NCBI GenBank assembly: GCA_903813345.2
Contig: CAIIXF020000010.1
Location: 8,177,169 to 8,241,168 of the forward strand
Reading direction: 5' to 3'
Source of the DNA: Owenia fusiformis
Taxonomy: Eukaryota > Annelida > Polychaeta > Sabellida > Oweniidae
DNA: 64,000 bases
Shown: positions 1 to 64,000 of the stretch, in pieces
Numbering within the stretch: position 1 is the stretch's first letter
Layout of the letters: each line of letters starts with the position of its first letter
Position numbers and translations under genes: made by a program
The notes under the pieces: generated by a model
The model's database searches: none
Told to the model about the DNA's origin: nothing
Seen by the model: only the letters and a program-made list of their open reading frames with translations

Positions 1-1904
1 GGACGTAGACCTCCACAGGGGGAAATTTTGGTAATTGAAGTTGCATTTGCAAGCTATGACAGTATGATGACTATTTGTTATTTCAATTTGCGATAAAACA
101 CGACCCATCGTCGAGTTTGTTTGGGCAACCCGATGAGAAAAATGCAAGTTGACTCTTTTATATATTACAAAGTGTTCTTCATATGCTATTTTTTTTATTA
201 AAAACACATTTGAATATTTATGATAAATGTATATTCCTATAATCATGTAGTCTTATTGTCTGAATGATTGCCGGTCTTTGGTTTGCCTAATTTATTCAAT
301 TTGTTAGAAGACTAGCACTCGTATCACAATTATTTATATGATATGATTAACGGGATAGGGAAAGGTGAAGATATCATTCTCACTGGCGCAGTATCCAAAC
401 TGTGTGCGTTCAATGCACGCAGTTTGAAACACTGACACTGCATGGTATGCACGCAGTTTGGGTACCACGCTGTGATTCTGTGTTTTCATTAATCAATTAT
501 TTCATTGTGATCAATTGTGCTGAATGACTTAGCTCTGGGCCTTAGTTGAATCAATGTTTTATTGGCCTGTGCTGTGCCATAATCTAAAGGCATTAATATC
601 ATTTAACCATATGAGATGCATATAATTATTTCTACAGTAGTCCATTTACATAATTAGATAATAAGGCACATAGCCAGGGGTTTCCACCAAGGGGTTCACT
701 TAAAAAAGAAAAAGGGTTTTCTACAAGCCCTTTGAACCCTGGCCCTACTTGAAATTGCAGGCCCATTTAAAAAAAAACATTTCTTAAGTTTTAATTTTCA
801 ATTTTAAGATACAGTAAAACCTGTTTATAGCAAACGCCAAAAAGCATTTAGATTAGGAGGTGTTCGGATTTTGAGGTTTTTGCATCTGCTAGATTCTGGA
901 TTTTTAAGAAATAAAATGCATTCCCAATGAATATTAATATTCTATTGACCAAAGTTTTTTTTTTAATGTGAGAGTCAATGGGAGGAAAAAAGTGTTTGAA
1001 ATTGGAAGGTTTTTGGACTAGGGTTTCACTGTATTCAGGCCATGTTACAAATTATTACTAAATGCAAACATGAGAGGTTTGATCACTTAGGGTTTTTATT
1101 ACATATTTTGTTAACAGATAAGTGTTTGTTGTCTAAACAAGGATTTCCTTGACCACACATATTGTTTGGCCCTCCCATCTTGCTGGAAAATACAAACACT
1201 ATCTTGATTTTCATTGTATATGGACATCATTTATAATGAAATGCTTTATTATGTTCCATATTAATGTAAACAGTGTACTGAGGAATTATGTGTAGCAGTG
1301 CTTTATTCGACTTTAATTTGGTGCTTCTTAATTTGGCAATTTTGTGTTTTTGGGCCTTATCTTTGATAACTCAAATACCAGTTGACGGATTTGGTTCAAA
1401 TATTATGTGCTGATGCCTGGGGACAAACCCCAGTAACTCAAATCCCAGTGGGCGGATTTGGTTCTTTTATATGATGATTCGATACGGACAAAGGAGCTCT
1501 GCTTGAGAAGAAATTTTTGAGATGACAGTTGAATTTCAAAATGCCGCCATTTTTCATAAAGAACATTATAGCTGATAATGCAAATACCAGTGGACAGATT
1601 TGGTTTGAATTTTATATGCTGATACCTAGTGATAAAGGAGTTCCATTCTCTGCCTGAGTGATATTCTATGCCCAGTGCCTTCAGGAAATATCAATAATTA
1701 TCCCACTGCATGAAGTTTGAGATGGATATAGACAAGCCATCCATCCTTCCATTTGTCTGTCCATCTATATTTATTCTGGGTAGCTCTATAAATTCAAAAT
1801 TGGTCTTCCTAGAGGCCCAGTAATAGTCTACAATTATTTACAATATGTATAATAAATATAGAAACATACAAATAGATATTTAGGACATATAGAACAATTT
1901 GATA
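1..1904. other. Gene-free AT-rich stretch
   Basis: No ORF with coding character and no splice-bounded exon was seen. Between about 385 and 475 there is a small cluster of the motif CACGCAGTTTG in both orientations. The same motif is spread through the TIR element at 6877-8135, so this cluster may be a remnant of a related element. Confidence 0.5.
1369..1640 (+). repeat. Three diverged copies of a short repeat
   Basis: A block resembling AAATACCAGTGGACGGATTT followed by GGTTTGAAT, TTATATGCTGATGCC and further similarity occurs at about 1369, 1435 and 1579. A further fragment sits near 3716-3750. The copies are too diverged to define a unit edge. They look like pieces of a dispersed repeat and not a young tandem array. 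Confidence 0.45.
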
Positions 1905-1906
1905 TA

Positions 1907-2977
1907 CAGGGTGTCCGGAAAGTAAAGATACAAATGCTCTCATTTTAAGAGATTTACATGTTATGAGATGAAATTGCTCCAGAATGTAGAATGACATTAT
2001 AGCAATATATCCTGCAACGGTCATGGCTTTTAGTTTTAAAATGAAAAAGTTATGGTCGTTATGGTAACGGGAGTCAAGGGTATGTGGAGCAACGTCACAT
2101 ATGTGTTTTACAAATCTCTTTCCTGCTCATAGCATCTTGGCATTCTTCCATTTATTTCTATATTACATCAAATTATGTACTACAACAGCATAAGGACTAG
2201 TACTGTAACATTATTTGATCTCTTAATATAACTACTATCATTGAATATTCAATATTTTCCCCATTATCTAAACATTTTTGGTGCATCTTGACCGCCGATT
2301 CAAAGACTTGACAAAATCATTGCTGTCCGTCTCTCAAATTGCTTATAGCATTGACTTCCAGCTGAGACTCATTTTGTATGTCGAACTTCTTACAAATATT
2401 GCTTTCAGATGGTCATTAGGTAGAAGTCAAAAAAGGCTCTATCAGGTGAATATGGGGCATTGCATAGGAAGGTTTAATGTCAAGACAATCCATTGTAAGA
2501 ATTGTTTTCTTTGCTTTGAGAATGGGTGTATTATGGAGATGCAATATTGACTTTCCAACTAAATCCAGAGGCTCTAAACACTTGTATGATATTTCTTTGA
2601 TTATACTGGTTAGTGAAATAAAATAGTTCTGATATGTAACAATGACATCATTATATAAAAGAAAAACTATGGCAGTAATAATACAAACAACAAACAAAAT
2701 TTAGCAAAACATTGATAGAAAATACGACAAAAAACGCTGTTTCAGATGATTGTATTTTAGCAATTTTTGACATTTTAGCAATGTTCTGGAACTGCTCCGC
2801 ATACCCCTCACAGCCGTAACCATAACAACCGTAACTTGATCACGCTAAGACTATATGTGATGAAAATTGGTAGATATATTGTAATAATCTTGCTCTACAA
2901 TCTGTAGCAGTTTCATTTCAAAAGACCCAAATCTCTTAAAACAAGAGCATTTGTATCTTTACTTTCCGGACACCCTG
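1907..2977. mobile_element. Mariner-like non-autonomous transposon with ~190-bp TIRs
   Basis: The element begins CAGGGTGTCCGGAAAGT and ends with its inverse, flanked on both sides by TA (1905-1906 and 2978-2979), the target duplication of the Tc1/mariner superfamily. The outer ~50 bp of the two TIRs differ at only about two positions, and weaker inverted similarity continues to roughly 2095 and 2790. The ~700-bp middle has only short ORFs. A minus-strand frame near 2420-2500 faintly recalls the C-terminal block of a mariner transposase, but this is too eroded to assert. It directly abuts the LINE fragment to its right. Confidence 0.85.
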
Positions 2978-3024
2978 TATATGCATCTTCAAAGTATGCA
3001 TTTAGATGAAACATAGAGAACAAC

Positions 3025-3571
3025 TTATAAGAGAATTACATGAATATAAGGAACAATGTCTCTAAATAATGCATTTACATAATTTTCATTTTCTGATCTG
3101 ATAAACTTGTTTAGTGTTGTAGTATTATATGCTTTCTTTTTGACAGTCTTATCAAGCTTGTTCCAAAGATGCAAACCACTGTATGATATGCTTTTCTTAA
3201 ATATTTCAAGTTTAGGTTTTGGTACATAAAGTGAATTTTCCACAAATGCTCTAGTAGCATAATTATGGACAGACTTTGTCTCTTTGAAATAGTTTTGAAT
3301 ATATGGAGGAGATGAAATGGCCTGGTACATTAAATTGATTTCCTGTATCTAATCATTTCTTGAATTGGAGTCCAATTTAGGGACTCAAATAAAGCGACAC
3401 TCGAAACATCAAAAATAACTCTCAGTATAATTTGTGCTGCCATCTTTTGAAGTTTCTCTAGTCTAGTCAGATAGATTTTATTAGAACATTCCCCCCAGAC
3501 AATTGAGCAGTAATTGAATTCTGGTAATATGATTGTATTATAAATTGTGATGAGTGCTTACCTTAAAACAA
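3025..3571 (-). pseudogene. LINE reverse transcriptase C-terminal fragment
   Basis: Read on the minus strand, the frame from 3571 gives the C-terminal part of a non-LTR retrotransposon polyprotein: YCSIVWG, then RLEKLQKMAAQIIL, then SVALFESLNWTPIQ. After a stop and frameshift near 3330 it continues as HNYATRAF, LYVPKPKLEIFKKS and SGLHLWNKLD. The order matches the post-RT region of CR1/L2/RTE-like LINEs, where an N-T-R tract precedes a short 'SxSYxGxxLWNxL' block. The 5' portion (endonuclease and RT core) is missing. The frameshift shows it is dead. Confidence 0.85.
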
Positions 3572-4445
3572 ATGGTTTAAGCCTTAAAATACCTATGTTA
3601 CAAGAAATCTTTGAACAAAAATTTTCATCCATTCATCATTGTTTAATAATTGTTTAGTATCAATTATGGGTGACCAAAATTAAGAGAAAAAATATAATTT
3701 TTCACAAGTTTTCAGATTTGGCTTTTATTTCATGTGCTGATGCCTTACAGGTACACATATAACTCTGCTCAACAAGGAATTCTTAACAAGGCTACTGAAT
3801 TCAAAATGGCTGAATTCAAAATTTTTCAAGAGAAATATGTTTATGATGCAATTAAATACTGTTTTAAGGCTGGAATGGATCATGGCCATAGGATTTCTAT
3901 TGAAGAAGGATTTAATAATTAAATGATGTCACGCCATGGTTATAGATTTTGCAAAAAAGAGACAATATTGTTATACTCCTGCATGGTTATTTTGATCATG
4001 TTAGGTTGAAAATGATGAGTGATTTGATGTATATATTTTGTTTGGTAGGTTTTTTCCACTTCAAGAGTTGTTGTTTTTCTAGTTGTTCCATAAACAAGAA
4101 AAATACCTTTGTTCTCTTCAAGGATTCTCATGTTTATCACTTACATGGCTTTAGGCAGAATATTAACTTATTCATATTCCTCGTTAAGTATAATACATCT
4201 CCTCAGCTTTCAGATATTTATTTATTATTTTCCTTCCTGTTGCCATCAATATTTCCAATATTTTATTACTATGCCCGAAGCATGATATTGATAACATTTC
4301 TCATAATTCTGTGATTTCATTCTTGTTTGTGTCTTTTTTGCTTTGAGTACAAAATTTACTTTGAAAATGTGTTAAATTGAAATTGTTTTTGGAATCTTTT
4401 AGAAATATAGAGGTGCTTAATCATAGGACCCTCAGATGCTGTATT
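3572..4445. other. No gene seen
   Basis: AT-rich sequence. A 62-residue ORF at 3734-3922 begins inside a dispersed repeat and has no recognisable domain. ORFs on both strands at 3940-4314 overlap each other and look like chance. Confidence 0.5.
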
Positions 4446-4520
4446 GTAATTGAGTCAATTGTGTGGCAATTGAGTCAATTGTGTGGCAATTGAGTCAATT
4501 GTGTGACAATTGTGTCAATT
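4446..4520. repeat. 20-bp tandem repeat with TGAGTCA cores
   Basis: Three near-perfect 20-bp units plus a decayed fourth. Each unit contains the palindrome CAATTGAGTCAATTG. The TGAGTCA heptamer falls at 4451, 4471 and 4491. TGAGTCA is the consensus site of AP-1 (bZIP) factors, but no promoter or gene is seen nearby, so a regulatory role is only a possibility. Confidence 0.85.
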
Positions 4521-4979
4521 GTTTTTAACACTATTTATTATCGTATCTTGTCTGATTTAATAAAGTTGAAAAGTGATGGGAAATATTGTGCACTAGATTA
4601 GAGTATTATGAATGTTGACTACACCAAATAATCATTTTGTTGAGTACTTTAAATCGTCATCGCCTAACTGCTCTTTACTACAGTGCAATTTAAGCATTAA
4701 TTTACTTGTTGACCCGTGGAATGTGTAGTACACATTAATGGTTGGCTGGTAGTGAATTTTTGTGTCTCAGAGGTATATCATTCGTACTTTTTGCAAGTCG
4801 TAAGCAACATTTTGTGTGAATAAGTATTGCAATTATTGTTTTTATTTCAATTCTATGATATTTTGTTTTTATGTGAGTATTGTAAATATGTAATCGAAGG
4901 CGTGTGCAAACATAAGTTTATATAATATGTCTTTGAACTACATCTATTTGAAACAAAAATGTATAGATATAATATGTTT
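4521..4979. other. No gene seen
   Basis: AT-rich sequence with no ORF of note on either strand and no inverted repeat found. Confidence 0.5.
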
Positions 4980-6430
4980 ATAGGACATTCATTCGTCCAA
5001 ACAATCTGAAATTAAATTTGAACAAGACTGGGGAAGCAAGGCCTTTATTAGTTCATATAAGAGTAACAGTAGAGGCCCAGTAGAGGTGTAGGCATTTTTA
5101 TTAGGGAAAATCTCATATTATATAAAGTGTACAACAGCGACATAAAAGCAAACGGTTATTTTGTAATTCTAGATATTCAGATAGGAGATAGGAAATTTTC
5201 ACTGGTCTCACTTTATGGACAAAATACTGATTCACCTACTTTTTATACTGACCTTAAAGCCAGACTCAAAATGTTGGGAGATGGCAATCAGAGAATCATT
5301 TTAGAAAAAAGATATGAAAATGTGGATAGCATCAAACAAGAATTTAAAGAATATAGGGATGATTATGTCAAAGGACTTATTATTAGGGTGCGAGTTGAGT
5401 TGTACGAAGAGGGAGAGGGTGTTTTAATATAATATAATTTCGGTAGATCAGAAAGCATATTTAATGGGTCCGGAGATGGCTGAAAATACACGACCAGTGT
5501 ATGACGTCATGGATTATCTTAATAGAAATGAGCAAAATGGTCTATTACTTTTAGCAGATTCTGAGAAAGCCTTGGACAGTATCAAATGGGTTTACTTGGA
5601 AAAATGAGGACATTTAAATCTACTAGATGTAAAAATAACAAATTGGTCTGAAGTGGGTGGTAACGCTCAATTAGACCTATTCAATAAAGTACAAGTCTCG
5701 ATTTGGGGAAAGAAGTTCACCAGTGTACTGCGCTAATATTTTTTTGCGAAAAATTTAGAAATATTACCCAAATTAGATTATGACTATTCAAAAGAAGACA
5801 TTCAAATCTATATTATGTAAAAAAATCAAATTTGTCCGAAGCAGGGATAATGCTCATTTAGATTGATGAACTTCGTTCTCCAAACCGAGAATCATCCTTA
5901 GATAAAGAAAAAAATCAACAATTTGGTTAGGAAGCAAACAAAACTCAGAAAAATGTGTGAAGATATTCCACTTAATTTTGGAGATAGCTTATATGGGAAT
6001 CTAAGTTTAGGCTACTTGGGTTAAATATAACATCAGAATTTCAAAATATTGAATCCATTAATTTAAAAAAATAAAATTCAGGAAATGCAAACCATAATAA
6101 GTAGATATAAAAAAGAAACTTGTCTATACTAGGGAAAATAACGGATTGGATTGAAATTCCAAACCCAGTGTACAGAGTTCAATCCTTTGAATATAAGGGA
6201 GCATATCGAAAGATCGACATCGGAAAAATAACTGTATTTACACAGTTAGGGGGAAGGGGTCATTGGCCTAAAAAGTTACCATTCCAACATCGTTCCCTGG
6301 AATTCAATTAGTGATGCTCTTTTCGAAAAAAAATTAAATTTAAATTTAAATCTTACTAAAAATGAGTTTTTTGAAGCCAATATACGTTAAACCAAGTAAT
6401 AAATACGAGAAGTTTGTAAATGGGGTGTAG
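4980..6430 (+). pseudogene. Decayed L1/Tx1-like LINE (endonuclease and RT pieces)
   Basis: Three blocks keep the order of a non-LTR element. At 4985-5300 is an APE-type endonuclease relic: DIHSSKQSEIKF, WGSKAFISS, NSRG, then FSLVSLYGQNTDSPTFY. At 5310-5430 is the linker before the RT, including EFKEYRDDYVKGLIIRVR and EEGE. At 5460-5610 is an RT block (ENTRPVYDVMDYL, NGLLLLADSEKALDSI) in which the usual DFEKAFD is altered. From 5940 to 6420 follow finger/thumb-like pieces such as KKRNLSILGKIT in shifting frames. Many stops and internal deletions make it inactive. The exact clade is not resolved. Confidence 0.85.
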
Positions 6431-6871
6431 TTCACATCGCAAAAACTCCGAACCATATTATGTTAGATATAGTGTTACTTTCGAAATAACGCATATCAAC
6501 ATTTCTCAAACACAGTTATGAGAGGGGAGGGAGTCACCGATTAACTGTGCAAATACAGTTAATAATCCTACATTGAACTTTTGATATGCTCCCTAATTGC
6601 TGTGCCCCCTACCTTGAATATCATGACATGGTCCACTTTCTGACTCAAACTTTACATGTCTATAATGCCAATTACTCCAGATTAGGAATCCTGCAAAAAA
6701 ACTGGGGAAGTGTAGCAAGACACAATTATTAATTACAATTGATCTTAATCACGACATGCAATACTGCACCAATTTAGTTATTGAATTTATATCAATGCCT
6801 GTTCATAAGTAAAATGACACTTATACTAGAACAGTCACAGGTGAACCATGCAGCTAGTAGTCATGTGTCTA
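6431..6871. other. No gene seen
   Basis: Unstructured AT-rich sequence between the LINE relic and the TIR element. No ORF or repeat was recognised. Confidence 0.5.
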
Positions 6872-6876
6872 CTATC

Positions 6877-8135
6877 CACGATGCCCATGTCAAGCAGCGT
6901 GCCTACTAGGCACGCAGTTTGAAACTCTGACAAACTGCGCGCATATTTCAAAATGTGAGACGGGGAGGACACGACTCCCAAAAAGAGCCAAAATACGAAA
7001 AATACAAGGTTAGTCTCGTTCTAAATATAGTACCATTCTGTGAAGATGAACTTAATTTACTCATAGTACTCAATGTTGTTCCCCATGTAAACCTAGTTAT
7101 CTCAATATAAGGGTCTTAAGTAACTTCTGTGTTCAAAATTTACAGTGTAAAGTTATATCTATGTCTTTTTATCGTCATTTGCCGTTTATTCAGCCATTGT
7201 GCCTGTGTATGCTAGAATATATAGGATCACTCCATCTGATTAAAGCAGCAAAGTTTGTGTTCAAAACGATAATACGCCATAAACGTGATTTAAACATTTT
7301 TCTTGTCAAACTGCGCGCCTAATATTTCCTAATTGTACATGTACTGCGTGCCTAATATTTCCAAACTGCTTGCCTATCCAAGCTTGTTTTGTATTATTAG
7401 AAAACATAAGCGCCATACAAGGCACAAATGTGTCTAATAGTAGAACCCCATAATTGAAACACTATGAGAGTCCATCCACCAAGATGGTGATCTGAAAATA
7501 AAAGTTTTTTTCGTTCCCAACTTAATTGTCACTTCTATTATACATTTTGACTTTCAATATGAAAATCTCATAAAATCTGACGATAAAGCAAAATTTCCAA
7601 AGCTACATGAAAAACACCTACACGTGCCTCTGTAGAAATTCCAATGATAATATGTAGTTTTGATAGTGTATGCGCACAGTTTTTAATTTCTGGCTAAAAT
7701 AGGCGCGTAGTTTGTGGTTTATTTCTTTTTAATCTCCTGATTATCTGTTTTATCTGGAAATATTTTGAATTATACATGATAAATGTGTAAGGAATTAAAT
7801 ATAAAACGAGTCTAAAGTATTTGTCATTTATATTTAAAGTGCTAGATCGATTTACGTATAAATTCCCGTTAAATCAGTGACGAAAATGCCATTAATCTGC
7901 TTATGTTTTAAAACTTAGATTCATTTGCACATAGTTTTTGCTAGTATTTGCAAGATTCATATATTCGCCACAGAATGAACGCATTGATCAAGAAAACAAT
8001 GCAGGATAAATGTCTTTAAATTTCGTTTCAAAATACAGACTCCAACTTAAATGATGCAATGTTCTTAGGCACGCAGTTTGTGATCGAAACAAACTACGCG
8101 CCTTAGTAGGCGCGCAGCTTGACATGGGCACCGTG
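6877..8135. mobile_element. 1.26-kb TIR transposon, CACGATG/CACGGTG ends, 5-bp TSD
   Basis: The left end starts CACGATGCCCATGTCAAGC and the right end, reverse complemented, starts CACGGTGCCCATGTCAAGC. Similarity runs about 46 bp inward. The five bases CTATC occur immediately outside both ends (6872-6876 and 8136-8140). Transib/RAG-like transposons make 5-bp duplications and begin with CAC heptamers, so I place it there provisionally. Subterminal copies of a GCGCAGTTTG-like motif recur at about 6938, 7312, 7345, 7700, 8054, 8090 and 8111 in both orientations. No transposase ORF is present, so it is non-autonomous. Confidence 0.8.
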
Positions 8136-8140
8136 CTATC

Positions 8141-8842
8141 ATGGTAAAAAACTATATAAAAATATTTCATTTGGTTTTCTCCTAAAAGTAAAGTCATGTT
8201 TGTGAACATTTTTTCTTTTGTTTGAGACATGCGTCACTATACAATGAAAATACTGATTTTGTTTCATTGACTCAAGGTAATGTTTATTCTTACATGAATA
8301 GTCACTTAAAAAGGAAAATACTTTGTTTGGTTAGTGTGTTCTGATCTATTACTGCAGTAATTGAGCATACTTGTTATTTCAGAATTATATATTGATTCTT
8401 AAAAGGAGACACATTTTTAAATTACTCCAAAAATTGCTAAAATAGCCAACTCATTATGTTTGTCAATAGCAAAATATTTTTAGATTAACTCTAATGAAGT
8501 TGAAATTGGTTCATTTGAAATAATTGTTACCATGTTGACTTAAATGGAGAAAAGATTAAAATCTGTTATCCACACTGGGCATTTTTTCGCCAACTTATTG
8601 AACGACCTGTAATATGTTTTACCTTGTGTCATTTCAGTGCAGAAGGCCCTAGAGGGATATATCCTAGATGTACTGGAGAATGGATGAGGATCCTATGAAT
8701 ACAAAGATGAGTGGCTTGTTGTGAGACACTTAACTAATGAACCAAGTCATTATAGGAACACACATACCACCTACCCAAGTCATAACTTAGACTAGCCTCT
8801 GAGGCTTAAGGCATGCTAGGACATGTAAAGACTGAAGCTGTC
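8141..8842. other. No confident gene
   Basis: A pyrimidine-rich tract ending TTTCAG at about 8631-8636 is followed by a short open stretch before the minisatellite. A terminal exon is conceivable, but no upstream exon or protein family supports it. Confidence 0.4.
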
Positions 8843-9345
8843 CTCTCAGATCACTGTGCGAGGACGTGGTCAAGACTTATGCTGCGCTCTCAGATCACTG
8901 TGCTAGGATGTGGTCAAGACTTATGCTGCCCTCTCAGATCACTGTGCTAGGACGTGGTCAAGACTTATGCTGCGCTCTCAGATCACTGTGCTAGGATGTG
9001 GTCAAAACTTATGCTGCCCTCTCAGATCACTGTGCTAGGACGTGGTCAAGACTTATGCTGCCCTCTCAGATCACTGTGCTAGGACGTGGTCAAGACTCAT
9101 GCTGGCCTCTCAGATCACTGTGCTAGGATGTGGTCAAAACTTCTGCTGCCCTCTCAGATCACTTTGCTAGGAAGTGGTCAAGACTTATGCTGCCCTCTCA
9201 GATCACTTTGCTAGGAAGTGGTCAAGACTTATGCTTCCTCTCAGATCACTGTGCTAGGAAGTGGTCAAGACTTATGCTGCGCTTTCAGATCACTGTGCTA
9301 GGACGTGGTCAAGACTTATTCTTCCTCTCATATCACTGGAAGTGG
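8843..9345 (+). repeat. 44-bp minisatellite, about 11-12 copies
   Basis: The unit starts CTCTCAGATCACTGTGCTAG and continues with GACGTGGTCAAGACTTATGC plus TGCC or TGCG. Unit starts at 8843, 8887, 8931, 8975, 9019, 9063 and 9107 are exactly 44 bp apart. Later copies vary by a few bases and the last are truncated. The 75-residue ORF across it is only the repeat read through. Confidence 0.95.
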
Positions 9346-9799
9346 AATTTATTCTGAAAGAATGTGATTCACTTTCATATTATATTGTTAGGTTCTAATC
9401 TCAAAAGATTGATGATGAGTATATGTGTAACTGTGTAAACCATATATATTATGACCAATACATTGAATTGAATTGAATGATGATCATTATTACAGAAAGA
9501 CATAAATGAAAAGCTATATCAAAATGATGAAACTCAGTAGAAAAAGGAAAAACTATGCTATTTGTAGAGTTAGGTACTAATTTAAAAATCATCCCAAAGA
9601 ATTGGTATCGATATGGTGAACTGAATTCAACATTGTTTTTCTCTCAAACCAATTATTGAAAACATGCTGTAAAAAACATTGTCCTTTATGTAATTGTCAC
9701 TGATTAACAACAATTTAATGCGAAAATTATTTATGTATATTTTATATTATTGTTTTTGTGAACAATTTTTGTTGATAGTGCAATTGTTTTTTTTCCTTT
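9346..9799. other. No gene; possible retroelement tail
   Basis: At 9464-9478 a short TTGAATTGAATTGAAT tract resembles the simple-repeat tails left by some LINEs. No coding relic lies upstream apart from the minisatellite. The remainder is AT-rich and unremarkable. Confidence 0.35.
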
Positions 9800-10140
9800 T
9801 CTACCAATTCTTGAGAATGAAAAAAAGATCTTTCCGAACCTTGTTGGAACAAAATTGTACACACAGCATTTTCTTAGTCCTCTCAATATTATAGTCATAC
9901 AAAGGAAAAGTTGGTTGATTTAACAAAAAATATTCAAAAAATTAAAACAAAATCCCCCCAAAATAGATAAAAATCAAGATAAACCTTTTATTTCATTATT
10001 AACAAGATAGATTTTTAAAATCAAACAAAATTTCCTTTGTACAATTACAATATTGAGAGTCCTAAACATGTTGTGTTTACGTCGTTTTGTTCCAATGAGG
10101 TTCGGAAAGATGTTTCATTTCACTCTGGAAACATGATGCC
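9800..10140. mobile_element. Foldback element with ~105-bp arms
   Basis: Left arm 9800-9905 and right arm 10037-10140 are inverted copies (shared core TCTTTCCGAACC in one arm, GGTTCGGAAAGA in the other, together with TACAAAGGAAA and its inverse), separated by a ~130-bp spacer. A further direct copy of the spacer edge (TTTTATTTCATT ... TTTCCTTTGTACAAT) lies at about 10205-10265. This fits a MITE with a second partial insertion. Confidence 0.65.
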
Positions 10141-11140
10141 AAGAACAAAACAAGTGTTTGGTGTTTTCTAAAACAATATAGATGAAAGTATATATAAATG
10201 TAAACCTTTTATTTCATTAGCAAGATGCTTTTTTAAAAATCAATCAAACTTTCCTTTGTACAATCATGTCTAAACGGAACAATTCTAGTGATAAATCTTT
10301 TTGTGTAGGACTACTCAAGGCTCAGTTCTGTGCTGAATTTTATTATGCGATTATAAATTAACGATATTTGTATGTTGATGAGATTTTTTCATTTTTTGAT
10401 GTGGACATTATCAATCGTTATGTCTGCAATAACGATATTAAGGGGTTGATAGCGGGGGTTGATAGCTAAAGCAAATATTGATGACTGGATTAAAGCTTAC
10501 ATAAATATCCTCAGCGTTTATCATAGAAATCAAACTTGATTTTATTCTGAAAAAGCAATTTAGAAAAAAGCATTTGCTGTTAGCATTATCAAAGTAAAAA
10601 ATGAAAAAATGATAAAATAAAGCTTCAAAAATGCACTCATATATTGTTTTATGCCACGATTAATGTGTTATCTGTACAATAACAGCTATTGATATTTCTG
10701 ATATTATTGAAATCCGTGTGATATTTTCCAGAAAATCGTTTATCAAACTCATATGCGTGTGATATCGTTTATCTCACGCATATCCGTGTGATATCACATT
10801 TGCATTTCGCGCCACAATATTGTTGGAAATTAGGTCAGATAATTTATTCTCTTTTGAGAAAATAGGTTCGTTAATTTATTCTCTTTAAGTTTCATTGGTG
10901 TATTGAATTACGATTGTGTATATAATTTGATTAGAAGGCTGCTTACTAACGATTAAAAAATGGTATTTATGAGAACTATATCATGTTATTTACTTTTAAT
11001 TGTAAAAATAAAGTGTTTCAAAGATTCAATTGATATTCTAATTTCTAGTTTATATTGTCTGTCAATGTCCTGGAAATTGGATCAGAACATCACAAGGTGA
11101 TTGTAATCATGGGATAAACCCAATATCACATAATTTCTCG
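10141..11140. other. No gene; TGATATC-rich
   Basis: Apart from the partial repeat at 10205-10265, the notable feature is a cluster of CGTGTGATATC and related palindromic words at 10710-10800. This probably belongs to the same hairpin family as 11141-11242. No coding sequence was seen. Confidence 0.4.
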
Positions 11141-11242
11141 TGATATGATTTTATCGCCTCGTAGATATCAAATATCAACACTCATTCGCTTCGCTCACTC
11201 GTGTTGATATTTGTTATCAACTCGGCGATAAAAATGATATCA
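11141..11242. repeat. Foldback hairpin with CTCATTCGCTTCGCTCACTCG loop type
   Basis: The sequence TGATATGATTTTATCGCC at the left pairs with GGCGATAAAAATGATATCA at the right. Inside, AAATATCAACAC pairs with GTGTTGATATTT around a TTCGCTTCGC loop. A ~100-bp cruciform-forming repeat of this sort is usually a MITE or part of one. Confidence 0.75.
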
Positions 11243-11441
11243 CTCAAAATGATGTGATATTCTGTTGGAAACGAAACATCATATGAAGCAGTATTAGGTA
11301 TCATTGGAAAGGTATTCAATGCCCAGTATGTTGAGCTTACTTATAATTATTTTGACGAAGAAGTTCATTTTCTAATAACATAGGGGTTTTATCGTTTCAA
11401 GTCAAAACTACTGACAATTTGGGTATTTTGTTGACTGACCA

Positions 11442-11530
11442 GCCCTAACTCAGTTGGTTTAGGCATGGGCTTTCAAATCTAGTTGAAAGCCCATCGTTTA
11501 GGGTCACAGTTTTCTCTCTAAAACATGCTT
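11442..11530 (+). repeat. tRNA-derived SINE-like head
   Basis: CTAACTCAGTTGGTTTAGG resembles an RNA polymerase III box A with its D-arm. It is followed by an anticodon-arm-like hairpin (GGGCTTTCAA paired with TTGAAAGCCC) and a weak box B (GGGTCACAGTTTTC). The acceptor stem is not intact, so this is a tRNA-derived repeat and not a functional tRNA. Confidence 0.5.
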
Positions 11531-12275
11531 AATCCAAGCCAGAAAGTTTCAGATCAAAAGACAAACTGCGAAAAGGTTAGCGAAAAATTCCTTAGGTCCG
11601 CAAATAAACAATTTATGATATGTAAGTATGTCTAGGTCTTATTTGCTCCGATTCATCGGCCGATGCCGGCCGATTCAGTATTTCGTTCAAAATTGAAGGT
11701 CAAATTTGAGGTCAGATGTGAACTCTTGAGAACTTGTACAAGATTTTAAAAAGGCCGCGCCTGGAGAGCCTTAAAATTTAAGGCTCTCTAGCCAAAATGC
11801 TAAAGAGCCTTAAATTTTAAGGTTCTTTAGCATTTCGGCTAAAGAGCCTTAAATTTTAAGGCTCTTTAGCATTTTGATAGCCAATTCTGCTAGAGAGCCT
11901 TCAAGGAATTCCAGGCGACAGAAATGACGAAATATTGCTTCTGGGACAAGATCAAACGACTTTGACATATTCTATACCCAACCTTTTTTTGTAATTCAAC
12001 AAATCAGCACAAATATACATACAATACTAGCAGATATCGGAGAAATTCAAAAAGAAATATTTTTTGATCGATAAAATCACTGATTATTAAACCGGAAGTG
12101 TCTTCTCTGAGGTCCGCAAAGAAGATGAAGAAGAAAACATATAAAGATTTCAGTCAATTCAATTTTGCCGTCGATTTAATTTTAAATGGTTTTGAATAAT
12201 CTTTGAATGCTTACTGTGACTTCTATTAGTACTGTTTTGACTTCCCCATTTCATAAACAGAACATTATCACTTTT

Positions 12276-12800
12276 TACTCGACTCATAAATTTACTTCCG
12301 GTCTACCGGGAAAAATAAACGTTCTAAAACCTTTTCAATCCTCAGTCTAAATTTGGCTTTTTGAAGGTTCAAACGTTGACTTTGAATGGACCTTTATGCA
12401 TATATCGAAAATAGGTTCACCAGAGAAGGTGTAAGACCCCGGGTGTAAGACCAGGCAATCACGTAAAAACTTTGATGACTTTGATGCTAGCCTAAAATCG
12501 TTGATATATACATAACAGATTTTTGATCAGAAGTTTTTGCAAAAAGTTTTGAAAAAATATCTTGTCAGATGAAAAATCCTAAAAACAGAATTGAAATTGA
12601 AGCATTACTTTTTGCTTGATTCATAAATCTACCTGTACTTCCGGTCTACCGAGAGAAATAAAAGAACCTTTTCAATCCTCAGTCTAAATTTGGCTTTTTA
12701 AAGGTTCAAACATCGATTTTGAACAGACCGTTCATGCATATATCGAAAATATATGTCTCTGATTCACCAGAGAAGGTGTAAGACCAGGCAATCACGTATA
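12276..12800 (+). repeat. Direct duplication of ~185 bp
   Basis: Two blocks, 12276-12465 and 12617-12800, share CTTCCGGTCTACCG, CCTTTTCAATCCTCAGTCTA, ATGCATATATCGAAAAT and CACCAGAGAAGGTGTAAGAC in the same order. The copies differ by scattered substitutions and small indels, indicating an older internal duplication. Confidence 0.8.
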
Positions 12801-13411
12801 TAGCCAGAAAAATGTTATTTTTACTTTTTTATCCACTATAAATCGCAACGTCCGTTTAGTAAAGATTTTGATGTATAGACATTTATTGATGGATTGGAGG
12901 CTAGGATAAAAATGTTGTTGTTGTGTTGCATAAGCCGCTGTTTCCTCCCGGTGTTTCCTCGACAGTTCACCTCTTGTACTGTAAATTTTCTTTGTGCCCT
13001 CTCATCGATGTGCTTAAATTTTCACTTGTGAGGAAAATATTATGCAAAAATATCTCGTCACGTGAAAAATTCTAAAATCAGCATTGAAATCTAATGAGCA
13101 ATAGATTTGGAAGTGAATTCTGTGATGTCCCTGGGCTGATGTCCCTGCATTCACGATAAAATGCGTCAAGATGTGCTGATCTAGAAGAAACAAGATCCTT
13201 TTCATCCCCAGGTCTTCATCATACTTTTTGCCATCATAAAATGGGATTCCCTGTATTCTTGTGACTATAGCAAAGCCAATACAAGTGATTAATTTCATTA
13301 AACATTGATGATTGAGCGATATGGAGCAAGCCCAAGAATTCTAGAAAAATTGTGTACATAATTTCCGGACCTCAGAGAACAAACTTCCGGCTTGTTATTC
13401 AAAATAAAAAG

Positions 13412-13482
13412 TGCTCCGTTTGGGATTCGAACCCACGCCGCAGAGTAGATAGCGGGCACTCTAACCACTATACCAGTGTGTT
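13412..13482 (-). repeat. tRNA-like sequence (SINE head or tRNA pseudogene)
   Basis: The minus strand reads GGTATAGTGGTTAGAGTGCC (box A/D-arm) and GTGGGTTCGAATCCCA (box B/T-arm) at tRNA-like spacing. The segment between them has a short CCGC/GCGG stem. The terminal seven bases do not pair with each other, so it is not a working tRNA. Confidence 0.65.
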
Positions 13483-13997
13483 TTTCCATGATTGGAATAT
13501 TTTTTGCAACTCTTTAGTGATATACATGTGCGAAATTTTTAAGTGGCATTCTGGGTTGAAAAACTTTCGAGAGTGTTGTTTTATTGTTTAGATGACGAAA
13601 ACTTCAATAAAAACAATATAAACACGGATTATAAACACAAAGGCTCTTTAGCCAAAACACTATGTTCACAGCTAAATAGCCTTAAATTTTAAGGCTCTTT
13701 AGCATTTTGGCTAAAGAGCCTTAAATTTTAAGGTACTCCAGGTACTCCTTGTCAATTTGAAGCAAGTTGAAATCAGTTTTGAACAAAATACAGCGATCGG
13801 CGCCGGCCGATGAACCGGAGCAAATGTGACCTAGGCATACATAGAGTTATTTACTTGGGGGAGGGAGGGTTTGAATATGGATTTCATACCGAGGACCGAT
13901 AGTCATTTTTATTCCATCTATCTGTTTTTATATAATACCATCAGTGGGATATAGTCGTCATTATGACGCGTGATCGTTATCGTGATCGTCCCGCTTT

Positions 13998-15918
13998 CAC
14001 GGAGGATAAGCAAAACGAGGGCGAAGCCACGGACTGCGACTCGCGTAACTTTACACCGCAGCCCAGCGCCAAAATGGAGGGACATCCGGAAGTGCCTTCT
14101 GCTTCTTCCGACAAAATAGAAATCCAGGTATTTTAAATGCTATCGTAGTGTCTAATCGGTAACCAAAATATTACTCTGTATCTACTGTTGGTCTGTAGAT
14201 AAAAAAATAAGCAGTTGTCCAGATCAAGCTAAAACAGCAAAGTTCTGATTTTACCTGTAAAATATGTGCATATTATTTAATTTACTATACATTTGAAAGG
14301 AGTTTTAACACGTTTCTGATATCTAAAGGTTAGTTGAGGCTCCGAGTATAATTCGTGAAAATGATTTGATAATAGAATGTGTTCATGAGGAGAAAATTAG
14401 ATTCAAACTGCGCATTCATAGTGGACGCAGTCCAGTAAACAAAGCTATTTCAACAACGCAACACAGCCTCCATTGATATTCTAAGCAACGCAGTCCAGCC
14501 GCGTACACGAAATAAATAAGATAGTGTAAACTATATTCCTACGCTATTATTGTTTCAGGAAAAGAAAGTCAGCATCCAGATTATCACTATACGTATCAAA
14601 GAGAAGGAAATCACACAATAAATCATCGTCTACAGTACCATCAAACTTCGATTATTAATAATTAAAAATGATTGACATATCCTCATATTCACTCGTGGTA
14701 TTGTACGTTCCCTCGTGCATGTATCATAATTCATTCCATAGAAGGGTGCCAAATAAGTCCCGCAACCCCCTACACCAAAAATCACCAAGTGTGACATATC
14801 ATTGGAAAGATCATTCAAAGTTACGTTTTTTTTTGTTTTTTTTTTTCAAAGTTACGTTGATTAACATATATCTATTACCTGAATCAATGTCCCAAATTGC
14901 TATATTGTATCGTTTAAGACCTAGAAATATGGCAATTCAATAGCGTATTTGGCAGAACAGTCCAGCGCAAGATGACAACGTAATATGTTTATTACAAACC
15001 AATTTGTGGATAGGGTTAAATATATAGATAATTGGATAGTGGTGAGACTTTTTATAAGAAGTAGAAATGCGAAACAATTAACTTTTTGATGATGCAATAA
15101 AAGCTGTTGAGGAAGGGTACATTAACTAGTATTTAAGATATCAGGAAAATATCAAATAATTGGAGAGTTGGTGAGTTAATGTAATTTTGGATGATCTTTC
15201 CAACAGTCCATCAATATTGCTAGCTACCATAAATTCATGATTTCAGCTGTATTTGACAGCTTGTATATATTTGCAGAATGGATTGAGACACGATGTAGGT
15301 CTATTAAAATAGCCCTTTATATTCAATTTTGTCCAAAGTTGCTCCATTTCGGCCACACCTGTACATACATTGTGCTATCTTCCTTTGGCTGTGATTGCGT
15401 TCAGCTTCAGATATAAAGCAACACTGAGTCGCGGACTGCGTTGGGCAGATGGATGGACTGCGACTATTATAAATTCCAATTTTCTATGTAATTGTACGTT
15501 TTCCGCTTACCAAATATCACACGAAGATGTAATTGTAACAACAGAACATGAATAATTATATTAATTCGATGTCATTTCTGATTCCTTTGTTTAAATCGGT
15601 ATATTAGGAACAAATATTGACCAAATTACATTTTTTGTGGCAGATTTCGAATTCATTTGTGTTCATGCTAAACTATTGGACAGCCGAGCACCAGGAATGC
15701 CATTGCAGGTGGAGTATGAATATGTTGATCACCGACTGGAACATACTAGCTATTGTGTAGAATATCCAAACCAATAATCTACCCCAAATCCTAACATGCC
15801 TTCCAAATTAAGTTTGGACTTACCGCCATTGTTCAGCTATAATGCGTTGTAACCGGCTCGTTTTGAATTACGCGAGTCGCAGTCCGTGGCTTCGCCCTCG
15901 TTTTGCTTATCCTCCGTG
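13998..15918. mobile_element. 1.92-kb TIR transposon, CACGGAG ends, 5-bp TSD
   Basis: The first 51 bp (13998-14048) and the last 51 bp are perfect inverted copies beginning CACGGAGGATAAGC. The bases GCTTT lie immediately outside both ends (13993-13997 and 15919-15923). Subterminal GGACTGCG/CGCAGTCC words recur at about 14033, 14418, 14488, 15434, 15459 and 15880. No transposase ORF exists. CAC termini plus a 5-bp duplication favour a Transib-like origin; Chapaev-type elements (CACGG ends, 4-bp duplications) are the main alternative. The perfect TIRs suggest recent activity. Confidence 0.85.
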
Positions 15919-15933
15919 GCTTTATTGTCACGA

Positions 15934-16515
15934 GATTTTAAGAAAACCACTCATCGGCTTTTCTCAAAACTCGCACACATGATAGAGGATATCAAGTTCT
16001 AGAGCTGATTAACTTTAAGGCGGCCATCTTGTTTTCTGGCGGCCATTTTGAAGGTTTTTCGATAAATGTTGTCTTTGCCATTTCAAGTGAGAAAACCGCT
16101 TGTCAGATTTTCTCCAAATTCCCACACATAATAGAAGATATCGAGTTCTAGAGCTGATTAACTTTTGGGCGGCCATCTTATTTACAAGCGGCCATTATGA
16201 AGGGTTTTCGATTAATCTTGTCATCGCAATTTCAGAAAAACGGTCATCGGATTTGCTCCAAATTCGCACACATGATAGAGGATGCACCATAGAGGATATC
16301 AAGTTCTAGAGCTGATCATTTTTGGGCAGTCATCATGTTTTCTGGTAGCTATTTTGAAGGTTTTTCGATAAATCTTGTCATCGCCATTTTAGGATTACCA
16401 CTTATCGGATATTTTCAAAACTCGCACACATGATAGAGGATATCAAGTCCCAGAGCTGATTAACTTTTGTACGGCCATCTTGTATTCCGGCGGCCATTTT
16501 GAAGGTTTTTCGATG
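15934..16515 (+). repeat. ~150-bp tandem repeat, four copies
   Basis: Copies begin near 15934, 16085, 16230 and 16385 and share TCGCACACATGATAGAGGAT, ATCAAGTTCTAGAGCTGATT, GGCGGCCATCTTG and GAAGGTTTTTCGATAAAT. The third copy has an internal GAGGAT-type duplication. The array starts only about 15 bp beyond the right end of the TIR transposon. Confidence 0.85.
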
Positions 16516-17340
16516 GTGTGATCTCGTTCACGTCATGTGGCTTTTTCAACTAGAATGTCTAGAAAGGAACTAAAAGGTCACGATGAATAAACATGGCAAT
16601 GTGTGGAATTGATCTCTTGATAATCATACATCAACGCGAGATGTTTTATTTGGCATAAATATATCTCTGGTATGTTTCTTTATCTTGGTGTAAGAGTCAT
16701 AAATTGCGTTACTTATCGAGGGTAATTTTACTTATGGATTTGTATGACTCCCCCGGAAGAAAGTTTTCACTAAAAATTGCATTAGATTTGCCAATAATAA
16801 GGGTGAAATTGTCAATTAATTTATTTATGAATACGCATAAAAGTCTAAGATTAAAGGCCAGAAAGCAATTTTTATTATTCAAAGTAGTGGAGATGCAGTT
16901 AGATGTTCAATTACACATTATAAAAATATAATGATATACATAAAGCATCATTTTGTGTCATTAATGCATTTGTTTTTGATATCTACCGAAGTGATGTTAA
17001 AAAGTGATCCAAGTGAATAATAATATTTGTTTTCTCGCAAGGCAATGTCAATCAATTTACTTATGATTACACTGTGAATAAGCGTAAAAGTCAAGATCGA
17101 AGGCCAGAAACCAATTTCTTTTATTATTTACCTTGGATCGTGGATTCGAATAAATAGATTGACTTAGGCAACAGTTTTCATACAATACAATTCTTGAGAT
17201 AAATGTTGTGCCAAATCCAACTGCAATATAAAGCGCGGTCTAACAGTGACTGTGTTTTAGAGACTTACACTGCATGACTCAGCCTTACGAGCATTTTGCT
17301 CATTGGATAGTTTTTTATATGTCTAACATGTATCTAATTT
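16516..17340. other. No gene seen
   Basis: AT-rich sequence with only short overlapping ORFs. Two similar stretches (about 16810-16880 and 17045-17120, sharing TCAATTTA, GCATAAAAGTC-like and AAGGCCAGAAA words) suggest a degraded local duplication. Confidence 0.45.
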
Positions 17341-17432
17341 TGTCATAATTTTATATTTTATTTTACATTACTGTATATATAAATTGTATCTCCATTTTAT
17401 TATGGGCAATAAAGATATACAATACAATACAA
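17341..17432 (+). repeat. Retroelement-like 3' tail
   Basis: The sequence CAATAAAGATATACAATACAA, followed by further ATACAA units, has a polyadenylation signal and an ATACAA simple-repeat tail. The SINE at 49185-49510 also ends in ATACAA units. No body of the element could be recognised upstream. Confidence 0.45.
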
Positions 17433-17746
17433 CAGTCTGAATTCTGAACTCTGCATTTTAAATTATATTTTCGGACCAACAGGATCCGGACAAGCGAGAT
17501 TCGGACCAATGTGATTCGGATGATTGGGTTACAGGCAAGTGGGTAATTGGGAGATCCCCTTCTAGTAAGGTGTACAGTCATGTATAACGTTTTACATCTC
17601 AAATACTGTCTCAATAATAACAGCTTGCACCGAGGTCTAGCCTCACTTATTTTGCCGATTAGATAGTTCTTTCCTCCGAGTCCACCTAATGTCATAGTGA
17701 TCGTGGTATAAAATTTATTATCTCATCGGTGAATAACATCCCCTCA

Positions 17747-18145
17747 CCGGATAGCCTGACAACGGTAAAGTCAGATATCGTTGTCATTGTATGTAGTTAA
17801 TGATGTTCTACCATCGAAATAAAGTCTTTAATTTAACCGATCAAAATGAGATACAGGACAACGGACACTGTATAACCATATACCGTTGTCTTTGTAAATT
17901 ATTTCAAATTGAGATTCCGATGTCACTAACGATATCGAAGACGCTATATTGTTGCGATTCCCGACCAAATGTGATCGAAATTGGGATTTCATATGATACA
18001 TCATCACAAGAGCTTAATACATGGACAGAATTAGCGACGATAAAATCCCATGAAATGATGACCAAATGATTAAAGAGTTGAAGCGACGGTTATGTCCGCC
18101 ATTTGTGACAACGGTATCTGACTTTACCGTTGTCAGGCTATTCCG
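17747..18145. mobile_element. TIR element, CCGGATAGCCTGACAACGG end, copy 1
   Basis: The right end is the inverse, with TCAGGCTATTCCG. The interior (TTCTACCATCGAAATAAAGT, GACAACGGACACTGTAT, GAATTAGCGACGATAAA) matches copy 2 at 20175-20641. No clear target duplication is visible. The inside contains several CCGTTGTC words that may be binding sites of a transposase. It is non-coding. Confidence 0.75.
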
Positions 18146-18450
18146 ATGTGATCCGGGGATATTTTTGTTTTGATATTGGTAAAATAGTATGTATAATTAG
18201 AACCATATTGAATCACTTCCAGTTAATAATGACAGTGAGGATAAATATCGAATATCACATGGGGACATATTGAATATGGGAATCAAAATAGTGTAGCCTA
18301 TTTTAAACAATAAGAGTTTTCTAAAAGTGAATATTTTTCCAAAAATCTAATTTCCATTGATAGAGAAAATTTTGTTTTGAATCATTTCAAAGGAGGGCTA
18401 TTTTAAGCTTCACCTAATTTTCAATTTATTCTCTGTATTTTATTGATCTA

Positions 18451-19071
18451 CAGGGTGTTTCATAATGGCCGTTCCCCGCAAATCAGCAATCCTAGATTGC
18501 ACTGTACCTCCATGTGTTATACATTACATGTTGCTTGTATTACATGAAAGCTCGTCGAATTCTTGGCTTATTGAAACAACTTTGATTCAGCAGCTTCAAT
18601 AGCTTGCTACATTTTATTACAAAATTATTCGGACAGTCACATTTTCTTCAAAAAATTAGCCGTGTAACCTTTTAACCGAAGTGATAACCAAGGTTCAGAA
18701 CAGTATTGTCTCTAGCAATCCATTTGTAACATTTGATGGATGCCGAGGACATATCCTAATTGTAGTTGAAAGTAAAAATAGTAACTGTTTTAAAGAACTG
18801 GTCCATGTGGAATTGGAAGTGTTCTTCCATATTTATTCGTGTAGAATCCTTGCGAAATATCCACATTAAAATGTGTGACAATAATGGGGGTCCATGTGGA
18901 TAAAATTCACGTGGAGATAGTGTAGGATGCCATGATTCCTGCAAGACTTAAGACTTAGTGATCTTTATCCATAAAAACCTTTCTCTAAAACATGTGATAA
19001 TATCAGCCCATTAATGCAAGTAATAAATGAGATATAGCTTGTTGAAGGGTTCACTTATTTTTGGACCACCC
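18451..19071. mobile_element. Possible mariner-like element with TACAGGGTG ends
   Basis: The left side reads TACAGGGTGTTTCATAAT and the right side, inverted, TACAGGGTGGTCCAAAAAT. Both would leave a TA at the boundary. The TIR similarity beyond about 16 bp is poor and the interior is non-coding, so this is only a candidate. Confidence 0.45.
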
Positions 19072-19339
19072 TGTACATGTTTTTCCAAAGTATTATGCTT
19101 TTTGCACTTTGGGCACTCTGTCGCTTGTTTACCAACATTCAAACCGCCAATGTTCAATGATATGCTTGCTCAGGATGTAAACGCGGTATATAAAAGGATG
19201 GAAGGAAGCTCCCCCAAGATGTTACCGTAACTCGATAGGGAGCAGTGATCCCTTTTTTAATTAGCAACCAATTCACCTTCACGTGACTTGCATCCACTGA
19301 GCTCATGTATAAAAGAAAAAACTACATTCTTAAAAGTAC

Positions 19340-19816
19340 ACACTGTTTATGTATCTTTATTGCCTCCTAATATTGGAGAGTACATACTTTTAATATATTA
19401 CAATGATAATAAATAACAAAAATAAAACATATTATACACTATATACAAAGGTGTTTGAATATAATAGTGCGATCAGATCATATCAGTCAGCTTATTGGGG
19501 TGCTACCGCTGCCCCAACATTACGCCTGATCTAGTTCTAATAGGGCCATATGACAAAAGTTATGTTCATTCTACCAGTATTTACAATCATTGGGTTTATT
19601 TTCAAAGTATCATCCTATCGTTACTAGTGTACATTGCATAAATCGTCTTTGATATCGTTACATAGCTACCTATCTTTAATAGTTTATCTTTCCCAAAAAT
19701 GATTGCTAATTTGATCTCATTTGAGCAGTTTTCGGGGATACTATTTGCGTTTAGCTCTCTTTGGATAATATCTCTCATTTGTGAATGTGCGTCACAATTA
19801 AGAATTATATGTTACT
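19340..19816 (-). pseudogene. LINE 3' end with C-terminal coding relic
   Basis: On the minus strand 19816-19602 encodes HIILNCDAHSQMRDII ... CSNEIKLAIIFGKDKLL, IGSYVTISKTIYAMY and then a stop. This resembles the Zn-knuckle-like 'H..l.C..ys..R' tail of non-LTR polyproteins, followed by a helix near the C-terminus. The 3' untranslated part runs to about 19340. Upstream frames are blocked by a stop just before the H. Confidence 0.55.
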
Positions 19817-19854
19817 TTGATCTAAGGATTCTATCTCTATCGATTATTAATGTA

Positions 19855-19932
19855 TCATGTCATGAATGTACATGTATGTCATGTCATGAATGTATGTCAT
19901 GTCATGGATGTATGTCATGTCATGTCATATCA
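19855..19932 (+). repeat. CATGTCATG microsatellite
   Basis: Imperfect repetition of ATGTCATGTCATGAATGT with runs of CATGT. It makes a Cys-rich pseudo-ORF on the plus strand that should not be read as a protein. Confidence 0.85.
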
Positions 19933-20080
19933 GCCGTTTCTTTTAATATGACCCCGCACTCGTCAATAGAAAAATTGTGTTTTGGTGGTCACTCATGCAC
20001 AGGTTAACTGCACAGGTTTTCGTGTATTTCAAAGTGAGATTGTCAGAGTGTATTATATTTTGTTTACTACCGATGACAGG

Positions 20081-20890
20081 CCTCATAGACTTCCACCAAC
20101 GCGAACATCAGTTCTGACTTCGCGAACTACGTTCCTTGCACTCGAACCACGATTCTCACATCGCGAATTTCACACCGGAATAGCCTGACAACGGTAAAGT
20201 CAGATACCATTGTCACAAATGGCGGACATAACCGTCGTTTCAATTGGATTTTCATGAACTGTATGTTTAATAGAACATCTAGATTAAATTCCTTTGGAAC
20301 AACAATCAATCAAAGTGTATTAATACCCATTGTACAATTAATAATGTTCTACCATCGAGATAAAGTCTTTAATTTTACCGATCAAAATGAGATACGGGAC
20401 AACGGACACTGTATTACCTTATGCCGTTGTCTTTGTAAATTATTTCAAATTCAGATTCCGTTGTCATTGACGAAATTGGGATTTCATATGATACATCATC
20501 TTAAGAGCTTAATACATGCACAGAATTAGCGACGATAAAGTCTAATGAAATGAGGACCAAGTGATTGAACAGTTGAAGCGACGGTTATGTCCGCCATTTG
20601 TGACAACGGTATCTGGCTTTACCGTTGTCAGGCTATTCCGGTATGAACGTGAAATCTTAAGTCGTTCACCACCATTTCCTCGCTCCCGAACACGGACTTT
20701 TTTCGTTCAGATATGTGGTTTGCGAGTACGGATCTCTGTGTGCGAGTGGATGTGCTCGGTAGCGAGGAAATTGCGGTGCGCGACTAAAGATTTCACGTTA
20801 GCGATGCGAGAATCGTGGTTCGAGTGCAAGGAAGTATTTCGCGAGGTCAGAAGTCAAAATTGATGTTCGCGTTGGTGTAAGTCTAGGAGG
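20081..20890. mobile_element. Outer inverted-repeat element carrying a nested insertion
   Basis: Left arm 20081-20174 and right arm about 20787-20890 are inverted copies, sharing CACCAACGCGAACATCA and CCTTGCACTCGAACCACGAT. The left arm is interrupted at 20174 by the element 20175-20641. The remaining right-hand segment 20642-20786 is rich in TCGC/GCGA words. Without the insertion the element would be about 340 bp. Confidence 0.75.
20175..20641. mobile_element. TIR element, CCGGAATAGCCTGACAACGG end, copy 2
   Basis: Complete ~65-bp TIRs start CCGGAATAGCCTGACAACGG and continue through a GGCGGACATAACCGTCG block at both ends. The interior is shared with copy 1. It is inserted in the left arm of the element at 20081-20890. 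The flanks are TTCACA and TATGAA, which do not give a clear duplication. Confidence 0.8.
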
Positions 20891-21544
20891 CTTGAATGAA
20901 GGTGAACAATACATCTTTCCGTACAAAATATTCTCTAAAAATGTGTGTTCATCTTCCACTACCGGGTTTTTGCATTGAGCCCATTGATTATATATTATGT
21001 TACCATGGACTGGGGCAGTCTTTTTTGTTGGATCAACCAAGGATGCAGTAATATTGGAGCCTGTACATACTAGTTACAATTGGGTTCACAATAACTCAGG
21101 AAAGCAGGAAAGAACATTCAGATTGCAAATACCACGTGATTTTTCTACTTAAAGTTACAAGTATAGAATATTGACTACAGTGCTTCAAAGAGATTCTATT
21201 GAACACGATCTGCAGTAACAAAAGTCGAATGGAGTTAGGAAGTCTGGCGATCGGATTTTTACGGGTACATTTTTGTATTCAATGTGCTCTTCATAATGTA
21301 GGTAAGCAAAATAAAAATAACATTGTAATGATAACCATTGGATGCAATGGAATTTTAATCTGGATTTAAGATTGTAATGCAATTGACTTTGAAAATATTT
21401 GTGAAAAATTTAAAGAAAAATAATATTATAATAATTCCAATTGGATGTGATGAAATTTTAAAATGCATCATAATAAGATTGTAATTAGTAGTATGACGTT
21501 GCAATGAAACTCATCGTGACATCTAAAACATTGCACTGTTTTGG

Positions 21545-21855
21545 ATGTCAATATTTTCTAAAAATGCTAAAAAATATAAACCAATGTTGATTGTCTAACC
21601 AGGTCGAAAGAAAAAATATATTAGCCTAGGTTTTATTATTGTACCATTGGTTTCAATGAGAACTAAGCTTTTGAAATGCATTTTTCTCTGAATCATTTAC
21701 ATGTATGGATGTCATCATTTCTCGCTTATTTATGAATACATTTTCTTATTTTTTCGGCGAAATACACATGAGGATAAATGCTTTTGCATTTGTGTGAATT
21801 ATCGGTCATTAAAAAATACATGTGACCTCTGAAAGTTTGTTTTAAATAAATTCAC
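21545..21855 (+). repeat. Dispersed ~310-bp repeat, copy 1
   Basis: It aligns in direct orientation with 49934-50245. Shared words include TTTTACCATTGGTTTC/TGTACCATTGGTTTC, TTTTGAAATGCAT, CTGAATCA and TGTGTGAATTATC/GTGTGAATTATC, ending in AATAAATTCAC. Divergence is substantial. There are no termini or coding content to classify it. Confidence 0.7.
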
Positions 21856-21862
21856 CATTCAC

Positions 21863-21981
21863 CATCACATTAAGTTCTACAAGTATAAGAATAGCACGAC
21901 GGCTTGAAATAATATTCGAAATATACCTTGAAATATCAAGACCTCATGCTATTTTTATACTTGTAGAACTTAATGTGACTG
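21863..21981. mobile_element. Short foldback MITE
   Basis: CACATTAAGTTCTACAAGTA at the left pairs with TACTTGTAGAACTTAATGTG at the right, extending into GAATAGCA/TGCTATT. A ~50-bp spacer lies between. No target duplication directly abuts the arms. Confidence 0.75.
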
Positions 21982-22465
21982 TCATTCACCATTTATTAAG
22001 CAGTAAAAATAATTTGCCGCATGTGTGACAAAATGTTTCTAGTTTCCTGGTGAATGTCTAGTCTTCCATCATACGAATGTAAAAGGCGATCTGTCTGCAT
22101 GGGGTGTAATCTACTAATCACGTATTCTGTCTAAGTTTATTCATGCCGAATCACCCAAACCCCAAGTTGACTCTTTCGACTAGATTTTACACGTGACTGA
22201 AAACGTATTTAAATCGCAGTCTGATGCTATGGAAGTACACCACATTTGACACTCTGTAACCCAAAAAATTAACAAAGATTCCTTCATAAATGAGAAAGCT
22301 ATTCATTTTAAAACTATAGATTTTCATATTTTTAATGTCACCTTTTCTAAAATTAATATGACCTAAACTTTTAACCGAAAAATGCCTACATTTTTATCGA
22401 ATTTACTAAACAGTGAGCGGTTTCGCTATACGCATGTTTCACTTACGAACTGTTGTATTTTTAAG

Positions 22466-25400
22466 ATGGTCTTGGGTATACTTACCAATACGATGCCCAA
22501 ATTGAGTCAACCGTAAAGGCAGAGGATGTCGATGGGTACCCAGACTCTACATGGGACCAAAATAACCCTATGAAACATAGAGATCTATGCCGTCATTGGT
22601 GCAACTGCAACAGAGACTGTACCAGTGTGGACTTTAATGATGGAAATGGTGAATGCAAGTATGTCTTTTGAAATGTCTCTGAGACTAAAATCTTAAGAGT
22701 TATTGCTATTAATAATTTTAGCCTATTACATGTATACACGTTACTTGTCATACAGTAAAAGGACATAGTTATGTCAGCATGGCGAATCCTGAATTATGAT
22801 ATCGTGATTAAATATGTTACAATGGCATCTATAATGAAGTATTTCCAACAAGTTGCACATTGTTGGAAAATATACCATATTTGGAGAGATAAAGAAGCTC
22901 AAACATTTTGTAGGGCTATGTTTTGTTGTTTTCGTTATATTGTTGTTAAATGGCAATTCCAAGTTATTAAAACATGTTCAAGTCATTATTAACCCTAATG
23001 TTTCCAACCTTTTTTAAAACACTGAGTCGCAAGGCGGGGGGAGGGGGGGTCATTTGGATTGGGATTAACCCCCTCCCCTCTACAGGCATTAGGGTTGAAT
23101 ACCAAATGATGTAAAATAGGGACGGGTACCATACATTTTGCCAATATAAATAAGAATAATGTTTGAAATATTTTTAGGTATCATCTTGGTAGTATAGACT
23201 GGGACGGATCAAACGGTGGAGATAAGTGGAAGACTGGAGGAGGAAATTATCATATGAGGAAAATGAAAAATTGCGGTGAGTTAAGTATATCAACCTGTAT
23301 AACTACATACTACAAGAATATAAACAAAGTTGGCGGGTAACTTCATCTTCGCACGCTCGGTCTTCACTGCGTTCATCGACCGACGGGAGCCGAGTGAACG
23401 AAGATGGGGTAACTTGCTCCTACAAGTATTCAAGTAGTTGTCATCTTATCTAGGAAGTGGATTTCTTCTGACGACGCAGCAAACGTCAATATATTTTGGA
23501 AGTATTCATACTGTTTACAGAGTGAAGATTTGATGTTTCATATGTATCATTTATTAGTGAAACTTACAGATAGCTTCAGTTTTGTTTTTGGGAGACTGAG
23601 AGGGTAAGTGACGTTTACATGTGTTTGGCATTTGATTGCAAGTGCCATATTTTTTAATCATATTTTATGCGCATGGTTTAGTCACGTTTGTATTTGGATA
23701 GTTTGGTGAGGCCATGGGACGTCACAGTTAAGTAACCATGACAACCACGTTCCATTGTCTCCCGAAGGAGAAGTTTGCAATTGTCAAATATAAAACAATT
23801 CTCTTCTGCAGTTGACAACACCGATTTAACATTCGATAGCCTACCAGACAGTGCTTTTGAAGCAAGTTCTGTCTATACGGGGGACACAATACAAGGACCT
23901 TACTATGCTTACAAGAGCAGACTCTCGAATCCCCAAGGCTGGTATGCGGACGTAACTCAAACTGGAGATGTATGGATTCAAGTCACATTTAACGAAATAA
24001 GGTACCTTGTTGGTTATTAAGAGGTTTTCACCATTACGTATTGGATTTATTGAATATTACTACTAAATAGCAATAATTGTCACATTCCAGTATGTCACAA
24101 TATTATATTTGAATACATTATTGCTTGTTGTTTATTGAATATGATCACCTTAGTTTTGTGAATATTAACATTGAACTTCCATATACTACAATATTTTCCA
24201 GACTTGTTTTGCATTTGTAATTTATTGAAATCATTCATTGATTTGTTGTTGTCTTATTGTTTATTGGTTCTGTGATGTTTGACTTATTCATTGCTGAAGT
24301 GCTATGGCTTTTTGTGGAATTGTCATTAGCTTCAGCTGTTGATGTTTAGTATTCATATGTTTCAATGTCTATCAGACCAAACTCCCTACTATTAAGTTCA
24401 CATAACAAGTCAGTTTTTGCTGTTCAATCCAAGTATATTGTATAAGAAATATTTTCTCTTTATTTATGAAAGATCATATATTCAAATATTGATTTTTTCT
24501 ATTTTATTTTTACTTAATGTTGCTTTGCATTTTTTACAAATGTGGCCTCTAATCAAGTGTTAACTTTTCGTCTGTAACAGTTACTTAGCCCTTTGGCCCC
24601 GAAGGGCTCTGGAAGCTCTCACCACCACCAGCCCCTCAAACAGACTCAAACTCTCAGATTCGGAGCTCGGATTTTATATCATACTCTATGCTGTGTTAAA
24701 TATAGCCCCAGCCTAAGTTTAGCCAATGAATGCATCAGGGTTTGGAGCCAAGTTAAAGATGCAGACTTACATCAAAGTTACATATAAGATTATATAGCAT
24801 ACTACCTACAATCATGCAATTAACATAGGTGATCCAGTACCCTCAAAGGATAACATTTATCACCTGTCTTATTTAACAATTCAATATCATCGGCATACAT
24901 CAGTGTATTGGCTCCATCTTGTATGTATACGGGTCAAATTTTACATCATCAAATTATGTCGGAACGTCATTGAGATATTATATATATTGATATTATATTA
25001 TATTGAATAGCATTGGGCTTGAATTACAAGCTTGTCTTGTTCCTACAACACTTGGGAAATGATCTAAATAACCACATTTTAGTTTGACCCTACCACGTTC
25101 TTGTACATATGGATGAACACTGATATTAATATGTATGTGAGTGCTTATGCCTTAATGCCTATCTAGTTTGTAGAATCTTCTTTTGACAACATGTACGTGC
25201 CTTTATTAGACTCATTACAATTCGATGAAAGGTTGCCCGATGAGGTTCCGCACGTCGAGTCACATGGGACTACGTGTGTCTCCACTTTGCAAAGGCCCAT
25301 CGAGACTCATTGCGTCCATGTGGAAAGAATGAACATGCTATAATGTACTGCAGTTATATGAAATAGTGTGTCCGGGTTGGCTAGAATCGGACACGCCTTG

Positions 25401-28400
25401 CCTAGCTATGTGTGAATATAAAGCGCACCGTGTTGTAATTGAGTTCATATTTGTAGGTTAGTATCTGCCATAGAAACCCTTGCATCTGCCCAGAACTGCT
25501 CGACGTGTATAGGTGAAGGATGGAGTAAGAAAGTGAATATATATTATAGAACATCTTTACAACACAAATGGAAGTCTTATATGATGTATGGAGTATCGAT
25601 TGTAGAGGTACATCTTTTTGTTTGAATTTTTCCATATTTTGAATTTTTTCATATACTGATTATGAAATATTTTACCATTTTATAATTCTGAATGATTCGC
25701 AAATACAAATTCCATATTTATTAAGAAACGTGTCAATTTATAATCTTGAAGCGTTCGGTTGAAAATTCCGTATTCACATAAAATAAAGAAACGTGTCAAA
25801 ATCTGAACCATATTGAAACTACGTAATGCGCTTTTAATTAAAATAATAATATTTAAAATAATATATATAATATGAATTCAGAGCATTGACACACAGCTTT
25901 ATATACAAGCACAAGACACAAGGTCAAGTTATTGAAAATAATGCTTCTAATATTTTACACTCTGTATTGGTCATCTTTAAAGTACAAAATAGGCATGGGA
26001 TGCACAAGTGTATAATTAGATACAAGATACTGTTCATGTACCATTTGATTGTATTGGTTTAAGACATAGCATTGTTGGATTTTCAGGAGCTGGATACTAA
26101 CGGTGACGATCATAAAATTGTGACCAATAATATTCAGATACCATTTGAAGCTCTGCAAGTCAAAATGGTCATCATCGATCATCAGGACTTCTACGGAACA
26201 AGATGGGACATGCGGACTTGTCAGTTTAAGCCTGGTACGTCTCTTCACTCTCTAAGACATTATCGAGCCTTAGGCAATTGTTGCAAACATACTGTAACGA
26301 CCTACCTTGGTAGCAAGTTGCTACTACGGCCAGACTGTAATGACTTAAGCCTTTATCACTGGGGAGTATCGTGATGCAACAACACCGTGTTGTTGCATCA
26401 AGATGGCCAGACTTCCGGTGATAGATTTTCGTACGATATTTTGTTTCCCCAATTAAACCCATTTCTAGGACGAGTTGCTCAATAACCATACCCGTACAGT
26501 TAGCGCACGATCTATATTTAAAGAAACTGTCATTAGTATACATATACCATCACCAAGAAGCAATAAGTTCACGGTTTTAGTTCCTCACTATTGATGCAAC
26601 AACACCAAACCGAAGATGCAACAACACTCCTCTAGATTTGAGCAATGATGCAGCAACACCAATTAACAGTATAATTTCAGAAGACCATCTCGAGAGGAAC
26701 AGATTTTTAAATGCTACTATTGCAATACCGTTACCAATTAGCCTACCCATATTTGCGTTCTTCTCAAGGCATTCAAAATACACGTCCTGCGGGCGAAGAT
26801 CTTTATATGTATTTTCAAAAATTTATACTTTTACATATTATAATGTACTGGACGTTATTCTATAACATAGTTCAATCGCCTTTAACATGGCGAGCTTTAG
26901 TAACCCAATCTATTTTCATAAACCACTGTTCCATAGCTTGATGACCCTGACTCCAGTTAGTATAATTCAAAATGGTGGACAAATATCTTTCGTTCTCGGT
27001 AAACATGATGAGCTATTGGATATTATCATGATATTATCTGTCATCCTTCTGTGGAACAGTGATAAACTAGTAGATGTACGTTACCACTGTTTATCAAATT
27101 ATAACTAAAACAGTTTAACTGTGACATTCGTGAGCTTATGTTGATGGGATGATTGCTTCATCTATTATATAATATGACATGATTCTTTATTTCCTACAAT
27201 TTGGAGAGCCAACGTGTAAAAACGTCTAATTGACTTTATTAGAGAGGCCGTTTAGTTACACGTTTAATGGAAATCTTGCACGACGCACATGTAGAATTAT
27301 TGCTCTCTTTGGATTCCTTCTCTCCGACTGAGTAAAAAGGTAAACAAAAGTGATAAGATTTGGGGCCCAAAAGGTAAATTGATAGGGGTACAGTTATCCC
27401 AGATATCCCGGGCCCTCGGGAAATATCATATTGTCTCTCGAAATAAAACCAATATTGAATCCCTCTCAGTAAATAACTTTTATATAATAGCATTGTATAA
27501 CTGCAATATCATCCAACCAACACTCATCCTATACAACTCTTGAGAACGATGTACAACTCCTGGATAGCGTAAACTCCTGAGCAGCGTATACAACTCTTCA
27601 ACTTGATATATGACATCATACTTTGGGTGGGATAACAAAGGATATACAATATACAATTGTAGACCCCTCTTAAGGTCAACTGGCAAAATTGTATACCGGT
27701 ACTGTAAACCTTGAAAGTACTGTTGATCAAGACCAGAGGTCGAGGACACTTTTGCCAGTTGACCGAAAAGAGAGGTTAACAATTGTTCTGTTAGTCCAAA
27801 TAATATAATAATTGGACGAATATATAATCGAATATCACGTGAACATATTTGATAAGTAAAGGTATCATATTTTAGCAAAAAATCCCCAAACCGTCGAATA
27901 CTTGTAATTTTTTGTACAACTTATTTTTTCAAAATTAAAAAAATTTCAACATTAAAAAAAAAAAAAATTTCAAAAATAGAGGTCAACAGTACCTAGTAGT
28001 GGTCAACAGTTTACAATTGTTGACCTCCCCAGAGGCCAACCAGCAAAATTGTATACCGAGACTGTAAACCGAAAAAATACTGTTGACAGAGACCGAAGGT
28101 CGAGGTCAACAGTAGTTTCAAGGTTTACAGTCGAGGTATATGATTTTGACGGTTGATCGAATGGAGAGGTCTACAATTGTTTTGTTAGTCCGAGTAAACT
28201 AATAATACACATATAGACGACGATCATCAATCGGCATGGCTTCATTTCACAACCTTTTCTCCGAACCACGTTAGCAATATTTTTTTTAGAAAATATGGAG
28301 ACAGTGCAAGAAGCTTAACTCTGTATTTGGCACATCACGGCGTACTCGTTAGTGAGTTAATGTTAATTTTAAGTTTCTATTTGTATTTTTGCTATACTTG

Positions 28401-30283
28401 TCGCCTAGTAAAGTCATTTTCCTCCACATTTACAAAATGTCCGTCTTCCATGTTTTTTTGTGACGTCATGAAACTTTTTTTCAGAAGTAGCGGTCAACAG
28501 TACCTAGTAGCGGTCAACAGTACATAATTTTGACCGCTAATCACCCAATCAGAATCGAGTATTTCAGTTGAGGTACTAACAATACATTTTATTGCCCGCT
28601 CATCAACCAATCAGAATTGAGTATTTCAATTGAGGTACTAACAACACAAAATGACTGATATCTGTTGTCTTTCCAAAATTATATTAGTTATTTGTAAGCA
28701 ATTTCCATACAGTAAATCAAGGGCATTTAATTTAGAAAATGTATAATCTTTATTTTTCAGATACAATATCAATGAGATTGCCTCCCGGGGATTCTGTACT
28801 TTATTTAGTTTGCCTTGTATATCCTTTTAACTTTGATATAGACAAAGAAACCAAACAAAATACGTTTCGTTCATGGACCAACGACTCACGCGTTTTATTC
28901 ATGTCCCGACCTACACCTGTAAACAGAACATAAATAGAGATTATCCTATATGAGGTTCAGGATATTGGGATTATCCCGAGGCCAATATAATATATCTGCC
29001 CGAGGGCCGTAGGTCCCGAGGGTAGATATATTATATTGGCCAAGGGATAATCTAAATATCCTGAACCGACTATAGGATGATCTGTTTATCCCATACCAAT
29101 CACATTGTTCAATTTGCCAAAGTTCAGAAACTTTGCAACCAACCGTGGAATATTCTTAAAATATTCATGTCCAGTTTTGTATTCCTGTTTCTTTCCTATT
29201 CAAATCTTTGATTATTAACGCCGGTACACTGCTCCTTCCCTTCTTTAAAGCATCAAACAGGTCGAGATTGTCTGCGTTTTTCTCCATTGTCATTTACAGT
29301 ATGCGAACGTTACAAAAAAGAACCAATACGGTAACAGCGATTATGACGTAGCGGGCAGATATAGTTTATCTGCCCGCTCGGAGCGGGACGTAAAGCTATA
29401 TCTGCCCGCTGATGAAAATATAAGTTTTTACAAACCGGCTTTATGTACCCGTAACACGTCCAAGTATGGGATAAAACAGTTTCTCTTGTTGTTCAATGAT
29501 ACATTATATTGGCGTTTTTGCATCAGCACATTGGTGTTGTTGCATCATCGATAAGAAACAGAGTGGTGTTGTTGCATCAATAGTGAGGAATTAAAACCAC
29601 GAATTTATCGCTTCTTGATGATGCTACGTGTATACCAATGATAGTTTTTTAAAATATAGATCATGTGCTAACTGCATGTGTATGATTATTGAGCAACTCG
29701 TCCTAGAAATGGGTGTAAATTGGGAAAACAAAACATCGTACGAAAATCTATCACCGGAAGTCTGGCCATCTTGATGCAACAACACGGTGTTGTTGCATCA
29801 CGATACCCCCCAGTGTTTATAGGGTCCTAGGTTTGATTCCCGCAGGGGACAGTGCATTTAGCACACTTTCTTTCAATTTCTTTATCTGGCTTGTTACACT
29901 ATACTCATTAGTTGGTCATTCCCCTGTGGCGCCCTCGGGTCATAACAATACTTTGCCGGTCTCCGCCATTTATTCGTTCAACTTTTAAAACTTTGATTGA
30001 TTATAGCTAACGTAAATGCGTATTTCCAGATCCAAAAGTGGGCTCGCAACAATCATCTTTAAGGCTAGGTATGGATCAAGCAGGGAACGTTTCACCGTCA
30101 GAGACTTTGTATGTCCGTTCGCGTATTCAGTGTAACAGCGAGTGCTCGAGAAGAGGACACCACGCCTTTAACTACCAGTACAACGTAGCAAATGGGCAAA
30201 AACACCTTTGTGAATGCATTTACAACAAATGTGCTCCCTTGGTAACAAGACATGGATTTCAATATTTTGAAAAGAATGACTGA
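22466..30283 (+). CDS. PAN-like / F5/8 type C (discoidin) / PAN-like secreted protein, 5' incomplete
   Basis: Six exons: 22466-22658, 23178-23275, 23812-24001, 25457-25607, 26087-26234, 30030-30283, all with AG/GT borders and compatible phases (1, 2, 1, 2, 0, 1). They give 343 residues to a TGA stop. Residues 1-96 are Cys-rich (CRHWCNCNRDC ... HMRKMKNC), resembling a PAN/apple module. Residues about 96-256 are an F5/8 type C domain: Cys at the start, DSAFEASSVY, GWYADVTQTGDVWIQVTF, then IVTNNIQIPFEA and FYGTRWDMRTC, with the closing Cys. Residues 261-343 form a second Cys-rich PAN-like module (CNSECSRRG ... CECIYNKC). Such domains bind glycans or phospholipids outside the cell. The start, presumably with a signal peptide, lies upstream and was not found. 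Intron 5 holds a 3.46-kb transposon. Confidence 0.85.
24830..25115 (-). pseudogene. LINE RT-domain relic in intron 3
   Basis: The minus strand encodes VKLKCGYLDHFPSVV, then GTRQACNSSPMLFN (RT motif usually written GxRQGCxLSPxLFN). After a stop-bearing stretch comes NTLMYADDIELL, the catalytic YADD block. It is an isolated RT core of a CR1/L2-like element inside the discoidin gene, oriented against it. Confidence 0.85.
27630..28200. repeat. Hairpin repeats rich in GTCAACAGT
   Basis: Two related foldback blocks (27630-27835 and 27990-28200) contain GGTCAAC, CAAAATTGTATACCG, CTGTAAACC and their inverses. Both end in CAATTGTTYTGTTAGTCC. They sit inside the 26357-29815 element. Confidence 0.65.
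28490..28650 (+). repeat. Tandem duplication within the intronic transposon
   Basis: AGTAGCGGTCAACAGTACCT-type units are followed by two copies of a ~63-bp block containing CCAATCAGAATYGAGTATTT and TTGAGGTACTAACAA. Noncoding. Confidence 0.7.
28943..29078. repeat. Foldback hairpin with ~65-bp arms
   Basis: The left arm (ATCCTATATGAGGTTCAGGA ... CCAATATAATATATCT) pairs with the right arm (AGATATATTATATTGG ... TCCTGAACCGACTATAGGAT). The loop is CCCGAGGGCCGTAGGTCCCG. Arms are nearly perfect, so it should form a stable cruciform or RNA hairpin. Confidence 0.9.
29350..29411. repeat. Hairpin AGCGGGCAGATATAG
   Basis: AGCGGGCAGATATAGTTTAT is followed by inverse TATCTGCCCGCT copies at 29369 and 29399, with a GGAGCGGGACG loop. 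It belongs to the same hairpin style as 28943-29078. Confidence 0.75.
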
Positions 30284-31375
30284 GAGATATGATTTTAATC
30301 AAGAAATATCTAACATTGTCTAAGGCTTCTGTCTTCTGGCCATTGTGACCCCTCCCTTACGCCTCACCTTTATATGTATAAATTGTTTGTATTATATATT
30401 TCGAAGTAAAGTACGGGGGGGGGGTTGACGCTTGATTTTCCCGGAGAGGATGACTAACTATTAATTAGGAAACAGGAAAAGAATTTATATTTTCTGAGGA
30501 CTGTGCTGATGTTGAGAGTACAGCAGATACTGTACATCAGCATCTTGATCAAGAAAGTTTCAGTTTCTCCTACTTGTTATGACACCTTGGAAGTGCAAGA
30601 TGGTGCATCAGGGCATGCCATTTATTCCATTAAAACACCTTTTCATGTAATAAATGCAAATACCCAAAAGGCAATCGTGAACAAACTATATTTATTAACA
30701 TTAACATAAAGACATTAACATATCTTTCTTTTTGGAAAACCGAATACGAACACTCAATGAATACCAAATCAATGAGACTTATTAATAGTTTTAGAAAATT
30801 CTATTGAAAAATCTACTTATAATTTATAATATAAAATTACGTTCGTGATTACACATTTTAATAGTTTCTAGTTTCTATTCTATGTTCGCATAAAAATGAG
30901 GAAATGAGATTGTTGAAATAATATGAGTTTTACTTGATCATTCCAAGGGCGTGAACATTAGAATGGTATTAAAAGTCTAGTTTTGAAGATATCAATATTC
31001 GATGACCAAAATTATGCTAAATTATGAGTTTTCCTTATGGGAAAATAACATGGGATATGCATGGCATGCATGGCATATCGCATTTCAGTACCCATCCCCT
31101 TTTAATATAGAGTTAAATTGATAAAAGCAACACCTCTTTAGAAAATAAACCTAACATTTTTGAAAAAATAACAAGGCGGGGTCTTAATCCATAATGTTTC
31201 AGAGAGTTGGATTCATATTTTTTATTAGCACAGGGACTTTACCTGAAAGAAACATGTTGTTTTTATAAAAACCACTGTATTTATGGCCAGAAAAATATTT
31301 TTTGGGAAAGATATGACTGTCCAAAATCACCTGGCTTACTATACCTGGTCCTTTTTAAGTCGTGACAAATAATAT
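30284..31375. other. 3' flank of the discoidin gene, no further gene
   Basis: This probably contains the 3' UTR of the gene ending at 30283. A GGGGGGGGG run lies near 30416. Nothing coding was recognised. A 68-residue ORF at 30503-30709 is without features. Confidence 0.5.
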
Positions 31376-31384
31376 CTAAATAGT

Positions 31385-31744
31385 CAAGTAAGATTGGCTC
31401 CCAGGGTCTCAACTCGATATTTGACCTTGACCTTGATCGGTGACAACATTGAAAATGTCGTTATTTTCCGATATTATAATTATAACTGACTATAAATTCA
31501 TAATCAGCGATCCAAAAGATTTGAACTAATATCTTGGTCTCTTCTTGCGTGCTGTTTTGAATTTTATTGTTTAATAAGATCAAAACTTGCAATTCAAATA
31601 TGAAGTGAAAAAAATGGCGAACGTTTTGATTCTGAATTTTGTAATCACAACATGACTACGTGATAATAAGGGCAAGGTCATAAACTTATAACACTATATA
31701 TGGCAATGGTATCGATGTTGCACTATGGGAGCCAATCCTCCTTG
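31385..31744. mobile_element. 360-bp MITE with 9-bp TSD CTAAATAGT
   Basis: The left end is CAAGTAAGATTGGCTCCCA and the inverted right end CAAGGAGGATTGGCTCCCA. CTAAATAGT flanks both sides exactly (31376-31384 and 31745-31753). The family also has the 188-bp member at 37621-37808. A 9-bp duplication suits Mutator-like elements; hAT (8 bp) would need one extra chance match. Confidence 0.85.
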
Positions 31745-31989
31745 CTAAATAGTTAAAGATATTTTCCATTGCCGATATTCGAAGTCTGACCTGCGACACG
31801 AAGAGAAAATTATCAATTAGAAAATATACAATGTAATATCATCTTTAGGTTGTTGATAAAGGATATATTGTGATCAATATGGAACATATCTTACCTCCAG
31901 CATAATATTGCAATTAATTGAAATCGGATAGGACATTATTTGAACGCCATTTTTTACGTCGTTTCACATTTTTTAGTTAAAGTTAAGTA

Positions 31990-32230
31990 ACATGTTTAGT
32001 TTTAGTCCCTCAACGACTTTTTCACTCGGCGCCCGGGCGATTGCAGTATTTTGTTCAAAACTGATTTCAACCTGCTTCAAATTGATCAAAGTTTTTTTTA
32101 AATCATGTACAAGTTCTCAGGAGTTCATATCCGACCTCAAATGTGAGATTGGACCTTCAATTTTGAACAAAATGCTCAATCGGCTGGGCGCCCGCCGATG
32201 AATCGGAGCAAAACTGAGCTAGGCATTTCT
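31990..32230. mobile_element. Uninterrupted ~240-bp palindromic MITE
   Basis: Inverted arms carry CTCGGCGCCCGGGCGATTG and its rough inverse CAATCGGCTGGGCGCCCGCCGA, then GTATTTTGTTCAAAACTGAT against a TTCAATTTTGAACAAAATGC arm. It is the intact relative of the split MITE at 11625-13840. Confidence 0.75.
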
Positions 32231-32544
32231 GTAGTTCAAGTTATAAGCCTAGCAATACCGAATATCAAGTCATCATTGCGTGTGTCTTTAATTAAATCAT
32301 TGTATTTTTCTGTTTCGTTACATAAAAAAGATGGTCCATTAGGACTCTAAGGAGAGATATACCACTGTCATAGTCAAAGTGTGAGTCGGAGAATGCATGC
32401 ATTATGAATTGAAGTACAGTAAGTGATAAGATCATGTAAAAATTACATTTGTTTATTTATATTTAGCGTACACGTATCTGCATATAATATTTTTGTCAAA
32501 TTATATCGTATTTGTAATTATTACATACAATAACGTCATTTTGA

Positions 32545-32700
32545 AGGGCAATATAGTGAAATATTGGACCGAAGGCCGTTAATGACCAGGACTGAAACAG
32601 CAAGAAAATCTTACGCACTGAACGATATCTAATTCCCCGGGGAAAACTGCCGGTCATTAATTGCATTATTGACCGGCAATATGGACCGCCTCTACGACGT
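32545..32700. repeat. Hairpin repeat around GGCAATATWG
   Basis: GGCAATATAGTGAAATATTG with GGCCGTTAATGACC at the left opposes CGGTCATTAATTGCATTATT and CCGGCAATATGGACCGCC at the right. It lies just downstream of the 1252-residue gene. It could overlap that gene's 3' UTR. Confidence 0.6.
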
Positions 32701-32873
32701 CACATATTGCTCATGTCGATAGAATAAAATGAATGCCTTCTAAACTGGCACTAAAACCCCAAGAACTGGCACCGGCAAGGTGGTAATAATATATTATATT
32801 TTACTTGAAATGTATCAAATGAGAACTTGAATAAAAATGTGCGTGTCTGGTTTAGAGAAAACCAACAATTGTA

Positions 32874-35800
32874 TCAATAGTCATATCCAGGACAATATAA
32901 AACAAAGACGTGTGGATCTAAGGTCGGCTGAATGTAAGGGAATTCGTAATATGGGTCTTGATCGAGGTTGTCTGCATCCGTTCCAGGATCATCATTCTCA
33001 AATTCCACAGGGTTGTTATTTTCCATTGCATCGTCCGCGTGAACAGTGTTGGCACGAGCCGTTGTGGAAAAACGTCTCCAATTATAAGGACGTCGACTTG
33101 AAAACTCCACTCGTCTGCTTAAGAGAGAGCACGATCCCTGATGTGACCACGAAGCCGTGCAATATTTATTCAAAGACCCAGCTTCTCTTCCATATTTATC
33201 CTGCACATGTTGACACAACTTTAGTCTGTAAAACTGTCCTATAGATACACGAAGTGGACTTTCAACCCAATCCGATGACTCAATTAGTAATTCTTTTGAA
33301 TCGTCCGAGCAGTCCAATATATCCAAGTTATCGTCCCGACATCTTTCAAAACAAGCATATTTCAAGCTTATTTCATGCAGTCTTTGTTTGATACCCAACC
33401 GCAACGCTTTAATGTTCGACAAATCACGTCTAAGAGGCATTCGGTTAAGGCTGTTGTTTAATCCAGTCGCTGTTTCACTGGCTTTGTTACAACTATGAGT
33501 GTCATTATCCAATCTGATATAATATTCCTCATCATCATGAGCTATCGATTCGTTATCATCGACGGAACCAGTGTCATTGTTCATGTCATCTATCTCACTT
33601 TGTATCTCTTTTGGAGCACTGTCAAAGCTTGTGTCACTTTCCCAAGGCTCTGCATCCGATACTGTAACATAATCATCATCATGATGTGGAGTATTGCCTC
33701 CGGTAGCGTCTTTTTCATCAGACGATGCAGGTGCTTGGTCTGACCTATTCTTACTGTTTATATCGTTACATTCAGTAGTCTTGCTTGCTACACAAGGTTC
33801 GCTTAGAAAGGCAACAAGCTCATCAACACCGTCTTCATGATTGATTTGATACGTGGGGCGAATATTAGTGGGATCAGAATCATTTTCATTGAACTTAATG
33901 TGATTCATCTCAGGTTTACACGAAACTTCCAAATCGTCAAATACATTTTTGAAGTGAAGATCATCGATCATCCCCGCTGGAGCTTTAAGATCAGCAGCAC
34001 AGCCGCTACTAAAATTTTCATCAAAAACCTCCTTTCCAGTTTTAATTATTAGGGTTGTTTTTTCATCGTTAGCTCTATGGGTTTGTGAAATGATACTGCT
34101 AGAGTCGATACTCACAACGTTTTTATCACTCTTACTGGGGATGTTAGAGTCTGAACCTAAAGAGTGGTTTACAATTGCGTCATCTTGGTTTTCTTCTCTT
34201 CTAATTCTTCTTATAGCTTCAAGCTCAACAGCATCCTCTTTCTTATCAATTGTAGTCAGCGGTGTCTTGATAAAATCTTCCAGTTGTTCGATAGTGTTAT
34301 TTTTGAATTCCGTAGGATATGTTTGTGGGATTTCAAGTGGCATGCCATCCATTTCGTTACTAACGTCTGATGCAAACATTTCATTGTTTGAGTTTGTCCA
34401 TTCTCCAAGATAAATGTCTATTCCCGTTTTTACGGCCAAACTGATGTCATCCGTTTTCGGTTTCTGTTCGCTTCCGGCAATGCTTTCAGTGTGTGTTTCT
34501 GTGTCGTCATTCATTTCCAATGTATTTTTCGTCTCAGGTAGCTTTATTCCTTGGCTTTCCGAACTGTCCTCTCCTTGACCACGAAAACCATCTGCTTCGG
34601 CGTGTGCAATACTTGAATCGTTTAATTTGTTGAAAATGTCCTTGACGGGGTCAATTCTCAGTTGAGGCTCCCCGGTAGACTTGTTTTCCAACAATGAACT
34701 AAGAATGATAGGATCTATGTGACGGCCCCATGACTCTTTACAACGAGGCTCCGGATCTTCATCAATTGACTGAATGGCAGCATGATTGCCCGTTGTAGTA
34801 CTGTCATCAATAGAATCACATTTGTTACCAAAAATATCGGTAAAAGGACTGCACATCGCTACAGTTGCAATGATAGTAGGCTTGTTGTCAATAGCTAATT
34901 CCATTTCTTCCGATGAAGCATACGTCTTGACATCTTTAGCGTCACCGGCGCAGTTTCCTTGGCGATTAGCCATGTTGCCATCTTGGGTTGAAGAATTACT
35001 AACGATAGAATTCGGGTGTTGATCAATATGATCTGTACATTGATCTGTACAATCATGATTTTCTTTTATAATATTATCATCACAAGAATCACCTTTGTTA
35101 CTTGAAAGATTTTTATTAGGAACACGAGGACTATTTTCAACACCCAATTCCATTACATCGGATGTAGCATACGTCTTGACATTTCCAATGTCATTGGCAC
35201 ATTTTCTTCGGCGATAACCTGTGTCGCTATCGTGGCTTGAAGAACTACGCTCAGTAAGCTCTGTGTGGTGGTCAACTGGACCTGGACAATTAGGATCTGG
35301 ATGACCATCAATGGATTTAGAAGGAGCACGATTGTTTGTTGTAGTGTTGCCATCTATTGACTCACGTTTGTTACCAATAAGATCGGCAATAAACACACCC
35401 GATGTTTCACTTGCATCGATATAAGCACTTGGTCTATTGTCATTAGCTGATTCTATTCCTTTAAAAATAGCCATGTCGCCATTTTGGCTTGGTGAATTAC
35501 CCACGATACGATCTGTGTGTTGGTCAACAGAATCTGTACAAATAGGATCCGGATGATTATCAATTGGTTGAATGGAATCATGAGTGTCCGTTATAGTATT
35601 GTAATCAATAGAATCACATTTGTTACCAGTAAACTCGGTATTATGAGTGGAAGTCGCTTCATGACGTTCAATGAATGTGGACCCATTGTCAATAGCAGAT
35701 TCCATGGCATTGAGTAAAGCAAACGTCTTCTCATCTTCAACATCACCGGCACAGTTTTCTTTGTGATAAGCCTTGTCACTATCTTGGTTTGAAGAACTAG

Positions 35801-36632
35801 GCCTACACTCAATAATATCTGTGTGTTGGTCAACTGGACCTACACAATTAGGATCCGAAAGTTCATCAGTCGCTTGAATTGAATCACGGTTGTCTGTTGT
35901 AGTGTTGTCATCAATTGACTCATGTTTGTTACCAGTAAGATCGGTGATAAGTATACATGGTATTTTACTCTCATCAATATCAACACTAGATATACTGTCA
36001 ATAGCGAATTCGGTTTCATCCGAAAGGGCACATGTCTTCTCAACTCTCACGTCATTGGTGCAATTTCTTTGGCGATTAGCCGTGTCGCCATCTTGACTTG
36101 AAGAACTTCTTACAGTAGGATATGTGTATTGGTCAATGGGATCTGTACAATGAGGATACGGAAGAATATCAGTTGATTGAATGGAATCATGAGTGTCCTT
36201 AATAGCAATGTCATTAATAGAATCACATTTGTTACCAGTAGAATCGGTATTCATGGTATTAAGATTACGCGTCGTTTCACTTGCATCAACACGAGGACTA
36301 TTGTCAACCGCCGATTCAATTACTATAACATCTTGTACGGTCTTGTCTCTTCTGTCATTAATCCCGTCTTCTTGGCGATTGGTACTTGTATCATTACACG
36401 AAATGTCGAAATCGCAAACAGCTTTACACTCTGGAGCAATAACTGAACTGTGACGACCTTTTCCAGAATGTCCGGATATTTCTAAAGGATCCTCGTCATA
36501 ATCATCACCTCTCTTCGAACTTGAACTGACGACTTCCCTCGATATATATTCAATTGTCTCGCACCATGTAACATGACGTTCGCAAGCTCTGTGCAACAGA
36601 GAACCAGTTTCTTCATCATTGTATGTTGTCAT
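32874..36632 (-). CDS. 1252-residue acidic repeat protein, unknown family
   Basis: A single uninterrupted ORF, far longer than chance allows at this composition, from ATG at 36632 to TGA at 32874. Residues 1-75 are unique (SLLHRACERH near the start recalls an ankyrin-helix fragment, but there is no repeat). Residues about 97-655 hold six diverged repeats of 83-103 residues starting near 97, 199, 302, 392, 486 and 569. The signature is KTxAxSxxMExAIDN, GNKCDSIDDNTTT, DSIQSID, DPxC, VDQHTD, SSSQDGDxANR and NCAxDV. Residues 660-1050 are acidic and probably disordered. The C-terminal ~180 residues are less biased, with basic and hydrophobic stretches. No signal peptide or membrane segment is visible. 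Intronless structure suggests a retrocopy origin or a single large coding exon. No function can be assigned. Confidence 0.85.
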   Translation of the reverse strand: MTTYNDEETGSLLHRACERHVTWCETIEYISREVVSSSSKRGDDYDEDPLEISGHSGKGRHSSVIAPECKAVCDFDISCNDTSTNRQEDGINDRRDKTVQDVIVIESAVDNSPRVDASETTRNLNTMNTDSTGNKCDSINDIAIKDTHDSIQSTDILPYPHCTDPIDQYTYPTVRSSSSQDGDTANRQRNCTNDVRVEKTCALSDETEFAIDSISSVDIDESKIPCILITDLTGNKHESIDDNTTTDNRDSIQATDELSDPNCVGPVDQHTDIIECRPSSSNQDSDKAYHKENCAGDVEDEKTFALLNAMESAIDNGSTFIERHEATSTHNTEFTGNKCDSIDYNTITDTHDSIQPIDNHPDPICTDSVDQHTDRIVGNSPSQNGDMAIFKGIESANDNRPSAYIDASETSGVFIADLIGNKRESIDGNTTTNNRAPSKSIDGHPDPNCPGPVDHHTELTERSSSSHDSDTGYRRRKCANDIGNVKTYATSDVMELGVENSPRVPNKNLSSNKGDSCDDNIIKENHDCTDQCTDHIDQHPNSIVSNSSTQDGNMANRQGNCAGDAKDVKTYASSEEMELAIDNKPTIIATVAMCSPFTDIFGNKCDSIDDSTTTGNHAAIQSIDEDPEPRCKESWGRHIDPIILSSLLENKSTGEPQLRIDPVKDIFNKLNDSSIAHAEADGFRGQGEDSSESQGIKLPETKNTLEMNDDTETHTESIAGSEQKPKTDDISLAVKTGIDIYLGEWTNSNNEMFASDVSNEMDGMPLEIPQTYPTEFKNNTIEQLEDFIKTPLTTIDKKEDAVELEAIRRIRREENQDDAIVNHSLGSDSNIPSKSDKNVVSIDSSSIISQTHRANDEKTTLIIKTGKEVFDENFSSGCAADLKAPAGMIDDLHFKNVFDDLEVSCKPEMNHIKFNENDSDPTNIRPTYQINHEDGVDELVAFLSEPCVASKTTECNDINSKNRSDQAPASSDEKDATGGNTPHHDDDYVTVSDAEPWESDTSFDSAPKEIQSEIDDMNNDTGSVDDNESIAHDDEEYYIRLDNDTHSCNKASETATGLNNSLNRMPLRRDLSNIKALRLGIKQRLHEISLKYACFERCRDDNLDILDCSDDSKELLIESSDWVESPLRVSIGQFYRLKLCQHVQDKYGREAGSLNKYCTASWSHQGSCSLLSRRVEFSSRRPYNWRRFSTTARANTVHADDAMENNNPVEFENDDPGTDADNLDQDPYYEFPYIQPTLDPHVFVLYCPGYDY

Positions 36633-36647
36633 CTTGTCTTCATACTA

Positions 36648-36864
36648 GGGAAGTTAAGCTACACGTTTTTAAAAGAATTTGTACGCGAACGTGTAATATT
36701 TTGACCCACATGGATTACTGTTCTCCTATTTACAATTGTTTTCCTTATACCTTTATACTCAATCGGGCAAACAATTACTAGAAAAGGGAGAACTAACCCT
36801 AGAGAACCATAATTCTATACGTTCACGTACAAGTTCTATTAAAAACGGGTAGCTTGACCTCCCC
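36648..36864. mobile_element. Foldback MITE abutting the start of the repeat-protein gene
   Basis: Left arm AAGTTAAGCTACACGTTTTT ... ACGCGAACGTGTA pairs with right arm TATACGTTCACGTACAAGTT ... AAAACGGGTAGCTTGACCT. The left edge is about 15 bp from the ATG of the 1252-residue ORF. A related single arm lies at 48971-49076. The target duplication is ambiguous. Confidence 0.8.
36751..36757 (-). promoter_or_regulatory. Candidate TATA box inside the MITE
   Basis: Minus-strand GAGTATAAAGGTAT lies about 120 bp upstream of the ATG of the 1252-residue ORF. The related repeat at 49065-49076 keeps the same word (GAGTATATAAAGG), so the motif belongs to the transposon family. Promoter use is inferred from position only. 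Confidence 0.35.
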
Positions 36865-37611
36865 ATTGTTTTTGGTTTAATGACGAATCACACGGTATAT
36901 AAGGCAACACCATGACCACTAATTGAACCACGGTCTCGATACCAGACGCGCGAATGGACATGCACCGATTAGACCAGTATAACAACGACAATCAAAAGCT
37001 CGCAGCAAGCTTACCTCAATGCCAAGAAACTTGGCGTTCAGGCCATTTCTTCTTTATTTTGACTAATTGGCGCTATTACAATTTTGTCAACAATCAGACA
37101 ATATCAATGATCTGAAACAGCATAATTAAAAACAGCTATTTCATCTTACATACACACAGTAATATCATGGTAATTTTGCTTTCCTGTCCTGTTTTCCTGG
37201 TCTGCTTGTCCATTCGCGGGCTCTTGGTATTCATGAATTAGTCTATGATTCAACGAGTCAAGGTATTCCCTCGATTTGCGAATAATAGTCCCCATTCTGT
37301 TATAGTTACATGAGTCAATAACAATTTAGCTTTCTATGTCCTCTTGTTATGACCTTTCCATTCCTTTAATAGCTACATTCGATGGCTAATTTATATTTTG
37401 TGAAGCATAGAAAACCGATCCCCTTATATTTTCATAAAAATATCTTCATTACCTCATTGTTTCGATTCCGGAACCTATTGATTTTGTGATAAACAGTGCT
37501 TTTTCTTAGAACCTTAGTATGGGGATTCCCAATGTACATTTATTGTTTTTTTTTATTACCAATAAGCCACGTGTTCCTAGAATCGAAACCAGGGGATTCC
37601 CCGTATACAGT
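36865..37611. other. No gene seen
   Basis: Intergenic sequence between the two minus-strand genes. A TATATAAGGC word at about 36896 faces the plus strand, but no plus-strand gene follows. Confidence 0.45.
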
Positions 37612-37620
37612 AGCTACACG

Positions 37621-37808
37621 CAAGGAGGATTGGCTCCCAGAATGCAACACCGATATTCTGCAAAACAATCACCTAGCGATAGCTTTGTTGGAGAGTATCG
37701 GGTCATTCTCCATGCAGTCGTACAAATTATACAGACACGAATAGCAAATGACGCATGCGTGGAGATTAAAGAATATCGAGTTGGAACCCTGGCTTCCAAT
37801 CCTCCTTG
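37621..37808. mobile_element. 188-bp MITE with 9-bp TSD AGCTACACG
   Basis: The left end is CAAGGAGGATTGGCTCCCA and the inverted right end begins CAAGGAGGATTGGAAGCCA. AGCTACACG flanks both sides exactly (37612-37620 and 37809-37817). It is the same family as 31385-31744 but with a different interior. Confidence 0.9.
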
Positions 37809-38317
37809 AGCTACACGGGAACAGCTATTCATAACAATGTACTTTCATTTTATTTCAGTATTTTCATATGAAAGGTGCAACAATTAATGAGTGCGGCCAT
37901 TCAACGATCATGGACCAGTGTCAAAATATATTTAAGTTTTGTTATTTCTTCAAGACTTACATATATTTCTATTATTTCCAAAGAAATCACCTTGGATGAA
38001 CATTATCCTCATGAAACATGGTGAATCTTAAAAATCTATTAGTGGAACTCCCTCTATAGAAGCTTTGAACTGAATTTTCACTCCTTAATGCTGTAATTGA
38101 TAGTTTATCCATACATTTTCAGAAAATAGATATGTCAAAAAGATGTTAGATTTAAAAGATGTTATATTTACACTCAAACTATTCCAATAAATCAAAACAT
38201 AACATTGGTAAAACATGATTACATCTTTTGCTACTGTATTACAAGTCCATGTTTTTACAGGTCCCATATTCTGTGAAATACTATAATGTATGTCCTTGTT
38301 GAACTTATTGAAGTAAA

Positions 38318-39451
38318 TTAGTATCCATATTGTTGAAGAGGTTGGGTTCGAACGTTAACTGGCTGTGTCCCAATGTCATAATCTGTTGGGTTTATAGGAG
38401 CAAGTTTCAATGCCCGACATATGGCATTGCACTTGTGGTTGAGGAAGAAGCCAGCGATTCCAACTGGGCCCCAGTCGGCTCTACCGTCGCCCTCTCCATG
38501 CATCGTAAATATCTGAAGTAAACAAGAGTACTTGATAGACGAACAGGGAGTCACAGGATCACGGCATTATTTTCGTAGTTAAAAAAGCAAGTATCAGTTA
38601 TGTATGATGTCAAAAGTTTTATCGTTGTATAAAATAAATTAGATTTTACCTGTGGGTCGGTGTAGACATCCCCCACACCCTGTATATCAACGACCATCTC
38701 GCGTCTCCCGGAATCTTCAAACGTGAAATGTGTGAACGCTTGTGGGGTGTTCCTGGGGGTAATAGCATAACCATTACGAAGAGGATCTGCATTATTGTGT
38801 TTAAAATAGTTACCCTCCAAGAACCTTTCTAAAGTACCAAACTGACCCTCGAAATCACCGTACAGGAACTCCACCATTTGGCTTTCCACATAGGTCACCT
38901 AGAAATTTAGAAATTCACAACAGTGTTACTCATTCAATTAAAGTAATGAAGGGTATTGAAGATAAACATCGTACACCGAATGCCTCAATCACGGTAAAGT
39001 GTTCGATAGAGTTATTTACAAATGAAGTTTACAATTAGGTCTAACATGGGCGCCAAAGAGAGAATTAACAACACTTGACTAGTCGTATATATACTATCTC
39101 GTTTCAAAATTAGAAAATGACCATGACCCTCACCTGTTTTGGGACTGCATTATTGTTGTTGTATTTGATTGCATAATTGATGCACTTAGATTGCGTCAAA
39201 ACATCATACTGCGCGTTCTCCATGGTCCTACCTCCATTTTCTATTTCCACTTTCAGTACCATCGGGTTTTCCGCCCAATCACCCGAGTTTACGTGCCAGG
39301 CCCTATAGGCAAGACGCATCCCTCCATGTGTGAAAAATGTATTTTCACGATAAATCAAACTCAGTTCGGATGTCCATGTTTTTGTGATACGACAATGTGT
39401 CCATACTTTAACATTTTCAAGGATATGTCCTGGTCCATCAGTGCTGGACAT
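38318..39451 (-). CDS. Alpha-kinase family protein (atypical Ser/Thr kinase), three exons
   Basis: Exons on the minus strand: 39451-39134, 38898-38650, 38512-38318. All introns are phase 0 with GT/AG ends, giving 253 residues. An in-frame TAG sits two codons before the ATG, supporting this start. The protein is little more than an alpha-kinase domain. It has the N-lobe with FFTHGGMRLAYRA and the ATP-site lysine in PMVLKVEI. Next come YVESQMVEFLYGDF, GNYFKHNN and RNTPQAFTHFTFEDSGRRE. MVVDIQGVGDVYTDPQ is the catalytic/metal motif of eEF2K-like kinases. The glycine-rich GEGDGRADWGPVGI and the zinc-site LNHKCNAIC complete it. All key residues are present, so it is probably active. No calmodulin-binding, SEL1, vWA or channel domain is attached; its substrate is unknown. 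Confidence 0.92.
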
Positions 39452-40282
39452 CGTCTTCTATTCCTCGTTTCCTTTTACTTTCAACTCTAAAACTGTGTAG
39501 AAAAATACCGAAACATTTCAATTAGAAATGAGTCAGTGGGAATCCCATATTCCCTCACGTCACTCCGATTTTTAGTTTCGCCGAATTGGCAAAGTGCCAT
39601 CGACTGCGCATAATCATGTATTCCACTTAATAGAGGGATTTATCCCTGGGGATTTATTGTGAAATAATAGTTCATTCATTGAAAGAAGCGTTAAACTTTA
39701 CACCCCTCGAAATGCATGGGGGAGGGGGAAAGCAATAATATGAGAACACCATGATTCTGAATTATGTTCATACAGCAGTTTTAGAATGTCATTTTCATGG
39801 TACATTTACAGGATGATAACATAATTTCTAATTGATTTTCATTGGTAAGCTTTGCTTGCATGCTATATGCGCAGGGTAAGTGTATTGAAATCTATAAATA
39901 AGATGAATAAGATGAATAAAATGTAATCATTCTATCCAGGTATCAGCAGAACTTATTTCCCAACTGTTTAATTGCCTTAACTAAGTATTGCAATTGGGGT
40001 AATGAGTAAGCAAAAATCGTTTTGAAACTCATACATGATTCAACTACATGTACATTCACTGGCGGATCCAGAAGATATCAAGCGGGGAGGGGGGTGGGCA
40101 TATTTCAAATCCGAAACAAATCCGCGCAGCACGGAATTTCTTTTTGAAAATGTAAGGCTAATTTTTCTATAATTTGGCCTAAAAGGGTATATAAGGCCAA
40201 GTTATACCAAAAAGGCCCACTTATTGAGGCCCTACCAAAATTTTGTTGGGCCCAATTTTTTCTGGGGGGGGGGGGGCATGGG
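39452..40282. other. 5' flank of the alpha-kinase gene, no gene seen
   Basis: No further exon could be recognised. A run of G and the repeat segment starting at 40283 close the interval. Confidence 0.4.
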
Positions 40283-40635
40283 GCACAGTTGTCATCTTTT
40301 TGCAATGACAACATGCCATTTCTTCTGAAAATGCGTTTATTTGGGTTATCTGAAGGAAAATTTCGAGTCAAGTGGCGTATTAATTTTGCCTTCATTTTTG
40401 TGAATTTCAATTTGTGTCGGCAGAGAGAAGGGGTAGTGTCACAATTGACCAATTATTTCAAAAAGTAGATGTTTGGCCCCTATTGAGTTTAGTGTCAAAA
40501 TGTAGCTTAGACATAGCTTTAGAACCTCAGATAGGCCAGTGAGGCCACATAAATCCATAACTCGAGATAAAAAGTCAGGCGTTTGCCCTTTTGCGCATTG
40601 ACTAGTATGGTGACGTGAATTAGGGCAGTTTGGCC
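40283..40635 (+). repeat. Segment duplicated at 50821-51150
   Basis: Beginning GCACAGTTGTCATCTTTTTG and ending AGGGCAGTTTGGCC, it matches 50821-51150 over its whole length with only about four substitutions. There are two deletions (18 and 5 bases) in the other copy. Neither copy has coding content or terminal repeats. Confidence 0.9.
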
Positions 40636-42231
40636 TATTAGTCACATGTGAGAGTGACCAATTTTTTTTCAAACTACTCAGAATCGCCAAGAATTGAAGT
40701 TTATTAGTATGAAACATATTCTGGACGGGGACAAAAGGGGAATTTTCTTGAACAAATTTAAAGTTTTTGCTGAATAAGCAGTTTTCGCTTTTTACCCCAA
40801 AAACCACTGATTTTGACGATAATTGGCCACAATTTCGTCCTTAATGACTCCAGGATGTCATATATTGTCGTAAATGGGCAAGCCAATGAGTTGCTGTTCA
40901 TAATAAAGATTGAATTTTCCATCTTATGGTTTTTAGTAAAGAATGAAGGTACATATCAGGGGTACAGTCAGAGATTGGTCAGTTAAGTGTCAATTTTTGA
41001 TGTATTTGTCCACTCTGAATGACCAAATTCGAGCTAAAACTATCTCAAAAGTCCCAATTCTCCAGGCCAGAGTCAAATCTGATCTTTGTCATCATTTTTC
41101 AAATCAGGAGGTTGTTGAATGGAATAAAATATCAAAAAATGATAATTTTAGTAAAATTTTGCCTAAGTAGGCCAAATTTTCCCAATTTTCCTGGTTCACG
41201 GTTCAGTGATTTTGGCTAAGAATCGCAATATGCAATTAAATACTCAATTTCTTGACACGACATTGTAAAATGTCACCATCACAGTGGTTTCAGTAACTTT
41301 GTGTACAAGAGGCAGATGAAAAATATAAGAGGCGGCATTCAAATTAACAAATTTTACGCTCCCGACAATGCAAATTCTTGTTATTTTAGAGTCCATGGAC
41401 TGAAAGAAAGATGTCCAAGGTTTGTCAAAGTCATTTCCACGTGTGATGTGGCAAGACATGGGCTCCACAAAATAACGCCTGGAACTGTGGAATGACTAGG
41501 GCAACTTATATAGAATGCCATTTACCTTTTATAAAGTAACTTACCCTTACACAGGTTGCATTTCACAAATCCAAATGCACCTATTGAATTGAACACTTTT
41601 GCTATAAATCAAAATCTAGAATTGTCATTATTAAAATGAGTGATGTATTAATAGATGATTCACTTGTGATTATGTGTATATCATGTGCTGGTATTTTGTT
41701 AAATATACACCAATTTTACATAATGTACCTTCATGTTTTGTAACTAAAATTGCCGAATTACATGATTTTTGCCAGCGCCCGGTGCATATGTGGCCTAGGC
41801 ATTAGAGAGAGACCGAGGTGGGAGATATCCCCCTCCCATCTACACCAAACTTGTTCTCACTACGCTTTCGAAAATTGCCTGAAAGGCCTCCTCACACATT
41901 ATTAAGGAAAACATATCTACACATTTTGCGCATTTAACCATTTGATAACATATTGTTGATCTTATCTTAATTTGTTAATGTGAATTCGCACCTTCATTTG
42001 CATGGAAGACTGATAAAATCCTTTTATGATGATCTTTGTTAGAAAGCTGATGTTTGGCTTCGAAATTCCAAATTGAACAGTCTACTAAGAATACCATGTT
42101 GTATATATTGTTTTCTTTATAATATGTCGAGCTAGGACTGCTCAAACAAATTCGCTTTTTGTAGCTACAAGTATTTATTTTCAATAGATGATAAACTTCT
42201 CAATATAAGAAATTACCCTCATAAGACATTT
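40636..42231. other. No confident gene
   Basis: Several 60-120 residue ORFs lie here on both strands, but none shows domain motifs or splice support. Confidence 0.4.
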
Positions 42232-43083
42232 AGACGGGTAGGAAGGAGGGGTTCCCATGCACCCGAAAGATGTATTTTTTTAATGTACATTTTTGTAATC
42301 CTAAAGGTCCATACTAAAGATTTTTGCATGTTCCCAGAATGAAATATTGTCCCATGGTATCTATTGGCGGCCATCTTGTCGGCCATCTTGGATTTTTGAA
42401 AGAGTTGATGTTAATTATCTCAAAGTACAATAACTTCCAAAGTTTTAAGATTTGAAAGCTGTAAGTGGTACCAAAATGAAGCTATTATAGTATCCTATAT
42501 TATCAGATGCAATAATTATGCAAATTGTCTCATTTGCATAAAATGTGACATCATCAATCATAATTCTTGCCTCTTTACAACGGTATCGCATTATACCTTT
42601 CTGCCTGAGTGATCAGTCTTAGTCATTCATTCACATAAATTAATTTAAATATATAGGTACATTAATTTTGAACATATTTGCAAAAAAAATTCGAAACTTT
42701 TGGAAAAAAATTGTCAGACACACGATAATGTTACTGAAAAGAGGCGTGGCACTTCTTGTGAAAGAATTGATGTTAATTATCTTAAAGTATAATAACTTCC
42801 ACAGTTTTGAGAGTTGAAAGCTGTAAGTGGTACCAAAATGAAGCTATTATAGTATCCCATATTATAAGATGTAATAATTATGCAAATAGTCTCATTTGCA
42901 TAAAATGTGACATCATTAATCGTAATTTTTGCCTCTTTACAACGGTATCGCACAATACCTTGCTGCCTGAGTGACCAGTCTTAGTCATCCATGAACATAA
43001 ATGAATTTGAATATATAGGTACATTAATTTTGATCATATTTGCAATTGAAAGTTTTGGAAAAACATTGTCAGACACTAAGTTA

Positions 43084-44172
43084 CGAGGGGTGATCCAAAA
43101 GTCTTGGACGCCCTGCTCTAATTTTGTTGGTTTTTGATAAAATTACTTTAAACTTTCCAATAATAAAGACCAACAACCTCACTACTTTGTGTGTTAATTT
43201 CATGGAGAAATGATATATTTGATGTAGTTTTCTAGAGAGTTTTTAATATAAGGACCCTGCCACCCGGAACGGTATTCGCACATGATAACTTTCAGCCTTA
43301 AATGTTCCTGCCATTTCACTTGTTTCGCAAGTCTTAACCACTATCTTTCTTTGAATTTTGAATGTTAAACCATGCTAGTTTACTTCCTTTGTTATTAGGC
43401 AATCAATTAATTGTGTTTTAATTATCATGGCATATATGACAATGGCTGTATATGTCAAATTCTAAGAAAATGACATCAGACAAGCAACCCTCATTCTGGT
43501 ATCATTTTTGCTCCAAGATGGCTGTGAAATGGAGAACATGAAAGAAATCAAAGTGGAACAAAGTATACTACGAGATATTCTCACTATTATTGACCTTGAG
43601 CAGCTACCATATGCACGATACAGTCTTATGGCTCTGTCTGATTTTCTTCCTTTTCTCCAAGTTGAAAGAAGGGTTGAAAGAAAATGTTTTTTATTCATTG
43701 GATGAGGTTTAGAGTGGTACTCCAGCAGCATTTGTATCACATAAGCAATGACGGTTTCATAAATGTCTTCCATTCATTGGTAAAGCGGTATGAAAAATGT
43801 GTTCAAATTCGTGGAAAATATGTTGAAAAGTAGGTCTTAATATGTGAAAATGATGATGGCAGATGACACTCAGATTGAAAATTGGAAATTCTCTCATATC
43901 ATGACTGGTGTTAGGTTGTGCACCTGCACCTAAAGTATTTGCCATATTATAACAGTTGTGATGTGATTTGCTATATTCAAATACCGTTCCGGGTGGCCGC
44001 GACCCGGTATTAAAAACCATTTAGAAAAGTAGCTCAAATATATTTTTTTCTCTTGAAACTTATACACAAAGTTCTTAAGATGTTGACCTTAATTATCTGA
44101 AAGTTTCATGTAATTATATCAGAAAAGAGCAAAGTTAGAGCGGGGCGTCCAAGACTTTTGGATCACCCCTCG
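43084..44172. mobile_element. Mariner-like element, CGAGGGGTGATCCAAAAGT ends
   Basis: The ends are inverted copies starting CGAGGGGTGATCCAAAAGTC, flanked by TA at 43082-43083 and 44173-44174. TIR similarity extends ~200 bp, to a CCACCCGGAACGGTATT block at 43270 and its inverse near 43990. The 700-bp interior has no intact transposase. It is inserted in the left arm of the 42232-48610 element and is therefore younger. Confidence 0.85.
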
Positions 44173-44769
44173 TATAACACTTCACATGATTATGTTACTG
44201 AAAAGGGGCGTGGCACTTCTTGAGAAAGAGTTGATGTTAATCATTTCAAAGTACAATAACTTCCACAGTTTTGATAATTGAAAGCTGTAAGTGGAACAAA
44301 AATGGAGCTATTATAATATACTTATAAAAATGCAATAATTATGCAAATTTTCCCATTTGCATAATATGTGACAACCTCTATTATTTTTGGCATTTTTCAA
44401 TGGTAACGACCAATATCTCTCCCTTTGGGTAACAGTCTTGGTTATTCATGAGCATTTATGATTTTGAATATACAGGTACAATAATTTTGAACATATTTGC
44501 AATTGAAATTTTGGAAAAACTTTGTAAGAAATTAAGTGTTGACACTTCACATGATTATGTAACTAAAGGGGGGGGGGGGTGGCACTTTTGTTCAAAATGT
44601 TAACTTCTAAACACTAATATCAAATTCAAGGGCTGAAGCTCCTCTAGCAGAGTCATGTAGATAGAGCCCAATGTTGCTCATTGGTGAAATGTTGGCCAAA
44701 TTTTGCATCTTGTATGCACTGCTTACAAGTACATGAAGTGTTCATTATGATAGTGTAATTCCAATATGA

Positions 44770-46600
44770 CAGCACAATACAAGCCAGGCTATTTTATTGT
44801 CACATATGCAAAAGTCGATCTGATGAGACATGTTAAAAGTGGTAGTGGTTAATAATGCCCAGATCAAATTAACACAAGATAGATATTGAAGGTAGGCCCA
44901 GATCAAAGTATGGGCATCCTTAGCCTCAATCATGATGCCATCTGTATTGTCCATCAGTGGGAGCTGTAACCCAAATAATGAGTATATGATTTAATGTATG
45001 TGTCATTCAGTTGCCAAGCACTCAACGTCTGAGGTTTGATGGAGTTGAGACCAGGTCAGGGAGAGCTCTTAATAGGAAACTGAGCCTCCCTTGGTCCATG
45101 GACCAAAGGTCATTCCATTTCAAGAAGTGCTGAAGTGAGGGTTCCCAGGTAATGTCAGGTAATGTAATGTCAGGTAATTCCCAGGTAGTGTAAATCTGGA
45201 AAAGCCACTGAAATCGGGGAGTAATGTCATAACACCCCGATATATGACTTGAGTCAAGCCACTTGTCCAGGTCCCTTGACACTTCAGCTGTTTTGTTCAA
45301 ACCACACATAGTTCTTCTCTAGACATTTGTTTCTTTATCTTGTCCTGTTGATATTTGATTGCCATTTACTTTGAACTGCATTGGAGAAAGCTTGCCATCA
45401 ACCAAAACCATGCTTCTTGACCTGGTTGGTTTTTAACTTCATGCAAGTCCAGTTTGCCATTCTTTCCATACCTAATAGAACCCATCTTGTACCCACTACT
45501 GAACTGGTCATAATTGTGATGTCATCCATGAAAGCTCTGTATGGTAAGTGTTTTGCACCTTCATTTGCTTTTGAAACCTTACACTGCATCATCCCTGCCT
45601 TGAGCAGTAAGTTCATTGATGTTACAAAGAGAACTACTGATACAGTGCAGTCTGCCACTATGCCTTTCTCTGCTAATTAGTGGTATTATTGCCAAATGTA
45701 TTGTGCAACTTCAAGGAGTTTGTGTGTCCCATTGTCACATTGACTACATCTGTTGGTTTTGGTACGTGAAAGTTAACTTGTACCTCTAGTATCAGTTGGT
45801 GAGGGACACTAGGTAGACCTGAGGTCCAGCCAAACTACTTATTCTCTTTCTTGGCTTCCTTCACAAGTTGGCTTATTGCTGCTACATGCACCCTTGATGT
45901 CTTGGGATACCACTTTTCTGAATGCTTGGCAGGTCAGTAGGAAATAACTGCGAGACTTGACCACAATGGCCCAGAAGATCTTTCCCTCAGCATCCGATAA
46001 TGATGTCTACTTGAACTGGTTCAGTCTCTCAAATTTTAGCTCCTTTGGAATGAAGCACCTTCCGCCAAAGCCCAAGTCCTTGCTAGATTTTTCTTGTTCT
46101 GGATTCTTGTTAGCAATCACCATAGATGTATTAACAGCTTATGGCTGTTCTTGTACACCATGTATGCCTTCCTGATGATTGTTCTTACCTCATCAAGCTT
46201 GAAATCTGACTGGTCAAACAGTTTTGATGTCAATTGGGAAATTACTCAATGGCATATTTAGATCTGGGTCACTGTGTGCTGCCAAAGTATTTGCTTCTGC
46301 TTGATCCTGCGTATATGCCATACGGGCACTCTTTTGTTCCCTAACAAGTTTGATGTGAGCCTATAGAGATTTTCAAAGAATGTCTTCCTGGTCCTACGTT
46401 TCTCTTTAGATTTTCTCTAAGATGAAGTAATCTCTTAAGAAGCATCTGTTGGAGCTCACTGATCTTTTTCACTTGCCAGTGTTGAAGCCGTCCACGAACA
46501 CTGTGGGCTTCATCTCTCCTTCCAAAGAGTAGCTTTTGTCTTCTACTTGGCCCAACACAATGGTGTTTCACAGATGTTTCCTCCACTCACTGTCCTCGCA
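44770..46600 (-). pseudogene. Decayed reverse transcriptase gene (FMDD type)
   Basis: On the minus strand, scattered frames follow the order of an RT-bearing retroelement. Near 46060-45870: WRKVLHSKGAKI, GKDLLGHC and SIQKSGIPRHQGCM. At 45658-45398: ASVVLF-like VVLFVTSMNLLLKAG, the catalytic RAFMDDITIM, then VVGTRWVLLGMERMANW. At 45310-45200: KTAEVSRDLDKWLDSSH and RFQWLFQIY. Near 45020-44930: HTLNHILI and GQYRWHHD. Stops and frameshifts are numerous. The FMDD box and the ending 'TLxHIL...GRYxWRHD' recall a retroelement family common in marine animals; its clade I leave open. Confidence 0.8.
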
Positions 46601-47276
46601 TCTGGGATGGAAATCGTTCTAACTTGGACAAGAGGTAGCATAGTGAAGAGGCTGGGCTCTGCATCCCACTTCTATTGGGTGCATAACTGCATACCACCCT
46701 CTTGTCTAAGCCTCATCAAATAGGTCTTGGATTTTTAAGCTGATCAGATATTTTAATCGGTCAACTCTTCTGAAGGTACCATGAGCTCATTGAGGATGTT
46801 GGACCTCTGTATTTTGACATCAGCACTGAGTTTCTGTAAGAAGTCAGCTGAGAGTCCAGTCGGATGTCTTGGATAAAACATTGAACTGAGGTAGAGGCTT
46901 AATACATATTGAGTTAATTATATAGCTTTAACAACTAAATACTGTGGGTACCCATTTCAGTCCATTGTCTATCCTAAAATGATATGGGGATATGTGGTCA
47001 TTTGTAAATTTAAATGTCTGCAAAACAGACCAACAAGAATTTCTGAACAAGCTAGGAATAAGGAACATCACTGGGCTACTTTCTAAAAGTCAAAAGCTAT
47101 ATTTTACAACCGAGGGATTCACTCTATATAAACCTTGACAGGGGGTTCCTCTTTTAACATTTGGTATGGCAATGGATCCAAATTTTAGGATCTGGAATGA
47201 GAATGCCCCCATTTAATTATGACTTTTGAGGTATGACAATGGTCAGATTTTTCTACTTTGTGGTACAAGGAGAGGT

Positions 47277-47335
47277 ATACCACAAGTGAGAGGTAACATA
47301 TTCATGGAGAATATGTTACCTCTCACTTGTGGTAT
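47277..47335. repeat. Perfect palindrome, 27-bp arms and 5-bp loop
   Basis: The left arm ATACCACAAGTGAGAGG plus TAACATATTC is followed by ATGGA and then the exact inverse complement. No mismatch was found. Confidence 0.95.
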
Positions 47336-47439
47336 GGGATTGGTCTAGTTTTTACAAATGTCCTTAATTTGAGGTTGTTTTCATTTTCATAAAAATTCTG
47401 CTTCTACCACGGGCTTTAGACATTTTATTCCAATGGTCT

Positions 47440-47560
47440 TATATTTTTGGGATATTTGGTATGGCATTAGTCCTATATTTGGACATATGGTATAGCATTG
47501 GTCTTATATTTGGATATTTGGTATGGCTTTTGGGCGTTATTTTGGTTGGTATGTGAACAC
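47440..47560 (+). repeat. Degenerate ~34-bp tandem repeat
   Basis: Repeats of TTTGGTATGGCATTGGTCTT and TATATTTGGATA occur three to four times; an outlying unit is at about 47160. Confidence 0.65.
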
Positions 47561-48970
47561 ATTGAAATTTGACAGATTGGTATGGGAACATAATGATATC
47601 ATACATGTAGGGCTCAGCCTAGGACAACTACAGAATTGTGTATTCAGTGAACCCCTCGGTGTTTAACAGATGATACATGGACTATATAATTACATTACGG
47701 ATTTTCACGCCCCTTTTCAGAACAATAATCATTTGAAAGGCCATACCTTGATTTTTGACAATGTTTTTCTAAACTTTCAATGCAAATATGTTTAAGCTTT
47801 CAATTTCAAATATGTTCAAAATGAATGTATACATTTAATATCTTTTATATTCATGAAAGACCAAGACTGGTCACTCAGAGGAAAATGCAATATGCATTAC
47901 CGTTGAAAAGGGGCAAAAATAATGATTGATGATGTCATATTTCATGCAAATACGGTGATTTACATAATTATTGTATCTTATAATGTGGGATATTGTGATA
48001 CCTTCAGTTTGGTACCACTTACAGCTTTCAACTCTCAAAACTGTGGAAGTTATTGTACTTTGAAATGATTAACATCAATTCTTTCACAAGAAGTGCCACG
48101 CCCCTTTTCAGTAACATAATCATGTGTCTGACAATGTTTCTCCAAAACTTTCGATTGCAAATATGTTCAAAATTAATGTACCTATATATTTAAAATCATT
48201 AATGTTCATGAATGACTAAGACTGATCACTCAGGCAGAAAGGTATTATGCGATACCGTTATAAAGAGGCAAGAATTATGATTGATGATGTCACATTTTAT
48301 GCAAATGAGACAATTTGCATAATTATTGCATCTGATAATATAGGATACTATAATAGCTTCATTTTGGTACCACTTACAGCTTTCAAATCTCAAAACTCTG
48401 GAAGTTATTGTACTTTGAGATAATTAACATCAAAACTTTCAAAAATCCAAGATGGCCAACAAGATGGCCGCCAATAGATACCATGGGACAATATTTCATT
48501 CTGGGAACATGCAAAAATCTTTAGTATGGACCTTTAGGATTACAAAAATGTACATTAAAAAAATACATCTTTCGGGTGCATGGGGACCATACCTTCCTAC
48601 TAGACTAATTGTTGCAAGGTGTGTTGCAATTTATGTGGCACCCCGCATTCCCGGGCCCGCATTATGTATTCTCGAAGAAAGCCATCATGATAAACCATGA
48701 CATCTCATTTCTTCTAAGCCCTGTGTTTCAGGTGAAACAGAAAGATGCTATGAGTATCAGAATGGACGAAAGCATATATTTGCATTGATGGTGTATAGAT
48801 AGTTATTTTATATAGTGTTTTTAGTTGTACGTGGAAACCTATTCTAACCAGGAAGGATATTGCAACTTTTTTCAAGATCCTAAAGTTGCAATTTTCGTCA
48901 TTGTGTTTCATTGTAAAGACGCACCCGTGAAAGTGTGTCGCTGGTATAAAGGCGTAGTTCTAAATAAATC

Positions 48971-49076
48971 TAAGATACACGTTTTTTTAACTTGTACCTG
49001 AACGTGTAGAATTATGGACCTGATGGATTTTTTCTCCCTTTTGTAATGTTAATACTTGGCCGGTTGAGTATATAAA
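48971..49076 (+). repeat. One arm of the 36648-36864 MITE family
   Basis: It shares TACACGTTTTT, ACTTGTACCTGAACGTGTAG and GAGTATATAAAGGTATAC with the MITE at the repeat-protein gene. No matching second arm is present. Confidence 0.65.
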
Positions 49077-49184
49077 GGTATACATGTCCCAGCTTTTGGT
49101 AAGTGGGGGGTCGAACCTCCCCCCTCCCCATCCACACATACACCTTTTATCATGCTTTAGTAACTTCGCATTGTAATTACAAGT

Positions 49185-49510
49185 CCACCCGTGTAGCTCT
49201 GCGGTAGCGCATGTACCTCTTACGCAATAGGTCCCGGATTCGATCCCCGGTTCAGGCAAGACTAAATTTGCTTGTTTGCGTGAAGTACTCCAGGGTGTTT
49301 GACTGAGTGGCCCGCAACTCGTACAAAAAGACTGTGGTGTGTACTTGTATGTCTATGTATAAGTGCACATAAAAGAACACAGGGCTCCTTCAAGGAGGGG
49401 TTTCTGGGTCTATCTTCCAGGTTAATTACGTAAATTACGACCGTATATATACGGGATATACCCAAGAGGTATTGCTCACCTTCATTGGTGGTAAACAAAA
49501 TACAATACAA
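49185..49510 (+). mobile_element. tRNA-derived SINE
   Basis: The head (49185-49258) has box A TGTAGCTCTGCGGTAGCGC and box B GGATTCGATCCCC, spaced as in a tRNA, and ends GGTTCAGGCA. The body (GTGGCCCGCAACTCGTACAA, then GACTGTGGTGTGTACTTGTA and GGGCTCCTTCAAGGAGGGG) runs to a tail of AAAATACAATACAA. This is the only complete-looking SINE seen in the window. Confidence 0.85.
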
Positions 49511-50820
49511 GGGTGTTATAAACGAGACACCAGGATGATAAGGTAGGGGTACAATATAGGGCCCAAATCTTGAGAAAGAGTCGAAGGCATGCGAGGCGAA
49601 TCCTGGAAACTCGGGTTCGGGAAAGCGGGGTTCACTGTTTGGTTCCGTTGACACCTGTGCGAAACTACATTCATAATTTATCCGACAGTCGCTTTGATAA
49701 TGTTTCTTTATCTCGTTTGCGACTCGATAAAGAAGAATTATCAAAGCTCATGAATAATGGACAATCTTGCACAGGTACTCATATAAGAACCTCTATATAT
49801 TTATAACACCAATACAAAGATTGAAAAGCGGACACACTATGTTAAAAATCTTATATCTAATGTGCCAATTCAATGATTTAGCATATCGAAAATATTTTCA
49901 ACCTAAGTGACCACATCGTGACATCACTTAGGTGTCAATCTTTTCTTAATATGCTAAACTTAAAAAATAAACCAATTTTGACTGTCTAACCAAGTTAAAA
50001 GGATGAATATATTATCTTTTTAATATTATTTTACCATTGGTTTCTATGAGAATTAAAATTTTGAAATGCATCTTTCCCTGAATCACTTTCATGCATGTAT
50101 GAGTTCATTGCTCGCTCATCTATCAACCAATTTTCTTGATTTTGTCGGCAAAAAAACAAGTGAGGATGATTGCTATGCATCGGTGTGAATTATCACTTCA
50201 AAGGATAAGTGTGACCTCTTAAAGCTAGTTTTGAATAAATTCACGATATTTTGAACAAAAAGTTCTTCAAAAACATTTTTGAAATTAATGAAAAGTTTCA
50301 CATTTCACAGTTTGATAACATTGGATAAGACAACAATATAAGCCAAAGTGGTTTAAACTTTATATGGGGCCTTTAACTGATTAACACAATTTTACACCCA
50401 CTGGAAAGACTATTTGACTTCTAACAAACGGCGGATCATCGAAAACAAACGGCGATTTTGGACACTCGCCCCCTGCAATTGAAAACCCAGCATCAGGTAG
50501 TAGATTTCATGATGTAAATGAAAAACTAGTCAAATTTAAAGGAAAACCATTGGGTTCTTGGGAAAATGACCCCAGGGGTAATAAAGTAGGCATATTTTTC
50601 ATAATTGCTGTCAGAATATTCTTGAACTGCACAAAAGTACTTGAAAAATTCTAGTTAATTGGAAAAACGCAATTTCAAGCCAGAAATCATCCAACCATGT
50701 TGCTATTAGGCCCAAATGCCCTAATACGTCACTTCCGCTGAATAGAAAAAAGTAGTATTCAAAAATAAATGTAGTCCCGACACAATTGTGATCATGCCGA
50801 GTCAGTAAGCTAGTATGTAA
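49511..50820. other. No gene; contains a dispersed repeat
   Basis: ORFs here overlap the SINE or are short. 49934-50245 is the partner of the repeat at 21545-21855. The rest is AT-rich. Confidence 0.4.
49934..50245 (+). repeat. Dispersed ~310-bp repeat, copy 2
   Basis: Direct-orientation match to 21545-21855 with many substitutions; see shared words there. Confidence 0.7.
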
Positions 50821-51150
50821 GCACAGTTGTCATCTTTTTGCAATGACAACATGCCATTTCTTCTGAAAATGCGTTTATTTGGGTTATCTGAAGGAAAATT
50901 TCGAGTCAAGTGGCGTATTAATTTTGCCTTCATTTTTGTGAATTTCAGTTTGGTAGTGTCACAATTGACCAATTATTTCAAAAAATAGATGTTTGGCCCG
51001 AGTTTAGTGTCAAAATGTAGCTTAGACATAGCTTTAGAACCTCAGATAGGCCAGTGAGGCCACATAAATCCTTAACTCGAGATAAAAAGTCAGGCGTTTG
51101 CCCTTTTGCCCATTGACTAGTATGGTGACGTGAATTAGGGCAGTTTGGCC
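50821..51150 (+). repeat. Near-identical copy of 40283-40635
   Basis: About four substitutions and two deletions against the other copy. It ends 40 bp before the left TIR of the 51190-60042 region. Confidence 0.9.
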
Positions 51151-52601
51151 ACTATTCCTTTGACTTTATGTCAAAGCCTGCTGAGGTAGGTACAACTGCA
51201 GCCACTGTTTGGTACACAAAACGACCGCGGGCGTTTTGTGTACCGGCGGGTGTTTTGTGTACCGTATTATTTACTCCTTATAAAGTGCAATTACCCAAAT
51301 GCGAGTAGGTAGTTACTAGTTTCACCACCAGGTGGCTGATTCGGGTCAATTAACATGGCAGGTATATAAGAAAGTTTCCTTAAACTTGAATATTATCAAT
51401 TTAAGTGGCTCAATTTTCATATAGCCCTTATGTGCCTAATATTTATAATAATGAAAATATGTCCGGTAAAGCAAAATATTATCTGTCCACTAAAAGAAAA
51501 GATATTTCATTTTTTGTGATTTTATAGCATGGGGTCTATGAGGAATCTCCCCGAGCTAGAAGTCACATTTTCAAAGAAAATTAATTTTTCAAAGTTGATA
51601 AAAACTTTTTAAAACCACATTTCTAGATGTAATTTTACATGTAGATTTCAAATATGATATTACTTTGACTGAATTTTTAATTTTTAATGACGTAAATCAA
51701 GATTATTTCTACTCGCATCTGGGTTATTTAAAAGGCACATTTTGTGTGTATCATAAAAAATTACATTTCATATGATCAAAACCACTAACATAGACCCCTC
51801 CTACTTGCAAAATATGCCACTTTATGCATAAAATACAGGTCCTTTCAAAGAATTTAAATAAATGCCATTACTGCCTTATTGAAAGTCATGTTAAATAAAT
51901 TGATTATCTGGAATAGTACAGTATATACTATACAGTATATTTAAAGAGAGAATCAGATATAGCGAGCAGGCCCAACAAAAATTGTTTCAATTTTGGAATA
52001 TCTAATTCCTTATCATGTCTATTTTCTAAAAATCCCCAAAGTGCACTAAAGATTTTTACAATAATGTATTATTTTTCTATAAGAATAGGCCCTAAGAATG
52101 GTAACCATTCTTATTATTTTGGATAATTTAAACATTTTTCATCCATTTTTGCAGTTTGAATCATCAATGATAACTTCCCAAATTTATAACATATCGTGAA
52201 TCTTTTGTGTGATATTGTCATTGAGATTGTAAGGAATAGATTGGTAGGTCAATCGTACATGTTCGATCCTCATGGCATAGCCTAAGTAAGTCAAAGAAAG
52301 TAGTTTTTAATATACAAAAACTGATGCAACTTCCTTTAGAAGAGAGAGAAGCTTCAAATAAAAAGCCTTTTAAACCAATCTATTATCTCCTTCATTTTAT
52401 ATTTTGTATTGGTTAATTGGTTAATGTTGTTATGTACCCCGGTTATGTACTAGAATAGTATTTAAACTGCTTTGCTTGAATTAAATGGGCATATGTAGTA
52501 TCATGGCGGGGGTCCATTGCCATTAGCCAGTGGTGTGCGATTGCCAATTTGCAGTGAGTGGAAAGTAAACTCAAGTATAATGAACATAAAAGTCATATAT
52601 T

Positions 52602-54430
52602 TTATTTCCTAATTAAACAGTCTTCACCACAAACCACACAACATAATATCACATATATTATAGGATTAAATTCGAGCCAGCAGCCCGCGTTTATTGGAAT
52701 AGCATTAAGTACATCTGATACAAAGAATGAGTGAAAAAAAAAAAAAAAAAATGTAGCCAGGCCGCGATGCATCCAGGTATCTATGACGGCCACGATGCCA
52801 ATGTCATAGCGGCCACGATGCCGATGGCATTAATGCCAGAAACCTCTTAGGTTCAAATATACCCAACATCCGTCCTCGGCTCCCAACCTCGCTGGTGATT
52901 TTCGATGTTTAACTGCCTTCAAGGCATCAATAAGGCACCGTGTGCCTAATTAAAACATCTAAATCCCACAACCCATCCATATGTAATGATCAACTGTCAT
53001 TAAAACCATTGTGGCTACACGTTTGTTAACACGTCCAAGATCTCAAATTAATTCACAAATTTTGGAATAAACCAATTCTAAATTGTGACTATCTGTCAAC
53101 TTGCAATATAAAAAACTTGTATAAGGACCATACATGTATATAGTGCCTTCTAGCACTATGCAAAATCTGTGAGTAACATGCCTCACTATCTAATACAGTA
53201 ATCACGCACTGTCATTAATACATAACAATAATCTAAATCACTGTCTACAGACTTGCACTGTAACCATAACATTGCCTTTTGGCAAAACACGTAACTCAGA
53301 AAGTTAATGAAACTTCCTTCCTTAATAAACTGTCGTAATATGCGACATTGTTGGTCACAAAATACAAAAGTTCTGTGATTATCACAAGAATACACGACCG
53401 GACTACAAAAATCATACGATCTTCTAAAACTATTGTGATCAACAATATAATATCTGGAAAGCACCATGCTTTGCAAACCTTAATACAAACTTATCTCGTA
53501 TTGTAACAAAAGCAGAAGAACAATTCTTCGAAACGTTGTAAATCTAAATACTATCTGTTTAATATAAAATGCAAATAGTTGACAAGCACTTCTCTTAATG
53601 TGTTTGTCACACTGATATAACACAACTACTGTAAATGTTGTAAAGAAACACAACTATCAACTAAATTACCAAAATTGATGCCCTTCTGGAAATAGATATT
53701 ACATATCTAAAAATATGAAGGACTTTCGGATATAATCAATATCTTTAAAAGCAAAACTTTGTGCCTTCCTTGAAACAATATGACAGAAACGCACTTAAAT
53801 ACATATTTATTCACTTAGATTCAATGCGCTGTCAGTAAAAAGCCATGCCTTGAGTTTCAGATTTATATGCACATTACATAATTGCTTCTTAGAAACCTAA
53901 TATCTAAATGTTTTAATTAACTTAATTAACATCCTATGCTCTGCAATGCTTTGTAATAATTGCAGAAAAATATACTTCCCAAAATAGTAATGATTGGAAA
54001 CAGGTTACATCAACGTCAGAACACGTATACTTCATTCAAAAACGTTGATTTGGTCAATAGCACTAAAGAAAGTGTTCGTTGACTTCAATATGAAAAACTT
54101 TAGTTTATCGACCTGACACCGTTAAAACCCAGATCAAAATCTTCGTGACTTTCGAAAGGGAAAAAGGTATGCCTCCTCGAACAATAAAACTAAATTTTCG
54201 AATCGGTTGTATGACAACTTACAACATTAACTAAAACTGTGTATAAACGCTTCGGTTGCTACTCGCAGAATAACACGATCCCATCGTGCATCCACTCACA
54301 TAACCTACTCATGATCACATCATGTTATCCAATCAGTTGAAATCGCGTTCAATTTCACTAACGCTAAGACGTTATATCAACCGGAAATAAAATAATTCAA
54401 CTCTAATTTCAAACGTGTTGAATTTTAATT
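52602..54430. mobile_element. Tandem unit 1 (A...B) of an unclassified repeat
   Basis: It starts with an 83-bp block A (52602-52684) and ends with a 200-bp block B (54231-54430). Both blocks recur in unit 2, which follows with no spacer. Shared interior words (GACAAGCACTTCTCTTAATG versus GACGAACACTTCTCTAATG) show the units are relatives. No coding capacity is evident. Confidence 0.75.
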
Positions 54431-54599
54431 ATTTCCTAATTAAACAGTCTTCACCACAAACCACACAACATAATATCACATATATTATAGGATTAAATTC
54501 GAGCCAGCAGCTACGCCAGAACCTCCTAAAAAACGGGCAAACTAGTGTCCAAAGCTCGAAATGTCTCTTCCTTGAGACTTCCAACAAAGGTAGTCTTCC

Positions 54600-54960
54600 T
54601 TGAATCAGTCCAAGGCATCTTCTCTGTATCACACGTACATGTATCTACGTGTATCTTATATGGATCTCAATCCAACAAAGTAAAGTCTTCTATTAATCAG
54701 CTCAAAGCATCTAACCTATATCACGCTTGTATCTATCTTGTATGGACAAAATGTGTTCCAGAGTTCACTTAGGCTTGTGTCCATATCCTACTATGGGTTG
54801 TATTTCTTGTATCTGTCTTATATGGATCTCAATCCAACCAGTCCAAAGCATCTTATTTATATCACACTTGTATCTATCTTATAAGGACAACTTGTGTTCC
54901 AGTGTTCATTTAGGCGTGTGTCCATACCCTACTGGGTTGTATTTCCTGAAATTACACAGA
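54600..54960 (+). repeat. ~140-bp imperfect tandem repeat
   Basis: Copies share TTATATGGATCTCAATCCAA, GTCCAAAGCATCT, CTTGTATCTATCTT, AGGACA and TAGGCGTGTGTCCATA-like words. The plus-strand 190-residue ORF starting at 54727 is a read-through of this and the next array. Confidence 0.7.
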
Positions 54961-55089
54961 ACTAGCATTAAAAACATGCAAATATCGCATTGTCGCTCCA
55001 AGCGACTAACCCCTTTTGAGGTTGCTAAATTGTACCTGCATTCGACGCATTATATGAATCCGTCAACCCACGATACAAATAGACTTTTA

Positions 55090-55400
55090 CGTCAGAGTTC
55101 GAACTGTACTGCATCAGAACAACTGCTCGACGTAATGGCTACAATGCCAAACATGATAACAATTTTTACGTCGGAGTTCCAACTGTACTACAACAGAACA
55201 ACTATTCGACGCACTGGAAATAATGCCAAACATGACAACAATATTTACGTCGGAGTTCCAACTGTACTTCAACAGAACAACTATTCGACGTTCTGGTAAT
55301 TATGCCAAACATGATAACAATTTTTATGTCGGAGTGCCAACTGTGCTTTAACAGAACAACTACTCGACGTAATGGCCATAATGCCAAACATGTTCAATAT
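55090..55400 (+). repeat. 79-bp tandem repeat, about four copies
   Basis: TCGACG words at 55128, 55207, 55286 and 55365 are exactly 79 bp apart. Each unit has AATGCCAAACATGAYAACAA, TACGTCGGAGTTCCAACTGT and ACAGAACAACTATTCGACG. A decayed copy pair continues at 55500-55600. Confidence 0.92.
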
Positions 55401-58400
55401 AGAATGCAATTAGCTGACGAACACTTCTCTAATGTGTTCGTCACACTAATATCATAAATGTTGTTAGGAACACAACTATCATCTTAAAACCATATTAACT
55501 ACTATTCGACGTCATGGCTATAATGTCAAGCATGACAACAATTTTTATTCTACAGAACAACTTCTCAACGTAATGGCTATAATGCCAAACATAATAACAA
55601 TCCTCAGTCACAGTTCAAATATGTAATTTTACCAAGTGTATTTCTTGTCGCTGCAGGTAAAACATAACGATCACGTAGTCTATCTGAATTGACAACTTCA
55701 AAAATCAATTCACAACAATTCGTTTGATTCTTTAAAATCTAAAAATGTAATATTTCAATTTCGCTCTGCATTCTAAATACATCCGTGAATATACCAGATT
55801 AAAATAGTTTCTTGGCATTTCATCTTTCTTCTTAAAGATTTTATCATCTTTCAAATAACTTGCTCAATTTTAACCAAAATTATATGCAGTAATAAATTTT
55901 AAACATCGATATTTGTAAAAACATGGATCATCCAGAAAACATACCTGGATCAAAATACCCAATGTGTCAACTCAAACCATTGTCTATCTTACATCGATTT
56001 CTCTATGCTATATACAGTAAACTCTAGAAATGTACAATTATCATTTGGACCAGGAATGACACACTAAGCTCTCGCTTATTTCAAAATGTCTCAAGTATGG
56101 AGCAACTCCGCAAGTTTTTATTTAATCTTCGATAAACTATTCAACATGCAATAATCATGCATTTATCTAACAATGTAACCAAAGGAAATGTCCAAATCTG
56201 TCTACTCCCAGTCTCGAATCAAGACAAATCAACTATCTTCTAAAAAATAGTCCAGGTTTTAAACCTAAATGATTATATTCGGGAAATCAATTCACCTGCC
56301 TAATCAGACTATTTAAGTATTTATTCAAAATCTTCTAATCGCTTTAGAAAAGTATCGATCGATTTTCAAACAAATCGAAAACAAGAGTGTTAAAGACGAA
56401 AAGTAAGCAAATACAACCATTATTGTAAAGTATGCGTACCAAGCATATGTCTGAATCCGACTACCCATGTATCGATTCACAACATACCATCAAAGATAAC
56501 CACCCTATTCATCAATGTTATAAACAGAGATACTAGACCAAACTGTTGGTATAAACACCTTATTAGTAAACTTAAAATGCTGATATTATACAATGCACTT
56601 TTATAGACCAGCATTTCACTTCTATTTCACATAACCAGTATTCAAAGATATCGCTCCCCGATATTTTAAGCAAAAAAGCTATTTATGAACATGCAAATTA
56701 AAAATATTCTAGTAACCTTTTTGCATCTATCAACATTAACTGTTTGAGCCTGAATACGACTACTCTTAGAACTGATTTGATCAAGCAGTTTATTTAACTG
56801 AATCAGTCAAATAAAATATTCTCCATAATTAAGCAACTTATCTTTGAAGAAGAAAAGTTCTGAATATAGAAACTTATACAGTATGCAATTTATTCTTGTA
56901 CGGATATTCGGTATCTAAAACATATGCCTGAACCCTACCCTCCTGGCAACGATTCACGACATTTCCCAACCAAAAAGACTGTTATGATTACTCTCAGAGC
57001 CCTTTAATGGCATTTTGATCATTTCTAAATATGAATGAATGTTTTGAGTAGCAAACGAAGATGTGTGCGATAACATGTAGCTCACAAAAATTCATTATGA
57101 ATCTGTCGAATCCAAGTATCCTCTTGATAATAAAAGATATGAAAATACAAGTGTACAATTTCACTTGAAGGATATGAAGTATCCAAGGTGTATGTCTGAA
57201 TCCAACCTTCCCAGTAACGATTCACGACAATTAATGTCTGTTCTAAATACAAATACGCGTTATTAGCTTAAATAACTTAAATGGTATACCAATATGGCTC
57301 ACCAATTGACGACATTTAACAATTCAATGACTCTTCAGTAACACAACTCGTTAGTTGTTTGTCATGACTTACAACATTAAAATGCTTACGTTGCACAACT
57401 TTATACAAAAACTATAATTGTAATATCTATCTCTGTATATGCGCAACACAGAGTTCATTTGAAAAACGTTTGCTATAAAATATCATTTTAAAAATCTTTG
57501 CCCAACGCTGTTTTTTGCAAAACTGAGGGAGCATATTTGCACCTTGCTAATACCATGTCTGAAACAACTTAACAATCCTAAAACCGTAACTCCGGTTTAA
57601 AAACTGCCACATCTAAATAGGATGTTTGTTTGTATGGATCCCATCTCCCTAAAAACACCTAAAATGCAGTTTATACAAATCATCTGAAAACGTACCAGTT
57701 TGCGTTGTTACCTAAATATCTGAAAGATTTCAAAAACATGAACATTTTGACAGTCAAGTTACAAATATCTAACGTATGTAGCAGTGTGGCGTCTTGCCCG
57801 TGACTGAACAATAGATCTTGCAATCTTTAGTGCTCCTGCACCTATGACCAATCTAAATATGTTTAGCAAAACCCAGTATCCTTACATTAAAAAAGGATAT
57901 TTGATATACTAAGCAAATCTGTTAACAACTACTTATCTTATTCATTGCGATAGCTGAACCCTCCTTGTTTAGCGTTACTCACAATCCAAACATTGGCCCT
58001 CAGCGTTACTTCTTCTCATGCACCGGCGCACCTCTCGGGTAGCGTCGCATCTTTCGATGTTACTGGAACTCAAACGATCACATGGTCACTTTTCGGGTTT
58101 ACATGTATAAAATCGTTTAAATTGTTTATGCAGAGCATTTTCATAAAAGGTCCAACAATCTTTTCTATCTTTTCTAAACCTTACGAAATTGCAAAAGATT
58201 ACTTGTTTCAATATAAACTACTTCTTACCCTTGCCAAATCGTTGGCGTTTTCTTACTGCATCAGCACGAAAGATGAGTATCAATCCAATGTAGAAACACA
58301 TTGACGGTATTGCAGTACATGCATCCTCTGTTCATCGTATATTTAGGTATCAATATAAGCATATAAACAAGGGCTAAATGATAAAGACCGAATGCACCAA

Positions 58401-59730
58401 AAATAGACGCATCATGCTAAAACTGTGTATAAACGCTTCGGTTGCTACTCGCAGAATAACACGATCCCATCGTGCATCCACTCACATAACCTACTCATGA
58501 TCACATCATGTTATCCAATCAGTTGAAATCGCGTTCAATTTCACTAACGCTAAGACGTTATATCAACCGGAAATAAAATAATTCAACTCTAATTTCAAAC
58601 GTGTTGAATTTTAATTCTTAATGGTTTTTTTTTACTTGGGGGGGGGGGGGGTGTCAATTAATTCAAACAGTCTTCCATTTAAAATTTAACACAATGAATA
58701 GGCCTAACACTTACAAACATCTTTATATTATTTTTTTTTCTACTTTATTTATTTCACATCATTTACATATTACAGTACATATTCATATTTAGTTACAATA
58801 CATTGTTTTTACATCATTTAGCTCATATGATCATTTTCTTGATTCAATTGAGTCAGTCAAATTTAAGCTTAAACATATTTTAGAGCCCAAAATTTAGATT
58901 GTCTGCGCTTTATTTTTATTTGAGGTGATATAATTAAATTAGAAAAAAAGAAAAAGTTACTTACCTATTCTTAGAAACAATACATCTTTATAGATTAGTT
59001 TATGTTATATTTGATAATTATCACACACAATGAATAACACTTATAAAATATATTTATATTTTACTTACACTCCCCTCCAGAAGTTTGGCAACCTTAGCTC
59101 CCTCATTGAACTACGTGTTAAAGCCACTTTATATTTGAATTTTTTTTCTTAACCTTTTATTTTTATTTCTTAAATAAAATACTTGTTTTATTGCTGAAAA
59201 CTTAACTTGGCCACATTTCCAATGCCTCCAAATTTTTCCAATTTTTTCCTCAATTACAATAGGTTGAAAATTGATGATAAATTTGATGAATTTTTGAAAG
59301 TCGTCGTTCCCATGTAAACCAATGGGAAATGGTGGGTTCGGGGCAAATCAGAAATCAGGATACAGTATTTATTCAGTAAAAAATTAAACAAAAAATACTT
59401 GTATGTAGATAATTGATTTGTGTAACTTTTTGTACACTAATTTTTTGGCTTACTCTATGAATACTTAATTTACATAGCTTCAAAGTCATTTTTGAAAATC
59501 ATTTTCGCCTCCTGTGTTATTTCAATGTGAGAGGTTTTCTGAAAAATATTTTTGACTTAAAAGACCTATAACTTTGTTTAACCTAAAGAAACGTATCAAG
59601 TTTTTGTTAAATGAAGTTAGCAATATCTCGTCTTACCAGCCGCATAGTATCCGGCATTGTATCCGATCGTACATTTAATTTATCAAAATTAATTTTTCTT
59701 TATATTATATTCAATTTTTTGGTAAAATTA

Positions 59731-59905
59731 TAATTGCAGACATAATCCTGCGCATTTATTGAAGATTTAACTTAACGAAATAAATAATGAAGTGGCCTAC
59801 AAAAATAGTGCACACATAATCCTGCGCATCTAGCCTATTGAAGATTTAACTTATAAAATAATGAAGTGGCCTACAAAAATATGGTAAAGTTATAAAATAA
59901 TAAAT
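59731..59905 (+). repeat. Tandem duplication of ~75 bp
   Basis: Two copies of CATAATCCTGCGCAT, TTGAAGATTTAACTTA and ATAATGAAGTGGCCTACAAA, next to the right TIR of the 51190-60042 region. Confidence 0.85.
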
Positions 59906-60401
59906 AACACATGCCTTTTATACAATTTGATATATTCCTCACAATACAATGTACAAAAAAGTACATTTTAAGGAGTAAAATAACACGGTACACAAAACAT
60001 CCGCCGGTCGTTTTGTGTACCGAACAGTTGCTGCAGTTGTACGTATATGAGCCTGCTATTCATATTGGAGCTGTGTAACCTACTATATAACTCAAGTGTA
60101 CGATTTCAGAGTTATCACTGTGAATACACTTATAATATATTTACTCGTAGTTTATTGGACCATTGCTCCTTCTAATACAGGTATAACTGATTGTTATATA
60201 TCTTGCAGATAATATCAATCTTTCAGTCAAAACAGCAGGCTGCCAGTGTGGACGTGTATTCACAGCGTGGTATAAATCAGTTAATCATCTCTGTCAACTG
60301 CACTGACTGGACAGTACAATAGCTTCGGTTTCTGGAAGAATCGATCACTATATACATAAACTTGTAACAAATAAGGACCCAAGTTCGTCACAATAATAAC
60401 A

Positions 60402-62758
60402 ATGCAAAGGTGGGTTGGTCGCGTTGCCCTAGTAACAGGGGCCTCTGTAGGTATTGGTGCCAAACTATCTGAGGATCTGGTGAAGGCAGGTATGACAGTA
60501 GTGGGGTGTGCAAGAAATATTGAGAAAATCCAGGTAATTTGAACGTGAATATACATTCTTGGTTAATCGTATGATTAGTTGACATCCGGTTAAGGTTCAG
60601 CTGGAAAGTAACATTTTGGTAAAAAATTGCTATACCTGCACATGTTATTTTCTGGTACATAATTAAGTATGAAGGCATGTGTGCATTTCCTTGCTTTTTT
60701 CAGGAAAGTATCATTACACTGTCTACTTTTAGTAAACCCGGAAACAGGTCAATGGTAGCTCCTGTGTTGTCTGGAAACTTTGAAAGAAAATTTGGAAAAA
60801 CAGGAAGTGTGAAATATCAGAATTCCCTGGAGTTCCCTTTGAATGCCTACCAGATATTCTAAAAGAAGACAATGTAATGATACTTTCCTGAAAAAAGCAA
60901 GGAAATTGATACATGCCTTCATACTTTATTTTGTACCAGAAAATAACATGTGCAGGTATAGCAATTTTTTACCAAAATGTTACTTTCCAGCTGTACCTTA
61001 AGGCCAGGGTGTACATTGATGAAATATGACCATGTGCTATTTTCAGATAAACGTAACTCATTCAAACTCATGGTATACATCTTTCATTTTTGCATAAAAG
61101 GTGCATTCGTGGAACCAGATTATTGATTGATAATTCTTTGAATGTATGAATAACTACATGTATATTATTCAGTGGTCTACATTTCATAATCACAAAGAAA
61201 TTCCAAAGTACACACTGACCTTAAGGTACAGAGCTGGAAAATAACATTTTGGTAAAAAATGCTATACCTGCACATGTTATTTTCTGATACACTATAAAGT
61301 ATGAAGGCATGTGTTAAATTCGTTACTTTTTTCAGGAAAGTATCACTACATTGTCTGCTTTTAGTCTGGCAAGAGGTCAATGGGAACTCCAGGAAATTCT
61401 GATATTTCATACTTTCTATTTTTCCAAATTTTCTTTCAAAGTTTCCAGACAACACAGGAGCTACAGTTGACCTGTTTCCAGGTTTACTAATAGAAGACAA
61501 TGTAATGATACTTTCCTGAAAAAAACAATGAAATATACACCTGCTTTCATACATAATTTTGTACCAGAAAATAACATGTGCAGGTATAGCAATTTTTTAT
61601 CAAAATGTTACTTTCCAGCTGAACCTTAAATACGTTCCCCAAATGGGAAAGACGTTTCCAATAATTTTGTTTATGGAAATGTCATTGGACCAACAACCAA
61701 CAACTATGAAATGTACAAAATCCAGCAACGGACTTGTTCTGCCATTGTACAAACCAGTTGATTTATAATTGCATTTTATAGAATTGTTAAAATTAGTATT
61801 TGCAAGTCATGTTTAATGACTCATACCATGCACTCTTTGCACATACGAGCCTCAACCCTTGACTTTTAGTTTCGCCTTGAGGAGTGCTCTCAATACAACT
61901 GCAACGTGTGCATGCTCTTTGATTATCAAACATGTCTGTAAGCTTATCTCGCAATTGACATGGTTCATTGTTCCATTTTAGAAAGCTTCAGAGGACCTGA
62001 AATCTAGTAACGGGTCTTTGTACGCAATCAAATGTGACCTTACAAAGGAAGATGAAATCTTGGCCATGTTTAATGAAATAAAGTTAAAGTTTGGAGGAGT
62101 AGATGTCTGTATCAACAATGCAGGTTTGTTTGCATCGATCTATTTGTTTATTTTTTGTCATTCACTTTAGCTATCTCATGAAAGCGATTTTGAAGTTTTC
62201 AGGGTCAGTATAAAATATTCATATATTGCGATAGCATTGAATAAATAAACTGATTTTATTGTTCCAGGTCTCGCTCATGCAGAAACTCTTTTGACTGGAT
62301 CGACAGAAAAATGGAGAAATATGCTTGAGGTCAGTATTGTCTCATGTATGTGGAATGGGGTCAACAATTTATGTTATCAGCCTAAGCCATTTGCAATGTA
62401 TTGTATTATTGGTATCATCTTGGGAACAAGTTATATTATTTCACAAATCATGCCAAATGCTTCAGTCACATTTGACCTACGGCAGCCGTTTGGCGGCCGT
62501 AGCTTTCCAAATTCGGTAGAAATTTGCCGCATAAAATACAATGATAAGCAGTACGATGTAGAATTTCTATATCGATTTGGGAAGCTATGGCCGCCGTATG
62601 CCCACCGTGGAGCAAATGTGTCTGAGGCTTCAGTATGCAAATGAATTCTTTCTTGATATTTAGGTGAATGTGATAGGTTTAAGCGTCTGTACACGGGAAG
62701 CAGTACAGTCAATGAGAGACAGGAATGTTGATGATGGACACATAATTCATGTAAACAG
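60402..62758 (+). CDS. SDR-family dehydrogenase/reductase (DHRS11-like), 3' incomplete
   Basis: Exons 60402-60533, 61982-62123, 62268-62329 and 62664-62758, all with AG/GT borders and phases 0, 1, 0, 2. They give the first ~144 residues. Motifs are classical for a short-chain dehydrogenase: the NADP-binding TGASVGIG (residues 12-19), AGMTVVGCAR, the DLT after strand 4, the CINNAGLAHAE (NNAG) segment, WRNMLEVNVIGL, and IIHVNS at the exon 4 border. The Ser-Tyr-Lys catalytic part must lie in exons beyond the window, because DHRS11-type enzymes have about 260 residues. Likely a cytosolic carbonyl/steroid-type reductase. Intron 1 carries two TTAA MITEs. The closest family is judged from motif order only. 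Confidence 0.93.
60594..60997. mobile_element. TTAA-flanked palindromic MITE, copy 1 (piggyBac-like)
   Basis: Starts GGTTCAGCTGGAAAGTAAC and ends with the inverse of GGTACAGCTGGAAAGTAAC. TTAA lies at 60590-60593 and 60998-61001. Arms reach ~140 bp and include AGGAAAGTATCATTACA and its inverse. TTAA duplications are characteristic of piggyBac (also Kolobok). Confidence 0.88.
61225..61625. mobile_element. TTAA-flanked palindromic MITE, copy 2
   Basis: Starts GGTACAGAGCTGGAAAATAA and ends with the inverse of GGTTCAGCTGGAAAGTAAC. TTAA lies at 61221-61224 and 61626-61629. Its central segment is inverted relative to copy 1, so the two inserted in opposite orientations about 220 bp apart. Confidence 0.88.
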
Positions 62759-62867
62759 GTATTGCTTATATAACCTTTTTGTGTACAATGCGTATAAAAA
62801 AAACGCAACAGATTGTTATCTCGGAAAAGCACAAAACCAGTGATAACAGCATTGATATCATTCAATG

Positions 62868-63240
62868 CACCATAAAGCCATGTGTCTCCTCTTTACAATG
62901 CTATATCATTCATTGATATTTGGTCATGGTTGGGCGAGTAATCATTCCATTTGCAAAGTGGGCCAACATTAGCTTGGGACCAAGTTATAAACATCGCAAA
63001 AGTCAGTGTACGGAGCCCGCTGCAATATTGGAGGAAAACATAAAACCAATGCTGACTGCATCCTTTTCATTCAATGTACCATAAGCCAAATTACTCCTCT
63101 CTGCAATGGAATATCATTCATTCACAGGAAGTCATGGCTGGCCGAATGATCATTAATTTTGCAAAGTGGGACACAATTCAGCTCGAACTCAAGTTTCAAA
63201 CATTGCAAAAGTCAGTACAAGGGGCATGGGGGCTATTGGA
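62868..63240 (+). repeat. ~195-bp tandem duplication
   Basis: Two copies share CATTCAATGYACCATAA, CTCTTTACAATG/CTCTCTGCAATG, ATATCATTCATT, CATGGYTGG, CGARTRATCATT and TTGCAAAGTGGG, then ATTGCAAAAGTCAGT-type words. They lie in intron 4 of the SDR gene. Confidence 0.7.
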
Positions 63241-63299
63241 AGAAGGTGTGACAGGTGTGGCATAGACAGTAAAGTGTTCATATTCATACTCTTGCAAGA

Positions 63300-63640
63300 A
63301 TACATCCTATATCCCTCCAAATTGCCACCACTTCCTTGCACATAAAGATGCACTCATCTGTCCACGTCATGCATGGTTCAGTCCTGAGTCATCTGTGGGT
63401 TAAACCAGAGAAAAGCAGCCCATGGGCAATTCTTCCTCGAGGTTTTGCAATATCTGGTGAAGGAATCGTAAGCACAGATGCTCCTGAGATAGCTCCAAAA
63501 GAAAAAGTCACAACAATTCAAGTCAGGGGAACATCCATTGGAACTTAACCATTGCACTGACGGGTCGCAAAAAGCTCGCGCACGCATTGTTACACATTTT
63601 GTGGCGTAATCCAGAGGATCCTCGCTTTTAACATGATAGA
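63300..63640 (-). pseudogene. Mariner/IS630-type transposase C-terminal fragment
   Basis: The minus strand reads CVTMRARAFCDPSVQWLSS, then CSPDLNCCDFFFWSYLRSI. This corresponds to the 'W...SPDLNPxDFFLWGYLKS' box holding the third catalytic acid of DDE/D transposases. The N-terminal part is absent. Confidence 0.65.
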
Positions 63641-64000
63641 AGAATGTGACGTTTTTGAGAAAAATGTACACACATGAAAATCCTTTCGTCCTCCACATTT
63701 ACCTCTATATCTCAAAACATTTTAGACGAATAACTCTGATATCATATATATATTGTTAATGGGCTAGGAGCATCATAAAACACGAATCAATTGATATTTT
63801 AGGTGAAATAAATATACGTGTTGCTGTGCTTGAAAATAGGCGAATGGCATAAATTAGCCCTATTTTAATGAATTTTGAAAACCTTTCGTCCTCCACTTTT
63901 CCACATACAACAGAAAACACATACTTTTGAGAACAAAATCAACTAATTATTAATAAACTAGAGTTTAGGAGCAAAATAATCATGTATGATTTATTAAAAA
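63641..64000. other. No gene seen
   Basis: AT-rich, presumably still intron 4 of the SDR gene. Two copies of CCTTTCGTCCTCCAC (about 63683 and 63882) are the only repetition noticed. Confidence 0.4.

Follow-up and report, generated by a model that had tools for sequence, protein, structure and literature searches.

Animal genomes commonly encode long acidic disordered repeat proteins. The members of the PPP1R15 family (GADD34/CReP) are acidic, carry repeats and an RVxF-like motif near the C-terminus, and have uORFs, and ALMS1 is a large protein with degenerate tandem repeats. The open reading frame (ORF) described here was found on the minus strand of a 64-kb stretch of DNA (the window). It shared acidity, repeats, an RVxF-like motif near the C-terminus and possible uORFs with PPP1R15, and large size with degenerate tandem repeats with ALMS1. 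A third likeness concerned the mode of evolution. Disordered regions can retain their bulk features while their sequence is not conserved, as Singleton and Eisen (2024, PMC11075841) describe for orthologous regions of Drosophila, where sequence diverges fast and distributed features such as composition are constrained. Their study compares orthologous regions across Drosophila species, whereas the comparison made here was between repeats inside one gene.

The open reading frame and its coding signals

The minus strand of positions 32874-36632 contained an uninterrupted ORF of 1252 codons plus the stop, as the earlier note had described except for the strand, which it did not give. The open frame extended upstream to 36644, and the plus-strand translation of 32874-36632 was filled with stops throughout. 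The description of the ORF as the longest by far was also correct, as the only other ATG ORF of at least 150 aa in the window had 185 aa, and the longest open frame in 100 simulated Markov sequences (64 kb each, with the local dinucleotide content) had a mean of 166 codons and a maximum of 261. Since 1252 codons were far beyond this chance maximum, the ORF was considered real.

The frame was open for about 600 codons beyond the repeats. Within repeat units 1-5, no nonsense changes were seen, compared with a mean of 12.8 (minimum 3, 2000 runs) under a neutral simulation that was based on the five units and their 288 nucleotide differences in total from their consensus. All 13 gap runs among these units, located at five internal sites and at the unit edges, had lengths divisible by three in both nucleotide alignments made with MAFFT. 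The units had, however, been cut in frame, so that the total length of each unit was necessarily divisible by three, and the few single-base gaps, compensating one another, that blastn placed in its alignments of the repeats counted against the in-frame-indel evidence. The codon-position GC asymmetry of the repeats was equalled by none of 2572 window segments, and that of the non-repeat middle (aa 697-1000) by none of 2623. The periodicity was weaker at the ends, where 89 of 2601 segments were as periodic as the C-terminal part and 28 of 2614 as the N-terminal part.

The synonymous codon usage counted against coding. The mean score of the ORF was -0.009 per codon, which was lower than the score of any of the 27 training genes (-0.007 to 0.053) and fell within the window background (median -0.020, 95% -0.004, maximum 0.010), and other frames across the ORF stretch exceeded it, with antisense frame 0 the highest at 0.052. 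The training set consisted of 27 of the 28 loci L004-L031 (L031 was dropped because its longest ORF was under 900 nt, and L032-L040 were left out), and the test had some power because 19 of the 27 genes scored above the background maximum of 0.010. A gene that is atypical or has low expression could fail such a test, given that the third-position GC was 0.424 in the training set, which was made up of receptors and HSP70, and 0.318 in the ORF; the result still counts against coding. Overall, the signals read from the sequence supported a genuine, fast-evolving protein-coding gene. The earlier proposal of a real, fast-evolving protein was supported by the frame kept through the diverged repeats and by the periodicity in the non-repeat middle, but not by the codon-usage test.

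Repeat units and proposed selection on frame and composition

The predicted protein had a mass of 139 kDa, a pI of 4.44 and a K+R minus D+E of -128, which agreed with its earlier description as acidic, and the C-terminus was indeed of a different composition, with a basic island (Table 1). The best 19-residue Kyte-Doolittle mean was 0.98; therefore, a membrane span was unlikely. The six repeat units of 83-103 residues proposed previously were close to those found, which were five full units of 85-102 aa and a sixth that was only partial.

Table 1. Features of the ORF and its flanks, in window positions.
Feature	Position	Strand	Remark
TATAAA	36752..36757	-	~120 bases upstream of main ATG; weak: 121 TATAAA on the window's two strands
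Possible uORF 1	36640..36711	-	23 codons + stop; stop overlaps next ATG
In-frame TAG directly upstream of open frame	36645..36647	-	also candidate splice acceptor; equally pyrimidine-rich: 13% of the strand's 1487 YAG sites
Possible uORF 2	36629..36643	-	4 codons + stop; stop overlaps main ATG
N-terminal part	36240..36632	-	aa 1-131; without Pfam match
Repeat unit 1	35937..36239	-	aa 132-232 (101 aa)
Repeat unit 2	35631..35936	-	aa 233-334 (102 aa)
Repeat unit 3	35376..35630	-	aa 335-419 (85 aa)
Repeat unit 4	35103..35375	-	aa 420-510 (91 aa)
Repeat unit 5	34830..35102	-	aa 511-601 (91 aa)
Partial repeat unit 6	34710..34829	-	aa 602-641 (~40 aa)
Acidic non-repeat middle	33633..34709	-	aa 642-1000
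Basic island	33048..33452	-	aa 1061-1195, pI 9.4
RRVEF	33102..33116	-	aa 1173-1177; resembles protein phosphatase 1 docking motif; strict RVxF in 8/1000 protein shuffles
Nearest AATAAA	32452..32457	-	417 bases past the last base of the stop codon

The repeats were roughly 65-78% identical in DNA and contained no stops, and only N3, K4, S7, and C31 were invariant across the six aligned units. Among the repeat motifs quoted before, VDQHTD and NCAGD were literally present, whereas GNKCDSIDDNTTT was a consensus from which the units varied (GNKHESIDDNTTT, GNKCDSIDDSTTT etc.). Unit 2 clustered with unit 4 in both trees shown, and unit 1 was nearest to unit 3 (50%), as expected if pairs of units had been duplicated. 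An older second duplication in the middle part was not significant, as 194 of 500 shuffles were equally good.

The signatures of the repeats had been regarded as those of purifying selection, which our analysis did not confirm. The ML omega between the repeats was 1.05, 1.01, 0.99, 0.85, 0.97, and 1.15 under six codon models, and omega=1 was retained in all four models tested (2dlnL about 0.5, 0.9, 0.7, and 2.7) and likewise in either half of the repeat unit (three models, 2dlnL ≤0.36). The NG86 ratios between units ranged from 0.50 to 1.29 over 15 pairs, 5 of which involved unit 6 taken at 95 residues, with only ~40 of them repeat. Because omega was 0.85-1.15 and omega=1 was unrejected, the amino-acid identity of the repeats was considered to be without measurable constraint. 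A dN/dS near 1 had been named in the earlier note as evidence against a real protein, and the ratio between the repeats was near 1; however, we regard this standard as too strict given the evidence from frame and composition. The repeats contained 92 hydrophobic residues, compared with 114.7 (sd 7.2) expected from a consensus-based simulation, in which 1 of 2000 runs was as low and D+E was not unusual (272 of 2000 as high). When the simulation started from the extant units, a hydrophobic count as low was reached in at most 1 of 300 runs in each of six settings and no run reached the observed D+E; the mutation model of the composition simulations was simple and the 20 pooled pairs were non-independent, most of which was avoided in the two-unit-pair setting. 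The composition of the repeats, in the sense of low hydrophobicity, appears to be constrained though their sequence is not.

The omega of about 1 in the repeats and the codon usage unlike that of the training genes would both be accounted for if the ORF were untranslated, its open frame having arisen by chance or being in decay within a degenerate minisatellite. This explanation was judged very improbable, as the frame continued for ~600 codons outside the repeats, the longest simulated open frame had 261 codons, none of the ~13 nonsense changes expected was seen, and the indels in the repeats were in frame. In our view, an omega near 1 that is accompanied by a lack of nonsense changes, by indels that keep the frame and by a shortage of hydrophobic residues agrees with a coding region that is disordered rather than with non-coding DNA.

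Gene boundaries and neighbouring sequences

The term intronless, which had been applied to this gene, was valid for the ORF itself, but an upstream intron is possible, with a plausible acceptor at the in-frame TAG. The ORF may then form the last, large exon at the 3' end of a gene that is spliced, with TAG 36647-36645 as the acceptor and leader or coding exons further upstream. The open frame began exactly at this YAG, the preceding 18 bases were 67% pyrimidines, and most of the conserved genes here, such as those matching the kinase and HSP70, were split into exons. Upstream on this strand, however, the closest gene encoded an alpha-kinase (PF02816), whose minus-strand exons (one ending at 39134, then 38898-38650 and 38512-38318) terminated in their own TAA at 38320-38318. 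Five alpha-kinase matches were found genome-wide, the others being on contigs C2 and C9, and the open frame of the C2 paralogue also stopped, 33 bases after the domain. The ORF was therefore rejected as the tail of the alpha-kinase, although a rare alternative splice ahead of the kinase stop could still join the two. The main ATG at 36632 had A at -3, and no upstream coding exons were recognised, though exons of an unfamiliar kind would escape notice. We consider the spliced structure unlikely, yet serious enough to be kept in mind: the protein could then exceed 1252 residues, and no meaning would attach to the ATG, the TATAAA or the uORFs. With the ORF starting at its own ATG, the TATAAA, the uORFs and the context of the main ATG were considered candidate features of the gene.

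Inverted repeats of 36 and 38 nt were located on either side of the ORF, which could suggest that a DNA transposon, with the inverted repeats at 31384-31745 and 37620-37809 as its boundaries, carried the ORF as cargo or as its coding part. The flanking pieces, however, were copies of two separate repeat families. The left piece had 73-90% identity to its copies listed elsewhere, and the right piece 98-100% identity to the 39 other full-length copies listed for it; with such identities, the two differ in age and insert on their own. The ORF itself had no second copy at E≤0.001 in the 498-Mb genome (525 contigs). The transposon reading was rejected as hardly credible.

Search for relatives, probable disorder and a proposed role

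The absence of a recognised family reported before was confirmed by profile searches, which were empty above cut-off. The whole protein had no Pfam matches at E≤5 and no NCBIfam matches at E≤1, and the sole Pfam match among four separate pieces was a sub-threshold ALMS_repeat (E 0.27). This match covered 19 residues and scored 11.6 bits against a cut-off of 30, short of membership in the ALMS1-type repeat (PF18727), and the repeat unit of the ORF was about twice the length of the 47-position model. PDB matches to SENP7 (aa 170-250; E 0.049 and 0.055) and RNA polymerase beta (E 0.42) were treated as chance, as was a match to the C-terminus on contig C3 with E 3.24, 26% identity and two stops. 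Six short peptide patterns, which detect close relatives only, revealed no relative among the IMG/VR viral contigs and gave 9 matches in a prokaryote genome collection, none of which was confirmed; a bacterial or viral origin was rejected on these searches. The data searched for relatives thus comprised Pfam, NCBIfam, the PDB, viral contigs and prokaryote genomes. The literature search found nothing on this gene. The genome contained introns as well as numerous seven-transmembrane receptors (152 matches from 147 scored candidates), and the host is therefore an animal. Nearly all the matches listed in the genome were on contigs C1-C12.

A known family diverged beyond recognition, such as a centrosomal or ciliary repeat protein or a phosphatase-1 targeting subunit, was weighed as a further explanation. 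The RRVEF motif and the sub-threshold ALMS_repeat match favoured it, and the combination of acidity, repeats and possible uORFs is reminiscent of GADD34/PPP1R15. The ALMS match, however, was far under its cut-off, RRVEF came from one of 12 patterns tried, and PF10488, the PP1-binding region that is the signature of PPP1R15, was absent from the ORF (E≤5 for the whole protein, E≤10 for the pieces), while its only match listed genome-wide was on contig C6 (E 5e-10). PPP1R15 itself was rejected on this ground, and a diverged family in general seemed distinctly unlikely. In the motif survey, the strict RVxF was alone among the 12 patterns in being rarer than 0.05 in shuffles. We take RRVEF to be like an RVxF-type protein phosphatase 1 docking motif, but so short a match read from sequence would not be sufficient for PPP1R15 membership.

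Of 20 segments of 60 aa, 16 had charge-hydropathy values that fell on the side of disorder, and the values were negative in all four parts of the protein. Neither the repeat unit (mean pLDDT 47.0, 6 sequences) nor the C-terminus (mean pLDDT 34.9, 1 sequence) received a confident fold from AlphaFold; with so few sequences, such low pLDDT values are compatible with disorder and are weak evidence for it. The explanation of the whole that we lean slightly towards is a minus-strand gene for a strongly acidic, mostly disordered protein. Selection would target the frame and the hydrophilic, acidic composition rather than the exact sequence, and the repeat half, which would tolerate many different hydrophilic sequences, may act as a charged, flexible spacer or a crowding chain that would grow and shrink by unequal exchange with its length shifting in whole codons. 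More tentatively, the basic C-terminal island (~aa 1061-1195) might be a partner-binding part, the partner possibly being protein phosphatase 1, bound through RRVEF, or else nucleic acid or membranes, bound through charge. A bolder version would be a lineage-restricted signalling scaffold, in which a long acidic chain selected only for frame, length and composition tethers PP1 via RRVEF in the basic island, and the output is tuned by repeat number and the two chained uORFs; this was regarded as a highly speculative long shot.

Because long acidic disordered repeat proteins are common in animal genomes, this gene has modest interest in itself. It seems to be of an ordinary kind and provides a neat internal demonstration of frame and composition being kept during sequence drift. 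Repeats within one gene make it possible to test internally which properties of a disordered protein are visible to selection, and here the frame and low hydrophobicity were kept while replacements ran at about the neutral rate. The case illustrates that a dN/dS near 1 alone should not lead to such ORFs being discarded.

The alpha-kinase gene and codon usage in the main ORF

The gene upstream of the main ORF was identified by its match to PF02816, for which the middle exon gave an E-value of 3.3e-19, and it carried its own TAA immediately past the domain. The remaining alpha-kinase matches in the genome were located on contigs C2 and C9. At the third codon positions of the repeats of the main ORF (34710-36239, minus strand), T accounted for 51% and G for just 10%, compared with ~31% and ~19%, respectively, in the flanks.

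Features mapped in the window
Feature	Position	Strand
Inverted-repeat copy, ~360 bp (older family)	31384-31745	
Inverted-repeat element copy, ~190 bp	37620-37809	
Alpha-kinase gene (PF02816)	38318-39457	minus
Alpha-kinase exon pieces	one with end at 39134; 38898-38650; 38512-38318	minus
Second ATG ORF, 185 aa	54742-55299	plus
Array of 79-bp unit, 3.9 copies	55085-55392	

Tandem repeats and the second ATG ORF

Because the 185-aa ORF extended into the 79-bp-unit array (joint region 54742-55392), its sequence may be a tandem-repeat read-through. Elsewhere, a 44-bp unit was repeated 12 times in a minisatellite at 8814-9338, with 91% matches.

Inverted-repeat elements on either side of the main ORF

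The two elements shared end sequences. Copies listed for the older ~360-bp family were 73-90% identical to the one at 31384-31745 (40 of 1836 first-look candidates scored). For the 190-bp element, 40 of 990 first-look candidates were scored, and the 39 other full-length copies listed showed 98-100% identity; this near-identity suggests that the element was amplified recently.
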